Under the pieces are notes generated by a model that made no database searches, was not told the DNA's origin, and saw only the letters and a program-made list of their open reading frames with translations. A DNA stretch of 64,000 nucleotides from an uncultured Gammaproteobacteria bacterium (GTDB lineage: Bacteria; Pseudomonadota; Gammaproteobacteria; Eutrophobiales; Eutrophobiaceae): contig CALSOP010000002.1 of assembly GCA_943788005.1 (NCBI GenBank), positions 124,001 to 188,000 on the forward strand. The letters are read 5' to 3'. The position numbers and the translations under genes were made by a program. Every line of letters begins with the position of its first letter. Position 1 is the first letter of the stretch. This document shows positions 1-64,000 of this stretch, in pieces.

Positions 1-625
1 CTGATACTGTCAAGCTGGCTTCTTTGCCAAAGAAATCTTTTTCATAATCAACAGCACCATCCTTTTTGGGAACATCATTCATGTCCAATGTCGTAACACT
101 GAACATCTCCCCTGCTCCTTCGCAGTCTGAACCGGTAATTATGGGCGTGTGTATCCATTGAAAATCACGTTCTTGAAAAAATTGATGAATGGCAAAGGAT
201 AATTTTGAACGTATGCGAAACATCGCGCTGTATTTATTTGAACGCGGTCTTAAATGAGCAATCGTGCGTAAGTACTCATCTGTGTGTCGTTTCTTTTGTA
301 ATGGGAAATCTTCTGGCGCAACGCCCAAAACGTCAATTGATTTCGCACGTATTTCCCATTTCTGGCCTTTACCCAAGGACTCAACTAATTCACCCTGTAC
401 TGAAATAGAAGCCCCTGTCGTCAATTTTACTATCTGTGAATAATTACTCAGTACGTTATCAACAATCACTTGAATATTGGCCAGACAAGAGCCGTCATTT
501 ACCTCAATAAAAGAAAACTCTTTGCTCTCGCGTAAGGTCCTTATCCAGCCTTTTAGCACAACAGAAGAGTGCGCTTCTTCCGAAGCTAGGAGTTCATTAA
601 TTTTTATTCTGCCAGACATACTCAT
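1..625 (-). CDS. asnS: Asparaginyl-tRNA synthetase, N-terminal part (cut by window edge)
   Basis: Charges tRNA-Asn with asparagine in the cytoplasm (class IIb synthetase). The reverse strand from 625 reads MSMSGRIKINELL and then an OB-fold anticodon-binding domain (GWIRTLRES, SFIEVNDGS, LANIQVIV), followed by the start of the catalytic domain with RSKLSFAIHQFF and the class II motif 2-like segment TPIITGSDCEGAGEMF. The residues DYEKDFFGKEASLTVSVQ at the edge are typical of AsnS. About 208 of roughly 465 residues are present; the 3' end lies beyond base 1. The start could be 625 or 619; neither has a strong ribosome binding site. Confidence 0.92.
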   Translation of the reverse strand, partial: MSMSGRIKINELLASEEAHSSVVLKGWIRTLRESKEFSFIEVNDGSCLANIQVIVDNVLSNYSQIVKLTTGASISVQGELVESLGKGQKWEIRAKSIDVLGVAPEDFPLQKKRHTDEYLRTIAHLRPRSNKYSAMFRIRSKLSFAIHQFFQERDFQWIHTPIITGSDCEGAGEMFSVTTLDMNDVPKKDGAVDYEKDFFGKEASLTVS

Positions 626-644
626 CTCATATTTAACTAGATAA

Positions 645-676
645 ACAAAAAAATAAGGGGCTAAAACGCCCCTTCT
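645..676 (-). terminator. Rho-independent terminator after the mscL remnant
   Basis: On the minus strand AAGGGGC and GCCCCTT pair around a 6-base loop, followed by an A then a run of T. It sits between the end of the mscL fragment and the start of asnS. Confidence 0.75.
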
Positions 677-719
677 TTAAAATAATTTAATTACAACTAT
701 TGACGTAGTAATTATAAAA

Positions 720-908
720 TCAACGATCTTTTAGCAAATCACGTATTTCTATCAATAAAGATTCTTCATTAGAAGGTTTGGGCGGTTCAGCAGGTGCCTC
801 TTCTTCTTTCTTATTCATAGAACTGATGACTTTAACAGCTACAAAAACTGCAAATGCAATAATAGTAAAATCAACAACTGTTTGTATGAATTTTCCATAA
901 GCAATCAC
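720..908 (-). pseudogene. mscL: MscL mechanosensitive channel, 3' half, truncated by IS
   Basis: The 62-residue product begins [14 protein letters not shown] and ends [15 protein letters not shown], matching the second transmembrane helix and the cytoplasmic helix bundle of the large-conductance mechanosensitive channel (family about 136 residues). The first transmembrane helix, the pore and the periplasmic loop are absent because the IS element starts at 909. The GTG at 906-908 is an internal Val/Met codon, not a real start. The missing 5' half is not on the other side of the IS nor elsewhere in the window, so this copy cannot form a channel. Confidence 0.9.
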
Positions 909-968
909 TGTACGTCGTCAAAACCTTTTGGACAGGTAGCGGTTTGATTTAAGAGACACATTAGTTCA

Positions 969-1967
969 TCAATAGGTTATGTGCTTCACTTGTTGTTTAT
1001 CGTAATGCATTTGTCGTCTCATCGCTAACGTGTTTTGTTTGATTAGCTCTCGTTGACTTAGTATTTCTTCGCCACGCCCATAAAAGACATCAGCCGGTGT
1101 CAGGTTATCAAGTGATTCATGATAACGCTCATGGTTGTAATAACTCACAAAACGCTGCAACTGTTCCTCCAGTTCCCCGGGGAAATAATAGTGGTGAAGT
1201 AATATCTGATTCTTCATTGAACGATGCCAGCGCTCTATCTTGCCTTGTGTTTGTGGATGATAAGGTCGACCTCGAGTGTGCGTCATACCGTTTTCTTCAA
1301 GGTAATCGGCTAATTCACCGGAGATATAACACGGGCCATTGTCACTGAGTAAACGCGGTTTATGATTTACCTTTACTGTATCAAGTCCCGTAAAGCGTAA
1401 GGCGTCATCCAGCGTATCAGAGACATCACGGCTACTCATGCCCGTACATAAACGCCAGGCAATAATGTAACGTGAGTAATCATCTAATACCGTGGATAAG
1501 TAATACCAACCCCAACCGATAATCTTGAAATAGGTAAAATCCGTTTGCCACATCTCATTCACGCGCGTAGTGGGCTGTTGAAACTTATCACTGGCCTCCA
1601 TCAGGATATAGGCCGGACTGGTAATTAAGTCTTGTTCTTTCAGCAGCCTGTACACCGTGGATTCTGAGACGAAGTAAGCCTTGTTGTCAGTGTAATTTAC
1701 GGCTAACTCTCGTGGAGACAAATCAGGCTTCTCTAAGGCTAACTCAATAACGGCTTCACAGTGGTCTTCGGTGATTTTATTCCATACCGCATGGGGAATC
1801 GGCTTCTTGTCTTCCAAGCCATCAACGCCATTCTCTTCATAACGTTTGAGCCAGTTGTAAAAAGTGGACTTATGAATGTCCAGCCGAGTCAGCGTTTGTC
1901 GAACCGACAGATCTGAGTTCTGTACCAGTTGAATAATCTCGACTTTATCCGATGCTAAGTACCTCAT
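969..1967 (-). CDS. IS3-family transposase OrfB (DDE integrase core)
   Basis: 332 residues. Catalyses strand transfer of the element. An N-terminal helix-turn-helix (RQTLTRLDIHKSTFYNWLKRY) precedes an rve integrase core; the acidic triad is visible as WQTDFTYF, LLSDNGPCY and QGKIERWH. The start codon overlaps the orfA stop as ATGA (1964-1967), suggesting translational coupling. The C-terminal NHERYHESLDNLTP motif is typical of IS3 OrfB. Intact. Confidence 0.95.
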   Translation of the reverse strand: MRYLASDKVEIIQLVQNSDLSVRQTLTRLDIHKSTFYNWLKRYEENGVDGLEDKKPIPHAVWNKITEDHCEAVIELALEKPDLSPRELAVNYTDNKAYFVSESTVYRLLKEQDLITSPAYILMEASDKFQQPTTRVNEMWQTDFTYFKIIGWGWYYLSTVLDDYSRYIIAWRLCTGMSSRDVSDTLDDALRFTGLDTVKVNHKPRLLSDNGPCYISGELADYLEENGMTHTRGRPYHPQTQGKIERWHRSMKNQILLHHYYFPGELEEQLQRFVSYYNHERYHESLDNLTPADVFYGRGEEILSQRELIKQNTLAMRRQMHYDKQQVKHITY

Positions 1968-2326
1968 ATATCGTCCTCCCCATCCCCGAGCACGCTTTTT
2001 TTAAGCAGCCGATTCTCCATGACTACTTCGCCTAAGGTTTCTTTCAGCGCAGATGTTTCAGCACGCAGTTCTTTGACTTCATCTGAGGTCGCTTCACGTA
2101 CGATATCGCCTGATAAACGTTTCTTACCTGCCTCCAGAAAGTCTTTCGACCAACGGTAGTAAACATTTGGGTTTAGTCCTTCCTTGCGACATAGCTCAGC
2201 GATGCTTTCTTCGCCACGTAAGCCTTCAAGTACGATACGAATTTTTTCTTCTGCTGAATATTTTTTACGGGTGCGTCGACGAATATCGCGCACAGTATGT
2301 TCTACACTTCTTTTACTTGTCATCAT
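1964..2326 (-). CDS. IS3-family transposase OrfA (DNA-binding)
   Basis: 120 residues. A helix-turn-helix of the transposase_8 type (KYSAEEKIRIVLEGLRGEES, then AELCRKEGLNPNVYYRW) recognises the IS ends, followed by a leucine-rich coiled coil (ELRAETSALKETLGEVVMENRLLKK) that mediates OrfA/OrfB multimerisation. It ends in the ATGA overlap with orfB. An alternative start one codon downstream is possible. Intact. Confidence 0.95.
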   Translation of the reverse strand: MMTSKRSVEHTVRDIRRRTRKKYSAEEKIRIVLEGLRGEESIAELCRKEGLNPNVYYRWSKDFLEAGKKRLSGDIVREATSDEVKELRAETSALKETLGEVVMENRLLKKSVLGDGEDDI

Positions 2327-2409
2327 CGTTTCCTCTTGGGTTAACGATGAACTAAAACTATCTCTTAGACAATCAGGCTAGTTGGTCCACATGGTGCTGA
2401 CGGGGTACA

Positions 2410-2639
2410 CAGCGATAAAAGGACCTATCTATCGACCATGGACATTTTTTGTCACGCGTCAGGAAAAAGAGATAGGTAAAATCACCAAGAAGTGGAGTGG
2501 GCTGACAAAAGAGTACTTTACTGATGCCGATACCTTCGGCGTGAAGTTTAATAAAGAGCTTGATAAGACATCTAAGTATCTATTGTTAGGTGCTGTATTT
2601 CTAATTGATTTCTTACACTTTGAAAATAATCATAACTAG
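2410..2639 (+). pseudogene. Phospholipid scramblase-like protein, 3' remnant
   Basis: Reading directly out of the IS end, about 75 residues (IYRPWTFFVTRQEKEIGKI, KKWSGLTKEYFTDADTFGV, KYLLLGAVFLIDFLHFE) resemble the C-terminal half of the LURP/scramblase beta-barrel family, which ends in a hydrophobic segment. The 5' half is missing. The apparent start inside the IS end is fortuitous. It points away from the IS, as does the mscL fragment on the other side, so these are two different genes each missing its 5' part. Confidence 0.6.
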
Positions 2640-2677
2640 TCGTTCGAGGGTAAGAGATTTTAGAGGAACATATTGAT

Positions 2678-3250
2678 ATGAAAATTCTGATTATAATAAT
2701 AGCTATCATTGCCGGTGCCATTTACTATCAGGGTAATGAACCAGCGGCAGGTTTTGTTATACCCGTTGCAGCAGCAGGACAACGTACTGGTAACGGTATA
2801 AAGAAGTACGAGTTCACAGCGTTATTCGATCAAAACAAAACTTTCTCGAAGCTGGCAGAAAAGGATTACTACACGGTCATAGAAGGCTATATTGATACCT
2901 GCACAATTTGTAAAAAACTGGAGTCTGATTTTCCGAAGTTTCTAAAACAGCGTAAAGACGTAATTATACGTAAGGTACATTTTCCTGAAGGTAGTGTTAC
3001 TCAATCATTTAGCGGGAGCACTCAGGAAGAAATGATGAAACAAGTTGCCGATTATCATGAGCGTCTGGGCAGGTATAATTTTAATCATGTTGTAAAGACG
3101 GATACGGAGTATCGTTTATCTGTCTGTGGCACACCCCATGTCGAAATCTATGGCCCGGATAAGAAATTAATCGCAACAGATAAATGTGGTGAAAAGAATC
3201 TTAAGTCCGGACTAAATTTTCTAAGGAACTGGATTAAGTCGGAATCCTAG
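2678..3250 (+). CDS. Exported thioredoxin-fold protein
   Basis: 190 residues. An N-terminal hydrophobic stretch (residues 3-15) serves as signal peptide or membrane anchor. A thioredoxin-like domain follows: the active-site-like CTIC at about residue 75 (YIDTCTICKKLES) and a cis-proline-type CGTPHVEIYG near residue 150. The extra insert between them is longer than in plain thioredoxins, as in thioredoxin_7-type proteins. Probably a periplasmic thiol oxidoreductase or metal-handling protein; the partner is unknown. An AGAGGAAC ribosome site precedes the ATG. Confidence 0.65.
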   Translation: MKILIIIIAIIAGAIYYQGNEPAAGFVIPVAAAGQRTGNGIKKYEFTALFDQNKTFSKLAEKDYYTVIEGYIDTCTICKKLESDFPKFLKQRKDVIIRKVHFPEGSVTQSFSGSTQEEMMKQVADYHERLGRYNFNHVVKTDTEYRLSVCGTPHVEIYGPDKKLIATDKCGEKNLKSGLNFLRNWIKSES

Positions 3251-3316
3251 AATGACAGCAAGGTTTGATTCTAAAATATTCCATCAGAATACATTTTTAA
3301 ATAGCGAATTCTAAAC

Positions 3317-3949
3317 ATGACTAATACTATTAGCTGGTACTTTGATTTTATTTCTCCCTTTGCCTACTTACAGCAAATACGTTTACGAGATTTTCCGGAA
3401 GGTATTACGATACAGTCGCATCCGATTCTATTTGCCGGGTTGTTAAACCATTGGCAGCACAAGGGGCCGGCTGAGATCCCTGCAAAACGACTGTTTACCT
3501 ATCAACATGTTGTCTGGTTGGCGAAGCAACAGGGGGTTCAATTGCGCATGCCTCCCGCGCACCCCTTTAGTCCATTACGGCCATTGCGATTGGCTATTGC
3601 CATGGGAAATGATATGGAGGTGATCGCAAAATTATTTAACTATATCTGGCATGATGGTCTTTCTGTTGATGACGATACATCGTGGTATGAATTCGTTTCA
3701 TCGCTTGGTATTGATGATCCAGAGAAATTTATCAATCAAGCTGAGGTGAAACAGCAATTGCGAAAAAATACCGATGCAGCGCTAGAGACTGGTGTGTTTG
3801 GTGTACCAACAATTATTGCTGACGGTCATTTGTTCTGGGGTAATGATGCAACGGACATGTATCTTGATTATCAACAGAACCCGGATTTTTATACTGATCC
3901 ACAATTAAAATTTATCGATACAATCCCAGAAGCGGCTAGCAGACGTTAA
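3317..3949 (+). CDS. 2-hydroxychromene-2-carboxylate isomerase family (DsbA/GST-kappa fold)
   Basis: 210 residues. It opens with ISWYFDFISPFAYL, the signature of the NahD/HCCA isomerase branch of the DsbA superfamily where the active serine or cysteine is in the SPFAYL loop; here it is serine. GVFGVPTIIADGHLFWGND near residue 160 is the conserved cis-Pro and C-terminal motif. Such enzymes use glutathione to isomerise double bonds in aromatic breakdown. No aromatic pathway genes are nearby, so the substrate is unknown. Confidence 0.8.
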   Translation: MTNTISWYFDFISPFAYLQQIRLRDFPEGITIQSHPILFAGLLNHWQHKGPAEIPAKRLFTYQHVVWLAKQQGVQLRMPPAHPFSPLRPLRLAIAMGNDMEVIAKLFNYIWHDGLSVDDDTSWYEFVSSLGIDDPEKFINQAEVKQQLRKNTDAALETGVFGVPTIIADGHLFWGNDATDMYLDYQQNPDFYTDPQLKFIDTIPEAASRR

Positions 3950-4001
3950 TACTATTTATTAACTGAGCGTATTTAATAAAAATGAATAATTGATTCCCTA
4001 C

Positions 4002-4955
4002 ATGTCATCAGACGAACTAAACGCTGTAAATAAACATCTCCGCAAGATTGCCAGACGGGCCTTGAATCCCTTAGGCGGTGTTGAAAGTAAGCGGGCATTA
4101 GTTGATGAATATGCTGCAGCCCACCCATCTATCCTCGAAGTGAATGCTGAAGTCACACCGGTATTATTTGATAAATTTCAGGGTGAATGGGTAAGTGCCG
4201 ATACCTCCGATCCAGATAGACGCATTTTGTATATTCATGGTGGCAGTTGGATGGCGGGGCGAGTTGAAAAATATCGTCCGCACATCGCTAGAATTGCTGC
4301 TGCTACCAGTTCTGTCGTTTTAGCTATCGATTATCGTTTAGCACCTGAGAATCCTTTCCCGCGAGGGCTGGAAGATTGCGTGACAGCCTATAAGTGGATG
4401 TGTCGAAACGGCCCTAAAAACAAAAACGCTGCAAGTTCGTTATTTATAATGGGTGATTCTGCTGGTGGTAATCTATCATTAGCAACATTGCTCGTATTAA
4501 AAGACAGACAAATCAATATGCCAGACGCTGCTGTTGCACTATCACCCGCAACGGACATGAGTTGGTCTTCACCTTCTATAAAAAAAAATGCTAAGTCAGA
4601 TGTAGCATTGAACGCAAAATTAATGCCCATGGTATCTTATGGCTATCTACAGAAAAAAGTTGACCCGAAAACACCATATGCATCCCCATTATTTGGTGAT
4701 CTAGAAGGCTTGCCACCAGTATTGTTGCAAGTGGGAGATACAGAGATCTTGCTTGATGACGCTGTTGGCTTTGTTGAGAAAGCAAAAGCCGCTGGTGTCG
4801 ATGCGACCTTGGAGGTTTATCCTGACATGCCACATGTTTTTCAGGCTTTCGCACCCTATTTGCCTGATGCCAATCAGGCTTTACAACGTATCGGTGAATT
4901 TATTAAAAGGCAAAGTATTGGAAATATTGAGCAGATATCAAACTCCGAAGATTAA
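4002..4955 (+). CDS. Alpha/beta hydrolase of the hormone-sensitive lipase family
   Basis: About 317 residues. The oxyanion motif HGG is at 79-81 (YIHGGSW), the nucleophile elbow GDSAGG has Ser153, an acid residue lies in the DTEILLDDA segment near 248, and the catalytic His278 is in MPHVFQ. This is the family IV carboxylesterase layout. A TTG at 3990 would extend the protein by four residues (MIPY), but the ATG at 4002 is preferred. No signal peptide is seen, so cytosolic. The natural ester is unknown. Confidence 0.85.
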   Translation: MSSDELNAVNKHLRKIARRALNPLGGVESKRALVDEYAAAHPSILEVNAEVTPVLFDKFQGEWVSADTSDPDRRILYIHGGSWMAGRVEKYRPHIARIAAATSSVVLAIDYRLAPENPFPRGLEDCVTAYKWMCRNGPKNKNAASSLFIMGDSAGGNLSLATLLVLKDRQINMPDAAVALSPATDMSWSSPSIKKNAKSDVALNAKLMPMVSYGYLQKKVDPKTPYASPLFGDLEGLPPVLLQVGDTEILLDDAVGFVEKAKAAGVDATLEVYPDMPHVFQAFAPYLPDANQALQRIGEFIKRQSIGNIEQISNSED

Positions 4956-5229
4956 TAGGGAGTATGTTTTACTCAATTCTAAAATGTTATTCAAAATAAA
5001 GAACCTGATTAGTTGGTGTATTTATGGTTATTTAGTCCTAATGCCTGTTAATATGTGAGTTAAACCCCTTCCACCCATAACCTATTTGTTTTACGTTATC
5101 TCTGGAGAGATGAGTAATTTTTCTTGATTAGGCCAGTTAATTCGGTGCTTAAATTATTAAGGACGACTACACTGATGAAATTCATCATATGGGGGCGCCT
5201 TAATATATAGATGATAAAGCGCCTATGAT

Positions 5230-6147
5230 ATGGAAATTCGTCAATTAAAATACTTTCTTGCGATCTATGAAGAAAAGCATGTTGGGCGAGCGGCTAAAAA
5301 GTGTTTCGTTACCCAACCGGCTTTAACTCAGCAAATCCATAAGTTGGAAGATGAATTACATGTGTCCTTATTAATGCCTGATGGCAGAGGGATTGCTATA
5401 ACTGAAGACGGCAAAAGATTTATTCCCTACGCAAGATCAATTATTAATAATGTTGATAAAGCAGTACATGCTTTTTTGCCAACATCTTCAATAGGTCAGG
5501 GTGAAGTAATTTTAGGCGTGTCTAACTCAATCCATACTTTACTACTCAATATATTACCCCGTCTGGAGTTTCTGAAAATCAAGATAAAAAAAATGCGTCA
5601 CGAGCAAATGATGCAAGAGATCGATAATGGTATTATTGGACTCGGTATTATGCATTCTACGCATGAGGAAAAAAGTTTAGAAAAAAGGGCCATCTTATGT
5701 GAAAAGATGTATTTTATTGCAGGAGAAACACACTCTTCTTTTAATGATAATCTCCGGATCAGTATTAAGGACGTTTTGAAAACGCCAATCTTATTGCCTT
5801 CAGATAAAGTGTTACCAAGAGCGATATTCGATAATTATATTGGCGATGTTTTACCTAGTATGAATTTGGTTGCAGAATTCGATTCGATTAGTGAATTATT
5901 TGAAGTTTTAAAATATTCTTCTACGGCTTCAATTTTACCCAGCAGCCTATTACCCGAAGATTTGCAGGGCCTAAAAGTAATGGAAATAATGGATAATCCT
6001 ATAAATTACGAGTTGTCACTGATATGGAGTAAAAGCTTTTCCGACCAGAATAGAATTAATTCATTTATATCAGTCTTGACTGAGATTAATTTTAAGGAAA
6101 ATTTTCCTGAGTTCTTTATTCCCACACATTTATTGCCTAATACATAA
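5230..6147 (+). CDS. LysR-type transcriptional regulator next to xoxF
   Basis: 305 residues. The N-terminal winged HTH is clear (MEIRQLKYFLAIYEEKHVGR, then TQPALTQQIHKLEDELHVSL); residues from about 90 form the periplasmic-binding-like effector domain. It lies in the same direction 378 bp upstream of xoxF, with a long non-coding stretch between, so it could act on the xoxF promoter. LysR proteins are not the classical MxcQE/MxbDM methanol regulators, so a role in methanol or lanthanide control is inference from position only. Confidence 0.88.
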   Translation: MEIRQLKYFLAIYEEKHVGRAAKKCFVTQPALTQQIHKLEDELHVSLLMPDGRGIAITEDGKRFIPYARSIINNVDKAVHAFLPTSSIGQGEVILGVSNSIHTLLLNILPRLEFLKIKIKKMRHEQMMQEIDNGIIGLGIMHSTHEEKSLEKRAILCEKMYFIAGETHSSFNDNLRISIKDVLKTPILLPSDKVLPRAIFDNYIGDVLPSMNLVAEFDSISELFEVLKYSSTASILPSSLLPEDLQGLKVMEIMDNPINYELSLIWSKSFSDQNRINSFISVLTEINFKENFPEFFIPTHLLPNT

Positions 6148-6300
6148 GTAAAACTTATCAATAGACAGCAAAGATTATCTAATTGGATATGCGGTCTCAT
6201 TAAATCGTAATATTTTAAATAAAAGCAGACCATTACAGGACTAACGCTTTAAAAAATATAAACATTGTTTCTTAACTAACTCAAACAGCTGGGCATTGGT

Positions 6301-6522
6301 ATGAATTGTATTAAATTCATGACCTCCTCCTATCTATCTGCTGTTTGCTAGCGGCATGGTTAATTCCATGTCGCGCTTTAAATTGAGTAAAAATTTATAA
6401 AATATAAAAAAAGTAACTAAATAAAGAATTTTAAAATTTTCCTTTTGATCTCGGGGAGATAAATTAATTATTTTTAGAGATTATCTCAAAACATTCTTCA
6501 TAAAAATTAGAGGAGGAGGAAG
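6301..6522 (+). promoter_or_regulatory. xoxF upstream leader with hairpins and anti-Shine-Dalgarno segment
   Basis: Three elements are visible in the 378 bp before xoxF. ATGAATT and AATTCAT pair at 6301-6320. CCTCCTCCT at 6323-6331 is exactly complementary to AGGAGGAGG in the xoxF ribosome site at 6511-6520. GCGGCATGG and CCATGTCGC pair around TTAATT at 6351-6374. If transcription begins upstream of 6300, the anti-SD segment could mask the ribosome site; if it begins downstream, these are DNA-level operator palindromes. The start site is not determined. Confidence 0.4.
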
Positions 6523-6525
6523 TTG

Positions 6526-8493
6526 ATGAGTAAACAATTAATAAAAAAATGGCTTATTGCTGTACTGGCATTGGGGCTATCTACCTCAGCACTTGCGAAT
6601 GATGAAGTTCGTAAACTGAATGATAATCCTAATTACTGGGCTTTCCCAGGTGGCAACTATAATAACTGGCGTTATACCGAGTTGAATCAAATCAACACGG
6701 ACAATGCAAGTAAGATAGTAACCGCTTGGACATTCTCAACCGGCCGTCTACAAGGTCATGAAGGTGGACCATTGGTCTTACCAGCAAGCGCAACTGGCTT
6801 ATCTGGTGATACCCTTTACATCCATTCTTCATTCCCGAATGACGTTTTTGCTATCAGCTTAGATACCCTAGAAATCGTTTGGTATTACGAGCCACAACAA
6901 GACGAAGCAGTAACTGTTCCTGTTATGTGTTGTGACATTGTTAACCGTGGTTTAGGTTATTCAATGGGCCAAATCTATCTACAACAAGCTGACACCACTT
7001 TAGTTGCTTTAAGCGCTAAAGACGGTGCTGTTAAATGGAGTGTAAAACAAGGTGCTAGTGTTACTGGCGATCTTAACTCCAAAGATGGAATCGGTGTTGG
7101 CCCAGAGAGTGGCATGACTAATACCAACGCACCACATCCTATGAAGGATAAAGTCATCACCGGTTGTTCTGGTGCTGAGTTTGGTGTTCGTTGTTGGTTA
7201 GCTGCTTTCAATGCGAAAGACGGTTCACTCGCATGGCGTGCCTTCAGCATGGGTCCAGACGAAGACATTCTTTTCGACGAAAATACCACTTCATTAGGTA
7301 AGAAAGTTGGCAAGAACTCTTCATTGAACTCTTGGTGTGCTAACTCCGATTGGAAAGCTCCTTCTAGAGGTCCTAATAAGTGTAAAACTTTAAGTGACCA
7401 ATGGAAATCAGGTGGCGGTTCAACTTGGGGTTGGTGGCCAGCAGATTTTGAAGAAAATCTTCTTTACTACGGTAATGGTAACCCATCTACCTGGAACCCA
7501 GTGGTACGTCCTGGCGACAACAAATGGTCTATGACCATGTTCGCTCGTGACATCGACACTGGTGTTGCTAAGTGGGTCTATCAAATGACTCCACATGATG
7601 AGTGGGATTATGATGGCATTAACGAAATGATTCTTGCTGACATCAAAGTTAAGGGCAAAATGACCCCAGCTTTGGTTCACTTTGATCGTAACGGTTACGG
7701 CTATACCATGAATCGTAAAACGGGTGCTTTACTCGTCGCTGAAAAGTATGACCCAGCAGTCAACTGGTCAACTCACGTTGACATGAAGACGGGTTATCCT
7801 CAAACAGTTGATAGTAAATCAACTCACTTCCAGGGTGAAGACGTCGTGTCTAAGGACATCTGTCCTGCAGCACTTGGAACCAAAGATCAGCAGCCTGCTG
7901 CTTTCTCTCCACGTACCAACCTGTTCTACGTCCCAACCAACCACGTGTGTATGACTTATGAGCCTGTAAGTTATGCTGCTGGTGGTAACCAATACACCGC
8001 TGGTCAAGCTTATGTTAACGCTAACTTGACCATGTATCCTGCTGGCGCTGTCTGCCCAGATTGTCCTAACAACAATGCTGCTAAGGACAACATGGGTAAC
8101 ATGATTGCTTGGGATGCGGGTACTGGTAAGATCGTATGGAGCATTGCTGAGCAATGGTCTGTCTGGTCTGGTGTACTTGCTACAGCTGGCGACGTCGTGT
8201 TCTACGGAACATTAGACGCCTATGCTAAAGCGGTTGATGCTAAAACCGGTAAGTTGCTTTGGAAGTTCAAAGCGCCTTCTGGCATTATCGGCAACTTCAA
8301 CTCATGGGCACATAAAGGTAAGCAATACGTTGGTATCCTATCAGGTATCGGCGGTTGGGCTGGCGCGGTTGTCGCTATCCCTGGCTTAGCTGCTGCTCCA
8401 GGTGAAGCTGCACTGGGTGCTGTTGGTGGTTATCGTAAACTGTTGAACTCATCACGTAACAGTGGTGTGTTGATGGTTTTCTCACTACCTTAA
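6526..8493 (+). CDS. xoxF: Lanthanide-dependent PQQ methanol dehydrogenase XoxF
   Basis: Periplasmic quinoprotein oxidising methanol with PQQ and a rare-earth ion. 655 residues; signal peptide cleaved near residue 24 (LSTSALA/ND). The vicinal disulfide is Cys135-Cys136 (VMCCDIVNRG). Metal ligands are Glu218 (SGAEFGVR), Asn319 (GNPSTWNP) and the catalytic Asp361 in DEWDYDG. Asp363, two residues later, is the extra carboxylate found in lanthanide XoxF and replaced by alanine in calcium MxaF. Tryptophan-docking beta-propeller repeats run throughout. It is longer than the usual ~600 residues, with an insert near CPDCPNNN and a C-terminal extension. No xoxG or xoxJ adjoins it. Very strong ribosome site AGGAGGAGGA; a TTG one codon earlier is less likely. 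Confidence 0.95.
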   Translation: MSKQLIKKWLIAVLALGLSTSALANDEVRKLNDNPNYWAFPGGNYNNWRYTELNQINTDNASKIVTAWTFSTGRLQGHEGGPLVLPASATGLSGDTLYIHSSFPNDVFAISLDTLEIVWYYEPQQDEAVTVPVMCCDIVNRGLGYSMGQIYLQQADTTLVALSAKDGAVKWSVKQGASVTGDLNSKDGIGVGPESGMTNTNAPHPMKDKVITGCSGAEFGVRCWLAAFNAKDGSLAWRAFSMGPDEDILFDENTTSLGKKVGKNSSLNSWCANSDWKAPSRGPNKCKTLSDQWKSGGGSTWGWWPADFEENLLYYGNGNPSTWNPVVRPGDNKWSMTMFARDIDTGVAKWVYQMTPHDEWDYDGINEMILADIKVKGKMTPALVHFDRNGYGYTMNRKTGALLVAEKYDPAVNWSTHVDMKTGYPQTVDSKSTHFQGEDVVSKDICPAALGTKDQQPAAFSPRTNLFYVPTNHVCMTYEPVSYAAGGNQYTAGQAYVNANLTMYPAGAVCPDCPNNNAAKDNMGNMIAWDAGTGKIVWSIAEQWSVWSGVLATAGDVVFYGTLDAYAKAVDAKTGKLLWKFKAPSGIIGNFNSWAHKGKQYVGILSGIGGWAGAVVAIPGLAAAPGEAALGAVGGYRKLLNSSRNSGVLMVFSLP

Positions 8494-8523
8494 GTACTAA
8501 ACAGACGTAAGTTTGTTAAAATG

Positions 8524-8555
8524 TCCCCGGCACTTAGGTGTCGGGGATTTTTTTT
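8524..8555 (+). terminator. xoxF terminator
   Basis: TCCCCGGCAC and GTGTCGGGGA pair (one G-T) around a 4-base loop, followed by eight T. Confidence 0.9.
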
Positions 8556-8605
8556 GTTCTCAAATATATAGAATGTATTAGATATGAATTTAAGCAGGTG
8601 TAGAA

Positions 8606-9172
8606 ATGCCAAAAGCTAGTGATCTTAAACGGGGAATGGTAATTGATATCAATGGTATTCCCTATGCCGTAAAAAATGTTGATGCAAAGAGTCCTACTTC
8701 TAGAGGCGCAACAACCCTTTATAAGATTCGTTTCAAGAATCTCCAATCTGGACAGAAATTGGACGAGTCTTATAAAAGTGACGAGTTATTAAAAGAAGCC
8801 GATTGTGTGCGCGTACCAGTCCAGTTTTCATATAAGGATGGTGACAATATCATTTTTATGAATTCCGAAGACTACTCTCAATATGAAGTTATTGAGGATG
8901 ATATAGAAGACCTGATGGGTTACGTCACAGAAGGTCTGGAAGGTTTGACAGCATTGATCATGGATGGTGTGCTGTTAAGTATTGAATTGCCCCAGTATGT
9001 AGACATGGAAATTGTCGACACCGTGCCAAATATTAAAGGCGCAACAGCAGCAGGCAGAACTAAACCTGCCACGCTATCGACTGGCATAGAAGTGCAAGTA
9101 CCCGAGTACATGGAGATTGGTGAGGTTATTAGGGTAAATACTGGAACGGGCAAATTCATGTCTCGCGCATAA
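8606..9172 (+). CDS. efpL: Elongation factor P-like protein EfpL (YeiP)
   Basis: 188 residues. A ribosome-binding factor that relieves stalling at polyproline and related motifs. Three domains are recognisable: the KOW-like N domain with tip loop SPTSRGATT carrying the conserved arginine in place of the modified lysine of EF-P, a central OB domain, and the C-terminal OB domain ending in NTGTGKFMSRA. The signature GATAAGRTKPATLSTG identifies the YeiP branch rather than Efp. Typical length, own start ATG, 20 bp ahead of the next gene. Confidence 0.93.
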   Translation: MPKASDLKRGMVIDINGIPYAVKNVDAKSPTSRGATTLYKIRFKNLQSGQKLDESYKSDELLKEADCVRVPVQFSYKDGDNIIFMNSEDYSQYEVIEDDIEDLMGYVTEGLEGLTALIMDGVLLSIELPQYVDMEIVDTVPNIKGATAAGRTKPATLSTGIEVQVPEYMEIGEVIRVNTGTGKFMSRA

Positions 9173-9192
9173 TTTAATAGTGGAAGATAAGT

Positions 9193-9621
9193 ATGAAACA
9201 GATATTGCAAAGATTAATGACGAGTGGGTTCTTAATCGCTTTGACATCCTGTGCGAGTCAACCCGAATTAGATGGGAATGATATGAGTTGTCCTGATTCA
9301 CCCAATTGTGTGTCCAGCTTGGCTAGTGATTCTGCACATTTTATTGCGCCGTTAGCCTTTAAGGATCAACCAGAAGCAGCGATGGAACGACTCAAGGCAG
9401 CATTATTGACAGAAAAACGGGTAACGCTAGTTAAGGAGCAGGCTGACTATCTGCATGCTGAAATTCGTAGCCTTATTTTCAGGTTTGTAGACGATGTTGA
9501 GTTTACGTTAGACATAGAAGAAAAGGTTTTTCAAGTACGCTCATTTTCTCGCGTCGGTTACAGTGATTTTGGCGTCAATCGACGTCGTATTGAAAGAATT
9601 CGACAGCGGTTTCAAAAATAA
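9193..9621 (+). CDS. DUF1499 lipoprotein
   Basis: 142 residues. Lipobox LTSC with the lipidated cysteine at about residue 20. The DUF1499 core follows: CPDSPNCVSSLA near the start, then IRSLIFRFVDDVEF and a RSFSRVGYSDFGVNRRRIE motif shared by the family. Function of the family is unknown; the protein is probably anchored in the outer membrane. Starts 20 bp after efpL, so likely co-transcribed. Confidence 0.85.
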   Translation: MKQILQRLMTSGFLIALTSCASQPELDGNDMSCPDSPNCVSSLASDSAHFIAPLAFKDQPEAAMERLKAALLTEKRVTLVKEQADYLHAEIRSLIFRFVDDVEFTLDIEEKVFQVRSFSRVGYSDFGVNRRRIERIRQRFQK

Positions 9622-9721
9622 GGTCAATCACAGACTGTCGGTTTTAGTGAAGGTAATAAATTTAGAAAGAGCTTCTCTTGAGTAAGTTAAAAATAATTTT
9701 ATATCAACCCCTGAAGTGGTC

Positions 9722-10678
9722 ATGTCATTTTTTATGTGCTTGTATTTTTCTATCTCTGGCGTTTCCACTGGAGAGCAAGGAGCAAGGAGCAAGGAGCAAG
9801 TAGGTGCATCCCTGTTGGCTTTTCAGGAACATGCCCTGAATGACAAAATATATGATATTAAAAATAGTCGATTCATTAACAAAGCCAATATGCTAGACAG
9901 TATCACAGGTAATAAGTATATATTATTAGGAGAAACACACGATAATATTCAGCACCATGAAAATCAGGCTTGGGTGGTCAATGAGTTAGCAAGGCAGTCG
10001 TTTTCCACCAGCGTGTCATTTGAAATGATCGACGATATACAGGCCGAATTTATTTCGGATAGAAATATTGAGTCTTCTAATGAACTGATTGAGTTATTAA
10101 ATAATTTTAAAACAGCCTGGAATTACCAAGACTATTACAAAGTATTATTCGAGAGTGTCTTACAGGCAGGACTTAAAATTCTTCCAGCAAATTTAGAACG
10201 GGAAAAACTTTATAATATTATTAAAAATAACGAGAACAAGTTGCCGGTTGAAACTGAACAGTTAATGACCGAAGTTTCATTATCACCTGCGATGGAAGAT
10301 AACTTACGCAATGAAATCGTTGAATCTCATTGCGGAATGATAGATCAAGGATCAGCAAAACCAATGATGAATGGTCAGCGAATTCGTGATGTAACTATGG
10401 CGCTAAGTTTGTTGAATTCCGATGCTGATAGAAGAGTGCTAATTGCTGGACGCGGACATATACGTAATGACCGTGGCGTGCCCATGTATCTATCTTCGCA
10501 AGATAAAGATGCAAAGATAGTAACAATTGCGCTGCTTGAAGTGGAACAAGATCATGTTGATGTAGCATCATATCTAATAGATCGGGACACTATGAAGTTT
10601 CCCTTTGATTATGTCTGGTTTACTGCTCGTGCAGTTAGAGAAGACCCTTGTCTTTCTTTTAAGAAACAACATAAGTAG
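9722..10678 (+). CDS. ChaN-like heme-binding family protein with repeat-containing N terminus
   Basis: About 318 residues. The ChaN/PF04187 family (TIKI-like fold) is shown by [19 protein letters not shown] near residue 60, SFEMIDDIQ, and [13 protein letters not shown] near 240. E. coli ChaN binds heme. The chosen ATG at 9722 (or GTG at 9716) gives a short hydrophobic leader. A more convincing signal peptide starts at TTG 9678 (MSKLKIILYQ.. then [13 protein letters not shown]) but is in a different frame and stops at 9801 because of a heptamer repeat at 9773-9800. The real N terminus is therefore uncertain and may be switchable. Confidence 0.78.
9773..9800 (+). repeat. Tandem heptanucleotide GAGCAAG x4
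   Basis: Four perfect units lie inside the 5' end of the ChaN-like gene, just after the signal-peptide region. Seven is not a multiple of three, so each gain or loss changes the frame. With one more unit or two fewer, the signal peptide that starts at 9678 would be joined in frame to the ChaN domain. Confidence 0.9.
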
Positions 10679-10689
10679 TAATTCTAACT

Positions 10690-11301
10690 ATGACTAAAGC
10701 CGATACAGTCGTTGTTCTGGATTTTGAGACCACTGGTCTTTCTCCTGACTATGGTGACCGTGCGATAGAGATTGGAGCAGTGCGAGTTGAGGATGGAAAA
10801 GTTGTCGCTCGTTTTCAGGAACTAATGAATCCAGGACAGCGTATCGATAGTTTTATTGAAGACTATACGGGGATAACTAATAGCATGTTAAAAGATGCCC
10901 CACCTTGTATAGAGGTAATGCATAAGTTTGCTGATTTTATTAATGGTTATAATCTGGTTGCCCATAATGCCTCATTTGATAAGCGTTTTCTTGATGCGGA
11001 GTTGACTAGAATATCCCGGACTTACACAGGGCAATTTGCATGTTCCCTATTGACGGCAAGACGAATCTATCAAGACTCTCCGAATCACAAATTGGGAACC
11101 TTGGTAGAATACGCAAATATTCCAGCAGACGGTACTTTTCACCGAGCTTTATACGATTCAGAAATGACAACAAAATTATGGCTGACCATGCTTGATAGTA
11201 TAACTGAGCGATACGCTATTTCATCAATACCATTTGCATTGATTCAAAAGTTAACGAAAATACCTAAGCACAATGTGAATAAATTCCTGCAAGGTTGGTA
11301 A
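10690..11301 (+). CDS. DEDDh 3'-5' exonuclease (DnaQ-like)
   Basis: 203 residues. Exo I motif [12 protein letters not shown], Exo [19 protein letters not shown], and Exo [13 protein letters not shown] place the DEDDh acidic residues and general-base histidine. Short stand-alone domain resembling the proofreading subunit of DNA polymerase III and other RNase T-like enzymes. The C-terminal 40 residues are unassigned. Starts 11 bp after the ChaN-like gene, so likely the same transcript. The substrate cannot be told from sequence. Confidence 0.88.
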
Positions 11302-11413
11302 TAGAAGTAGAATCTTGACCACGAACAAAGACTGAAGGCTTTGTTGATAGTTATTGTTGAATTTTATTAGAGTTATATTACTATGTAAGAAAGTTTGGAT
11401 ATAAATAGTAATT

Positions 11414-12223
11414 ATGTCAGACACAGATAAAAATGAAAATACTGTTGGCGCTGTGGTTCGAGAACCACTAACTCCTATGCCAACGGTCAATGCCTTGTCT
11501 TTTGACGATCTCAAGGATTGTTTACGAAGTGGCATATCCGATTTCCGCAGTGCAACAATTTTTGGTTTATTTTTCGGTGGTGTGTTTGCAGTGGGCGGGA
11601 TATTTATTATCCAGTCCTTGTTGGTTTGGAAAAAGATCTGGATGATTTACCCAGTAATGATTAGTTTTCCTCTGATCGGCCCGTTTGCTGCTGTTGGTCT
11701 TTATGAGGTTAGTCGACGTCTTCAGGCAGGGCAACCGCTAGCCTGGAATGAAATACTTTCCGTGATTTGGAATCAGGCCAGTCGCGAATTGCGCTGGATG
11801 GCGTTTGTTATGCTTTTTGTCTTTTGGATCTGGATGTATCAAGTACGCCTTCTTATTGCACTTATTCTTGGGCAAATGACGTTTTCCACTTGGGGAGAAT
11901 TTTTTCAGATCATTGCAACCACGCCACAAGGCTGGACCTTTGTCATCGTTGGTCACGTTGTAGGTGCATTTTTGGCTCTGTTCTTATTTTCAATTACTGT
12001 GATTTCCTTTCCCATTCTACTTGAGCGCGATCTGGATTTTATTACTGCTATGATTACAAGTGTTAGTGCCGTATTTAAAAGCCCTGTCGTGATGCTCTCA
12101 TGGGGCGTGTTTGTTACACTCTCAGTGATGGTATCGTTTATTCCGGCATTTTTAGGTCTGCTTGTTGTGCTACCCGTACTGGGCCACGCGACATGGCATA
12201 TTTATAAAAAGGCGGTGGTCTAA
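11414..12223 (+). CDS. DUF2189 integral membrane protein
   Basis: 269 residues. A soluble N-terminal stretch of about 45 residues is followed by six hydrophobic helices (for example IFGLFFGGVFAVGGIFII and ISFPLIGPFAAVGLYEVSR). GPFAAVGLYEVSRRLQAG is characteristic of DUF2189 proteins. Function unknown. The gene is 15 bp ahead of arfB. Confidence 0.8.
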   Translation: MSDTDKNENTVGAVVREPLTPMPTVNALSFDDLKDCLRSGISDFRSATIFGLFFGGVFAVGGIFIIQSLLVWKKIWMIYPVMISFPLIGPFAAVGLYEVSRRLQAGQPLAWNEILSVIWNQASRELRWMAFVMLFVFWIWMYQVRLLIALILGQMTFSTWGEFFQIIATTPQGWTFVIVGHVVGAFLALFLFSITVISFPILLERDLDFITAMITSVSAVFKSPVVMLSWGVFVTLSVMVSFIPAFLGLLVVLPVLGHATWHIYKKAVV

Positions 12224-12238
12224 TAGTTCGAAGGTGAA

Positions 12239-12670
12239 ATGACTTCGGCCAAGTCTGGTTCTTCAGCTAGCTTCTCCATTCCTGATGATGAGATTGAATA
12301 TACTGCAATTCGGGCACAAGGAGCCGGGGGGCAGAATGTTAATAAAGTCTCTTCAGCAATTCATCTGCGCTTCGATATCAATGCATCGTCACTTCCGGAA
12401 ATTATAAAACAACGCCTTTTAGAGTTGCGTGATAGGCGGATTAATAGTGAAGGCGTTATTATCATCAAGGCGCAACAATTTCGCACTCAAGACAAAAACA
12501 GGGTTGATGCACTTGAGCGATTGCATGAGTTAATTAAGCTTGCAGCCGTTGTTCAGAAAGTGAGACGACCGACCAAACCAGGTAAGAACGCCAAAAAAAA
12601 GAGAGTGGATAATAAAACCCAGAGAGGCAAGACAAAGGTGCTGCGTGGCAGAGTCTCGGTATCAGAATAA
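12239..12670 (+). CDS. arfB: Alternative ribosome rescue factor ArfB
   Basis: 143 residues. A peptidyl-tRNA hydrolase that frees ribosomes stalled at mRNA ends. The catalytic GGQ is at residues 30-32 (AQGAGGQNVNKVSSAIHLRFD), as in release-factor domain 3. The lysine/arginine-rich tail (KVRRPTKPGKNAKKKRVDNK) is the part that enters the empty mRNA channel. Length and layout match E. coli YaeJ. Confidence 0.94.
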   Translation: MTSAKSGSSASFSIPDDEIEYTAIRAQGAGGQNVNKVSSAIHLRFDINASSLPEIIKQRLLELRDRRINSEGVIIIKAQQFRTQDKNRVDALERLHELIKLAAVVQKVRRPTKPGKNAKKKRVDNKTQRGKTKVLRGRVSVSE

Positions 12671-12849
12671 TTTAGATTAAATGCAGCAAAACTCCAGTCA
12701 TATAGATTAATTTAAATCCGATCTGCCAAATTGTATAGGAGGGGAGTAAAGTTATATAGCAGCTGAAATATGGGTCTAAAGCCCAATAAAAAAATAAGAA
12801 ATAATCATAATTTCATTAAATCAAAACAGCAAAAATCAGGAGAGGGAAA

Positions 12850-13572
12850 ATGGCAAGAGTTGCATTGGTAACAGGCGGTTCACGCGGTATTGGCGAAGCA
12901 ATCAGTATTGCATTAAAAGATAGAGGTTATACAGTTGCAGCAAATTATGCTGGCAACGAGAAAAAGGCAGAGGAATTTACAAAAAAAACAGGAATTGCCA
13001 CCTATAAATTTGATGTTGGTGATTTTTCTGCTTGTGAAGAAGGCATTAAAAAGATCACAGCTGAGCTTGGGCCAGTGGAAGTATTGGTCAACAATGCAGG
13101 TATTACACGCGATACAACGATCAATAGAATGGATGTTGGTCAATGGGAAGATGTTATTAGAACAAACCTTACCTCGTGTTTTAATTTAAGTCGATTAGTT
13201 ATAGAACATATGCGCGAAGTTGGTTTTGGCAGAATCATCAATATTGGTTCTATTAATGGACAGGCAGGTCAGTATGGCCAGGTTAATTATGCCGCCGCTA
13301 AATCAGGTATACATGGTTTTACTAAGGCATTAGCACAAGAAGGTGCGGGAAAGGGAATTACGGTTAATGCAATCGCACCAGGCTATATCGATACAGAAAT
13401 GGTTCGTGCTGTTCCTGAAAATGTACTTGAAAAAATTATCGCAAAAATTCCGGTTAAAAGATTGGGTAAACCAGAAGAGATCGCTGAAGGTGTTTGTTTT
13501 CTGGCAAGTGATAATTCTGGCTTTATTACGGGTTCAACACTAAGCATAAATGGTGGTCAACATATGTATTGA
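12850..13572 (+). CDS. phaB: Acetoacetyl-CoA reductase
   Basis: 240 residues. NADPH-dependent reduction of acetoacetyl-CoA to 3-hydroxybutyryl-CoA for polyhydroxybutyrate. Short-chain dehydrogenase: TGGSRGIG cofactor loop at residues 8-15, NNAG, catalytic Ser134, Tyr147 and Lys151. The segments TRDTTINRMDVGQW and GQFGQ-like GQAGQYGQVNY are typical of PhaB rather than FabG. Strong AGGAGAGGG site before the ATG. No phaC or phaA adjoins it here. Confidence 0.88.
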   Translation: MARVALVTGGSRGIGEAISIALKDRGYTVAANYAGNEKKAEEFTKKTGIATYKFDVGDFSACEEGIKKITAELGPVEVLVNNAGITRDTTINRMDVGQWEDVIRTNLTSCFNLSRLVIEHMREVGFGRIINIGSINGQAGQYGQVNYAAAKSGIHGFTKALAQEGAGKGITVNAIAPGYIDTEMVRAVPENVLEKIIAKIPVKRLGKPEEIAEGVCFLASDNSGFITGSTLSINGGQHMY

Positions 13573-13665
13573 TCTTAATGGCAAGTTAGTTTGCTATTAA
13601 TTCATTGAAGTAACAGTTTTAATACAAGATGAGAGTAATGCTAAATAAGCATCATTCATCTCTAG

Positions 13666-14373
13666 ATGGTTTTTGTGATTTTACGTAAAACATTTTTTTA
13701 TCGTATCTTTGTATTACCTATCTCCGTTGCAATGACGTCTTTGGTTTATGCTCATGGTGTGGCAGAAGGAGATGCCACATTTATTGAGCAAGCCAATGGC
13801 GCTCAACTTTTTCCTTTTATTTATCTAGGCGCTAAACATATGGTGACTGGATATGACCATCTATTATTTCTAATAGGCGTGATCTTTTTTCTCTACAAGA
13901 TGAAAGACGTTGCAGTCTATGTGACGTTATTTGCGGTTGGACACAGTGTAACTTTACTCTATGGTGTATTGAGTGGAACGCACGTTAACCCCTATCTTGT
14001 AGATGCAATAATCGGGTTTTCCATTGTCTATAAGGCGCTGGATAATCTTGGTGCATTTAAACGTTGGTTTGGGTTTCAGCCCAACACAAAAGCAGCTGTA
14101 CTTATCTTTGGTTTTTTTCATGGGCTTGGTCTTGCTACAAAATTACAAGACTTTACTTTGTCGGAAGAAGGCTTGGTAGCGAATATAGTAGCTTTTAATA
14201 TTGGTGTAGAGATTGGACAACTACTTGCTTTAGCTACGATTTTAATCGGAATGAATTTTTGGCGTGCTAGCGATGTTTTTGTAAGGCAAGCTTTTAATAC
14301 CAATGTTGTTTTAATGTGCGCTGGGTTTTTACTGATGGGTTACCAACTAAGTGGTTATTTAATTGCTACTTGA
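13666..14373 (+). CDS. HupE/UreJ-family membrane protein
   Basis: 235 residues. A signal-like first segment (ending LVYAHG) is followed by about six transmembrane helices with conserved histidines: KHMVTGYDHLLFLIGV, FAVGHSVTLL and FGFFHGLGLA. These are the hallmarks of the HupE/UreJ_2 family, some members of which move nickel or cobalt. No hydrogenase or urease genes are nearby. The next gene overlaps in context (its ATG is 10 bp downstream), so they likely form a pair. Metal specificity is not predictable. Confidence 0.82.
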   Translation: MVFVILRKTFFYRIFVLPISVAMTSLVYAHGVAEGDATFIEQANGAQLFPFIYLGAKHMVTGYDHLLFLIGVIFFLYKMKDVAVYVTLFAVGHSVTLLYGVLSGTHVNPYLVDAIIGFSIVYKALDNLGAFKRWFGFQPNTKAAVLIFGFFHGLGLATKLQDFTLSEEGLVANIVAFNIGVEIGQLLALATILIGMNFWRASDVFVRQAFNTNVVLMCAGFLLMGYQLSGYLIAT

Positions 14374-14383
14374 GGAAAATATT

Positions 14384-14980
14384 ATGCATGATATTTCGGA
14401 TTTTAATAGTGACGGACTCCCATCTAACAAAAGTCTAATCAAAGCAACTTTAGTTGCCTTTTTTACAGGGTGTATTTTACTTGTCACGATAATATTGCCG
14501 GCAGAGTATGGTGTTGACCCAACTGGTCTTGGAGACAAACTGGGCTTAACTCAATTGACTATCGCTAGTGAGTCTAAAAGTGTCGGTATAGCGCTGCAAC
14601 CCGGAGACCTTGAGTCAGTATCTGTCATTGAACCAGTATGGAAAAGCATGACGCCCTTCCGTTCTGACACGATGATATTGACGCTTTTGCCAAATCAAGG
14701 TGCAGAGATAAAAGCCATAATGAATAAAAATCAAAAATTTGTCTTTAATTGGGAAGTGAAGGGTGGTCTAGCATACTTCGATATGCATGGTGAGGCTTTC
14801 AATACTAAGGTAGATGAGTTCACCAGCTATTGGGAGGATGATAAGGAATCTAATGCGAGTGGCGCTTTTATCGCACCCTTTGATGGAACGCATGGATGGT
14901 ATTGGCAAAATAAAGGTTCAGAATCAATAGAGATTCACCTTTCAACAAGCGGATTTTATAAGGAGTTATATACACCTTAA
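14384..14980 (+). CDS. Single-pass membrane-anchored protein, partner of HupE-like gene
   Basis: About 198 residues from ATG 14384 (GAGG ribosome site at 14371). An N-terminal cytoplasmic stretch, one transmembrane helix (ATLVAFFTGCILLVTIILP), then a periplasmic domain with GTHGWYWQNKGSESIEIHLSTSGFY at the end. Similar proteins with the PAEYGVDPTGLGDKLGL motif are commonly annotated as transmembrane anchor proteins. Function unknown; adjacency suggests it works with the HupE-like protein. Confidence 0.68.
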   Translation: MHDISDFNSDGLPSNKSLIKATLVAFFTGCILLVTIILPAEYGVDPTGLGDKLGLTQLTIASESKSVGIALQPGDLESVSVIEPVWKSMTPFRSDTMILTLLPNQGAEIKAIMNKNQKFVFNWEVKGGLAYFDMHGEAFNTKVDEFTSYWEDDKESNASGAFIAPFDGTHGWYWQNKGSESIEIHLSTSGFYKELYTP

Positions 14981-15002
14981 TATCCAATGCGCTTATTGAT
15001 AA

Positions 15003-15416
15003 TCAGCAATCCTCAGCGGGATATCCCTTGATAGTTAAGGAATAAGTTTCAATTAATTCTGTGACTGGTATTCGAATAAAATCTTTATCATAGAAATCAT
15101 CGACTATAATTTCGTTATCCCAAATGACAATATCCAGATCAATTGTACGTGGCCCATTTTTATTACCATGCTTAATCCTGTCCAATCGTTTTTCGACAGA
15201 TTTAAGATAACTGTTAAAAACTTCAAAATTAGATTCTGTTTCTAGCCAGAATGCACCATTCAAAAAATCAGCCTGATCTTTATAACCCCAGGGTTTTGTG
15301 ACGATATAATTAGCTTTCCCCTTGAAGGTTGTTTCAGACAGCAAGATTTCTTTGGCTGCCTCGCAATTTTTATGAGGCTCAATATTAGAGCCGACCGAAA
15401 TGATAGTTGATATCAT
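15003..15416 (-). CDS. folK: 2-amino-4-hydroxy-6-hydroxymethyldihydropteridine pyrophosphokinase
   Basis: 137 residues, slightly short for the family (about 160). Transfers pyrophosphate from ATP to the pterin in folate synthesis. ISVGSNIEPHKN at the start and the signature GPRTIDLDIVIWDN near residue 90 identify HPPK; PRTIDLDI holds the magnesium-binding aspartates. It is divergent from folM (90 bp between starts), grouping two pterin genes at one regulatory region. Confidence 0.92.
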   Translation of the reverse strand: MISTIISVGSNIEPHKNCEAAKEILLSETTFKGKANYIVTKPWGYKDQADFLNGAFWLETESNFEVFNSYLKSVEKRLDRIKHGNKNGPRTIDLDIVIWDNEIIVDDFYDKDFIRIPVTELIETYSLTIKGYPAEDC

Positions 15417-15505
15417 AAACTGTTATTATCTAAGAAAATTAAATTCGTTAAGTTTAGTCAAACTGGATAAACTCATAATATATGTTATAGGGTAAGACAC
15501 TTAAT

Positions 15506-16270
15506 ATGCAGCATTCAAAAAAAATGTCAAAAGGTACCGCACTAATCACTGGAGGCGCAGTAAGATTAGGAAAGGTATTCTGTGCGACGTTAGCCAACGC
15601 AGGATATAACCTAGCTATTCATTACAACTCGTCATCTGCACAAGCTGCGGCAACAGCCGAAGAATATAGAGAAACGGGTGTTAACTGTGAGACCTTCCAG
15701 TTTGATTTCAGCAAGAATAATGATGTCAGAGATTTAATGGCAAATGTGCGGAAACAATTCCCAGACCTGAATGTTTTAATCAATAGTGCCTCTGTCTACG
15801 ATCAAGCAACGATGATGGAAACACCAGAACTTATGCTTGAAAGACAGTTTAAGGTCAATTTCCAGGCACCATACCTGCTAACGCAAGCCTTCGCGCAGCA
15901 ATGTAAAACAGGTAATGTCATTAATATTATTGATAACAAGATAGCGTTTAATCAGTATCAATATTCAGCTTACGTATTGTCGAAAAACACATTGGCTGAA
16001 TTTACTCGTTTGGCTGCAGTGGAGTTAGCTCCTGATGTGCGGGTTAATGGGATCGCTCCTGGCGTAGTCTTACCTGCCAGTGTTCGGAGTCAGGATTATA
16101 TTGATTGGCGTATTGAGGGTATTCCGCTGAAGCAGCAAGGGCAGACCGATAATATTGCACAAGCATTGCAATATCTATTAACTAATGATTTTGTGTGTGG
16201 GCAAATATTATTTGTTGATGGTGGTGAATCATTGACGAACACGGGACAAAATTTCGCGAATCATGAATGA
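15506..16270 (+). CDS. folM: FolM-like pteridine reductase (short-chain dehydrogenase)
   Basis: 254 residues. SDR with the TGGAVRLGK cofactor loop (Arg in place of the usual second glycine region, as in PTR1/FolM), NSAS, and catalytic Tyr156/Lys160 (SAYVLSKNTLAEFTRLAAVELAP). FolM reduces dihydromonapterin or dihydrofolate with NADPH. Divergent from folK, which supports a pterin role; a specific substrate is inferred. An alternative start (MSKGT) lies six codons downstream. Confidence 0.82.
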   Translation: MQHSKKMSKGTALITGGAVRLGKVFCATLANAGYNLAIHYNSSSAQAAATAEEYRETGVNCETFQFDFSKNNDVRDLMANVRKQFPDLNVLINSASVYDQATMMETPELMLERQFKVNFQAPYLLTQAFAQQCKTGNVINIIDNKIAFNQYQYSAYVLSKNTLAEFTRLAAVELAPDVRVNGIAPGVVLPASVRSQDYIDWRIEGIPLKQQGQTDNIAQALQYLLTNDFVCGQILFVDGGESLTNTGQNFANHE

Positions 16271-16299
16271 CCATATGGTTATAAGTTTGAGGAGGCTAT

Positions 16300-16713
16300 A
16301 TGACTGATAAAAGTATTAAAGGAAGTTGTTTGTGTGGCGAGGTAGCTTATGAGATTGAAGGGCCATTTAAAATATTTCAGTATTGTCATTGTTCCCGATG
16401 CAGAAAGTCTAGCGGCAGCGCGCATGCATCGAATTTATTCGTGCCTCCTGAACGGTTTAAATGGACTAAAGGCGAGAAATATCTCGGGCGTTATGAACAC
16501 CCTGACGCAAAATATTTCGCATCTACTTTTTGCAAACAATGCGGGTCATCATTACCGTGGGCGGTACAAGGTGGTAAAAATATAGTTGTCACGGCGGGCA
16601 CACTGGATGACGACCCTAGTATCAGGGCAATGTCGAATATATTTTGGCAATCAAAGGCGATATGGTTTGAAGAAACGCACAAGCTTCCCAAGCATGATGA
16701 GTTTCCCAAGTAA
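16300..16713 (+). CDS. GFA-domain protein (glutathione-dependent formaldehyde-activating family)
   Basis: 137 residues. Zinc-binding cysteines of the GFA/CENP-V fold: GSCLCGEVAYEI near residue 4, YCHCSRCRKSSGSAHASN near 30, and FCKQCGSSLPW near 75. The prototype condenses formaldehyde and glutathione, but most family members are uncharacterised, so a role in formaldehyde handling is only suggested by the methylotrophic context. GAGGAGG ribosome site. Confidence 0.85.
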   Translation: MTDKSIKGSCLCGEVAYEIEGPFKIFQYCHCSRCRKSSGSAHASNLFVPPERFKWTKGEKYLGRYEHPDAKYFASTFCKQCGSSLPWAVQGGKNIVVTAGTLDDDPSIRAMSNIFWQSKAIWFEETHKLPKHDEFPK

Positions 16714-16835
16714 TTAGATCTAAATAAATATATTAATTACATTAGTAGCATCTTTATCTGTACCAACTATGTTACGGGATGATTCTATAAACCCTGTGTT
16801 ACCATAAGCAAATAATAAAACAGAGGACGCACACC

Positions 16836-17156
16836 ATGCAGCATCTCTATCGACGAATTTATGCTGATCCAGAATTTCATGAACTTGAATTAAAACGCGG
16901 ACGTTTTAGCTGGCTGCTCGCCAGTATTCTGTTGATTACTTATTTTAGTTTCATATTAATTATCGCGTTTGCGCCAGAACTGTTTGCTATCCCCATCATA
17001 GAAGGTCAGATCATTACTTGGGGTATTCCAGTGGCATTATTCGTTATTCTACTAAGTTTCCTGCTCACTGGTATTTATGTCTTTCGGGCAAATACGGAGT
17101 TTGATCGCTTGGTTAAAGATATTGTTGAACATGCCAAGGATGCTACCGATGATTAG
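16836..17156 (+). CDS. DUF485 inner-membrane protein (YjcH-like)
   Basis: 106 residues. LYRRIYADPEFHELELKRGRFSW precedes two transmembrane helices, typical of DUF485. In many proteobacteria this gene is immediately upstream of the acetate symporter actP (yjcH-actP), and the same order is present here: its stop codon overlaps the actP start (ATGATTAG). The downstream symporter is broken in this sequence. Confidence 0.88.
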   Translation: MQHLYRRIYADPEFHELELKRGRFSWLLASILLITYFSFILIIAFAPELFAIPIIEGQIITWGIPVALFVILLSFLLTGIYVFRANTEFDRLVKDIVEHAKDATDD

Positions 17157-18850
17157 ACTAAGTGTTCGTTTGTTATCTATTGCAGCCATGTTGTTTATCC
17201 CTTGCAATATTGTTTGCTGCCGACGCAATACAGGGTGAGGTGACACAACAGCCCGTCAACGTAACCGCTATTACGATGTTTCTCCTGATTTGTGTAACAG
17301 GCACACTGGGGATAACCTATTGGGCGGCAAGGCGCACGAAAAGCACCAAGGATTTCTATGCTGCTGGTGGCTACGATCACCGGTCTGCAAAATGGCCTCG
17401 CTATTGCGGGTGACTATATGTCTGCCGCGTCCTTTCTCGGTATTTCCGGATTGGTTTTTGCGAGTGGTTTTGATGGGCTGATCTATTCCATCGGTTTTTT
17501 AGTCGGCTGGCCGATTATCCTCTATTCCTGCTAGCGGAACGTTTAAGGAACCTTGGGAAGTATACCTTTGCTGATGCGGTGAGTTATCGTTTACAGCAAC
17601 CGTTGCCCATCCGTAGCTTGGCCGCCTCTGGAACGCTTATCGGTGGTCTTGCTGTACCTGACTCGCGCAATTGGTCGGTGCTGGCAAGCTCATACAAATA
17701 TTATTTGGCCTCGAATATCATCTCGCCGTTGTGATCGTCGGCATACTGATGGTTTTGTACGTCACCTTCGGCGGCATGCTGGCGACAACTTGGGTGCAGA
17801 TAATTAAGGCCGTACTTATTGTTGTGTGGTGCAACTTTCATGGCCATTGCCGTCATGTATCACATGGATTTTTCCTTTGAGACTTTGTTTGTCAGACTGC
17901 CGTCGAAGTACACAGTAGCGGGATTAACTATCATGTCCCCCGGTGGGCTGGTGTCTGACCCTGTATCTGCTATCTCACTTGGGCTTGCCCTCATGTTTGG
18001 TACTGCTGGTTTGCCGCATATCTTGATGCGATTCTTTACCGTGCCTGATGCACAAGAGGCGAGGAAGTCGGTTGTCTACGCGACGGGATTTATTGGCTAC
18101 TTCTTATATTCTGACTTTCATTATTGGTTTCGGCGCGATCGTCTTTTTAGTAAACAACCCGGAGTTTCTTAGACCCTGCAGACGGGTGGGATTCTGGGTG
18201 GTAACAATATGGCGGCAATTCATTTGTCTAAATGCCGTCGGGGGCGAGGTCTTTTTGGGATTTATCTCTGCCGTCGCCTTCGCCACTATTCTGGCGGTTG
18301 TTTCTGGTTTGACATTAGTCTGGCGCCTCAGCTATTTCACATGATTTGTATGCCAGCGTGTTACGCACATGGTGAAGTGCTTGAAGGGTGAGGAGATCCG
18401 TAGTGTCCCGAATTGCGACAGTTGGCTTGGGTGTTGCCGCAATCTTTCTTGGCATCCTGTTCGAACAGCAGAATGTTGCCTATATGGTTGGGCTTAGCCT
18501 TTGCCATTGCCGCGAGTGTTAATTTCCCCGTCTTGTTCTTATCTATGTATCTGGCAAAGGCTGACAACGCAGAGGCGCCTTTATATGGCGGTGCAGTTTC
18601 GGTTTGCTCACTGCTGTGTCGTGCATGATCCTGGGGCCAACAATCTGGGTCGATATCCTGGGCAACGCGGAAGCAATTTTTCCTTATAAACATCCTGCGC
18701 TGTTTTCTATGAGTGCTGCTTTCATAGCGATCTATATTATTTCGAAACTCGATAATTCCGCGTCAGCACGCGAAGAAGCATCTAGCTTTTGAAGACCAAT
18801 ATGTACGTTCTCAAACGGGGTTGGGCTCTGAGGGTAGTGTTCAGCACTAG
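17150..18850 (+). pseudogene. actP: Cation/acetate symporter ActP, multiply frameshifted
   Basis: Homology runs the full length of an SSS-family acetate permease but hops frame many times: near 17200, 17370, 17520, 17660, 17830, 18105, 18170, 18310 to 18420, 18620 and 18790. Recognisable blocks in order are [102 protein letters not shown] and QYVRSQTGLGSEGS. Residues between indels are well conserved, which suggests recent loss or consensus errors rather than old decay. As written it cannot give a full symporter. Confidence 0.85.
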
Positions 18851-18859
18851 CACATTAGA

Positions 18860-19411
18860 ATGAAGCGGTGTCAATGGTGTGAAGGTGATTCGCTTTATAT
18901 CAAATACCACGATAAGGAGTGGGGTGTGCCAGTCCACTCTGACAGGAAAGTTATTTGAGTTTCTTGTACTGGAAGGTGCGCAGGCAGGCTTGAGCTGGAT
19001 CACGGTGCTTAAGAAACGTTCAGGCCTATCGTGCTGCCTTTGATAAGTTTGATTTCAATATAATTGCTACCTATCAAGAATCCAAAATACAGTCCTTATT
19101 GAGTAATCCCGGTATTATCAGAAATAAACTAAAGGTTAGGGCTGCTGTTAAAAATGCTCATGCATTTTTAAAAGTGCGTCAAGAATTTGGCACTTTTAAT
19201 AAATATATATGGCAGTTCACTGAACACAAGACAATTCAGAATTCATGGTCATCTTTAGAAGACATTCCTGCCAATACTGAAAGCTTCTGATCGCATGTCA
19301 AAAGATTTAAAAAGTCGAGGGTTCACCTTTGTCGGCTCAACTATCTGTTATGCTTTCATGCAGGCGACAGGTATGGTCAATGACCACACTATTGGATTGC
19401 CACCGACATAA
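18860..19411 (+). pseudogene. tag: DNA-3-methyladenine glycosylase I, frameshifted
   Basis: The pieces spell a Tag protein: MKRCQWCEGDSLYIKYHDKE, then EWGVPVHSD, FEFLVLEGAQAGLSWITVL (catalytic segment with the 3-methyladenine pocket Glu), YRAAFDKFD, NPGIIRNKLKVRAAVKNA, and GFTFVGSTICYAFMQATGMVNDH, which includes the zinc-ligand His. Frame changes occur near 18950, 19015 and 19285. Length without indels fits the family (about 185 residues). It belongs to the same damaged block as actP. Confidence 0.85.
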
Positions 19412-19430
19412 CGAGCTGAGAGGCTAGAGA

Positions 19431-20385
19431 ATGTTTATTCGACCTAAGGATTATATTGGCGTCGATGACAAGCTGTTTTTTGCCGTTGTCAGTGAATGCC
19501 AGGAAGAAGGTCGCGCCTTGACCTGGTTACGCTATATTAAAGATGGGTATGGCATGCATAAGATTGATACGGTAGCAGGCCAGAAAGCTGAGTCAGTGAA
19601 TTCACGCCCGGAATTCCTGTTCTCACAGCCAGTATGCTGATAGCTGATTTACATGGTATTCCGCTGGAATCTATCAGCCGTGTTTACCGTCCCGATCAAA
19701 CTGTGGTTCGGCTTCTGCGCATGACAGAGCCCCGATTACAAACAACGAGATGCTATTAAAATACTCAAGCTTTTACTTGATGCAGGAATTCAAGAACAGT
19801 ATTTGGGCATTACGGGTTCACTGATGTTAGAGACGCATAATGAGAACTCTGATGTCGACATAGTAATCTATGGTCGTGAACTATTTTTTAAGAGCAAGAC
19901 AACGTATAAAAGTCTTTACCTTGAGTCAGGCCATACTTCGGTCCATTAGAGTGATTCCTCTGTGGCAGGATGCTTATCAACGACGAGATTGCTGCATTAA
20001 GTTTTGAAGAATATACTGCTCTCATGAGATTAAGAAAATTTAATAAATGCGTCTCTGGTACTAGCAAGGTTGATTTCAGTATGGTTCCTGAAGTTTATGA
20101 ACGGTTTCAGGAAAATGGGCCTTTTAAAAAACACGGGACAGGATAAAATCGCAGCCATAGTGACTGATGACACCTATGCTTTTGATTTCCCAGCACGTTA
20201 TTTTACCGACCATAAAACTATCAGCGAGGTGGTTTCCTATACGGCTACCTACGTTGGCCAGGCTCGAAATGGTGAAAATGATTGAAGCGTCTGGATTTAT
20301 AGAGCAGGGTGGTGATGGAAAGAAGAGATTATTAGTCGGCACGAGTAGAGAAGCTAATAATGAATATATTCGAGTTTTTACTTAA
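19431..20385 (+). pseudogene. Predicted nucleotidyltransferase-like protein, frameshifted
   Basis: MFIRPKDYIGVDDKLFFAVV opens the gene; later segments in other frames are TASMLIADLHGIPLESISRVY, a Pol-beta-type nucleotidyltransferase core GITGSLMLETHNENSDVDIVIYG (GS and DxD), and GQDKIAAIVTDDTYAFDFPARY to the end. Frame changes lie near 19605, 19735, 19940, 20070 and 20270. Intact length would be about 315 residues. I do not recognise a specific function beyond the nucleotidyltransferase core. Confidence 0.6.
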
Positions 20386-20509
20386 CTAGCAATAGACATT
20401 AAAAATGTCCCTGCCATATGAGCAGGTGTACCCCGTCAGCACCATGTGGACCAACTAGCCTGATTGTCTAAGAGATAGTTTTAGTTCATCGTTAACCCAA
20501 GAGGAAACG

Positions 20510-20872
20510 ATGATGACAAGTAAAAGAAGTGTAGAACATACTGTGCGCGATATTCGTCGACGCACCCGTAAAAAATATTCAGCAGAAGAAAAAATTCGTA
20601 TCGTACTTGAAGGCTTACGTGGCGAAGAAAGCATCGCTGAGCTATGTCGCAAGGAAGGACTAAACCCAAATGTTTACTACCGTTGGTCGAAAGACTTTCT
20701 GGAGGCAGGTAAGAAACGTTTATCAGGCGATATCGTACGTGAAGCGACCTCAGATGAAGTCAAAGAACTGCGTGCTGAAACATCTGCGCTGAAAGAAACC
20801 TTAGGCGAAGTAGTCATGGAGAATCGGCTGCTTAAAAAAAGCGTGCTCGGGGATGGGGAGGACGATATATGA
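20510..20872 (+). CDS. IS3-family transposase OrfA, copy 2
   Basis: Identical 120-residue product to the orfA of copy 1: transposase_8 helix-turn-helix and a C-terminal leucine-rich coiled coil, ending in the ATGA overlap with orfB. Confidence 0.95.
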   Translation: MMTSKRSVEHTVRDIRRRTRKKYSAEEKIRIVLEGLRGEESIAELCRKEGLNPNVYYRWSKDFLEAGKKRLSGDIVREATSDEVKELRAETSALKETLGEVVMENRLLKKSVLGDGEDDI

Positions 20873-21867
20873 GGTACTTAGCATCGGATAAAGTCGAGAT
20901 TATTCAACTGGTACAGAACTCAGATCTGTCGGTTCGACAAACGCTGACTCGGCTGGACATTCATAAGTCCACTTTTTACAACTGGCTCAAACGTTATGAA
21001 GAGAATGGCGTTGATGGCTTGGAAGACAAGAAGCCGATTCCCCATGCGGTATGGAATAAAATCACCGAAGACCACTGTGAAGCCGTTATTGAGTTAGCCT
21101 TAGAGAAGCCTGATTTGTCTCCACGAGAGTTAGCCGTAAATTACACTGACAACAAGGCTTACTTCGTCTCAGAATCCACGGTGTACAGGCTGCTGAAAGA
21201 ACAAGACTTAATTACCAGTCCGGCCTATATCCTGATGGAGGCCAGTGATAAGTTTCAACAGCCCACTACGCGCGTGAATGAGATGTGGCAAACGGATTTT
21301 ACCTATTTCAAGATTATCGGTTGGGGTTGGTATTACTTATCCACGGTATTAGATGATTACTCACGTTACATTATTGCCTGGCGTTTATGTACGGGCATGA
21401 GTAGCCGTGATGTCTCTGATACGCTGGATGACGCCTTACGCTTTACGGGACTTGATACAGTAAAGGTAAATCATAAACCGCGTTTACTCAGTGACAATGG
21501 CCCGTGTTATATCTCCGGTGAATTAGCCGATTACCTTGAAGAAAACGGTATGACGCACACTCGAGGTCGACCTTATCATCCACAAACACAAGGCAAGATA
21601 GAGCGCTGGCATCGTTCAATGAAGAATCAGATATTACTTCACCACTATTATTTCCCCGGGGAACTGGAGGAACAGTTGCAGCGTTTTGTGAGTTATTACA
21701 ACCATGAGCGTTATCATGAATCACTTGATAACCTGACACCGGCTGATGTCTTTTATGGGCGTGGCGAAGAAATACTAAGTCAACGAGAGCTAATCAAACA
21801 AAACACGTTAGCGATGAGACGACAAATGCATTACGATAAACAACAAGTGAAGCACATAACCTATTGA
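20869..21867 (+). CDS. IS3-family transposase OrfB, copy 2
   Basis: Identical 332-residue DDE integrase to that of copy 1, with all three acidic residues (WQTDFTYF, LLSDNGPCY, GKIERWH) intact. The element should be mobile. Confidence 0.95.
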   Translation: MRYLASDKVEIIQLVQNSDLSVRQTLTRLDIHKSTFYNWLKRYEENGVDGLEDKKPIPHAVWNKITEDHCEAVIELALEKPDLSPRELAVNYTDNKAYFVSESTVYRLLKEQDLITSPAYILMEASDKFQQPTTRVNEMWQTDFTYFKIIGWGWYYLSTVLDDYSRYIIAWRLCTGMSSRDVSDTLDDALRFTGLDTVKVNHKPRLLSDNGPCYISGELADYLEENGMTHTRGRPYHPQTQGKIERWHRSMKNQILLHHYYFPGELEEQLQRFVSYYNHERYHESLDNLTPADVFYGRGEEILSQRELIKQNTLAMRRQMHYDKQQVKHITY

Positions 21868-21927
21868 TGAACTAATGTGTCTCTTAAATCAAACCGCTAC
21901 CTGTCCAAAAGGTTTTGACGACGTACA

Positions 21928-22019
21928 TTCCATGAATGAATTTCTGACCAGCCTTTATGTTCAGTACTTATTGATGTCCCGGTAACACCTTCTATCTTCA
22001 TGCTCATCTGAAGATCCAT
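21928..22019 (-). pseudogene. Hcp family (type VI secretion) protein, 5' fragment cut by IS
   Basis: From ATG 22019 the minus strand reads 30 codons, MDLQMSMKIEGVTGTS then STEHKGWSEIHSW, matching the N terminus of the Hcp tube protein (family about 160 residues). A GGAGAG ribosome site precedes it. The reading frame runs straight into the end of IS copy 2. The rest of hcp is not in the window, and no other type VI gene is seen. Confidence 0.7.
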
Positions 22020-22251
22020 AGTTCTCTCCAATTATTAAATAGTTAATTAAAATGATTTCTGGAGAAGTCATACAAGCTGCATAGTGATTTCAACGTAAAT
22101 CGTTACTGTTTATCAAATACTAATTACATTAGGTAAAAAGCAAAGACAATACTTACACTTTTCTTGCTTATGCAAGAGAGAGAACTCTATAAGTAGAACA
22201 GATTATTTTTCACAAAACGTCGTTCAACTATCGGCTGGCTCACAGTCAAAA

Positions 22252-22377
22252 TTATTTATCTGATGCGATAAAGGGTGAGCTAGTATCTTTCTTAGCTTTT
22301 TTTACAGCGCGTTTTTCTTTCAATGAGAGTGCAGGTTTCTTCACGGCTTCTTTTCTGCTATTCCGTTCTTTAGACAT
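22252..22377 (-). CDS. Small lysine-rich protein (41 residues)
   Basis: MSKERNSRKEAVKKPALSLK, then EKRAVKKAKKDTSS and a short tail. It resembles a widespread group of small, very basic proteins in gammaproteobacteria with the pattern KERxxRKExKKKPAxTxKEKxAxKxAKK, whose function is unknown. A TGGAG ribosome site lies 7 bp before the ATG. Codon-level similarity to that group and the ribosome site are the reasons to call it a gene. Confidence 0.6.
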   Translation of the reverse strand: MSKERNSRKEAVKKPALSLKEKRAVKKAKKDTSSPFIASDK

Positions 22378-22915
22378 GGTTGTTCTCCAGATGGTGGGAA
22401 GCATGCAGCGATCTGCACAACAGTCCTATCACTCTACTCCAAACCTTAAAGAATGTATTGATTAATAGAAGAACTGAAATGGTTAAAATTGAATCATGTA
22501 TGTAGTAACCAGCCACTTTTAACTGCAGGTTTACTAAATTTTTATTTAGAAGCTTCAGTATCACTGGTTAACAGATTATTGCTGATCTCTAAAACTATTT
22601 AATTTTTTAGTTTATAAAATGTTCTATAAATTAGAATTTTATAGCTAAATTCAAGAGTTTGAACCCATTACAACAGTTTTTCTTATCAAGCAGCTTTCGA
22701 CCTGAATTGAAAAAACAATCAATTACTTTTAGACAATCACTAAATAGTGACAGCTAAAGTCTGGTATTCATGTCATAATGGTTGGCTCGACCCAAAGCAG
22801 CAGCTTTAAAAAAACCGACATTTCAGTCGGATATTCTGTTTCAGTGTTTGTTAAGTTCTCGTTCCTTAAAGACATTCTTTCCGTCGTCAAAATTCTCATC
22901 AACAGAGGGATCACT
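22378..22915 (+). other. Intergenic, AT-rich, no gene recognised
   Basis: 538 bp between the small basic gene and the CDP-alcohol transferase. I see no convincing coding, RNA or repeat signal. The in-frame ATG at 22778 would add 46 residues to the downstream gene, but these do not resemble the family. Confidence 0.4.
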
Positions 22916-23569
22916 ATGTCGACAGTTAATGCAGTATCGAAAGAGTTACAACCTACCATTCTTTCCTATATAAATGATCTTCCCAACTTGTGTTCTCTTG
23001 CAGGCTTGGCCTGCACAATATCGGCTATTTACTTTAGTATTCTGGGAGTTTATTGCGCAGCAATGATTGGCATGATCTGGGCCGTTGCTTTTGACTGGGC
23101 AGATGGACTTATTGCGCGAAGGATGAAAGGGCGAACGGGTAATGACCAAACTTTTGGTGGCCAACTTGATGTGTTAATAGACATTGTGAGCTATGGCGTC
23201 ACTCCAGCAATTCTTATACTAAGCTATGCAAAGTTCGAACCTGTATTTCTGCCAATCGCATTTATAATGCTCGCAGCTAGTGCAATACGCTTGAGTTACT
23301 TCAGTACATTCGGCCTTTCTGGTAGTTCTAAATACACAGGACTTGCTCTAGATAACAACAATATAATTCTCGTTTTCATATTTATCTTTGAAAGCATTTT
23401 TAGTGCGGGAATCTTTTCTGTCATTCTTTATGTCAGCGGACTTAGTCTCGCTGCCCTGAATGTTTCCCAAATCAAAACACCAAAACTTTCTGGAAACCCA
23501 GTCAATGTTTATCTTCTTGCAATTTATACTCTTGGAATGACCGGCATCTATGGCTGGAAACTTTTATAA
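22916..23569 (+). CDS. CDP-alcohol phosphatidyltransferase family membrane enzyme
   Basis: 217 residues from ATG 22916, chosen because an AGAGGG site precedes it and the family domain starts soon after (LPNLCSLAGLACTISAIYF). The catalytic motif is DWADGLIARR followed, after a longer than usual spacer, by GGQLDVLIDIV, keeping the metal-binding aspartates. About six transmembrane helices. The enzyme swaps CMP for an alcohol on a CDP-linked donor in phospholipid synthesis. The next gene makes a CDP-activated alcohol, so the pair may act together. Could be a PssA-like or choline/ethanolamine-type transferase. Confidence 0.78.
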   Translation: MSTVNAVSKELQPTILSYINDLPNLCSLAGLACTISAIYFSILGVYCAAMIGMIWAVAFDWADGLIARRMKGRTGNDQTFGGQLDVLIDIVSYGVTPAILILSYAKFEPVFLPIAFIMLAASAIRLSYFSTFGLSGSSKYTGLALDNNNIILVFIFIFESIFSAGIFSVILYVSGLSLAALNVSQIKTPKLSGNPVNVYLLAIYTLGMTGIYGWKLL

Positions 23570-23633
23570 TAAGTAACGAGATTGAAAAAAGATAATCACG
23601 AAAATCAATTTAACAAAGGAGTTAAATAGCATA

Positions 23634-24080
23634 ATGGTAGTATATACCGTCGGTACATTTGATATGTTGCATGTAGGTCACCTTGCTTTGCTAGAGCGTT
23701 GTAGATCATTAGGTGCCGTTGTGGCAGTGGGTGTCGCATCCGATAGCGTAGTGAAGTCCTATAAATTCAATGTACCAGTAATTCCTCTCGAACAACGAGT
23801 GGAAATGCTAAAGGCACTACGTTGCGTTGATATTGTTCGTCCTTATCATGAGCTTGAATATGTTTCTGCTTGCATAGATTTAGATGTCGATATTTTCGTG
23901 ATAGGAGAAGATTGGGGCGACAAACCCCATAATATAGATGTGGAGTTTTATTTAAAAAAGGAAGGGAAAAAGATTGTTCAAGTTGATTATAACTCTCGAA
24001 CTTCATCCACTAGAATAAAACAGGATGTTAAAGCTCAACCGCATAGAAGCACTCATCTAGAACAACTTATTGTGCATTAG
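23634..24080 (+). CDS. Cytidylyltransferase (TagD/CTP:phosphoalcohol type)
   Basis: 148 residues. Nucleotidyltransferase fold with TVGTFDMLHVGHLALLERC (HxGH at about residues 15-18), the conserved R-V-E-M-L helix, GEDWGDKP and a C-terminal RTSSTRIK version of the ISTT motif. Enzymes of this size activate glycerol-3-phosphate, phosphocholine or phosphoethanolamine with CTP. It lies 64 bp after a CDP-alcohol transferase with an AAAGGAG ribosome site, suggesting a two-step route to a polar lipid or surface group. Confidence 0.82.
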   Translation: MVVYTVGTFDMLHVGHLALLERCRSLGAVVAVGVASDSVVKSYKFNVPVIPLEQRVEMLKALRCVDIVRPYHELEYVSACIDLDVDIFVIGEDWGDKPHNIDVEFYLKKEGKKIVQVDYNSRTSSTRIKQDVKAQPHRSTHLEQLIVH

Positions 24081-24130
24081 TCCCCACCATCCTCATTGTA
24101 TTGATTAAAAGTAAACGATAGTTGACACTT

Positions 24131-24658
24131 TCAATTGCTCTCTCTTTCATTCAAGTAGTCCATCAGCACCATATAGGTGAAGCCCCATAACGGCGTATCA
24201 CCCAAGCGTATGTAGGGAAACTCACGCTGATCATATTCAGGGGCTATCACACCGCTGTCGTGATTGAGCGGATCAGTAAGATAGGATAACTCCATCCAAC
24301 ACGCCGAGGCGATCTCAGTCTCGTCTGGAATCAAGTCAAGCCGCTCAGGTATCTCCCACAGAAACGGCGCAACGATAACCGGGTGTTTTTGCAGTCGTCC
24401 AGCTTTTGATATAGGCAAAGCACGATCGTAATGTTCAGGTGCCAAGTGACATCCACATTCTTCCAGGACTTCGCGTTGACAGGTCGCTAATAGATCCATA
24501 TCTGACTCATCTACCTTGCCACCTGGAAAGGCCCATTGACCCGACCATGGGTCAGAGTCATGATTCGCTCTGCGTACCAGCAATATAGATGGCGACTCAC
24601 GCGTGACAACAAGGGCCACCGCCGCACTCGGATGTTCAGTCTTATTCTTCTCATTCAC
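24131..24658 (-). CDS. NUDIX hydrolase
   Basis: 175 residues. The Nudix box reads PGGKVDESDMDLLATCQREV then LEECG; the catalytic REVLEECG is intact, while an early glutamate is replaced by aspartate. SAAVALVVTRESPSILLVRR and WSGQWAFPGGK resemble the CoA/NTP pyrophosphohydrolase branch. Cytoplasmic; substrate unknown. Confidence 0.87.
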   Translation of the reverse strand: MNEKNKTEHPSAAVALVVTRESPSILLVRRANHDSDPWSGQWAFPGGKVDESDMDLLATCQREVLEECGCHLAPEHYDRALPISKAGRLQKHPVIVAPFLWEIPERLDLIPDETEIASACWMELSYLTDPLNHDSGVIAPEYDQREFPYIRLGDTPLWGFTYMVLMDYLNERESN

Positions 24659-24787
24659 AGTAATACTTTATCCAAAACTGACAAGAAAGAGTACTGCAGG
24701 TTAATGCTGTACTAGCAACAATGAAATCTTTTGAGAACCAAAGATGAGAAACGTGAGAACGGAGCCGTGTCTTTGTGATTACCTTAG

Positions 24788-25114
24788 TTATCTCGGTTCA
24801 GGATTAAAAGAGCGCATGAGTCGATACCAACCGTAGCTCATAGCTAGTGCAAGGGGTAAGACAAGAACAACCGCAAACAATCCCTTCTCACCACCCTGAT
24901 AACCACTCTGAGCATTAGCATGAATTTCAAACATCTCAGGATATACAATCTCAAATAACCAAAGATTAGCTACTATGCCAAAGATAAAGACAGGTACAGC
25001 TAATAAACAGAAATTTGCTTTGAAAAAGAGTGGCATTCCAATGTTTCGCCACAGGATCACTGTGACAATAATATAAATGCAAAATCCTAATCCATATAAG
25101 ACATCATAATTCAT
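24788..25114 (-). CDS. Small membrane protein, unknown function
   Basis: 108 residues with three hydrophobic helices (roughly 5-22, 31-54 and 78-97). No family recognised. It stands alone between the NUDIX gene and the SnoaL-like gene on the same strand, with gaps over 100 bp on both sides. Confidence 0.5.
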   Translation of the reverse strand: MNYDVLYGLGFCIYIIVTVILWRNIGMPLFFKANFCLLAVPVFIFGIVANLWLFEIVYPEMFEIHANAQSGYQGGEKGLFAVVLVLPLALAMSYGWYRLMRSFNPEPR

Positions 25115-25236
25115 ATATTAACCAACCCTATATTAAAATTAGATTCTCATCATATCGACTTGAGACTGAAAATCTTTAAGTTATTGCTCGCTAGGGTCAT
25201 CAAGGATTATAGCTCCATATTTTTGATGAATTTTTC

Positions 25237-25620
25237 CTAATACATAGTATTACTATTTTTTGATTCAGTTGGTACTTCCTGAATCGAATCCCAATGCTCA
25301 ACAATCTTTCCGACTTCATCAAAACGAAAAAAATCCATCGTCACATACTGTTCGTTATCAGGCCATGTTTGGTGAGTATGGAGCGCGACAAGATCGCCCT
25401 CCGCAACTGCGCGTATAAACTCGATACTTTTGCCGGAGTAATCTCTCGCCATCTCATCAAAGTAGTCGATAAACGCCTGCTTGCCATCGGCAACCAATGG
25501 ATTGTGTTGTATGTATTCAGCACCGACAAAAAGATCAACTGCATTGCATGCGTCGCCCAAATAGGCCATTCGATAAAATTCAATCGCGTTTTGTTTATTT
25601 GATTTCAAGTCGTGTTCCAT
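25237..25620 (-). CDS. SnoaL-like / NTF2-fold protein
   Basis: 127 residues. NAIEFYRMAYLGDACNAVDLFV, YIQHNPLVADGKQAFIDYF and FFRFDEVGKIVEHWDSIQEVP form the SnoaL-like pattern (cone-shaped alpha+beta barrel). Members range from cyclases to proteins of unknown function. It is 15 bp after an SDR gene in the same direction, so likely the last gene of a small operon with LOG and SDR. Confidence 0.8.
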   Translation of the reverse strand: MEHDLKSNKQNAIEFYRMAYLGDACNAVDLFVGAEYIQHNPLVADGKQAFIDYFDEMARDYSGKSIEFIRAVAEGDLVALHTHQTWPDNEQYVTMDFFRFDEVGKIVEHWDSIQEVPTESKNSNTMY

Positions 25621-25635
25621 TACTACTCTCCGGTA

Positions 25636-26382
25636 TTAAATCTGTTCCCTTTCACATAATGCTTGGTTGTAAATTACTGGCATTTTGCCTTTCCATGTAT
25701 CCCATAGTTCTAAATTGATAACTAGATTTGACATAAAGTTTGCGACGTTAATTCGACTGGTTTGTCCAGCATCAAAAATAGGGTTTCTTGTCGGTGAGGG
25801 ATAAATATCATATTCGGTAACATTGTTTTCATCTATAAGACCATCCGGACGGACGACCACCCATTCAATATATTTATGCGTTTGCCCAACATGAAGACGA
25901 AGAAAATCAGCCGCTGCTTCATTATCAACATGTGGCGGCAACAATAAACGCAATAACGATACAATACATCGCTGGGAAAGTGGCAGCTGCTCAGGGATGT
26001 CACGATTACTGTTGCCAGTTGTATTCATAAGAACAATTTTAACTTTCTTATCTGCATTAATAGATTCTATTACTCGTGATATTTTTTCAATCGTTTCAGT
26101 GACTAATAATCTAGGTTTACCGAAAATACCTTTGAAAGTTAAATTATGTCCTAAACAAGAAAACACCGCATCACAGCCTTCGAGATGTAAACCGAGATCA
26201 TACTTTGACATATCAGAAATATTTGCTCTAACTATATGCAAATTTGTCTTTGTATCGACTGTCTGAAGCAAAGTGCTTGTAGTACGTAAAATCGCGACAA
26301 CCTTAATGCCCTGCTGAAGCAATTGTTGTACAAGTAATTTACCAGTGGCTCCACTTGCGCCGACGACTAATACTTTTTTCAT
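25636..26382 (-). CDS. NAD(P)H-binding atypical short-chain dehydrogenase
   Basis: 248 residues. The N terminus VLVVGASGATGKLLVQQLL is the GxxGxxG Rossmann loop of the SDR_a5/NmrA-like group; CDAVFSCLGHN follows near residue 75. The canonical YxxxK is not obvious, which is common in atypical SDRs that act as reductases or sensors. Probably an operon with the upstream LOG gene and the downstream SnoaL gene. Confidence 0.75.
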   Translation of the reverse strand: MKKVLVVGASGATGKLLVQQLLQQGIKVVAILRTTSTLLQTVDTKTNLHIVRANISDMSKYDLGLHLEGCDAVFSCLGHNLTFKGIFGKPRLLVTETIEKISRVIESINADKKVKIVLMNTTGNSNRDIPEQLPLSQRCIVSLLRLLLPPHVDNEAAADFLRLHVGQTHKYIEWVVVRPDGLIDENNVTEYDIYPSPTRNPIFDAGQTSRINVANFMSNLVINLELWDTWKGKMPVIYNQALCEREQI

Positions 26383-26421
26383 ATTGTTCCTGTGATGATT
26401 GAATTGATAGAAATAGATCGG

Positions 26422-26961
26422 TTAATAAGCTTCCATCAACGTTAATAGTTTTTCTGGACTCTGCTCAACCAGCAGCATTTCGCGATGATGACTTTTCACA
26501 AACTGCTCTTCTACTGCATGATCTAGAAATGAACACAACTTATCGTAGTATCCTTCAACGTTTAGCAGTCCGCATGGTTTTGTGTGGAGCCCTAGTTGTG
26601 ACCAGGTAAGCACTTCGAATAATTCTTCCTGTGTACCCAAGCCACCGGGGAGTGCAATAAACCCATCCGACAGATCCATCATCACTTGCTTTCTTTCGTG
26701 CATCGAACCGACGATTTTTAATTCCGTTAAACCGTCGTGAGCGACCTCTTTATCGGCTAACATTTGAGGTATAACACCAATCACTTGACCACCACCAGCT
26801 AAAACCGCATCTGCAATTTCGCCCATAATACCGATTCCGGCACCGCCATAAACCAACCCAATACCTCGCGATGTTAGCGCTTTAGCAAGACCACGCGCTG
26901 CATAACTATACCCAGGTCGTCTTCCTGAACTAGAACCACAATAAACACATACTTTTTTCAT
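26422..26961 (-). CDS. LOG-family nucleotide 5'-monophosphate phosphoribohydrolase
   Basis: 179 residues. VCVYCGSSSGRRPGY at the start and PGGLGTQEELFEVLTW near residue 105 are the LOG signature. The enzymes cleave ribose-5-phosphate from nucleotide monophosphates (cytokinin-type or purine). Typical length. First gene of a probable LOG-SDR-SnoaL operon; about 40 bp separates it from the SDR. Confidence 0.88.
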   Translation of the reverse strand: MKKVCVYCGSSSGRRPGYSYAARGLAKALTSRGIGLVYGGAGIGIMGEIADAVLAGGGQVIGVIPQMLADKEVAHDGLTELKIVGSMHERKQVMMDLSDGFIALPGGLGTQEELFEVLTWSQLGLHTKPCGLLNVEGYYDKLCSFLDHAVEEQFVKSHHREMLLVEQSPEKLLTLMEAY

Positions 26962-27113
26962 AAAGAATTCTTAGAATAATAAATCATCCCTAGAATAACA
27001 TTGCTAATTACCAAACACTGCAGCCGGAATTGAACCTGTAAAGACCCTCCTCCCTATAAAACCTCCTATTTTTTGCATAAATGCCCTAAAAAAAGATAGT
27101 TTTTTCGAGCGGA

Positions 27114-27260
27114 AAGCTATATGGTGCGGGCATTAGTAAAAAATTTGTAGCGGTTCCCGGTAGTTCAAAGCAATGTAAAAAGCAGCATCTTCCGTATCAG
27201 TTCCACAACAATTTACATGCTAATACATTGTTTTTTAATAAATTTAAGGGGTATCTAATA
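27114..27260 (+). promoter_or_regulatory. Long csp 5' leader, copy 1
   Basis: About 145 bp before the cold-shock gene are shared with the leader of the second csp gene (38961-39107): GCTATATGGTG, TTTGTAGCGGT, CCCGGTAGTTC, CCACAACAA and GCTAATACATTGTTTTTT occur in the same order and spacing. Conservation of non-coding sequence fits a structured cold-shock 5' UTR as known for cspA. Confidence 0.6.
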
Positions 27261-27464
27261 ATGGCTACAGGAACAGTAAAATGGTTTAACGACAGTAAAG
27301 GATTTGGGTTTATTTCACCTTCTGATGGCAGCGCAGACGTGTTTGTTCATCACAGCTCAATCCAGGCTGATGGTTTCAAGTCACTAGCCGAAGGCCAAAG
27401 CGTGAGCTTTGACACCGAGCAGGGTGAAAAAGGACCTAGTGCAATCAACGTGGTTGCACAATAG
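27261..27464 (+). CDS. Cold-shock protein, CspA family (copy 1)
   Basis: 67 residues. Single cold-shock domain that binds single-stranded RNA and DNA: RNP1 KGFGFI and RNP2 VFVHH are both present ([26 protein letters not shown]). Start chosen at ATG 27261; the longer reading from 27228 lies in the leader. Nearly identical to the product at 39108, differing at a few positions, so a paralogue pair. Confidence 0.96.
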
Positions 27465-27483
27465 AGTAAATTAGACAGTTTTG

Positions 27484-27525
27484 CCTACATGGATGTAGGT
27501 AGTAGAGCGACGCAGGAAGCCAAAG
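27484..27525 (+). repeat. Dispersed palindromic repeat, copy A
   Basis: CCTACATGGATGTAGG is an almost perfect palindrome, followed by a conserved tail AGAGCGACGCAGGAAGCC. Related sequences occur at 30805-30824 and, in reverse, at 59728-59785. Confidence 0.6.
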
Positions 27526-27540
27526 CCGAAAATTGTCTGT

Positions 27541-27571
27541 AAAAAGCCTCGCTAAAGCGAGGCTTTTTTAT
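27541..27571 (+). terminator. csp copy 1 terminator
   Basis: AAAAAGCCTCGC and GCGAGGCTTTTT pair around a short loop with a trailing T run. Confidence 0.92.
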
Positions 27572-27697
27572 TTCCGTAGCATTAAAACACACTGGCCTTA
27601 TACATTTTCCTTTGGTCTCTTACCTTCTTCAAACGCTTATTTTGCAATAACAAAAAAAGCATCTATAGTTATTCATATATGATATCAATTCTATTTG

Positions 27698-28390
27698 ATG
27701 TTTATGGCTGCCAACAGAGAGCCTGTTGATAATCAGCCAGTCGTTATTGACTATCTGGAAAGAAATCCAAATTTCTTTCTAGACAACCCAACTCTGCTTT
27801 CAAATTTAAACCTCGAACATATTAACGGAAAAAATGTCAGTTCATTGATCGAATATCAAGTTGACCATTTAAGAAAAAATGAGCAAATACTGAAAACGCA
27901 GATAGAAATATTAAGCAAAAATCAGGGACAAAGTGATCGGTTGGCAGAGGAAGCCTATAAACAGTCCTTTGCATTAATGGATGCCACATCCATAGAGTCG
28001 CTTTACGACACCTTGTTTCTATTCCTGAAACGCGAGTATCAATGCAGTCATTTAATGATATTTTTCTTTGTCGAAAAACGGCCACATAAGGACTATCGCA
28101 ATCTCCGATTCAAACCAACTCATTCAAAATTACTCTATTTATTCTCGGGACTGTATAACACCAATAAATCACTGTGTGATAGCCTTCCATCTGAATACAT
28201 AGACGTATTGTTTGGCAAAGAATCGAATAAAATTAAATCCACTGTCACTCTACCGATAAATAATGAAGAACCGTCAGGTTTATTTATATTAGGCAGCCAG
28301 GAATACAATACATACCGACAAGGGTTCTCAATTAACCTATTAAATCATTTAAAAAACATATTCGTAAAACAGTGTAATACGCTACTTTGA
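27698..28390 (+). CDS. DUF484 family protein
   Basis: About 230 residues. VIDYLERNPNFFLDNPTLLSNLNL at the N terminus is the DUF484 signature, followed by a coiled coil (SSLIEYQVDHLRKNEQILKT) and a GAF-like C-terminal domain ending in LFILGSQEYNTY. In other gammaproteobacteria this gene lies between dapF and xerC; here it stands alone next to mtdB. Function unknown. ATG at 27698 or 27704 both possible. Confidence 0.82.
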   Translation: MFMAANREPVDNQPVVIDYLERNPNFFLDNPTLLSNLNLEHINGKNVSSLIEYQVDHLRKNEQILKTQIEILSKNQGQSDRLAEEAYKQSFALMDATSIESLYDTLFLFLKREYQCSHLMIFFFVEKRPHKDYRNLRFKPTHSKLLYLFSGLYNTNKSLCDSLPSEYIDVLFGKESNKIKSTVTLPINNEEPSGLFILGSQEYNTYRQGFSINLLNHLKNIFVKQCNTLL

Positions 28391-28473
28391 TAGTTTATGA
28401 ATTAAAAAGTGTTTTAGTAAAATGATTTAAGGACTCTGTAGATACTGCATCTAAATAGCGATGCCAAAAATGG

Positions 28474-29370
28474 TTATTTGGCAGCAAAAACCCTTGCAAT
28501 TTCAAAGGCCTTTTCATGATCAACATAGATCGGTTTATCTGACTCCCGCATCATTTCAAATAAGCGGTGATGCACTTTATTTTTTATATGACCAACCTTC
28601 AAAGCACCGATAGCAACGGCCTTTTTCGGCGTGAAATCGAGTTCTTTGCCCATGTCATTTATATCAACCCCTTCAATGCCCGCTGGGGGAACTGCGTTTG
28701 CATCAGTCGCGACTATTAATTCTGGGGCCTGCTCCAATTGAGGTTTTGAAATAACCTGAAGACCTGCCTTAGCTGCATTGATTATGACATTTGATGTCTG
28801 TAATAAGTTTTCAATGGCCTCATCCGAACCAATATTCTTACCCTGCATATTTACATCAAAGCGTGCGTTATATTCATCGGCTATAGCTTGACCGACCTTT
28901 TCCCCTCGTGTGCTACCAAGAAAAACTTTCGCACCGCATTTTGATGCCAAGATACCGGAACACACACCGACAGGTCCGGTTCCACCCAGAACATGTATTG
29001 TCTTACCTTCCAGTGATTCGTTGCTTATGTTTTTTACCCATACTTCTACGCAGGCAACCATTGCCGCTGCCGTTGTAATTGCACCACTTGGATCAGCAAA
29101 TATTGATACCTCAAATGGTGGGGCCATGGCGGCCTTAGCACGATAGAACATGTCTATAGCCAAACCATAATCACGACCACCAATAAAAATACCCGTGCGT
29201 TGCGAGCCTTGTGAGTAGATAAGATCTTGTGTCAGGTAATGGATGTCATCGAGAGCAACTTCTGTGTAGGGGACAACACCTTCAATCTTGGCACTATGAG
29301 CCATATTAACGTCAAACGGGCTGACATTTTTGGTAGGGGTAAATATATGTACAAAATAACGTTCGTCCAT
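28474..29370 (-). CDS. mtdB: NAD(P)-dependent methylene-H4MPT dehydrogenase
   Basis: 298 residues. Oxidises methylene-tetrahydromethanopterin in the cytoplasmic formaldehyde oxidation route. The N-terminal domain reads FVHIFTPTKNVSPFDVNMA, and a Rossmann domain follows with HVLGGTGPVGVCSGILAS. GGRDYGLAIDMFYRAKAAM and ATDANAVPPAGIEGVD are typical of MtdB. Its presence shows that this organism uses the archaeal-type H4MPT pathway, although no other H4MPT gene (fae, mch, fhc) is in the window. Stands alone here. Confidence 0.93.
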   Translation of the reverse strand: MDERYFVHIFTPTKNVSPFDVNMAHSAKIEGVVPYTEVALDDIHYLTQDLIYSQGSQRTGIFIGGRDYGLAIDMFYRAKAAMAPPFEVSIFADPSGAITTAAAMVACVEVWVKNISNESLEGKTIHVLGGTGPVGVCSGILASKCGAKVFLGSTRGEKVGQAIADEYNARFDVNMQGKNIGSDEAIENLLQTSNVIINAAKAGLQVISKPQLEQAPELIVATDANAVPPAGIEGVDINDMGKELDFTPKKAVAIGALKVGHIKNKVHHRLFEMMRESDKPIYVDHEKAFEIARVFAAK

Positions 29371-29465
29371 GTTTCATAATAGCATGACGAAAAATAATTA
29401 TGTAACCCAAGCGGGAGACAATTTAATGATTGAGATCTCTGATAACTTTAATTGTTATAAATAAT

Positions 29466-29795
29466 TTATTGAAAGCTTACACTTTTATAAAATGGAGAAT
29501 CCATACCCTTACTTCCTTCTTCTACGACATCTCCATTAAATAGCTTTACCGACAAGTTACCATTAATCTGCTTTGTGAAAGGTATTAGAAGTTCATCAAT
29601 ATACTTTTGAGCACAATCGAGCGATGTGAATTCATAAAAACCACCAACAGTATGGTTATTAATGCCGCTAAGCCAAGTCTTGGATTTCAATCCTTCGAAC
29701 TTCTTCATTTCAGGGTTGATAGATTTCCAATCAACCTGATCAAATGGGACTGAGACCTGATACTCAGCATAAAGAAATATTTTTTCCTGGCTCAT
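29466..29795 (-). CDS. YdhR-like putative monooxygenase
   Basis: 109 residues. A ferredoxin-like alpha+beta barrel of the YdhR type is suggested by FLYAEYQVSVPFDQVDW, GLKSKTWLSGINNHTVGGFYEF and ALDCAQKY-like SLDCAQKYIDELLIPF. Function unproven. The start at 29795 has an AGGAG seven bases upstream; a second ATG directly before it is also possible. Confidence 0.75.
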   Translation of the reverse strand: MSQEKIFLYAEYQVSVPFDQVDWKSINPEMKKFEGLKSKTWLSGINNHTVGGFYEFTSLDCAQKYIDELLIPFTKQINGNLSVKLFNGDVVEEGSKGMDSPFYKSVSFQ

Positions 29796-29878
29796 CATTT
29801 ATCTCCTAAAAAATAGAATTTTTATCAGACCCTACTTATTTCATATTAAAGGGCACTGCACTTTTAAACCCGGGATTT

Positions 29879-30208
29879 CTATAGCACTCCACCAAGGTAC
29901 CCACTTAAAAAGAAATAAATCATCACAATAACCATAAGCAGATAAAGAAGTAGGAACAAGGATGAAATTATTTTAGTGGGGATAATCTCTGAATATACCA
30001 AACACTTATAACTACTAAATATCCCTAATATAAATAAAATGAATCCCAGCGAAAGACCAATCGCAAACGTGTGAAAGGTTTCATCATTATTGATTGTTTC
30101 GGGAAAACTAATGCCAAGGTAAGGCGTTAAATTAAGTAACACAATAGGGACTAGAGTGATTACCCAATAAATAACCTTAATTCTTGTTTTATCTTCTGTC
30201 ACTTCCAA
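29879..30208 (-). CDS. Four-helix membrane protein, unknown
   Basis: 109 residues, four hydrophobic helices (VIYWVITLVPIVLLNLTPYL, FAIGLSLGFILFILGIFSSY, IISSLFLLLYLLMVIVMIYF). No family recognised. The neighbouring YdhR-like gene ends 80 bp away, so an operon is unlikely. Confidence 0.45.
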   Translation of the reverse strand: MEVTEDKTRIKVIYWVITLVPIVLLNLTPYLGISFPETINNDETFHTFAIGLSLGFILFILGIFSSYKCLVYSEIIPTKIISSLFLLLYLLMVIVMIYFFLSGYLGGVL

Positions 30209-30556
30209 AGGAATCCCGCCTGTTTTGATATTCGATTTATAAATCGATCTTAAGTTACAGATAAAATGAAATCTACTGGAAAATCAAACCAAGATAATTT
30301 TCTTAAAGTGATGATATTTCGACATCCTGACGATTATTCATCAAATATCCAAATAATATTTAGTATTCGGTAGCATTATTATTTCGTGATTAGTAATAAC
30401 CGTTTTACCTATGGCTAATGGAATTGAGGTGTCTGTCACACCTTATTGAATAATTGTGACTCAGTTGACAAATACTATATCCCATATGACCCAAATCATT
30501 AACTTGGCACTTCTGTTGCAATAGATTATTTAATACTGATTCTTGGAGATGAGAAA
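30209..30556 (+). other. Intergenic, nothing recognised
   Basis: 348 bp of AT-rich sequence between divergent small membrane-protein genes. No coding, RNA or repeat signal stands out; it should carry promoters for both neighbours. Confidence 0.4.
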
Positions 30557-30763
30557 ATGAAAAATTTAAATCTTAATATACCACTATCGATTATTTCAGT
30601 AGGCGTCATGTTATTTCTATTTGCGCCTTCCGGGTTGTTTTCCTCTTATACTATTCAAGAAATATCTGTGGCCGGTTTATTGGTCGAATTGCTTGGGATC
30701 ATAATCGGGTCAATTATGTTTTATAGACATAAAGTAACTGAGATAAGTTTGGAAGAAATGTAA
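30557..30763 (+). CDS. Small two-helix membrane protein, unknown
   Basis: 68 residues with two hydrophobic segments (IPLSIISVGVMLFLFAPSG and AGLLVELLGIIIGSIMFY) and a charged tail. A GGAGATGAG ribosome site precedes the ATG. No family recognised. Confidence 0.5.
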   Translation: MKNLNLNIPLSIISVGVMLFLFAPSGLFSSYTIQEISVAGLLVELLGIIIGSIMFYRHKVTEISLEEM

Positions 30764-30804
30764 ATTGAAAAGGAATTAAAATATACAACTGCATGAAGCT
30801 CAAC

Positions 30805-30824
30805 TGCCTACACGGATGCAGGTA
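30805..30824 (+). repeat. Dispersed palindromic repeat, copy B
   Basis: TGCCTACACGGATGCAGGTA matches copy A with a few changes. The next 180 bp hold further GGTAGAG and CTACATGGA pieces that look like diverged partial copies. The stretch 30764-31023 has no gene. Confidence 0.5.
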
Positions 30825-31023
30825 AGGGGCATGAGCACGACTACATGGACCCTCTCGGTACCCCTTGAGGTGTTTGTGGGGGAGGTAGAGTCGTATCAGG
30901 AAGTGTGAAGCCTACTCTTGAGTGCAATGACAAAGGTAGAGCACCAACAGTTGGCACTTTAGGTAACGCCTGGAACAGTTACAGAGCACACAGAGCTTGA
31001 TTCAGTATAAGATTATCAATTTT

Positions 31024-31396
31024 TTATCTTTCTTTAGCCATAAGGTCTTTGAAGAAACCGAAGATATCTTTCTCGACATAATCTTTGAATTCACCTGCAT
31101 CAAAGAAAACTGAAAAACATTTACTGCAACTCTCATAATGAATGTGCGGTTGATCAGCGACAACCATTTTTATCATTGTTGCAGAACAACTTGGACAACA
31201 AATATCTCCTTTTCTATCGAATACTTTTCCGAATGCAGAATCCCCCAGTATCAATTTCATCCGCATCTTTTTTTTGTTTCAGAAATTCATGCTTTGCATG
31301 ATCAAACCAGAGGCCTTTGCAGGATGAACAGCGTTTAACAATCACATTATAAATTTCAACGTCTTCCATTTCTGCATCGCATTTTGGGCATTGCAT
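31024..31396 (-). pseudogene. TFIIB-type zinc-ribbon protein, single frameshift
   Basis: The first frame gives MQCPKCDAEMEDVEIYNVIV then KRCSSCKGLWFDHAKHEFLKQKK, a zf-TFIIB ribbon. The second frame continues DSAFGKVFDRKGDICCPSCSA, MIKMVVADQPHIHYESCSKC and FFDAGEFKDYVEKD, a second ribbon. The break is at a run of five C on the plus strand (31244-31248); one base fewer would restore a 123-residue double zinc-ribbon protein. This may be a real mutation or a homopolymer error. It is divergent from the small DUF3149-like gene, with FNR-like sites between. Confidence 0.8.
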
Positions 31397-31513
31397 ATAA
31401 ATTCTCCTTATTTTTAAAAGGGTATAGCTTACTCAAACACCAATTCCTTTAGCCTACTGTCCTCTAAAGCTGGACGTATTCTATAGAATCTAACAAGTTC
31501 ATTAGTTTTGATA

Positions 31514-31527
31514 TTGATCTAAATCAA
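31514..31527. promoter_or_regulatory. FNR/ANR-type box 1
   Basis: TTGATCTAAATCAA matches the palindrome TTGAT-N4-ATCAA perfectly. It lies between divergent genes, 118 bp upstream of the zinc-ribbon gene start. Confidence 0.65.
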
Positions 31528-31589
31528 CATTGTAATTTTAAAAAAAGAATGAAATGTAAAACTTGTGTCCATTATCAAATCAGTAAAAA

Positions 31590-31603
31590 TTGATCTTGAT
31601 CAA
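31590..31603 (+). promoter_or_regulatory. FNR/ANR-type box 2, DUF3149-like gene promoter
   Basis: TTGATCTTGATCAA is a perfect TTGAT-N4-ATCAA site. A TAATTT -10-like hexamer follows at 31625-31630, which would place the site near -41 from the start of transcription, the usual class II activator position. Confidence 0.7.
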
Positions 31604-31666
31604 AAATATTTTTCGACAGTGTTTTAATTTATACATAATTACCTAAAAAATATTGGAGAATAGATA

Positions 31667-31798
31667 ATGGAGCTATGGTTGAAACTACTATTCGGCAATC
31701 CTATTGGATTGATGTCAATGATTGTCGTTTTCATAACCTTTGTGATCATCAGTTATTTCTTATATATGCTTTATAATAAATCAAAACCTAAATCCTAA
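31667..31798 (+). CDS. Small membrane protein, DUF3149-like
   Basis: 43 residues: MELWLKLLFGNPIGLMSMIV, one transmembrane helix, then LYNKSKPKS. The pattern of a short amphipathic start, one helix and a basic tail resembles DUF3149. TTGGAGAA ribosome site 9 bp before the ATG. The promoter has a class II FNR-type site, so it is probably expressed at low oxygen. Confidence 0.68.
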   Translation: MELWLKLLFGNPIGLMSMIVVFITFVIISYFLYMLYNKSKPKS

Positions 31799-31986
31799 CT
31801 TAGGTAATCATTGATAATTTACAACCACTACAGGAATCTAGGCGTATTCTTACTTCTGCAACAATATCTATCGAGCCTGTTTCACAGTTTATTTTATTAC
31901 AGAGCCTTTCCAACTCATTTACAAAAAATGATTACCTTATTAAGTAAGCATCTTTACTTAATTTATTCCAATAAGGACACATTCTA

Positions 31987-32658
31987 ATGATAGTAGAGAG
32001 AACTAAATTGGTTGCCGAGAGGAATGAAATTCGTTCAAAAATAATGGCTATGGGCCAGGACTCGGTTAATCTATTAAACCAGTTCAAGGAAGCATTGGTT
32101 CATCTTGATGTCGCACGCGCGGAAAATATTACAAATGGAGATGAACGTTTTAATCATCTTTATCAGAGCATCCATGATGAATGCTTAGTCATGATCGCGC
32201 GCCAACAACCAGTCGCATCCGACTTGAGGGAAGTTATATCTGATCTTCAGATTGCCATCGAACTTGAACGAATTGCAGATCACATTGCTTCAGCAGCCCG
32301 AATCGTACATACCTTATCGGTCGCTGCCATCCCACCAGTCTGGGATAAGATTATAAACATGGTCAGTCAAACTTCAGACATGATGAGTAATATGCTAGCC
32401 GCTTTCCATGATATGGATGGGGAAAAAGCAGAAGCAATCGCTACCAGCGATGATGATATAGACAGGATGGACCAACAAATTGTCACTGAAATAATCGATT
32501 ACATGAAGTCAAACACAGAAGCTATCGAAAACGGCACCCACCTCATCTGGCTAGTGCATGATATAGAACGTATCGCGGACCGTGTCACTAATATCGGCGA
32601 ACAAATTGTCTTTAACGCCTCGGGTAAAATAGCCGACTGGAATGTCTCTAAAGCTTAA
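31987..32658 (+). CDS. phoU: PhoU-like phosphate-signalling protein
   Basis: 223 residues. Two three-helix PhoU repeats with metal-binding acidic motifs: LERIADHIASAARIVHTL near residue 96 and DIERIADRVTNIGEQIVF near 200. PhoU restrains PhoR and phosphate uptake. No pst or phoBR genes adjoin it, which is unusual; it may serve another transporter or be transcribed alone. TAAGGACAC ribosome-site region. Confidence 0.88.
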   Translation: MIVERTKLVAERNEIRSKIMAMGQDSVNLLNQFKEALVHLDVARAENITNGDERFNHLYQSIHDECLVMIARQQPVASDLREVISDLQIAIELERIADHIASAARIVHTLSVAAIPPVWDKIINMVSQTSDMMSNMLAAFHDMDGEKAEAIATSDDDIDRMDQQIVTEIIDYMKSNTEAIENGTHLIWLVHDIERIADRVTNIGEQIVFNASGKIADWNVSKA

Positions 32659-32772
32659 GCTAACCAGTTAAATAGGGGGCAGATCACAATTTTTATGTCT
32701 CCCTCCTCTAGTTGCATCCACAAAACCGACATCTATCACCTGATGTTTTATAGTTTATAGTCCCTGTCCGCT

Positions 32773-33543
32773 TTAACTATCAGTAATAAACTCATACGAA
32801 CAGGTATCAATCACCTGCCCTTCTTTACCAAAAGAACGCTCAGAAAAGAACACTTCTCCCTGTTTGTCTATTATTAACACTGTTGAACTACGTGTACCGT
32901 AGCCATCAAATTTTACAAACAGCGGCGAAAGACTACGTTCCCATTCAAGACTTACTCCCGTTGAAGGCAGTTCGCTATCGGCGGCTATAGTCTTATCAGC
33001 AAGTAGGTCAAATAGCTTTTCTGGTTCCGGTTTTTTACTTGCTTCGATGACTTTCTCTAACGCAAGCTTGCCCTTTGTCACTTTTGGCCAGGGACTATCC
33101 AGCATACCATTACTAATGCCGTACAAACCGGGCTTTAATGTCTGATATTCATCTTCAAGGCTGCTAAAAAACAATAATGATTGTTTATCTCCCACCAGAA
33201 AATTAAATTCATCGTATGCATTGCTTTGTAACATAACTTTTTGAATATAGTCTTCGGCGGATTCGTTGCCTTTCAGATAATCACTTACCAAAGAGCCTCT
33301 AGAAATCGCATCAGGTTTATTCTGTGATGGTTCACGATAATTGGTGACGGCAGCGATGCGACCATCTTTATTAACCCCCATCCATGTACCACCCTTGTGT
33401 AAATCCCTCCCAGCGAGCATTGAGGGGCAATCATGCCAAAATGATGCAGCTTCGGTAGGACGTTCGAAAAATTCATCCCGATTCGCTGCCAAAATAATCG
33501 GATATTCCGGGTGTTTGTTAAAACTAAATAAGAGTAAGCACAT
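32773..33543 (-). CDS. NRDE/TANGO2 family protein
   Basis: 256 residues. It starts MCLLLFSFNKHPEYPIILAA and contains the name-giving NRDEFFERPTEAASFW; GRDLHKGGTWMGVNKDGRIAAVTNYRE follows. These are the conserved blocks of the family. The conserved N-terminal Cys2 suggests an Ntn-hydrolase-like activation. Function in bacteria unknown; eukaryotic relatives affect heme and lipid handling. Confidence 0.87.
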   Translation of the reverse strand: MCLLLFSFNKHPEYPIILAANRDEFFERPTEAASFWHDCPSMLAGRDLHKGGTWMGVNKDGRIAAVTNYREPSQNKPDAISRGSLVSDYLKGNESAEDYIQKVMLQSNAYDEFNFLVGDKQSLLFFSSLEDEYQTLKPGLYGISNGMLDSPWPKVTKGKLALEKVIEASKKPEPEKLFDLLADKTIAADSELPSTGVSLEWERSLSPLFVKFDGYGTRSSTVLIIDKQGEVFFSERSFGKEGQVIDTCSYEFITDS

Positions 33544-33628
33544 AGCACAGTGTTATAAAAAGGAGCTTTGTAAGAAGCGCATGGATGTCATTGAGCGACC
33601 CACTAATTAATTTTTTTACATCCCTAAT

Positions 33629-34105
33629 TCAACAATCATCAATATTAAATTCGGCAGTAGCTAGCTTAATGCCATCATTACCAGAAAACTCATAGCTATA
33701 TATCAAACCTAGCTTCATTCTTTCCATTACTTCATCATTGTTGCAAATACTCTTTTTTATAATCTTCTTCACTTTTTTATTAAATCGTTCATCATCAAAT
33801 TCTTCAGATGAAAAAGTTGTATAGGTATATCTAGTCACCAACCTTGGGCCAGGTTCCACCGATATACTGTCTGCTCGGGTGTCCTCATCAACTTGTTTTG
33901 GCAACCCATCATTCAAATTAACAACTTCAAGCTCCAGATTTCTCATCGATGATTCTATTGTTTCTTCTTCGGGAATTTCGTGGTTGCCAACGTCTACTGA
34001 ATGAGCAGCACTTGACATAAAATGGACGTTCACATAATAAGCAACCACACTGGTGATTATTATTAGTAGACTAAAGCTTAATATGGGGTGTTTAGTTATT
34101 TGCAT
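33629..34105 (-). CDS. Membrane-anchored protein, unknown
   Basis: 158 residues. One N-terminal transmembrane segment (ILSFSLLIIITSVVAYYVNV), then a hydrophilic periplasmic part rich in acidic residues and two late cysteines (SICNNDE and NIDDC), possibly a disulfide. No family recognised. It ends close to the NRDE gene but with an 85-bp gap. Confidence 0.5.
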   Translation of the reverse strand: MQITKHPILSFSLLIIITSVVAYYVNVHFMSSAAHSVDVGNHEIPEEETIESSMRNLELEVVNLNDGLPKQVDEDTRADSISVEPGPRLVTRYTYTTFSSEEFDDERFNKKVKKIIKKSICNNDEVMERMKLGLIYSYEFSGNDGIKLATAEFNIDDC

Positions 34106-34125
34106 TTTTTCTCACTATTTATTAA

Positions 34126-34341
34126 TTAGGAGTTATCTAATTTTTCCATTCTATCGTACATTACAATACTGTTCGTTACCGCTACGTTTAAAGAATATTC
34201 ATCCGGTAATATTTACCACAGACTGATATTGCTCCACGATCTGTGGTGACAAACCGCTAATTTCATTACCCACTAAATAGTCAATCCTATCAGGATCCTC
34301 AAGTTCAGTTAAAGCGATAGAGTCAAATCAGCCTATGCTTT
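34126..34341 (-). pseudogene. RNA 2'-O-methyltransferase (SpoU/TrmH family), 3' remnant
   Basis: The minus strand holds IALTELEDPDRIDYLVGNEI then SGLSPQIVEQYQSVVNI in one frame, and YSLNVAVTNSIVMYDRMEKL in the next. These are SPOUT motifs 2 and 3 (GNE.SG and the SLNVA knot motif) at the C terminus of the family. A frameshift near 34208 separates them, and a stop lies just upstream; the N-terminal two thirds are gone. A decayed gene. Confidence 0.75.
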
Positions 34342-34431
34342 TTTACGTCTCTTTGCTCATAGCATAAAAATGTCTGAGCACCAGTCTTCTTATATTCAGA
34401 ATATTTTTAAGATTTTCTAGAGATACAAGCC

Positions 34432-34445
34432 TTGATCTAGATCAA
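34432..34445 (+). promoter_or_regulatory. FNR/ANR-type box, universal stress protein promoter
   Basis: TTGATCTAGATCAA is a perfect site. TATTAT at 34467-34472 is a good -10 hexamer; the box centre would then be near -41. The spacing from box centre to -10 is the same as at the DUF3149-like gene. Confidence 0.72.
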
Positions 34446-34549
34446 GACAGACCCAGAACATTGTTCTATTATTTAATTAAAGAGATAAAGGCTAATGCTT
34501 ATTTTGCTAACCAGATTATTTAGAACCTATTTTATTGCAGAGTAAAATT

Positions 34550-35464
34550 ATGAATAAAAAAATTCTTGTTGCGGTACATTCTGGGCATACTGACACGCCA
34601 GCTATTCAACGCGCTCTTTCATTGGCTAGTGCTACTACCGATGTGGATATTATGCTCTATAGCGCTGTATATGATGAATACATTCCAAATCTAAATGTCG
34701 TTGCAGACCAAATACAAAAATTGCATCAAAAGATGCTCGATTCAGAAATAAAAAAACTTGAAGAAATCAAAAGTCATTTAGTACAAGCCGCTAAATCAGT
34801 AGAGATTGAGGCGCAATGGGAGCCTTCCGTAACTGATGGCATCACCAAAGCTGCAAAACAATTTAATGCCGACTTGATTATAGTTTCGAGTACTCGTCAT
34901 ACATCACTGACTCGATTATTTTTGTCTAACACCGATTGGGAAATATTGCGGCATGTCCATATGCCGATACTATTTGCTCACCAGCATGAGAATAAACCTT
35001 ACAAGAAAGTAGTCATCGCTGTTGAATCTGCCTATAACAATGACCACACATTAAAATTAGAAGATCGAATGATAGCTATTGGCAGATCTATCTGCGAAAC
35101 GTTTAATGGCGAATTACATTTAGCACATGCTCATCCTGCTCAACCTAGCATGACAAGCATGGATTACATGATACCAGCTGAATTAAATGAAAAATTGAAA
35201 CAAGAACATGAGGGCGCCTTAAATCAACAAGCCTCCAGGCATAATATCAATGAACACAACACTCACTTTCTTGAAGATTATCCACGTATAGCAATTCCAA
35301 AACTTGCCAATGACATAGATGCCGATTTAGTTGTCATGGGACTGGTTTCTCGCAGTTTTATAGATCGGTTTTTAATCGGCTCTACGACCGAGTACCTTTT
35401 AGACCATTTGGAATGTGATGTTTTAACAGTTCACGCAAACTACATAGATGACGCTTTAAATTAA
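34550..35464 (+). CDS. Universal stress protein with two UspA domains (UspE-like)
   Basis: About 304 residues, two tandem Usp domains: first MNKKILVAVHSGHTDTPAIQ to MPILFAHQ, second KKVVIAVESAYNNDHT to VLTVHAN. The second carries the nucleotide-loop motif VVMGLVSRSFIDRFLIGSTTEYLLDH (G-2x-G-9x-G-S/T type). Tandem Usp proteins such as UspE respond to stress and low oxygen, consistent with the FNR-type box upstream. ATG 34550 preferred over TTG 34535. Confidence 0.88.
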   Translation: MNKKILVAVHSGHTDTPAIQRALSLASATTDVDIMLYSAVYDEYIPNLNVVADQIQKLHQKMLDSEIKKLEEIKSHLVQAAKSVEIEAQWEPSVTDGITKAAKQFNADLIIVSSTRHTSLTRLFLSNTDWEILRHVHMPILFAHQHENKPYKKVVIAVESAYNNDHTLKLEDRMIAIGRSICETFNGELHLAHAHPAQPSMTSMDYMIPAELNEKLKQEHEGALNQQASRHNINEHNTHFLEDYPRIAIPKLANDIDADLVVMGLVSRSFIDRFLIGSTTEYLLDHLECDVLTVHANYIDDALN

Positions 35465-35483
35465 AGGGCCTGCCCCCTATTTT

Positions 35484-35930
35484 TCAAATAATTAAATTAT
35501 TATCTTCAATTAAGTTAAAGCGTTCACAGACAAGCAACATATCGAAACTAAACCCGTCATTACGCTCATAGTATTGCTGATTATCACGCCGCCAAGCTTC
35601 AAGCGAATCATTCTCCCCTTCTGCTAAGGCAAAGGATTCATAGACATAACAAAACTTAGTAATCGCAATATCAATCGTCTCTATTTCCAAAGTCGGAGAG
35701 CCATTTCAATTCAAAACAATATCCTGTCTTTCCACAACAGGCATTGCTTCAATCCCAGAATCATAACCACGAAGCGCTCAGCAAGTAGCTGTCTTCTTAA
35801 CCGATCGAACTAAAGTAAGTAACTGGTGACACAATGCTTCACTATCGCCAAAAGTAAATGATTCCACATTGGGATGAAACCAAAAGTAGGCGCTTTAGGC
35901 GATCTCGGGAACATATTTTCGAAGCCTGAG
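35484..35930 (-). pseudogene. ASCH-domain protein, disrupted by nonsense codons
   Basis: Reading leftward in one frame: WFHPNVESFTFGDSEALCHQ, then VRSVKKTATC, stop, ALRGYDSGIEAMPVVERQDI, VLN, stop, NGSPTLEIETIDIAITKF, ALAEGENDSLEAWRRDNQQY and DMLLVCERFNLIED. This is an ASCH domain over its length. Both interruptions are TGA codons at positions that single substitutions (GGA, TGG) would repair. Upstream of about 35920 the frame also fails. ASCH proteins bind RNA or nucleobases. Only the last 68 residues remain open (35484-35690). Confidence 0.78.
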
Positions 35931-36029
35931 CCGACGACACTGGTATCGACCTCTTCGATATCATTTCATGACCCCTTTGATTTAATAATGTAATATTATT
36001 TACAAGTGCATTAATTTATAAGGACAACT

Positions 36030-36554
36030 ATGAAACCTGTTTATACTAGACAATCTATTATGCCAATCGGCTTGATTAATCGTATCTGTCTTACGCTTCT
36101 CACTCTAATTACTTTATCCACTATTCCGACGATTGCTCATGCTGAAAACCTTGTCACAAGCATGAAGAACTATTTAGCCGCCTGGAATGAGCACGACGCT
36201 ACTAAAGCAGCTAGCTTTCTGGATGAAGATGTTGTTCTTTTCGATGCATCTGTTGGCAAACCTGTAAATGGCCGAATTGAAGCAAAAAATAACGTCATTG
36301 AGGCATTTTTAAATGCAGTCCCTGATTTAAAATGGGAAGCCACCGGCGAGCCCGTGGTGAATAATAATACAGTAGCATTTGAATGGACGTTTTCTGGCAC
36401 CAATACAGGTGACTGGTCTGATGGCTCTAAAGCAAGTAACAAAGCGTTTAGTATAAAGGGCATGTCCATATTTCGATTTAACGGCGACAAGATTATTTAT
36501 CAAGGTGACTACTACGATGCGTTAGGCTTCTATACTCAACTTGGGATGATGTGA
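36030..36554 (+). CDS. Exported SnoaL-like polyketide-cyclase fold protein
   Basis: 174 residues. Signal peptide ending near IPTIAHAEN (residue about 37). The SnoaL-like domain includes LAAWNEHDATKAASFLDEDV, VIEAFLNAVPDLKWEATGEP, TVAFEWTFSGTNTGDW and SIFRFNGDKIIYQGDYYD. Periplasmic location distinguishes it from the cytosolic SnoaL-like protein at 25237. Function unknown. Confidence 0.82.
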   Translation: MKPVYTRQSIMPIGLINRICLTLLTLITLSTIPTIAHAENLVTSMKNYLAAWNEHDATKAASFLDEDVVLFDASVGKPVNGRIEAKNNVIEAFLNAVPDLKWEATGEPVVNNNTVAFEWTFSGTNTGDWSDGSKASNKAFSIKGMSIFRFNGDKIIYQGDYYDALGFYTQLGMM

Positions 36555-36662
36555 CTTTAATAAATTAGACGGAAGCACACCCTTTTACGTAAGATTTTTA
36601 CTTCCATCCAAATCTAGTCCATAGTGCCCGCAGCATAAAGCTAGCAGCTAATTAATCCATTC

Positions 36663-38816
36663 ATGAGAACACAAGCAAAAGACCTTTTATCCTATCCAAG
36701 CTATTGGGCTGAATGCTACGGTATCGCGCCGTATTTGCCAATGTCGCGTGCAGAGATGGATCAATTGGGTTGGGATAGTTGTGACATCATCCTGGTTACT
36801 GGCGACGCCTATATCGATCACCCGAGTTTTGGTATGGCGGTGATGGGTCGTTTGCTTGAATCACAGGGTTTTCGTGTCGGTATTATTTCACAGCCCGATT
36901 GGCAAAATACCGATGATTTTATGCAGTTGGGTGAGCCAAATCTTTATTTTGGCGTTACCGCGGGGAATATGGATTCCTTGATTAACCGTTATACCGCTGA
37001 CCTGCGTTTTCGTAGTAATGATGCTTACACGCCAGATGGCGAAGCTGCTAAGCGCCCGGATCGCTCCGTTATTGTTTATAGCCAACGTTGCAAAGAAGCT
37101 TATAAAGATACCCCTATTGTTATTGGCGGTATCGAAGCGAGTCTGCGGCGTATTGCGCATTATGACTACTGGACCGATAAGGTCAGAAAATCAGTATTGA
37201 TTGATTCGGCAGCAGACATCTTACTGTTTGGAAATGCCGAACGCGCCATTGTTGAATTGACGCATAAAATGTCCCACGGTGTGAAGATCGAAGAACTTGT
37301 CAATATTCGTGGCACTGCCATTATTCGAGAACACATGCCGGAAGACTGGACCGAGATCGATTCCAGTCGGATTGATTGGCCAAGTATGTGGCCGAAAGAA
37401 GTTGATACGAATAAAAACCCCTATGATTACGATCATAGTCCAACAACGAATGAAAGCTGTGCTACAAAAAATGAAGCAGGTAAAAAGAAGGCCGAAAATA
37501 ATGCTAGTGAAGTAAAAGAAATAAAAATAATTCCGATGCCTTTGGCTAGCAAACAAAAATTGGATAGTGATAAAACCTATATACGCCTACCTTCATTCGA
37601 AAAAGTCCGCAATGATTCTGCCTTGTATGCACACACTTCGCGCATATTACATCTGGAATCAAATCCGCATAATGCCCGACCTCTGGTACAACGGCATGGG
37701 TCGAAAGATGTTTTAATAAATTTACCGCCAATACCATTAACGACAGAAGAAATGGATGCGGTATTTGCATTTCCCTATCAACGTAAACCGCACCCAAAAT
37801 ATGGCGATGCAAAAATTCCCGCGTATGACATGATTCGTTTTTCAGTCAACATCATGCGTGGCTGTTTTGGTGGTTGTACCTTTTGTTCTATTACGGAACA
37901 TGAAGGTCGTATTATTCAAAGTCGTTCACAAGAATCAGTATTGAAAGAGATCGAAGATATACGCGATAAAGTGCCTGGCTTCACCGGTACTATTTCTGAT
38001 CTTGGTGGACCGACAGCAAATATGTATCACTTGAATTGCAAAGATGATGAGATTCAAGCAAGTTGCCGTCGACTCTCCTGCGTCTATCCTTCAGTTTGTA
38101 AAAACCTAAAAACGGATCACAGTGAAACAACATCCTTATATAGAAAGGCCCGCAAAATAAAAGGCATTAAACGCGTCATGGTCGCTTCCGGACTGCGTTA
38201 CGATTTAGCAGTCAAAGATCCTGAATATGTAAAGGAACTGGTAACGCATCATGTTGGTGGCTACCTCAAGATCGCACCGGAACATAGCGAAGAGGGTGTA
38301 TTAAACAAGATGATGAAGCCGGGCATGGGCAGCTACGATGAATTCAAACGCATGTTTGAAAAGTTTTCAAAAGAAGCCGGTAAAAAACAATACTTAATTC
38401 CCTATTTTATCGCCGCACATCCCGGTTCAGAAAATGAAGACATGCTGAATTTGGCGATGTGGTTGAAAAAGCATGATTTCAAACTCGATCAAGTACAAAC
38501 CTTCTACCCTTCACCAATGGCATTGGCAACGGCCATGTATCATTCTGAAAAGAATCCTTTGAAAAAGGTACGGTATAAAAGTGAAAAGATGTTTGTGCCA
38601 AAAGAACTGGATCAGCGACGCTTACAAAAGGCTTTTCTTCGTTATCATGACCCGCAAAACTGGGACGTAATACGCACTGCTTTAAAAGCAATGAATAAAT
38701 CTGAATTAATCGGTGATGGTGAAAACCAACTCATTCCTGCAGCAGAAAATAAGCGAACGAGCCATCATAAAGTGCGTTCCAAGACAGGAAGGCGTAAAAA
38801 GCCAACAAGAAGATAA
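36663..38816 (+). CDS. YgiQ family radical SAM protein
   Basis: 717 residues. The radical SAM cluster motif [15 protein letters not shown] is at about residues 402-408; the N-terminal domain has the cobalamin-binding-like YgiQ segment ([20 protein letters not shown]) and [25 protein letters not shown] and [17 protein letters not shown] follow. The tail is very basic. E. coli YgiQ has no established function; the family is called UPF0313. A short internal low-complexity insert near residues 260-290 is rich in Lys and Asn. Confidence 0.93.
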
Positions 38817-38960
38817 ACTGTTACCATTAACGGCCATAAGGTCAATAACTAGTCCTAACCGCCTATTACTTGATTTGACGGCTTATAAAGCACCATTTGA
38901 CACCATTTATTGCTCGGGATCACCTAGTTCAGCTTATAAAGATGGTCTTTCTATGCGGGA

Positions 38961-39107
38961 TGCTATATGGTGAAGTCATTAGTAATATTTTTGTAGCGGT
39001 ACCCGGTAGTTCCTCGCAGTGTAAAACAGCAGCCCTCCCGTAGTAAATCCACAACAACTAGCATGCTAATACATTGTTTTTTTAATAAATTAAAGAGGTA
39101 ACTCAAA
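38961..39107 (+). promoter_or_regulatory. Long csp 5' leader, copy 2
   Basis: Aligns over its length with the leader at 27114-27260, with matching blocks GCTATATGGTG, TTTGTAGCGGT, CCCGGTAGTTC, CCACAACAA and GCTAATACATTGTTTTTTT. It ends in an AGAGGTAA ribosome-site region. Confidence 0.6.
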
Positions 39108-39308
39108 ATGGCTACAGGTACAGTAAAATGGTTTAACGATAGTAAAGGTTTTGGTTTTATATCACCTGCTGATGGCAGCGCTGATGTGTTTGTTCATCAT
39201 AGCGCTATCAAAGCGGACGGATTCAAATCACTTGCTGAAGGTCAAAGTGTAAACTTTGATACCGAGCAAGGCGAGAAAGGTCCTAGTGCAATCAACGTGG
39301 TTGCATAA
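39108..39308 (+). CDS. Cold-shock protein, CspA family (copy 2)
   Basis: 66 residues with KGFGFI and VFVHH nucleic-acid-binding motifs. It differs from copy 1 by only a few residues (for example SPADGSAD versus SPSDGSAD). Leader, gene and terminator are all duplicated, so the unit arose by copying the whole locus. Confidence 0.96.
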
Positions 39309-39346
39309 TAGACCAAACCAGACAATATATTAGTCTGAAAGTCTTC

Positions 39347-39378
39347 AAAAAAGCCTCGCTAATTGCGGGGCTTTTTTA
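39347..39378 (+). terminator. csp copy 2 terminator
   Basis: AAAAAAGCCTCGC and GCGGGGCTTTTTT pair (one G-T) around TAATT; the same stem as the copy 1 terminator with drift. Confidence 0.9.
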
Positions 39379-39466
39379 TTCCTATCCCTTTATCCTTTCT
39401 AAGCGTTTATAATTAACAGAACAATGACTAATAGCTAGACCTGCTCCCTGTTATTACTGATTTAAA

Positions 39467-39958
39467 ATGAGTGTATTAATATTACAAATCATCATCAAGC
39501 AATGGGATAAGAGCCAACGATCAGAAGCACATGTATTGGAAAGAGCAAACAGACCCGATAGGTGTTCAATAAAAATACCACCCGCTTTTTATATTTTCGA
39601 CAAGCAATGTGTAATAGACCAGCATGGCGATGATTTACAAGGCGGTCGCGTAAAATACACTCAGACAGCAGCGGGCAATTTAAATCTTGATCGATTCCAA
39701 ATAGATTTAAACACAAACGTACTTGAGTATTGTGACACATCGGAATCGGATGAAGAGACGAAAACAATCGGCTCACTTGAAAACAACTGGATACAATGCA
39801 GGTATAACTGGCGCTACAGCATCTTTGAAGATGAAATGTTTTATTGGTTATATGAAGATATAACGCTAAATGCAATTTCTATTGATTCGTTAAACACAAA
39901 CGTATTCTTAAGTGGCGAGCCAGCGATTGGCTACGAAGATTTAAAATTAGTGGTTTAA
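39467..39958 (+). CDS. Hypothetical protein
   Basis: 163 residues, mainly beta-type, rich in Asp, Asn and Trp (LENNWIQCRYNWRYSIFEDE, MFYWLYEDI). No signal peptide, membrane helix or known motif. No family recognised. Followed by a bidirectional terminator. Confidence 0.5.
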   Translation: MSVLILQIIIKQWDKSQRSEAHVLERANRPDRCSIKIPPAFYIFDKQCVIDQHGDDLQGGRVKYTQTAAGNLNLDRFQIDLNTNVLEYCDTSESDEETKTIGSLENNWIQCRYNWRYSIFEDEMFYWLYEDITLNAISIDSLNTNVFLSGEPAIGYEDLKLVV

Positions 39959-39971
39959 TATTCTGCCACAT

Positions 39972-39991
39972 AAAAGGGCCTGTGCCCTTTT
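39972..39991. terminator. Bidirectional terminator
   Basis: AAAAGGGC and GCCCTTTT flank a 4-base loop between convergent genes. Confidence 0.8.
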
Positions 39992-39993
39992 CA

Positions 39994-40226
39994 TTATTCC
40001 CAAAGTAATGGGTCAACACAGTAGTAGGTTTTAAATTCATTATAGAGCTCTGGATGTTTGTTAGACATTTGTTGTGGTTTTTCAAAAAATGCTTCCGTTG
40101 CAACAGCAAAAAATTCAGCCGGGTTAGTCGCACCATAGTAATCCATTACCGCTTTATTATGTTCTTCACTGGCTTTAACCAAAGCTTTAAATTCTTTCGT
40201 TAGCACCTTTGCCCATAATTGGTAAC
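39994..40226 (-). pseudogene. mtfA: MtfA-type zinc peptidase, C-terminal fragment cut by IS
   Basis: Coming out of the IS the minus strand reads YQLWAKVLTKEFKALVKASE, then DYYGATNPAEFFAVATEAFF, EKPQQMSNKHPELYNEF and a YYCVDPLLWE end. YGATNPAEFFAVATEAFFE is the C-terminal helix of MtfA with its third zinc ligand glutamate. The HExxH metal site and the N-terminal two thirds are missing. MtfA antagonises the repressor Mlc in E. coli. The other half is not in this window. Confidence 0.82.
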
Positions 40227-40309
40227 TGTACCCCGTCAGCACCATGTGGACCAACTAGCCTGATTGTCTAAGAGATAGTTTTAGTTCATCGTTAACCCAA
40301 GAGGAAACG

Positions 40310-40672
40310 ATGATGACAAGTAAAAGAAGTGTAGAACATACTGTGCGCGATATTCGTCGACGCACCCGTAAAAAATATTCAGCAGAAGAAAAAATTCGTA
40401 TCGTACTTGAAGGCTTACGTGGCGAAGAAAGCATCGCTGAGCTATGTCGCAAGGAAGGACTAAACCCAAATGTTTACTACCGTTGGTCGAAAGACTTTCT
40501 GGAGGCAGGTAAGAAACGTTTATCAGGCGATATCGTACGTGAAGCGACCTCAGATGAAGTCAAAGAACTGCGTGCTGAAACATCTGCGCTGAAAGAAACC
40601 TTAGGCGAAGTAGTCATGGAGAATCGGCTGCTTAAAAAAAGCGTGCTCGGGGATGGGGAGGACGATATATGA
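40310..40672 (+). CDS. IS3-family transposase OrfA, copy 3
   Basis: Identical 120-residue helix-turn-helix plus coiled-coil protein to the other two copies, intact, overlapping orfB by ATGA. Confidence 0.95.
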   Translation: MMTSKRSVEHTVRDIRRRTRKKYSAEEKIRIVLEGLRGEESIAELCRKEGLNPNVYYRWSKDFLEAGKKRLSGDIVREATSDEVKELRAETSALKETLGEVVMENRLLKKSVLGDGEDDI

Positions 40673-41667
40673 GGTACTTAGCATCGGATAAAGTCGAGAT
40701 TATTCAACTGGTACAGAACTCAGATCTGTCGGTTCGACAAACGCTGACTCGGCTGGACATTCATAAGTCCACTTTTTACAACTGGCTCAAACGTTATGAA
40801 GAGAATGGCGTTGATGGCTTGGAAGACAAGAAGCCGATTCCCCATGCGGTATGGAATAAAATCACCGAAGACCACTGTGAAGCCGTTATTGAGTTAGCCT
40901 TAGAGAAGCCTGATTTGTCTCCACGAGAGTTAGCCGTAAATTACACTGACAACAAGGCTTACTTCGTCTCAGAATCCACGGTGTACAGGCTGCTGAAAGA
41001 ACAAGACTTAATTACCAGTCCGGCCTATATCCTGATGGAGGCCAGTGATAAGTTTCAACAGCCCACTACGCGCGTGAATGAGATGTGGCAAACGGATTTT
41101 ACCTATTTCAAGATTATCGGTTGGGGTTGGTATTACTTATCCACGGTATTAGATGATTACTCACGTTACATTATTGCCTGGCGTTTATGTACGGGCATGA
41201 GTAGCCGTGATGTCTCTGATACGCTGGATGACGCCTTACGCTTTACGGGACTTGATACAGTAAAGGTAAATCATAAACCGCGTTTACTCAGTGACAATGG
41301 CCCGTGTTATATCTCCGGTGAATTAGCCGATTACCTTGAAGAAAACGGTATGACGCACACTCGAGGTCGACCTTATCATCCACAAACACAAGGCAAGATA
41401 GAGCGCTGGCATCGTTCAATGAAGAATCAGATATTACTTCACCACTATTATTTCCCCGGGGAACTGGAGGAACAGTTGCAGCGTTTTGTGAGTTATTACA
41501 ACCATGAGCGTTATCATGAATCACTTGATAACCTGACACCGGCTGATGTCTTTTATGGGCGTGGCGAAGAAATACTAAGTCAACGAGAGCTAATCAAACA
41601 AAACACGTTAGCGATGAGACGACAAATGCATTACGATAAACAACAAGTGAAGCACATAACCTATTGA
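40669..41667 (+). CDS. IS3-family transposase OrfB, copy 3
   Basis: Identical 332-residue DDE integrase to the other copies, all catalytic residues present. Confidence 0.95.
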   Translation: MRYLASDKVEIIQLVQNSDLSVRQTLTRLDIHKSTFYNWLKRYEENGVDGLEDKKPIPHAVWNKITEDHCEAVIELALEKPDLSPRELAVNYTDNKAYFVSESTVYRLLKEQDLITSPAYILMEASDKFQQPTTRVNEMWQTDFTYFKIIGWGWYYLSTVLDDYSRYIIAWRLCTGMSSRDVSDTLDDALRFTGLDTVKVNHKPRLLSDNGPCYISGELADYLEENGMTHTRGRPYHPQTQGKIERWHRSMKNQILLHHYYFPGELEEQLQRFVSYYNHERYHESLDNLTPADVFYGRGEEILSQRELIKQNTLAMRRQMHYDKQQVKHITY

Positions 41668-41727
41668 TGAACTAATGTGTCTCTTAAATCAAACCGCTAC
41701 CTGTCCAAAAGGTTTTGACGACGTACA

Positions 41728-42078
41728 ACTACGCCTATTTATGGACAGATTGGTGGAGGTATGACCACAACTACTGGGACAGCTGGGAACATTAATTATA
41801 CAGAGACAAGCTACACAATGCCTATTTATGGCGTTGTGGGTACTAGCACCAATAGTAAGACTGAATACACGAGAGCTATAGCGTTAGATATAGTTGAGGC
41901 TGGTAGCGTAAAAGAGTCTTTACCTAATAAAGTTTATGAAGGCCGTGCAAAAAGCATAGGCACATGCTCTGTCATTGTAGAAGTCTTTGATGAAATGTTA
42001 GAAGCTATGTTTACGGATTTTCCTGGTGAAAATGGCCGTAATAGAAAAATAGAGTCACAAAGTATTACCAACTGTTAA
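41728..42078 (+). pseudogene. DUF4136-like exported protein, C-terminal fragment cut by IS
   Basis: The frame continues out of the IS end as TPIYGQIGGGMTTTTGTAGN, then YTMPIYGVVGTSTNSKTEYT, IALDIVEAGSVKESLPNKVY, EGRAKSIGTCSVIVEV and MLEAMFTDFPGENG. The PxYGxVG repeats and MxxAMFxDFPG resemble the C terminus of DUF4136 lipoproteins. The N-terminal lipobox part is missing. ATG 41761 is internal. Confidence 0.55.
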
Positions 42079-42208
42079 TCAGAACTCAAAGTTAGTGGCA
42101 CTTAATTGAGTGCTCCCATGCCCACGCATATACACCCTGAAAATATAATTTAAAAGGGACCTTACCCTTTAATTCTGTTCCCATGAATCAACGCCATTTA
42201 ATAAATAA

Positions 42209-42233
42209 ATTAAAGGGAAGCGTCTCCCCTTCA
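42209..42233 (-). terminator. Terminator after the SLC13-type transporter
   Basis: On the minus strand a GGGGA..TCCC-type stem with A/T-rich ends follows directly after the stop codon of the 42236-44011 gene. Confidence 0.6.
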
Positions 42234-42235
42234 AT

Positions 42236-44011
42236 TTAAAGCGGCCAGACAACTAAGATCATAGGAATACCGACTAACACCACAAGGATTTCCAAGGGTA
42301 AGCCCATGCGCCAGTAGTCACCAAAACTGTAGCCGCCGGGTCCCATGATGATCGTATTGTTCTTGTGTCCTATGGGCGGCAGAAATGCGCAGGAAGCTGC
42401 AACGGCAACAGCCATTAAAAAAGAATCAGGATTAACGTTCAGTTGCTGGGCGATGTCTACACTGATGGGAGCGGCAATCAAGGCAGTAGCAACATTATTC
42501 AATACATCCGACATTGTCATCGTAATCAGCATAATAACCGTTAACACTACGACCGGGGACATCCCTTGCGTCAATTCAACGATGGTGTGTGCAACCAGTG
42601 TCGTACCACCACTGGACTCCAGTGCCGTACTGATAGGAATCAGGCAGGCCAGCAACACAATCACAGGCCACTCTACGGAAGTATAAATCTGTGATAGGGG
42701 AATGATCTTAAGTAAAACATAAGCAACCACCACGCCCATTAAAGCCACGGGTAGATACAGCCAACCAACACTTGCGACAATAACAGCAAGTGCGAACAGA
42801 CCCACTGCCATTATCGCCTTGTGTCGTTGGATGACTTGTAATCCGCGTTTAGCCAAAGACAGACAACCCAGCCACGTCACGACATCGGGCAACTGATCTT
42901 CTGGTCCGAGTAATAATAAAATATCACCAGCAGCAATCTTCAGCTTACGTACTCGATCGCGAAAACGATCTCCTTTTCGCGACACACCCAGTAAAGAGAT
43001 GCCTTGTCGATACAATAGTCCTACATCCAGTGCTGAACGTCCTTCTATAAAAGCACCCTCCGGGACAACGACTTCAATTAAAGCAAGGTTCTCACTGAGT
43101 ATACTGACGTCTTTGTCCGTTCCAATAAATTTTAAGCCTACCGCACCGACAAATTGTTCTATCGCATCAGGTCCGGCTTCTAGTACCAGGATATCGTTTT
43201 CTCTTAAAACAAAATTTCTTGCGGTACCCGGCAAACGTTTTCCATTCCGTACCAAGCCCAGTACATTGACATCGTTTTCTGTACTCAAATCATCTAAATC
43301 CCGCAGCTGCTTACCAATGAACTTGGAACTAGCCTGCATGATAGCTTCGGCAACATAGCCCTCCATATTCATGAGTTCTTTTGACGTATCATGTTTACTA
43401 CGATCCAAGGGTATCAGTCGCCAACCGACGATAGCCACATACAAGATCCCGAGACCCGCAACCACAATGCCTACCGGGGTAAAATCAAACATACGATAAG
43501 GTTCCCCTAAGGCTTGTTCACGAAACGTGGCAATGACCACATTCGTTGGTGTACCAATCAACGTCACCATGCCACCCAGTATGGTGGCGAATGATAATGG
43601 CATTAGCGTCAAGGCCGGACTGCGTTTTGCCTTCCTTGCTGCCTGCATATCGACAGGCATGAGTAAAGCGAGTGTCGCCACATTATTCATCATGGCGGAA
43701 AGTGCCGCAGCAATAGTGGACATGAGTCCAATATGCGTACCCAGTTTGCGAGTACCATCTACTAGAAAACGGGATAACAATTCGATTGCGCCCGAGTTAG
43801 ACAAACCACGACTGACAATAAGCACCAATGCGACGATGATGGTGGCAGGATGAGAAAAACCAGAGAAGACGTTATCATGCGGTATAACGCCTACTAAAAA
43901 CGCAATAAACAATGCGGCTATGGCGACAATGTCATAGCGAATTTTTCCCCAGAGCAACAGGGAAAAAATAAAAACAAGCAGGCCGAACAGAAAAATTTGG
44001 TCAAACGTCAT
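42236..44011 (-). CDS. SLC13/DASS-type anion permease with TrkA-C domains
   Basis: 591 residues. Two halves of transmembrane helices flank a cytoplasmic region of about 180 residues that contains two TrkA_C (RCK_C) domains (GKQLRDLDDLSTENDVNVLG, RENDILVLEAGP; VGLLYRQGISLLGVSRKGDR, AAGDILLLLGPEDQLPDV). Helical hairpin motifs MMNNVATLALLMPVDM and DVLNNVATALIAAPISVD are the paired SNT-like signatures of the divalent anion:sodium symporters. Members move sulfate, tungstate or dicarboxylates; the substrate is open. Confidence 0.88.
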   Translation of the reverse strand: MTFDQIFLFGLLVFIFSLLLWGKIRYDIVAIAALFIAFLVGVIPHDNVFSGFSHPATIIVALVLIVSRGLSNSGAIELLSRFLVDGTRKLGTHIGLMSTIAAALSAMMNNVATLALLMPVDMQAARKAKRSPALTLMPLSFATILGGMVTLIGTPTNVVIATFREQALGEPYRMFDFTPVGIVVAGLGILYVAIVGWRLIPLDRSKHDTSKELMNMEGYVAEAIMQASSKFIGKQLRDLDDLSTENDVNVLGLVRNGKRLPGTARNFVLRENDILVLEAGPDAIEQFVGAVGLKFIGTDKDVSILSENLALIEVVVPEGAFIEGRSALDVGLLYRQGISLLGVSRKGDRFRDRVRKLKIAAGDILLLLGPEDQLPDVVTWLGCLSLAKRGLQVIQRHKAIMAVGLFALAVIVASVGWLYLPVALMGVVVAYVLLKIIPLSQIYTSVEWPVIVLLACLIPISTALESSGGTTLVAHTIVELTQGMSPVVVLTVIMLITMTMSDVLNNVATALIAAPISVDIAQQLNVNPDSFLMAVAVAASCAFLPPIGHKNNTIIMGPGGYSFGDYWRMGLPLEILVVLVGIPMILVVWPL

Positions 44012-44089
44012 AAGATCATCTCAGATAGCACATCAATTAAATTAATTAACGGCTTCAGTTTAGCAGTGAAACTATTTGGATTAAAACAA

Positions 44090-44971
44090 TCAGCTCGTTT
44101 CTGTCTGTTTACTATTATTTTTCTTATTTAACAGCCAACCAAAAAGTGCACCGGTCAAAAACATAAGTATTGAATAGGTTACCGCTGGGATCATCATCGT
44201 AGTGTTACCAATCAATGTTCCGGCCACAACCAGTGCCAAGGTCCCGTTCTGGATACCCACTTCAAAGCCAATCGCGGTAGATTGTTTGCCATTGAGTTTT
44301 GCCCAGTTGGCAAGCTGATAACCAAGCAATAACACCACTAGATTAAGGACTAAGGTAGCAGCGCCTGCTTGCGCGAAAAAACTTGCCATATTGGCAGAAT
44401 TTTTCATCACGATTAAAGCAATAATCAAAAACAAGAAAAAGATAGAAAACCATTTAAGAACATTTTCTATCTTCTTAGCCACTACGGGAAAGCGAGATAA
44501 GGCCAACATGCCAAATGCAATGGGGATAACTGTGATCACTAGTAACTGGACTATAGTCTTGACGACAGGCAGCTCAAACTCTGTATTACTATCCATAAAG
44601 TAGAACATACTCAAAGAAGCGAGCAAAGGAATGCTAAAAGGAGTAATCAAACTAGTCAGCAACGTCAAACTAACAGAGAGAGAAACATCACCTTTAAACA
44701 AATAAGTAAACATATTAGATGTCGCACCACCTGGCGCTAATGCAATGATGATTAAACCGACGGCCAATTCAGCAGGCAAGCTGAATACAAGCGCAAGGAC
44801 AAAGGCAACGATGGGGAGTAAAATTAATTGCCCCATTAACCCAACAACAATTGCTTTAGGATAATTAAAAATATTTTTAAAATCAGCAAGCCGCAAAGAA
44901 ATCCCAATTCCAAACATAATTAGAAAAAGAGACAACGGAAGAATGACTTTAGTTAAAACATCAGCTTGCAT
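44090..44971 (-). CDS. BASS-family sodium symporter
   Basis: About 293 residues, around nine to ten transmembrane helices. APGGATSNMFTYLFKGDVSLSVSLT and the GFEVGIQNGTLA motif near residue 235 are the two crossover regions of the bile acid:sodium symporter (ASBT-like) fold. Bacterial substrates include organic anions such as pantoate or taurocholate-like compounds. Start chosen at ATG 44971 with GGGGAAC upstream. Confidence 0.87.
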   Translation of the reverse strand: MQADVLTKVILPLSLFLIMFGIGISLRLADFKNIFNYPKAIVVGLMGQLILLPIVAFVLALVFSLPAELAVGLIIIALAPGGATSNMFTYLFKGDVSLSVSLTLLTSLITPFSIPLLASLSMFYFMDSNTEFELPVVKTIVQLLVITVIPIAFGMLALSRFPVVAKKIENVLKWFSIFFLFLIIALIVMKNSANMASFFAQAGAATLVLNLVVLLLGYQLANWAKLNGKQSTAIGFEVGIQNGTLALVVAGTLIGNTTMMIPAVTYSILMFLTGALFGWLLNKKNNSKQTETS

Positions 44972-45032
44972 ACTGTTCCCCAATATAAAAACAAATAGTG
45001 TCAGAATGATTGATTTTAAATCACCTCGGCGT

Positions 45033-45788
45033 CTACCTTTGCAAATTCGTTAAAGGTTGAAACTTGTCAGAGGGCATTAAGGCTTGCTTCACGTATTCAC
45101 CCTGCTGCCAATAAATCAGGTACGCCTTCTTATATTTCTTTGAAGCGATAATACGATATTTATCATTTTTAATATGTAAAGCGGCACAATTTTCTAAGGC
45201 AACAGCGACACCTCGCGTTGTTTTCATCATCGCTTTTAAGGCAGGCTGGCGATGTTTCTCAACATCATAATGCGGACACATCAACAGATCGGCATAGTCC
45301 AACCCGGTGACTTTTATTAAGGTCTTATTGGTTTCGTCTTTGAACTTACGCGAATCGCTATTACCCTGTCGAAACCAACAAATCGAACCCGCGCTCAAAC
45401 CGCATAATACCGCACCACGTTTTCTGGCTTTATCTAAAGCTTTATCAACACCTAACTTGCGCCATAAGTTCATCATACGCAGCGTATTACCACCACCGAC
45501 ATAAATAATATCGCTTTGCGCAATAAGCATTTGAATTTTTCTGTTAGAAGGTCGGTTTCGATACAGCAACAACTCCTGCACAGAACAACCCAAGCTTTCT
45601 TCATACTGTTTATGGAATGCGTCACAATATTCCTCATTGTCTTCACTCGCAGTAGGAATAAATAACACCCTAGGTGATTTTCTTTTTACTTGTTGAACAA
45701 TGCTTTGATCAATCGATAAGGTTTGTGGCTCACGATGTGCAGGCACCATTATCTTTCCACCACCAATGGCAATAATGTTTCTTTTCAT
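45033..45788 (-). CDS. Peptidase S51 (dipeptidase E-like)
   Basis: 251 residues. IIAIGGGKI at the start, VGGGNTLRMMNLW near residue 97, and the nucleophile elbow GLSAGSICWF (Ser about 133) with CPHYDVEKHRQPAL supplying the histidine region. Fits the aspartyl dipeptidase/cyanophycinase-related S51 family. Cytosolic. No cyanophycin genes are nearby. Confidence 0.88.
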   Translation of the reverse strand: MKRNIIAIGGGKIMVPAHREPQTLSIDQSIVQQVKRKSPRVLFIPTASEDNEEYCDAFHKQYEESLGCSVQELLLYRNRPSNRKIQMLIAQSDIIYVGGGNTLRMMNLWRKLGVDKALDKARKRGAVLCGLSAGSICWFRQGNSDSRKFKDETNKTLIKVTGLDYADLLMCPHYDVEKHRQPALKAMMKTTRGVAVALENCAALHIKNDKYRIIASKKYKKAYLIYWQQGEYVKQALMPSDKFQPLTNLQR

Positions 45789-45831
45789 AGTTTTTAGTGA
45801 ATTAATTTAGACAGTCTTTATATCAAAATGA

Positions 45832-47211
45832 TTATAGGGAAGCGTCCCCTTTATTATCTTCTTCAGGCAACCGTTTTAATAACAGCATCGTCATATCATC
45901 GACTTGAGATTTGCGTCCGGTGAAGGTCGTAATCGCTACCTGTAAATGTTTTATAATTTCTTCAGCCGATTTATCCTGATTTTCTTTTAACAAATCGATC
46001 ACTCTTGCTAATCCAAAAGCTTCATCTTCATCATTCTTTCCTTCGTAACAACCATCAGAAAACATTGCGACGATATCACCCGGCGCAAGCGCTAATTTAA
46101 TTGGCGGCTCCATATTTAAAGGGGTATCAATACCCAAAGGAATCGATTGAGCTTCTAGGTTTTCGACAGTGCCTTCATGTTTACGAATAACTAAGGTTGG
46201 GCCATGCCCAGCAGAAAAATACTTTGCGGTGTGCGTATTCATACATAAGACCAATGCCGTCAACGTAACAAATTGTCCAGAACGCAAATCATTTGATAAC
46301 AACTGGTTCACACGTTGAATGATTTCTGAAATCTTTTGATGTTCTCCCAATATTGCCCGGAAGTAAGCGCGACTCGATACCGTTAACAGTGCCGGGCCAA
46401 TACCATGCCCAGATACATCAGCCAACATAAAAATCGTCTGACCAGGATTTGGCGTAACTAAATCATAATAATCACCGCCCGCATGTTTGGCAGGCGTGCT
46501 AAAGGCGGCAACATCATATCCCTTTAATTCCGGCAAAGGTGAAGGCAACAAGTTTTTCTGGACTTCGCTCGCTAGATTCAATTCATCCTGCAACGCCATG
46601 TCTTCTACTGCGACATCCACATAAGAACGTAACTCAAGTGTAATAAAGTACATAACAATTGCCGCGATGAATAACATCAACGACATAAAGATATACAAAG
46701 TATTCGGATGCGGATTCAGTTCCTGAAAGTCACTAAAATACAACACTCTTATCGTCAATGCCAAATAACATACCGAACTAAGCAGTCCTGTGATTAATGT
46801 CAGGCTTGGTGTAAGTCGCAATGCCGATGCAGAAATAATTATTAATATAAAAGCATATACAGGAGATATTAAAATAGTAAATGGGTTGTCGGCTACATCC
46901 ATAATTATCACCATCGCTACAACAGGTAATAGACCTTCCACTACTGACTCAAAATATCTTAAGAAACTCATAATCCGTTTCTTCTTTTTAATCGCATTAC
47001 GAACAACAAGCAAAAAGATTGCCTCAAAACAGGCAAATATAAAAACGGTATAAAGTATAGAACGCCCAAGGCCAATTTTTGATTCAGGCGCAAAGAAAAT
47101 AGTATAAAAACCAATCAGGGAGACAACAGCTAAAACTATCAACATGCCTTTTGCGCGCAAATGCTCGCTTTTAAGCCGAAGCAAATGAAAATCAGTAAAT
47201 ATGTATGTCAT
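45832..47211 (-). CDS. Membrane PP2C-type (SpoIIE/RsbU) serine phosphatase
   Basis: 459 residues. Six N-terminal transmembrane helices, a short linker helix (VDVAVEDMALQDELNLASEV), and a SpoIIE-type phosphatase domain: QKNLLPSPLPELKGYDVAAF, AGGDYYDL, LADVSGHGIGPALL and MFSDGCYEGKNDEDEAFG provide the manganese-binding aspartates. Such proteins act in partner-switching stress signalling. No anti-sigma or STAS partner gene adjoins it. Confidence 0.9.
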   Translation of the reverse strand: MTYIFTDFHLLRLKSEHLRAKGMLIVLAVVSLIGFYTIFFAPESKIGLGRSILYTVFIFACFEAIFLLVVRNAIKKKKRIMSFLRYFESVVEGLLPVVAMVIIMDVADNPFTILISPVYAFILIIISASALRLTPSLTLITGLLSSVCYLALTIRVLYFSDFQELNPHPNTLYIFMSLMLFIAAIVMYFITLELRSYVDVAVEDMALQDELNLASEVQKNLLPSPLPELKGYDVAAFSTPAKHAGGDYYDLVTPNPGQTIFMLADVSGHGIGPALLTVSSRAYFRAILGEHQKISEIIQRVNQLLSNDLRSGQFVTLTALVLCMNTHTAKYFSAGHGPTLVIRKHEGTVENLEAQSIPLGIDTPLNMEPPIKLALAPGDIVAMFSDGCYEGKNDEDEAFGLARVIDLLKENQDKSAEEIIKHLQVAITTFTGRKSQVDDMTMLLLKRLPEEDNKGDASL

Positions 47212-47349
47212 ATGAAGAGTATATAGGATGGAAAAATGGGACGTTAACGTTCAAATATTTGTTAAGAAAACCGAGGTCAACCACCTATTATCACATTAAA
47301 GTCCTTTCAAGAACAATAACTTATATAGGATCGAGCCGGATGCGAACAT

Positions 47350-47390
47350 AAATTGATTTTTACTATCGTTACAATAGAAATAATCAATTT
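47350..47390. promoter_or_regulatory. Long inverted repeat upstream of pqqA
   Basis: Two 17-base arms (47350-47366 and 47374-47390) match at 15 positions around a 7-base spacer CGTTACA. The outer halves are AAATTGAT and ATCAATTT, the inner halves CTAT and ATAG. The centre is about 110 bp before the pqqA start. It may be an operator or an RNA hairpin. Confidence 0.5.
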
Positions 47391-47480
47391 TATTTATTCC
47401 CGCCACTAGCCTAAATTTACACCCAAGCAGTAAGGAAATAACAACATTACATTTTTAACTAACAATGAGAGGTAAGTATC

Positions 47481-47555
47481 ATGAACTGGCAAACACCTGA
47501 ATATAACGACATCCGTTTTGGTTTCGAAGTTACCATGTACATCAACAACAAGTAA
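47481..47555 (+). CDS. pqqA: PQQ precursor peptide PqqA (24 residues)
   Basis: The peptide MNWQTPEYNDIRFGFEVTMY INNK has the invariant E-V-T-M-Y core, whose Glu and Tyr are cross-linked by PqqE and become pyrroloquinoline quinone. A GAGAGGTAAG ribosome site precedes the ATG and a strong terminator follows, so it is a monocistronic unit. pqqBCDE do not follow it and are not in the window. PQQ is the cofactor of XoxF, encoded 39 kb away. Confidence 0.95.
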   Translation: MNWQTPEYNDIRFGFEVTMYINNK

Positions 47556-47581
47556 TTTCAAAAACGTTGTTTAAAAAAAAT

Positions 47582-47605
47582 AAAAGGGCCGAGAGGCCCT
47601 TTTTT
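47582..47605 (+). terminator. pqqA terminator
   Basis: AAAAGGGCC and GGCCCTTTT pair around GAGA with a T run. Confidence 0.92.
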
Positions 47606-47682
47606 ACTGAACTGTCTGTTAGAAACAATCTGATCTCACCCTACTTATTCTTGCCAATCAAAAAGACTCGGCGTTTTAACTG

Positions 47683-47973
47683 CTAAAGTAAATTGAGTTC
47701 AACAAGCCTTTTCATCACCGTATTATGATCAGCACCCTTGGCCAATTCATCTGTCACAACGTGAGCGGTTTGCTTATCTTTTTGACTAGCCGGCCAAAGC
47801 GGCTGAGTTGGTAGTTCTTCACCATCCCAACTGATTCCAGTTTTGTGCTGACGCTCACATAGGAACCAATCGGTTTCTTGCCCCTCATTGGTTCTCTCTG
47901 CCACAACAATTTGTCCCGTTCGATAAAGACAAGTTGGACAGACAATACTCTTTGCGTTTTCTCCACCGGCCAT
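47683..47973 (-). CDS. Hypothetical protein with CxxC motif
   Basis: 96 residues. One CPTC near residue 12 and another Cys in FLCERQHKTGISWDGEE suggest a degenerate zinc ribbon; the second half is helical (DELAKGADHNTVMKRLVELN). No family recognised. Confidence 0.5.
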   Translation of the reverse strand: MAGGENAKSIVCPTCLYRTGQIVVAERTNEGQETDWFLCERQHKTGISWDGEELPTQPLWPASQKDKQTAHVVTDELAKGADHNTVMKRLVELNLL

Positions 47974-48048
47974 AACGCGATTGTATGCTCATAGGACTAT
48001 GATGACTATCAATAGTGGTCTCTTAAAAATGTTCTTTGACCCCTTTAA

Positions 48049-48204
48049 TTAATTCTTACTCCTAACATAGTCCACATGCTTTTTATCAGTTTCCTTAGAA
48101 TCTTCTAGCCGTATAGTGTCAATTGTATTAATAATGTATTCAGCTTGTTCATCACTTAATACAGGTTCTGTATGTAACTTTATATAACTAATGAATTCAT
48201 AACC
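48049..48204 (-). pseudogene. Possible gene remnant, unknown
   Basis: An open minus-strand stretch with protein-like composition reads GYEFISYIKLHTEPVLSDEQ, AEYIINTIDTIRLEDSKETD and KKHVDYVRSKN, stop. A stop codon lies just upstream and there is no start. Family not recognised. Confidence 0.3.
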
Positions 48205-48247
48205 CTAAGTCACATTATCTGGCATATCAGTTTGAAAATCCCTTTCA

Positions 48248-48360
48248 GGCGGACTACGTCCGTCCAATTTCATTCCCTATGAAATTGTCGTCAGAGCGTG
48301 GCGCCGCATCATCGAGGACACGGAGTTTAGGATAACTAAATGAGTAACCGCAGATGATGC
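48248..48360. other. Compact inverted-repeat cluster in the intergenic region
   Basis: Four stems lie close together: GGCGGAC/GTCCGTC (48248-48264), AATTTCAT/ATGAAATT (48266-48286), GCATCATC/GATGATGC (48306-48313 with 48353-48360), and inside that TTTAG/CTAAA (48326-48340). This may be a small structured RNA or a repeat element; it contains the GAGGACACG string also present in the repeat near 59780. Confidence 0.35.
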
Positions 48361-48395
48361 AGTAACGAAGTTATGATGAAAAATAAACTGTCTGA

Positions 48396-48430
48396 ATAAA
48401 AAAGCCGGTGACTCTCATCACCGGCTTTTA
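48396..48430. terminator. Terminator at the end of the serine-cycle operon
   Basis: AAAAGCCGGTGA and TCACCGGCTTTT pair around CTCTCA with A and T runs on either side, so it works on both strands. It follows the last gene of the operon on the minus strand. Confidence 0.92.
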
Positions 48431-48454
48431 TACTTCACTGTTTTTTACTAACTA

Positions 48455-49825
48455 TTAACGTCCGTATGCGTCAACACCCGGCAAAGGTCGATGATACTTA
48501 ACAACTTCTCTATATGTTTTAGTCGCAGCTGCAATACCTGCTTCAACGTCTACCGGTACGCCCGCTTCGTCACATGCCATCAAGAAAGCAATAGAAGCAG
48601 CCATAGCGTGTTGTGGTTGTATACCGCCAGTAGCACAGAGACGCCAGCCCAGATTAGGCGCACCTGGAATAGCGGCCGCTTCTACGGCGTGCTTTGAAAA
48701 CATGATGTTAAGTACTTCCGTGATTTTTTTTATACCAAAACCTTCCGGTGCTTTAATTGCCGTCACTGCATTAGATCGAATATGTTCTTCTTTTGCAACC
48801 AGTTCTAAACCTGCAGCCAGTACGGCTGCACGATAAACTTCAGAACACTCTTTATGACGCTCGCATACGCGATCAATACCTTCAATGGCTATCGTATCTA
48901 TAGCCACAGCGAATTGAGCATAATTTCCTGGCGTTTCAATATGTAAGCCCATACTGTCCATCGCATCAATCATTTTAGTCAGGTGTAAGTAATGTTGGCC
49001 TTTCTTAATACCTGCATCTGCAAGCGCTTTGTCGGCTTCATAAGCTTTCTCAACCGCTTTAGGACTGAGCGAAAGCATGCCGATACCGGGCGTACCCATC
49101 ATGCCTTTTTGACTACAACCAATAAGCATATCGATGCCCATGTCAGTCATATTACAAGGCAGGCTGCCGATGGAAGAAACCCCGTCAATAACAAGCAGTG
49201 CCGGGTGGTTTAGTTCATCCAGCAAGGCTCGTATTTTCTTGGGGTCAATCGTTACGCCTGCGCCTGTTTCGTTTTGCGGCGCCATAACTAACTGGACCTT
49301 ATGTTCTGTGTCTTTTTCCAGGGCTTCTCTACACTTGTCATAAGGCAGATCTTCACCAAGTTCACCTTTCAGACGCAGCACGTTTCTGCCAAGGTTTTCA
49401 ACGCAGTTTCCCATTGCCGTACTGAAAGCACCAATTTCCATGGTGATGACGGCTGGCGTATCGGAATCGGCTTCGCCAGGGAAACGGCATGAACCTGCAG
49501 CCGCTTCAGTACCAGAGGTACCTGAGCCGGTGAAGAACAATGCCCTACCGCCTTCTTGCATACCGACCATTTTGGCGTACTCTGCGCGAACCGTTGTAAA
49601 AAATCTCGCAACGTCTGGACCACGCATACCGCGTGTCTGGGTTGATGAAAATTGATCCACCAGCTCAGAGCCAAAAGCAGGGCCCGGTGTCACGTTGATG
49701 ATCTTGTTATGTGGAGACCAAACAGGCGCTTTATCATCAAGAAATTTGTTTTCATTTGGTCCAACTTGACCCGTTTCGATAAGACGCCTAAGTCCGGAAA
49801 GTGGAGAGATTAATTCATTCGTCAT
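48455..49825 (-). CDS. Class V aminotransferase, second paralogue in the serine-cycle operon
   Basis: 456 residues. PLP fold type I: FFTGSGTSGTEAAAGSC, VIDGVSSIGSLPCN and the Schiff-base lysine region IGCSQKGMMGTPGIG. It is related to serine-glyoxylate and alanine-glyoxylate aminotransferases but longer and clearly different from the canonical Sga at 56974-58158 (394 residues). It is the last gene of the operon, 53 bp after ppc. A serine-cycle or glyoxylate role is likely from position; the amino donor is unknown. Intact. Confidence 0.85.
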   Translation of the reverse strand: MTNELISPLSGLRRLIETGQVGPNENKFLDDKAPVWSPHNKIINVTPGPAFGSELVDQFSSTQTRGMRGPDVARFFTTVRAEYAKMVGMQEGGRALFFTGSGTSGTEAAAGSCRFPGEADSDTPAVITMEIGAFSTAMGNCVENLGRNVLRLKGELGEDLPYDKCREALEKDTEHKVQLVMAPQNETGAGVTIDPKKIRALLDELNHPALLVIDGVSSIGSLPCNMTDMGIDMLIGCSQKGMMGTPGIGMLSLSPKAVEKAYEADKALADAGIKKGQHYLHLTKMIDAMDSMGLHIETPGNYAQFAVAIDTIAIEGIDRVCERHKECSEVYRAAVLAAGLELVAKEEHIRSNAVTAIKAPEGFGIKKITEVLNIMFSKHAVEAAAIPGAPNLGWRLCATGGIQPQHAMAASIAFLMACDEAGVPVDVEAGIAAATKTYREVVKYHRPLPGVDAYGR

Positions 49826-49878
49826 TTTTAAGTACCTTTAACTATTTATAAATTCGTTTCTGATAATTAGTAATCTGA

Positions 49879-52623
49879 TTATCCAGTCCAGCCTAATCCC
49901 GCACTAATACAATTGATCGAAAGTAACAACGGCGCCAACCCTTCCAAGGGATCATCGCCTTCTTCCTTGCTTCTAAATTCCTTCACCAATTGCACTTGTT
50001 CCATGCCTGCCTGAAACAGGACGGGGGAACGGCGGCTGAGTTTACGGCTGAATTTTTTGAAGCGCTCACAGAGTTCTTCTTCTTCGGTGATCTTCAAGAT
50101 CATTTCAACGGATAAGTTGTATTCTGCGACGACCATGCCGAACACGGTAGCGCGAAGTGTTTCGTTTTCGACAAGATTGGAATACGTCTCGGATATCTCT
50201 AGATCGACCATTGCCAGCGTCTTTTCAGCCTCATTCAGTATCAAGCGAAACAAGCGTGTATCGTTGAACATGCTCTTGAGTAACTGTTCGCCTTCGGCAC
50301 CGCGTGCATCGATGAATGATTTTAATGCGGTACCGATACCGTACCAGCCGGGGACGAGGTGTCGGTTTTGTGTCCAGGCAAAGACCCACGGTATTGCGCG
50401 TAGATCGCTGAGTGACTTAGCGCCAAAACGTCGGGCGGGTCGCGAACCGATATTCATCTTGGCTAATTCTTCTACGGGGCTTGCGGCACTGTAGTAATCG
50501 ATCAGGTCGTCTGTCTCTGCCAATTCGCGATATTTATTAAAGGCGAGTTCGGACAAGTTTTCCATCGCCACATCAAATTCGGGGTTGGGTTTTAACACGT
50601 CTTCGTTTAATGATTTCAAGGTATGTTCAAACACACTCGCGGCCAACAGTTCCATCTGGTATTGCGCAGTACCTTCATTGGCATACTTTGATGACACCAC
50701 TTCACCCTGTTCGGTGATACGCATCTGTCCGTGAATCGAACCGGCGGGTTGTGCGGCGATGGCATGTCCGGTAGGCGCACCACCGCGACTAACGGATCCG
50801 CCTCTACCGTGAAAGAAGGAGATTGGAATACCTGCTTCCTCCCCTATTTTGGTTAGGTTGGCCTGTGCCTTGGTCAATTCCCAGTTCGCGGTGAAGTAAC
50901 CACCGTCTTTATTGGAATCGGAATAACCGATCATGACTTCTTGGACACCGGTTTGATGTTTGATCGATTGTTTGATGATCGGAATCGTAAATAACTCGGT
51001 CATCATCTCCGGGCCGCGTTGCAGATCGTCGATGGTTTCAAATAGCGGCACGATAGGCAGGCGACTATAGGCTTCACCGTCTTTCTCTATAAACAAGCCA
51101 GCTAGTTTTGCCAACACGTAAATACCCAGGATATCGTTGACCGATTGCGTCATGGATAAGATGAAATGACCGAAGGCTTCACGATCGAGTTTGTCCATCA
51201 TCTCGTTTGACATCTGGAACAGTCCGAGTGTTGACGCAGATGCTTCATCGAGATTTGAAAACTGCGGTTGTTTTTCTGTCAATGGTTTTGCAAGTTCTTC
51301 GTCCAGCCATTCACGCCACTCTTTACTATTTAGATCGGGCTCTGTGTCATGTCCGTGTATTGCTTTATAAATGGCTATAAGCGTATTGTTTGTCGTTGTC
51401 GAATTCTCGCGCAGATCGAGACGTACGCTGCGAAAGCGAAACGCTTCGGCTTCTTGTAATAATGGCATGACATACATGCGTGCGAGTTGTCGACAATCCG
51501 CTTGTCTTAATCCAAACATGAGTTGCTTGATATGCTTAATAAACTCATCCGCATCAATATAACGTATCGCGTTGTAATGTCCTTCTTCATCACTCTCTAA
51601 GGTGCCGCGCAATTTAATCAACATGCAGGTCAGGAATTGACGGAACACCTCGCCCGGATTTCTTTCCGAGATATGTTCCAGTTCATCGATGCCGTCTAGA
51701 ATAGCAGCAAGGTCGTCTTCGAATTCTTTTGAGAGGATAATATTGTTACTCGAGACACTCAGGTGTTCGACTAAACTTTCCGTGCGTTCGATATAATGGC
51801 GCAATACCATTTCTCGATTCTTTAACAGGGTATCTTTAGTGATCTCATTGGTAACGAAAGGATTGCCATCGCGATCACCACCGATCCATGAACCAAACTG
51901 AAAGAAAGGTTGCAGTGAAAAATCAGTATCGGGATAGCTTTGCGCTAATGCCAATTTTAATTTTTCATGCGTCTCTGGTACACGTTCATACAAGGACTGT
52001 TCGAAGAAATGTAATCCCCACACCACCTCTTGCGGCACAGATGGTTTCTCCAGACGCAGTTCACCGGTTAGCCATAGCAAATCAATCTCGTTACGCAGCG
52101 CATCGATAAATTTCTCACGCTCACGCGTTGTCCAACGATCACCTTCCAGACGATAGAGTAAGACATAGATACGACGGTGTATCTCAAGTACGGTTACGCG
52201 TTTTGCTTCGGTAGGATGCGCCGTTAATGTCGGCCGTATATGTGCAACATCTAATAAGCGCTGAACTTCTTCTTTACTGATGCCCGATTTACTTGCCTGT
52301 CTGAAAACATTAGCAAAAGTACCCGGCATATTTTCCAGACCATATTCCTTCTCAGCCATACGACGACGACGCATACCGGTATTTTCTTCCGCTACATTGA
52401 GTAACTGAAACCAGATACCCCATGCCTGTAATATGCCCAGCAGTAATTTGTTATCGCCTGGCGGAATAGCTAACTCACCACGGACATAAGGAAGAATTTC
52501 TTTATGCCGTTGTTGAATTACCTGAATAAGTTGATCCGTTAAAAGACCAACGACTTCTTTGGCATAGTTAGCTGAAGCTTCGTCTATCGCTTTTTTGTTT
52601 AATTTCGCCTGATCTGGAGACAT
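49879..52623 (-). CDS. ppc: Phosphoenolpyruvate carboxylase
   Basis: 914 residues, full length. Adds bicarbonate to PEP to give oxaloacetate, the second carbon entry of the serine cycle. Catalytic histidine in TLTAHPTEAKRVTVLEIHRR, PEP site GYSDSNKDGGYFTANWEL, and FHGRGGSVSRGGAPTG with the mobile loop. The C terminus ends SAGLGWTG rather than the usual QNTG, a small oddity at the catalytic tail. It lies 24 bp after hprA and 53 bp before the aminotransferase gene. Confidence 0.95.
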   Translation of the reverse strand: MSPDQAKLNKKAIDEASANYAKEVVGLLTDQLIQVIQQRHKEILPYVRGELAIPPGDNKLLLGILQAWGIWFQLLNVAEENTGMRRRRMAEKEYGLENMPGTFANVFRQASKSGISKEEVQRLLDVAHIRPTLTAHPTEAKRVTVLEIHRRIYVLLYRLEGDRWTTREREKFIDALRNEIDLLWLTGELRLEKPSVPQEVVWGLHFFEQSLYERVPETHEKLKLALAQSYPDTDFSLQPFFQFGSWIGGDRDGNPFVTNEITKDTLLKNREMVLRHYIERTESLVEHLSVSSNNIILSKEFEDDLAAILDGIDELEHISERNPGEVFRQFLTCMLIKLRGTLESDEEGHYNAIRYIDADEFIKHIKQLMFGLRQADCRQLARMYVMPLLQEAEAFRFRSVRLDLRENSTTTNNTLIAIYKAIHGHDTEPDLNSKEWREWLDEELAKPLTEKQPQFSNLDEASASTLGLFQMSNEMMDKLDREAFGHFILSMTQSVNDILGIYVLAKLAGLFIEKDGEAYSRLPIVPLFETIDDLQRGPEMMTELFTIPIIKQSIKHQTGVQEVMIGYSDSNKDGGYFTANWELTKAQANLTKIGEEAGIPISFFHGRGGSVSRGGAPTGHAIAAQPAGSIHGQMRITEQGEVVSSKYANEGTAQYQMELLAASVFEHTLKSLNEDVLKPNPEFDVAMENLSELAFNKYRELAETDDLIDYYSAASPVEELAKMNIGSRPARRFGAKSLSDLRAIPWVFAWTQNRHLVPGWYGIGTALKSFIDARGAEGEQLLKSMFNDTRLFRLILNEAEKTLAMVDLEISETYSNLVENETLRATVFGMVVAEYNLSVEMILKITEEEELCERFKKFSRKLSRRSPVLFQAGMEQVQLVKEFRSKEEGDDPLEGLAPLLLSINCISAGLGWTG

Positions 52624-52647
52624 TTAAAATATTACCTGCTGATAAAA

Positions 52648-53624
52648 TTAAGCAACACGGTCACCGGGTTCCTGTCCATCGAAAAATGCTTTCACATTTC
52701 CTAATGATCGCAAGCCCATAGCGACACGCGTTTCTGTTGTTGCGCTACCCAAATGAGGTAATAAAACCACATTTTCCATCGTTAGCAAGTCTTCCGTTAC
52801 GGTTGGTTCTTTGGCAAACACATCCAGACCTGCACCGGCAATAACACCGTCTTTCAATGCCTGAACCAGTGCGGGTTCATCAACCACATCACCTCGCGCC
52901 GTATTGATCAGAAAGGCTGATTTTTTCATCATGCCCAGACGTTCTTTGTTAAGCAGGTTTGTATTGGATCCACCACCCGGGCAATGTAAGGTCACAAAGT
53001 CTGAATCTCTTAATACATCTTCAACCGTATCTAACTGTTTAGCACTGAATTTGTTAATCACTTCTGCTGAAGGTGGATACGGATCAAAAAAACTGACCTC
53101 CATACCAAAGCCAAAATGTGCTTTTTGTGCGACGGCTTGCGCAATACGACCGAAAACCAATAAAACCCAGTTTCTTGCCAGTTACTTTAGTCGCCAACAT
53201 GTGGGTTGGACACCAACCATCCCATTCTTTATTTCGTACAAGACTTTCGCCTTCGCCCACGACGACGCGCAACCGACAACAATAAACCCATTGCAATATC
53301 TGCCGTACAATCGGTCAATACTTCTGGTGTGTTAGTAACAACAACACCGGCTTTTTTTGCAGCTTCGGTATCGATGTTATTATACCCAACACCAAAATTA
53401 GAAACGATCTTACACTTGCGATTTTCAACGCTGAAGATCTCATCATTAATCTGGAAATCAGACACGGTAGGACAGACTGCATCCGCAGTTTGCATAGCTT
53501 GTTTGAGTTCATCGACAGACATCTTGTGATCGTCTTCATTCAAGACGACATCAAATAATTCTTTTGCTTTGGCCTCAGCTTCAGCCGGCCATTTTCGGGT
53601 AAGGATAACTTTGGGTTTGCTCAC
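52648..53624 (-). pseudogene. hprA: Hydroxypyruvate reductase, two frameshifts
   Basis: Reduces hydroxypyruvate to glycerate in the serine cycle. 5' frame: MSKPKVILTRKWPAEAEAKA to NFGVGYNNIDTEAAKKAGVV and TADIAMGLLLSVARR. Middle frame: GEGESLVRNKEWDGW and MLATKVTGKKLGFIGF. 3' frame: GRIAQAVAQKAHFGFG (completing the Rossmann GxGRIG-like loop) and INTARGDVVDEPALVQAL, then LLPHLGSAT with the catalytic histidine. The breaks look like an extra base near 53268 (GTCGTCGTGG) and an extra T near 53166 (GGTTTTCGG). With both removed a 320-residue enzyme results. Real mutation and consensus error are both possible. Confidence 0.9.
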
Positions 53625-53735
53625 AGGATTACTCCTATTATCTTTAATTTATAATTCGTTGTTAGGTGAGTGCGAAAGATGATATGCACTTATTAAAGTA
53701 AACATATCACCCTTCACTTTTACTTCTCACATTGC

Positions 53736-54638
53736 CTAGCCGAGTTTAGCTAAAACATCTCTTATAACAGAACCAAATGATGAAGGATTTGGAACAACAG
53801 TAACACCGCATTCCTGAAGTATTTCCACTTTTTCTGCAGCGCTTTCGCCTACAGCAGAAATAATCGCGCCGGCATGACCCATGCGGCGACCTTTTGGTGC
53901 GGTTAACCCGGCAACATAACCAATTATCAGGTTTCGACATGTTGTCTCTCGCCCACATTGCGGCATCGACTTCCTGCGGTCCACCAATCTCGCCGATAAT
54001 GACTACCGCATCGAAGTCTCCGGGTCATCTTCTTCAAAGGCTGCGAGATGATCGCGGAATGAACTTCCGTTAATAGGATCACCGCCGATACCAATACTGG
54101 ATGACACGCCAATGCCCACGTCTTTCATCTGTGAGGCTGCTTCGTATCCCAATGTCCCGGAGCGACCTACGATACCGACATTACCTTCGGAAGATAGATA
54201 TGTCCCGGCATGATACCCATCATGCATTTTCCCTGGGCTGATAGAACCAGCGCAGTTAGGCCCGGTTAGCAACATCTTGTCTTCCGCTCGGTAGCGACGC
54301 ATGTAGCGTTTAACACGGATCATGTCCTGCGAAGGGATACCATCGGTGATCGCAACGCAATAGCGAATACCCGCATCCGCCGCTTCCATAATACTGTCTG
54401 CTGCAAACGGTGGGGGCACGAAGATGATACTTGCGTCCGCACCTGTCGCTGCGACCGCGTCCTTCATGGTATTAAACACCGGCTCTATCCAGGTGTTTAG
54501 CTACCACCTTTGCCCGGTGTAACACCGCCGACGACATTGGTACCGTACTTGATCATGTCGGTCTGCATGGAAAGAACCAATCTGACCGGTAAAACCTTGT
54601 ACTAAAACTTTTGTATTTTCATCTAAATGAATTGCCAT
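53736..54638 (-). pseudogene. mtkB: Malate thiokinase subunit beta-type (SucD-like), about four frameshifts
   Basis: Together with MtkA makes malyl-CoA from malate, ATP and CoA. Pieces in order: MAIHLDENTKVLVQGFTGQI, then DMIKYGTNVVGGVTPGKGG, then FNTMKDAVAATGADASIIFV to GRSGTLGYEAASQMKDVGIG, GDPINGSSFRDHLAAFEEDD, then AVVIIGEIGGPQEVDAAMWA, then IGYVAGLTAPKGRRMGHAGA with the phosphohistidine site, to DVLAKLG. Breaks are near 54575, 54505, 54020 and 53930. Every block is well conserved. GAGGAGGAAAC ribosome site; 13 bp after mtkA. Confidence 0.9.
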
Positions 54639-54651
54639 GTTCGTTTCCTCC

Positions 54652-55827
54652 TCACTTACCAGTCGTTTCTTTCCAGATAGCAACAGCTTTATCTGCCGCT
54701 TCCTTCAAAGTATCAGCCATAATAATTGGCAGGCCACTATCAACAAGAATCTTGCGACCCTCTTCGACATTCGTGCCTGATAATCTAACGACCAGTGGGA
54801 CTTTCAGATCAATTTGTTGAACGGCCTGAACCACGCCTTCGGCGATCCAGTCACAACGATTGATACCAGCAAAGATGTTAACCAGAATGCATTCAACCTT
54901 GTCATCTGACAGCACGAGATTAAACGCCTTGGTAGTACGTTCGGGTGATGCGCCACCACCAATATCGAGAAAGTTGGCAGGTTCGCCACCGGCATGCATG
55001 ATCATATCCATGGTCGCCATCGCTAAACCGGCGCCATTGATAATACAACCGATGTTACCGTCGAGACCGACATAACTCAGGCCACGATCTGCTGCACGCA
55101 TTTCACGCGCGTCTTCTTGTGACTTATCTCTGAGTTCGGCAATGTTGCTGTGACGAAACAAAGCATTGTCATCAAAACCCATCTTTGCATCGACGGCCAC
55201 TATGTTGCCTTCTTTGGTAACAACTAATGGATTGATCTCAACCATGGTTGCATCGAGATCACGCATCGCACGGTAACAACCAAGAATGGTGGTCACGGCC
55301 TGATTGACCTGTGTTTTATCTAGCCCTAAAGCAAAGGCGATTTCACGCGCCTGAAACGGCTGCATACCGACTGCCGCTTCGACTGCTATTTTAACAATGG
55401 ATTCAGGCTTGGTTACCGCGAGTTCTTCGATCTCCATGCCGCCTTCAGCTGAAGCAACAACGGTAACGCTTTCATTGGCACGGTCGAGGACGAAGGCCAG
55501 ATAAATTTCACGTTCAATATTGCAACCTGCTTCTATATATAAGCGATGACAAATCTTGCCTTGTGGGCCGGTTTGATGCGTTATCAATTTTGCACCGAGC
55601 AATTCCTCGGCGGCCTTTGAAACTTCACCTTCTGTTTTACAGACTTTAATACCGCCTGCCTTACCACGTGCACCGGAATGAATTTGTGCCTTAACAACCC
55701 AGACTTCACCACCGATTTCTATGGCACGATAGGCTGCTTGTTCGGGACTGTAGGCAAGTCCGCCAGCAGCTATGGGGATACCATATTCTGCGAGTATTTC
55801 TTTAGACTGATATTCATGAATATCCAT
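54652..55827 (-). CDS. mtkA: Malate thiokinase, SucC-like subunit
   Basis: 391 residues. ATP-grasp succinyl-CoA-synthetase-like subunit. [20 protein letters not shown], the nucleotide-grasp [15 protein letters not shown], the magnesium-site [16 protein letters not shown], and [18 protein letters not shown] near residue 325. Neighbouring mclA and ppc identify it as malate thiokinase rather than sucC. Intact, unlike its partner mtkB 13 bp downstream. Confidence 0.93.
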
Positions 55828-55868
55828 GATTACAACCTCCTAATAGTTTTAAATAAAATTCGTTGTGT

Positions 55869-56816
55869 TTAGTTGGCTGCGATCTGATCGGCTTGCGCAA
55901 TCACATTGCGCGCCATACGCTCGGAAGCGATATCGATCATCTTGCCATCTAATTGTGCCGCGCCCTTACCGGCCTTAGCCGCTTCTTCAAGTGCTTCCAG
56001 TACACGACGTGCACGCGTCACTTCTGCGTCAGGTGGCGACATTACTTCATTTGCCAATTCAATTTGCGATGGGTGTATTGCCCATTTACCTTCATAACCC
56101 AGAGCAGCAACACGACGCGCTGCTTCTCTAAAGGCATCGGCATCACTAAAATCACCAAACGGTCCATCTATTGCGCGTAAACCATAAGCACGACAGGCGG
56201 TCAGCATTTGCACCTGTGCGGCATGCCATTGGTCAATCTCAACACCTTTACAAGCATAGTCCGGGTTTAAACCACCAATCACCGTAGTACGTGAACGAAG
56301 GCTTGCAGCATAATCTGCTACACCAAAGTGGAATGCTTCAAGTCGCGGGCTTGCCTGAGCAATGGTGAAAACATTTGCGCCACCAAGTGCGGTTTCAATC
56401 AGACATTCAAGGCCGATTTTTTTCTTCAAACCCATTGCGGTTTCGATTTGGGTGACCATCATATCAATGGCATAAACATCTTCTGCGGTACCGACTTTCG
56501 GAATCAGAATGGTATCCAGATTGTTGCCGGCTTGTTCGAGAATATCGACAACGTCGCGATACATATAATGTGTATCCAGACCGTTGATTCGAACTGACAT
56601 GGTTTTGTTGCCCCAATCGATATCATTTAGACCTTCAATAATATTTTTTCGTGCTTGTTCCTTGTCGTCTGGAACAACAGCATCTTCACAATCGAGAAAT
56701 ATATAATCGGCGTCGCTCTTGGCGGCCTTTTCGAACATACCTGGATTGGATCCAGGTACGGCTAACTCACTACGTTGTAGACGCGCACGCGCCTGCTCAT
56801 ACTGTGTAAAACTCAT
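55869..56816 (-). CDS. mclA: Malyl-CoA lyase
   Basis: About 315 residues. Splits malyl-CoA to glyoxylate and acetyl-CoA. CitE-like TIM barrel: RSELAVPGSNPGMFEKAAKS, the metal-site DYIFLDCEDAVVPDDKEQAR, IPKVGTAEDVYAID, GLECLIETALGGANVF and GKWAIHPSQIELAN. Start chosen at ATG 56816, since GGAGGG precedes it; the longer reading adds ten residues. A 41-bp gap leads to mtkA. Confidence 0.93.
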   Translation of the reverse strand: MSFTQYEQARARLQRSELAVPGSNPGMFEKAAKSDADYIFLDCEDAVVPDDKEQARKNIIEGLNDIDWGNKTMSVRINGLDTHYMYRDVVDILEQAGNNLDTILIPKVGTAEDVYAIDMMVTQIETAMGLKKKIGLECLIETALGGANVFTIAQASPRLEAFHFGVADYAASLRSRTTVIGGLNPDYACKGVEIDQWHAAQVQMLTACRAYGLRAIDGPFGDFSDADAFREAARRVAALGYEGKWAIHPSQIELANEVMSPPDAEVTRARRVLEALEEAAKAGKGAAQLDGKMIDIASERMARNVIAQADQIAAN

Positions 56817-56896
56817 ACTATTTACCCTCCGTTTTACTAACAACAACGAATTGCATTAGCAAAAACTTATATAAACACCATCATTTAATTACAGAA

Positions 56897-56925
56897 TTTC
56901 CAGTATCAAATACTGGAATTTTTTA
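56897..56925 (+). terminator. Hairpin with T run between sgaA and mclA (plus-strand sense)
   Basis: TTCCAGTAT and ATACTGGAA pair perfectly around CAA followed by six T on the plus strand. There is no plus-strand gene to terminate here; the hairpin may block antisense transcription or act in the minus-strand RNA. Confidence 0.55.
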
Positions 56926-56929
56926 TAGG

Positions 56930-56955
56930 AAAAAAAGGCGGGCTAAACGCCCGCC
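56930..56955 (-). terminator. Terminator after sgaA
   Basis: On the minus strand GGCGGGC and GCCCGCC pair around a 5-base loop and are followed by seven T. It separates sgaA from mclA and would reduce read-through into the rest of the cluster. Confidence 0.85.
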
Positions 56956-56973
56956 ATTAAAGCTTGCTTATTA

Positions 56974-58158
56974 TTATTGTTGTATTCTTGGTTTAGCAGT
57001 TGAACGCAAGTATTCCTGCGCTGCTGCAACACCACTACCCAATTCAATCGGGTAGCCCAGATCTTTCATGGTCATTTCTGCACCATTGATCGGGGTTAAA
57101 ACCATCAGCTCATTCATATCACCAAGGTGGCCTATACGAAATGCTTTACCGGCAATCTTGGTAAGACTGATTGAAAGCGCCAGGTTGTAATAGTTGTAGG
57201 CATGACGAACAACTTCATTGCCATCAAAGCCTTCTGGGACTTTAACAGCGGTAACAGTATCGGAATACCATTTGTCATCGTTCGCAATTGGTCGCATTCC
57301 CCAAGCGCTGACTGCAGCGCGAACTGCATTAGCCATACGATTATGACGTGCAAAGACATCATCCAGGCCTTCTTCGAATAGCATGTTCAGCGATTCGCGT
57401 AAGCCACGGAGTAAATTCATAGGCGGTGTGTAAGGGAAGTAACCGAGGTCATTCGTTTTGATTTGGTCATTCCAGTCAAAAAATGTCTTTGGCAAGGTTG
57501 AACCTTCGCGACACGCTAATGCTTTTTCACTGGCACAAACAATACCGAGACCCGTAGGCAACATAAAACCTTTTTGTGAACCAGAGACACAGATATCTAC
57601 GCCCCATTCGTCCATACGAAAATCGATTGAACCAACAGAACTTACACCATCAACGAATAACAATGCTGGATGGTCGCAAGCGTCTAATGCCTTGCGTACA
57701 CCGGCGATATCAGAAGCAACGCCGGTTGCTGTTTCGTTTTGAGTTGCGAAGACCGCTTTGATTTCGTGATTTTTATCAGCAGCCAGAACTTCTGCATACT
57801 TTTCGACAGGAACGCCGTCACCCCATTCTTCTTCTAAGTGCTGAACGTCCAGCCCCCAACGTTGGCAAAGGTCGACCCAAAGGAATGAGAAGTGGCCAAA
57901 ACTGGACATTAATACCTTATCACCGGCATTCAATGTATTTGATACTGCTGATTCCCAACCACCGGTACCCGATGCGGGGAAAATAAAGACACGACCATTT
58001 TTGGTCTTGAAGACTTTTTTCATGTCTTCATATAGTGGTTTGGTGAATCCAGGCAAGTCCATGGCGCGCATGTCTTCCTGCTCATGGTTCATTGCATTCT
58101 GAATACGGCGCGGCACCGTTGTTGGGCCAGGGATAAATAAAAAATTACGTCCAGGCAT
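56974..58158 (-). CDS. sgaA: Serine-glyoxylate aminotransferase
   Basis: 394 residues. Transfers the amino group of serine to glyoxylate, giving hydroxypyruvate and glycine. Class V PLP enzyme: MPGRNFLFIPGPTTVPRRIQ, IFPASGTGGWESAVSNTL, FVDGVSSVGSIDFRMDEWG, and the PLP lysine in SGSQKGFMLPTGLG. Canonical serine-cycle Sga by length and motifs. First gene of the cluster, with its own terminator downstream. Confidence 0.95.
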   Translation of the reverse strand: MPGRNFLFIPGPTTVPRRIQNAMNHEQEDMRAMDLPGFTKPLYEDMKKVFKTKNGRVFIFPASGTGGWESAVSNTLNAGDKVLMSSFGHFSFLWVDLCQRWGLDVQHLEEEWGDGVPVEKYAEVLAADKNHEIKAVFATQNETATGVASDIAGVRKALDACDHPALLFVDGVSSVGSIDFRMDEWGVDICVSGSQKGFMLPTGLGIVCASEKALACREGSTLPKTFFDWNDQIKTNDLGYFPYTPPMNLLRGLRESLNMLFEEGLDDVFARHNRMANAVRAAVSAWGMRPIANDDKWYSDTVTAVKVPEGFDGNEVVRHAYNYYNLALSISLTKIAGKAFRIGHLGDMNELMVLTPINGAEMTMKDLGYPIELGSGVAAAQEYLRSTAKPRIQQ

Positions 58159-58448
58159 GCTATACCCTCCAAAGTTATGAAAAAAATGTCTTTTACAAAT
58201 AAAAAAGGGATCTCCGCTTTTTTATTTTAAATTCTCTAGTTTCAGGAGCTTTCGCTAAGACATCTCTTCAGCGGTGAGCGCTTGTACCAATTCTTATTAT
58301 TTTATTATTTTTAACGCAATGAGCAACGAGTGCTGGATTGCGGCGATTGGTAGCAAGCGATGCAGTCTAACTAATAAACAAGGGTCAAATCAATGTTTTG
58401 AGGGATTTTAATGTTTTCGTCAAATTTTAGTCACGCTCGAGCAGAACG

Positions 58449-59627
58449 TTATGAGGCCTGATCCAGATCATTTATCAAGTCAATGGCGCCTTCAAGGCCA
58501 ACTGAAAGGCGAATTAAACTCGGTTTGATACCAGCTTTAGCAGCCTGTTCATCAGTCAGTCTATGGTGCGTCGTCGTACGCGGATGTGTAATCGTACTCT
58601 TGGTATCACCCAAATTAGCGGTAATAGAGAGCAGCTTGATCGAGTCGATAAAATTCCAGGCTGCCTCTTGCCCGCCCTTCACTTCAAAACTGACAATCCC
58701 GCCTGCGCCCGATTGCTGCTGTTTTGCCAGCGCATATTGAGGATGCGACTCAAGCCCTGGATAATATACTTTCTCGACAAATTTCTGACTTTCCAACCAC
58801 TCAGCGATCTTCTGCGCATTTTGGCAATGTGCCCGCATTCTTATCGATAATGTCTCCAATCCTTTCAGAAACACCCAAGCGTTGAATGGACTCATGGTCA
58901 CACCACCAGTACGCAAGATGGGAAATATATGCTCTTTAAGTAAAGAGTCACTACCCACGATAGCCCCTCCTACACAACGACCTTGGCCATCAAGATATTT
59001 TGTTGCTGAGTGAATAACGATATCTGCACCGAGTTTTAGTGGTAATTGTAAAACAGGTGTACAAAAACAATTGTCGACAATCAGGAGCTTTTCATCATTG
59101 TGAGCAATTTCGGCCAATTTTGTAATATCGGCAATTTCAGTGAGTGGATTAGAGGGTGTTTCCAAAAAAAGTAGCTTTGTTTCCGGTTTTATCGCATTTT
59201 TCCATGCTTCATAGTCGGTCAAATCGACAAAAGTGGTCGTTATTCCATATCGCGGCAATATGTTTGATAACAGATTAACTGTTGTACCAAAAATACTGCG
59301 TGATGAAACAATATGATCACCCGCCTTCAGCAAGCCTAAAAATGTAGATAATATTGCGCTCATGCCCGATGAAGTGGCTATACAACTTTCACCACATTCG
59401 AGCGCAGCCAGTCTCTGTTCAAATGTGCGCACGGTGGGATTGGTAAACCGCGAGTAGATATTTCCCGGGCTATCACCCGCAAAGCGAGCGGCAGCCTCAG
59501 CTGCATTGGCAAACACATAGCTCGAACTGGCAAATATCAATTCACTATGTTCACCTTCATGGCTCCGGACCTGTCCAGCACGGACAGCAAGCGTTTCAGC
59601 GCTGAGTTGTTTTGTATCGTCTGTCAT
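58449..59627 (-). CDS. metZ: O-succinylhomoserine sulfhydrylase
   Basis: 392 residues. Makes homocysteine from O-succinylhomoserine and sulfide. PLP gamma-family fold: NIYSRFTNPTVRTFEQRLAA, SGMSAILSTFLGLL, the lysine motif HSATKYLDGQGRCVGGAIV, and SVGLEGAIDLINDL at the end. The GQGRCVGGA context is that of MetZ. A 290-bp gap separates it from sgaA; that gap holds no gene. Confidence 0.92.
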   Translation of the reverse strand: MTDDTKQLSAETLAVRAGQVRSHEGEHSELIFASSSYVFANAAEAAARFAGDSPGNIYSRFTNPTVRTFEQRLAALECGESCIATSSGMSAILSTFLGLLKAGDHIVSSRSIFGTTVNLLSNILPRYGITTTFVDLTDYEAWKNAIKPETKLLFLETPSNPLTEIADITKLAEIAHNDEKLLIVDNCFCTPVLQLPLKLGADIVIHSATKYLDGQGRCVGGAIVGSDSLLKEHIFPILRTGGVTMSPFNAWVFLKGLETLSIRMRAHCQNAQKIAEWLESQKFVEKVYYPGLESHPQYALAKQQQSGAGGIVSFEVKGGQEAAWNFIDSIKLLSITANLGDTKSTITHPRTTTHHRLTDEQAAKAGIKPSLIRLSVGLEGAIDLINDLDQAS

Positions 59628-59727
59628 ATTGGCATCCTCAATAGTAATAATTAGAGCTTTGCAGAGTCAGCCTGGAATAAGTATTACTGAAGTGAACGTG
59701 GGGTAGTGAAGCCGTCGCTTCGGACTC

Positions 59728-59785
59728 CTCGGCTCTAGCTCCTGCTTCGCCCTACCTCCTGCATCCATGCAGTCGTGTCCTCGCG
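59728..59785 (-). repeat. Dispersed palindromic repeat, copy C
   Basis: Read on the minus strand: GAGGACACGACTGCATGGAT, then GCAGGAGGTAGGGCGAAGCA and GGAGCTAGAGC. The CTGCATGGATGCAG core and the GCGAAGCAGGAG tail align with copy A (27484-27525). Confidence 0.6.
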
Positions 59786-59789
59786 ACAT

Positions 59790-59826
59790 AAAAAAAACCC
59801 GCGTTCAGCTTCAGCTAAAGCAGGTT
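59790..59826 (-). terminator. Terminator-like hairpin upstream of metZ
   Basis: On the minus strand an interrupted stem AACC-GC-TTAGC / GCT-AA-GC-GGTT around TGAA is followed by at least seven T. It lies about 165 bp before the metZ start. It either ends antisense transcription from the icd side or lies within a metZ leader. Confidence 0.6.
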
Positions 59827-60013
59827 GTCTCTTTAGCGGTATTTTTATTGCGCCCGCAAGCTGATTTCAAATCGGCGCATGTATAGAAAATAGTGAATTT
59901 CTCTTCCCATGTCAAATACTTAAAGTCTCTTTCTACCAGTAAGTATAGCGGTTAAAATAAGGTCTATTATATAGAGATGTTAAATAATATTATTTTTACA
60001 GGGAGAAAGTATT

Positions 60014-61309
60014 TTGGCCGCATCTAAAAAAGCCCCTAGTGGTGGCAAAAAGATTTCAATTAAGAATGGTAGGTTAAATGTACCGGATACTCCTGTTATT
60101 CCTTATATAGAAGGCGATGGTATTGGGCCCGATGTCTGGCAAGCCTCACAACGTGTATTGGACGCTGCTGTAAAAAAAACCTATGGCGGTAAAAAAGAAA
60201 TTAAATGGCTTGAGGTTTATGCTGGCGAAAAGGCGAATAAACTAACCGGTAGCTGGCTGCCTGATGAAACCATCGATACTTGTCGCGAGTTCCTGGTTGC
60301 CATTAAAGGCCCCTTAACAACACCGATAGGTGGTGGCATTAGCTCCTTAAATGTCGCACTGAGACAAATCCTGGATCTGTATGTGTGTCTACGTCCGGTA
60401 CGTTGGTATAAAGGTGTCCCCTCCCCAGTCAGACATCCCGAACTAATCGATATGGTGATCTTCCGCGAGAATACAGAAGATATCTACACCGGGATTGAGT
60501 TTGAGCAAGGCAGTGAAGAGAATAAAAAGTTTCTCGATATGTTTAAAGAAGCTTTTCCTAATTATTATCAAAAGATTCGATTCCCGAACACCTGCGGTAT
60601 TGGCATAAAACCAATATCACAAGAAGGCACCGCACGTCTGGTCCGTGCAGCTATTAAATACGCGCTAGCAAACAAACGTAAAAGCGTTACCTTTGTGCAT
60701 AAAGGTAACATCATGAAATTTACCGAAGGCGCGTTTCGAAACTGGGGTTATGAACTGGCGGAAACCGAATTTGCGAATGAAACCTATAGTTGGGATATTT
60801 GGGAACGTACCCGTGCTGTAAAAGGTATGCAGGCCGCACAAGATGAAATGGCTCAGGCTGAAAAAGATGGCAAGGTTTTGATCAAAGATGCGATAGCCGA
60901 TATTACCTTGCAACAAGTATTAACTCGCCCTGAAGATTTTGAAGTTATCGCAACCATGAATCTAAATGGCGATTATTTATCAGATGCATTGGCGGCTCAG
61001 GTAGGTGGGATTGGTATCGCACCGGGTGGCAATATTAATTACGACACTGGCCATGCAATTTTTGAAGCAACTCACGGCACCGCACCAAAGTATGCTGGTC
61101 AGGATAAAGTAAATCCGGGATCACTTTTATTGTCTGGTGAGATGATGCTGCGTTACCTTGGTTGGACTGAAGCAGCAGATCGAGTGATCGAAGCAATGGA
61201 TAAGACCATTGCCAATAAAACGGTTACCTATGACTTTGCCCGTCTGATGGACCGTGCAACAGAGGTTAAATGTAGCGAATTTGCAGACGCATTAATCTCA
61301 AACCTGTGA
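60014..61309 (+). CDS. icd: NADP-dependent isocitrate dehydrogenase
   Basis: 431 residues, start TTG at 60014 with GGGAGA ten bases upstream; no nearer ATG exists in frame. [13 protein letters not shown] and the isocitrate site [13 protein letters not shown], whose serine is the AceK phosphorylation site in E. coli Icd. [21 protein letters not shown] and the NADP-binding region follow. aceK is 24 bp downstream, so the target and its kinase/phosphatase are co-transcribed. Confidence 0.95.
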
Positions 61310-61333
61310 TGTGTTGAAACTTAGATAAAGACC

Positions 61334-63061
61334 ATGTCAGATAAAGAGCTGATTGCAGAATGCTCGCAGATTATCTACGACGGCTTTATTCGTTATAACA
61401 ATCACTTTCATCGCATGACAAGACGTGCTCGCACACGTTTTGAACAGCGCGATTGGAAAGGACACCAACAGGATATCGTCGACCGTGTTGACCTCTATGA
61501 AAAATCAATTCGACGCATCGCGCTTGCACTTCGCAAAACACTCGATGAACGCGTTACTGATAAAGAACTCTGGCACAAAGTAAGAAGCTACTTTGGCGAA
61601 CGCCTGGATCAGGTGCCTGATAATGATTTTATTAAAACCTTCTTTAACTCAACCACTCGACGCATATTTGATACGGAAGGCGTTGATCAAGGAATAGAGT
61701 TCACTTCTTCCAGTCCATCAGATGATCTGCATCTGATAATGTCACTCAACATCAGGCGTTACCCTTACTGGGTTTCCCTGCAACGCATCTTCGAAACTAT
61801 TCTTGATGACTTTTCTTTTCGAATTCCCTATGACGATATCAGTCGTAATGCCAAACGCATTGAGAAGATAATAAGCACCGACACTAAATTAAAGTTTAGT
61901 AAAAATGTCGAGTACATTAGGTTTGAATTTATCGATTCATTTTTTTATCAAGCAGCGCGCGCTTATTTAGTTGGTAAATTAATACTCAGTGAAGGCGAAA
62001 CGCCTATTGTTATCGCTTTTAAAAATGAAGACAGTGGCATCATGGTTGATGCTGTTTTTCTTAGTGAGAAAGAAATTAGTTTAATCTTTGGCTATACACG
62101 CTCATATTACTTTGCTGACCCTAACTCTGTAATAGGTGCCGTTCATTTTCTTAAATCAATACTTCCTAAAAAACCAATTGATGAGTTATACACAGTACTT
62201 GGCCGTTTACGACAGGGGAAGACTGAACGTCACAGGACATTTACCACACACTTAAGTAACACCAGAGATAAATTTGTACATGCGGAAGGTGATACTGGAC
62301 TTGTCATGATTGTATTTACATTACCATCGTACAATCTGGTTTTTAAAATTATTCGCGACAAGTTTGGTTACCCAAAAACTGTTTCACGTGATGAGGTTAT
62401 TGGTAAATACAAACTTGTATCAAAGCATGATAGAGCTGGCAGATTGATTGACACACAAGAGTTTCTAAATCTTAAATTTCCTATTAATCGATTCTCTAGA
62501 GATCTCCTGGTTGAGTTGCTCGAAGGCGCCTCAGAAAGCGTACGCATGGAAGGCAAGAACCTGCTCTTGAAAAGAGTCTATACAGAACGGCGTGTACGAC
62601 CATTAAACCTCTACATCAATGAAGTTGCAGAAGAAGAAGCTATCGCCGCAGTAGTTGATTACGGCCAAACGATTAAAGACCTGGCGCAAACGAATATTTT
62701 CACTGGTGATCTGCTTTTAAAAAATTTTGGCGTTACACAACATAAACGCGTTATTTTCTACGATTATGATGAGGTGTCATTGGTAACTGAATGTAACTTT
62801 CGTGAGATACCTGAAGCTAGTGACTTTGATGATGAGATGCTGGCAGACACCTGGTACTACGTTGGCGCAAACGATATATTTCCTGAAGAGTTTATTAAAT
62901 TTTTATCCATGAATGAAAAGCTTAAAATAGAATTCATGAATCATCATCAGGATTTATTAACCGCTCAATACTGGCGTAAGGTAAAACAGCATCATATTAG
63001 TGGAGAGGTTTCATTAGTTGTTCCCTACACCTCTACTACCGCAACACTTAAGGAAAAATAG
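61334..63061 (+). CDS. aceK: Isocitrate dehydrogenase kinase/phosphatase
   Basis: 575 residues. Bifunctional enzyme that phosphorylates and dephosphorylates Icd, steering isocitrate between the TCA cycle and glyoxylate. ATP-binding segment LVMIVFTLPSYNLVFKIIRD followed by KFGYPKTVSRDEVIGKY with the conserved lysine, and the catalytic aspartates in NIFTGDLLLKNFGVTQHKRV and FYDYDEVSLVTECNFREIP. Full length. No aceA/aceB in this window. Confidence 0.95.
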   Translation: MSDKELIAECSQIIYDGFIRYNNHFHRMTRRARTRFEQRDWKGHQQDIVDRVDLYEKSIRRIALALRKTLDERVTDKELWHKVRSYFGERLDQVPDNDFIKTFFNSTTRRIFDTEGVDQGIEFTSSSPSDDLHLIMSLNIRRYPYWVSLQRIFETILDDFSFRIPYDDISRNAKRIEKIISTDTKLKFSKNVEYIRFEFIDSFFYQAARAYLVGKLILSEGETPIVIAFKNEDSGIMVDAVFLSEKEISLIFGYTRSYYFADPNSVIGAVHFLKSILPKKPIDELYTVLGRLRQGKTERHRTFTTHLSNTRDKFVHAEGDTGLVMIVFTLPSYNLVFKIIRDKFGYPKTVSRDEVIGKYKLVSKHDRAGRLIDTQEFLNLKFPINRFSRDLLVELLEGASESVRMEGKNLLLKRVYTERRVRPLNLYINEVAEEEAIAAVVDYGQTIKDLAQTNIFTGDLLLKNFGVTQHKRVIFYDYDEVSLVTECNFREIPEASDFDDEMLADTWYYVGANDIFPEEFIKFLSMNEKLKIEFMNHHQDLLTAQYWRKVKQHHISGEVSLVVPYTSTTATLKEK

Positions 63062-63070
63062 ACTAGTGCC

Positions 63071-63715
63071 TTATTCTTCTATTTTTATACCATGCTTTTC
63101 AATAACTGATTTAAGGAATTTATTTCGAACATAAACTTCATCGCACTCTGAGAACACACGATTTATATAAACAGAAATAACAAACATTATAAATGCGTAT
63201 ATAAGAACAATCCCGCCGAGAAACGAATGATATTTATCCCCTTGTGCTACTAGCATCAAGCATTGAGGTATTATCGCTGGCACTGAAAAACTCAAATAAA
63301 CTGTTTTACTTGCGGAATAAGTAATGATCGAACCCGCAATTAAAGTTGCAATGAATAATAAGAGGATCCCATGATGCAGAATATTCTCGAGCAAAGGAAG
63401 TGCTCCCTCAGGTATGAATATAAAACCCGTAAGCCCCCACATTGTCCCTGATATTGCTGAGGTAATTAAAAAAACCATCATCCAAACATCGATGTTTTTC
63501 TCGTGGTCACTATTATTAAATTTCCAGGTAACAAAAAACCGTGCTGATGTAAATATCGTAAAAATGATGAACCAAGTATTTAAAACCGTGTCAGGAGTAA
63601 TACCTTTAAATAACCAAAAAGCCATAACAGCACCGAAATATGTTGCTGTATAGGAAAAATAAGACTGATCGTAAAGTCGCTGTATTTGATTCTTATTTAT
63701 TATCATAATGGTCAA
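63071..63715 (-). CDS. Membrane protein, unknown
   Basis: 214 residues, about six hydrophobic helices (TYFGAVMAFWLFKGI, TWFIIFTIFTSARFFVTW, MMVFLITSAISGTMWGLTGF, LLLFIATLIAGSIITYS, GIVLIYAFIMFVISVY). The helices resemble the sensory membrane module found before GGDEF or histidine kinase domains, but no output domain follows. Converges on aceK with a 9-bp gap. Confidence 0.55.
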   Translation of the reverse strand: MTIMIINKNQIQRLYDQSYFSYTATYFGAVMAFWLFKGITPDTVLNTWFIIFTIFTSARFFVTWKFNNSDHEKNIDVWMMVFLITSAISGTMWGLTGFIFIPEGALPLLENILHHGILLLFIATLIAGSIITYSASKTVYLSFSVPAIIPQCLMLVAQGDKYHSFLGGIVLIYAFIMFVISVYINRVFSECDEVYVRNKFLKSVIEKHGIKIEE

Positions 63716-63751
63716 TTAATATAACTTTCTATTAATAGAGTATTTTGTCTT

Positions 63752-64000
<249 letters not shown>

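Follow-up and report, generated by a model that had tools for sequence, protein, structure and literature searches.

A four-unit GAGCAAG array places the predicted native leader of a ChaN-like protein out of frame in an uncultured gammaproteobacterium

The stretch of DNA analysed here (64,000 nucleotides, referred to as the window) carries a tandem array of a heptanucleotide in the 5' region of a gene encoding a ChaN-like protein, for which more than one start codon may be considered. This arrangement raises the question of which N terminus is native to the protein, and whether the array represents a phase-variable switch or a single expansion that has broken the reading frame. The features on which this question turns are the following:

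9678..9803, forward strand: predicted native leader frame, with a TTG start, an n-region that contains lysine, a hydrophobic core and PLESKEQ; it ends at a TAG and not in ChaN.
9716..10678, forward strand: ChaN-like ORF at four units, taken from the ORF list, with GTG 9716 or ATG 9722 as its start.
9773..9800, forward strand: GAGCAAG array, 4.0 perfect copies with 100% match, as reported by TRF.
9890..10492, forward strand: ChaN (Cofac_haem_bdg) domain, PF04187, E 1.1e-33, residues 59-259.

The four perfect GAGCAAG units described in the first-pass annotation were thus recovered by TRF. A three-unit 21-mer probe matched only this array in the whole 2.41-Mb genome, and no other pair of GAGCAAG units (allowing at most one mismatch) was present in the window, for which shuffling gave an expectation of 0.02. 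A repeat survey of the complete contig C2 (1,071,122 bp) and 160,000 bp of contig C1, together 1.23 Mb or about half of the MAG, identified the array as the sole perfect one with a period of 5-12 and at least four copies. The only other arrays of period 5-12 to pass the thresholds were a 12-bp unit in 3.25 copies, a 6-bp unit in 3.5 copies and a 5-bp unit in 3 copies, the longest homopolymers measured at most 9, and no further contingency-type or phase-variable repeats were found in the surveyed 1.23 Mb. Simulated sequence (fourth-order Markov, five runs of 848 kb) contained no arrays of 3.5 copies or more; the GAGCAAG array is longer than expected by chance, and far above it.

The GAGCAAG unit is free of stop codons in all three frames, encoding EQGARSK in each, so that a change in unit number shifts the frame and adds no stop inside the array. 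At four units, the TTG 9678 frame encodes 41 residues before it is closed by the TAG at 9801-9803. In window coordinates this frame corresponds to 0 mod 3 and the ChaN frame to 2 mod 3, from which it follows that a gain of 7 bp or a loss of 14 bp, equivalent to five or two units, joins the leader to ChaN. The earlier proposal that five or two units bring the TTG 9678 leader into frame, and that four do not, is therefore correct. As in phase variation, a non-triplet tandem array lies within a coding region and its length sets the frame; the repeat number decides whether this leader is joined to ChaN.

To establish which N terminus is native, the locus was compared with the other genomes of the genus, 4 of 11 of which were shown to carry a ChaN orthologue (80, 76, 74 and 72% identical). 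These congeners are designated G005, G006, G001 and G007, and the named records matching them are the Gammaproteobacteria MAGs OFTM63, OFTM147 and OFTM102 and the Thiotrichaceae MAG UBA973. When genome contigs were scanned for another genome of this species, just these four congeners and distant ChaN homologues were returned. In each of the four, the leader is in frame with ChaN and begins with TTG or GTG (or an adjacent ATG), the open frame proceeding from a lysine-containing n-region through a hydrophobic core and an invariant PLESKEQ straight into ChaN. The TTG 9678 frame of the window encodes the same leader peptide as that of G005 (36 residues compared), with dN 0.147, dS 0.555 and a dN/dS of about 0.26, a comparison too short for a firm statement.

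The distance from the start codon to ESKEQ is 108 nt in all five leaders, whereas the ChaN domain lies 152 nt from the start codon in the window versus 138 nt in every congener, a difference of +14 bp or two units. Consistent with this, pairwise DNA alignment with G005 revealed one 14-bp insertion, located at the array, and the G005 ORF aligned to the window splits into two frames precisely at that point. The presence of an in-frame leader with 14 bp less in all four congeners identifies the TTG 9678 leader as the native N terminus, and indicates that the window holds a +14-bp expansion predicted to detach it from ChaN. The first-pass annotation had also rated this leader as the better signal peptide, which was upheld both by its conservation in frame in the congeners and by its properties, as it exhibits a KD13 of 2.42 and a net charge of +3 before the core, versus 2.02 and 0 for the N terminus starting at 9716 or 9722. 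The array itself is absent from all four congeners, which carry one or two degenerate units at this site, all in frame; the seed reads GAGAGTAAGGAGCAG in G005 and G001 and GAAAGCAAGGAACAG in G007, compared with GAGAGCAAGGAGCAAG... in the window. Given that only a degenerate seed is present in the congeners, the array is lineage-specific and not a contingency locus maintained across the genus.

The family assignment of the downstream domain is clear, as it scores 117.4 bits against a PF04187 gathering cutoff of 27.7 and covers profile positions 1-213 of 213, while the Campylobacter ChaN structure 2G5G matches the window protein with an E value of 3.8e-9. This homology is the sole basis for the earlier description of the protein as 'surface or iron-related'; the iron-related part found no support in its surroundings, where no iron-uptake gene was observed among the neighbours scanned and the best upstream Fur box match (11/19) did not exceed background (median 11). 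The position occupied by chaN, between the gene at 8606-9172 and an exonuclease gene at 10690-11301, is variable in the genus: the window has a DUF1499 gene and chaN, in G003 an MFS-transporter-like gene adjoins the exonuclease gene, and G004 has a shortened ORF of that kind (L074, L077).

For the ChaN domain, comparison with G005 yielded dN 0.098, dS 0.525 and a dN/dS of about 0.19. Values between the window and its congeners ranged from 0.13 to 0.22, and those among the congeners themselves from 0.13 to 0.23. A three-way split of distances between the window, G005 and G006 gave branch dN/dS values of about 0.24, 0.12 and 0.20, respectively. Judged from these ratios, the ChaN domain is still under purifying selection, and because the value of the window branch is not neutral, either the lesion is recent and the domain not long dead, or the domain is still made.

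The latter case directs attention to the start codons that remain available at four units. In addition to GTG 9716 and ATG 9722, these include a start downstream of the array:

9815..10678, forward strand: possible reinitiation product without a signal peptide, starting at TTG 9815 in the ChaN frame, just 3' of the leader TAG.

TTG 9815 is preceded by an SD-like TAGGTG with an anti-SD energy of -8.1, which is within the best 1% of random positions, and it could conceivably yield a signal-less ChaN by reinitiation. A different outcome would be replacement of the leader, whereby the expansion has become fixed, ChaN is made from ATG 9722 (or GTG 9716), and the hydrophobic N terminus so acquired still exports a protein whose function is little altered. 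The open ChaN ORF under purifying selection is consistent with this proposal, as are the KD13 of about 2.0 of the alternative N terminus and the SD energy of ATG 9722, which is ordinary and equal to that of TTG 9678. However, the n-region here carries no positive charge, an SD is missing altogether from GTG 9716, and the frame of ATG 9722 is closed by a TAA in three of the four congeners (G005, G006 and G001), which argues that ATG 9722 is not an ancestral alternative. In the window, this frame is open to ChaN only through the additional 14 bp and a CAA at the position of that TAA. Leader replacement is consequently considered improbable. As to the export signal of the current allele, the native leader is off-frame and the alternative N terminus is weaker.

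An assembly or sequencing artefact, in which the true genome has two (or five) units, draws some support from conservation of the expected native frame in all relatives, and the contig is of uneven quality: at 17.2-20.3 kb, all 43 short indels relative to G005 are insertions, a pattern typical of an unpolished long-read consensus. Nevertheless, the errors in that region measure 1-3 bp, unlike the clean 14-bp duplication of two units. Furthermore, the 14 bp constitute the only frame-breaking coding indel between 8.6 and 16.7 kb relative to G005, against which all other conserved genes of this interval are intact, suggesting that the expansion is probably real. We regard an artefact as very unlikely.

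The insertions at window positions 17200-20300 are spread over three consecutive genes, which we take from the G005 sequences to be actP-like, tag-like and nucleotidyltransferase-like. Gene decay was considered as the context at 17-20 kb and rejected, since insertions without a single short deletion look like sequence error; the apparent pseudogenes in what looks like an unpolished long-read stretch should not be trusted. One of three copies of an insertion sequence adjoins this stretch, the copies having identical Pfam scores and each comprising a 120-aa HTH_Tnp_1 ORF and a 332-aa rve transposase that overlap by 4 bp:

969-2326, reverse strand: insertion sequence, first copy.
20510-21867, forward strand: insertion sequence, second copy.
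40310-41667, forward strand: insertion sequence, third copy.

Elsewhere in the window, 2.6 kb at 29370-31987 are without an ORF of at least 120 aa, and could represent a low-quality stretch or decayed genes.

The explanation that we favour, with a modest degree of confidence, is a recent slippage expansion of seed heptamers to four units that produced a ChaN allele with its leader off, a state that is in principle reversible. Small changes in the ESKEQ-coding stretch, which directly follows the signal peptide in an exported ChaN-like protein, would have given rise to two perfect GAGCAAG copies, which slipped-strand replication would then have enlarged to four. The additional 14 bp would separate the ChaN domain from the signal peptide that begins at the TTG, such that in this genome ChaN would be made only from secondary starts, either ATG 9722, whose hydrophobic N terminus is poorer, or, by reinitiation and with no signal, TTG 9815. 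The native protein would be regained if one unit were added or two were lost. From this arrangement we infer slippage as the mechanism, its recency, the loss of export and the start now used. Counting against this account, the N terminus from ATG 9722 happens to be fairly hydrophobic and the SD energy of that start is ordinary, so that export may persist; in addition, a single metagenome assembly with an insertion-rich stretch a few kilobases away may contain an error here.

The first-pass annotation had proposed slipped-strand phase variation, in which cells would switch between four units (leader off) and five or two (leader on), so that export of ChaN varies from cell to cell as in neuO. 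Its structural part stands: a stop-free heptamer array, far above chance by simulation and shuffling, lies in the 5' coding region, and the native leader comes into frame at two or five units. The switching itself is less well matched by the data, as the array is short, has no companions in the surveyed half of the genome and is absent from every congener with the gene. The genome also encodes an intact MutS homologue, for which reason a loss of mismatch repair was rejected, although 7-nt loops are poorly repaired by MutS. Phase variation is plausible, albeit rather unlikely, and the leader-off expansion is the more economical of the two.

A more speculative variant, which we consider doubtful, is that of a newborn contingency locus, in which ESKEQ codons would have become a heptamer array switching the export of a ChaN-family protein; reinitiation at four units may then give a cytosolic form, such that localization and not presence is switched. 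Should the unit number vary in the population, the locus would encode a phase-variable member of the ChaN family in a lineage known only from uncultured material; the ancestral state, before the repeat, would be kept in sister species, and the locus would be useful for studying the origin of contingency repeats. If it does not vary, the array is one isolated expansion that breaks the frame, and annotation of the gene should start at TTG 9678, with a frameshift, and not at ATG 9722.

With regard to known systems, the window protein shares the PF04187 family with Campylobacter jejuni ChaN (PDB 2G5G). 2G5G is entered in the PDB as a putative lipoprotein, whereas ChaN leaders of the genus (L010, L011, L012 and L018) are hydrophobic, with a mostly cysteine-rich core, the invariant PLESKEQ and no lipobox, and are encoded, in the neighbourhood scanned, away from iron-uptake genes. 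The nearest ChaN homologues outside the genus (L013 and L014) possess a lipobox and look like typical lipoproteins.

Among heptamer systems, hmw1A and hmw2A of Haemophilus influenzae carry heptanucleotide repeats in 13-38 copies, mainly in promoters, where they tune transcription (PMC2651432). The window array resembles these in that 7-bp tandem units affect one gene, but differs in lying in a coding frame and in having four copies; the H. influenzae survey included heptamer arrays from 3 units up (PMC2651432). In neuO of Escherichia coli K1 (CUS-3 prophage), phase variation of the heptanucleotide AAGACTC, with proven population heterogeneity, involves 3-53 units, 20 being the commonest (PMC13001214). 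Four units lie at the bottom of the range, although neuO alleles of only 3 units are on record (PMC13001214). Unlike neuO, the window array is known as four units in one genome and is placed after a signal peptide; in both cases, however, a heptamer array is situated in the 5' coding region, and whether the full protein is made depends on the unit number modulo 3 (PMC13001214).
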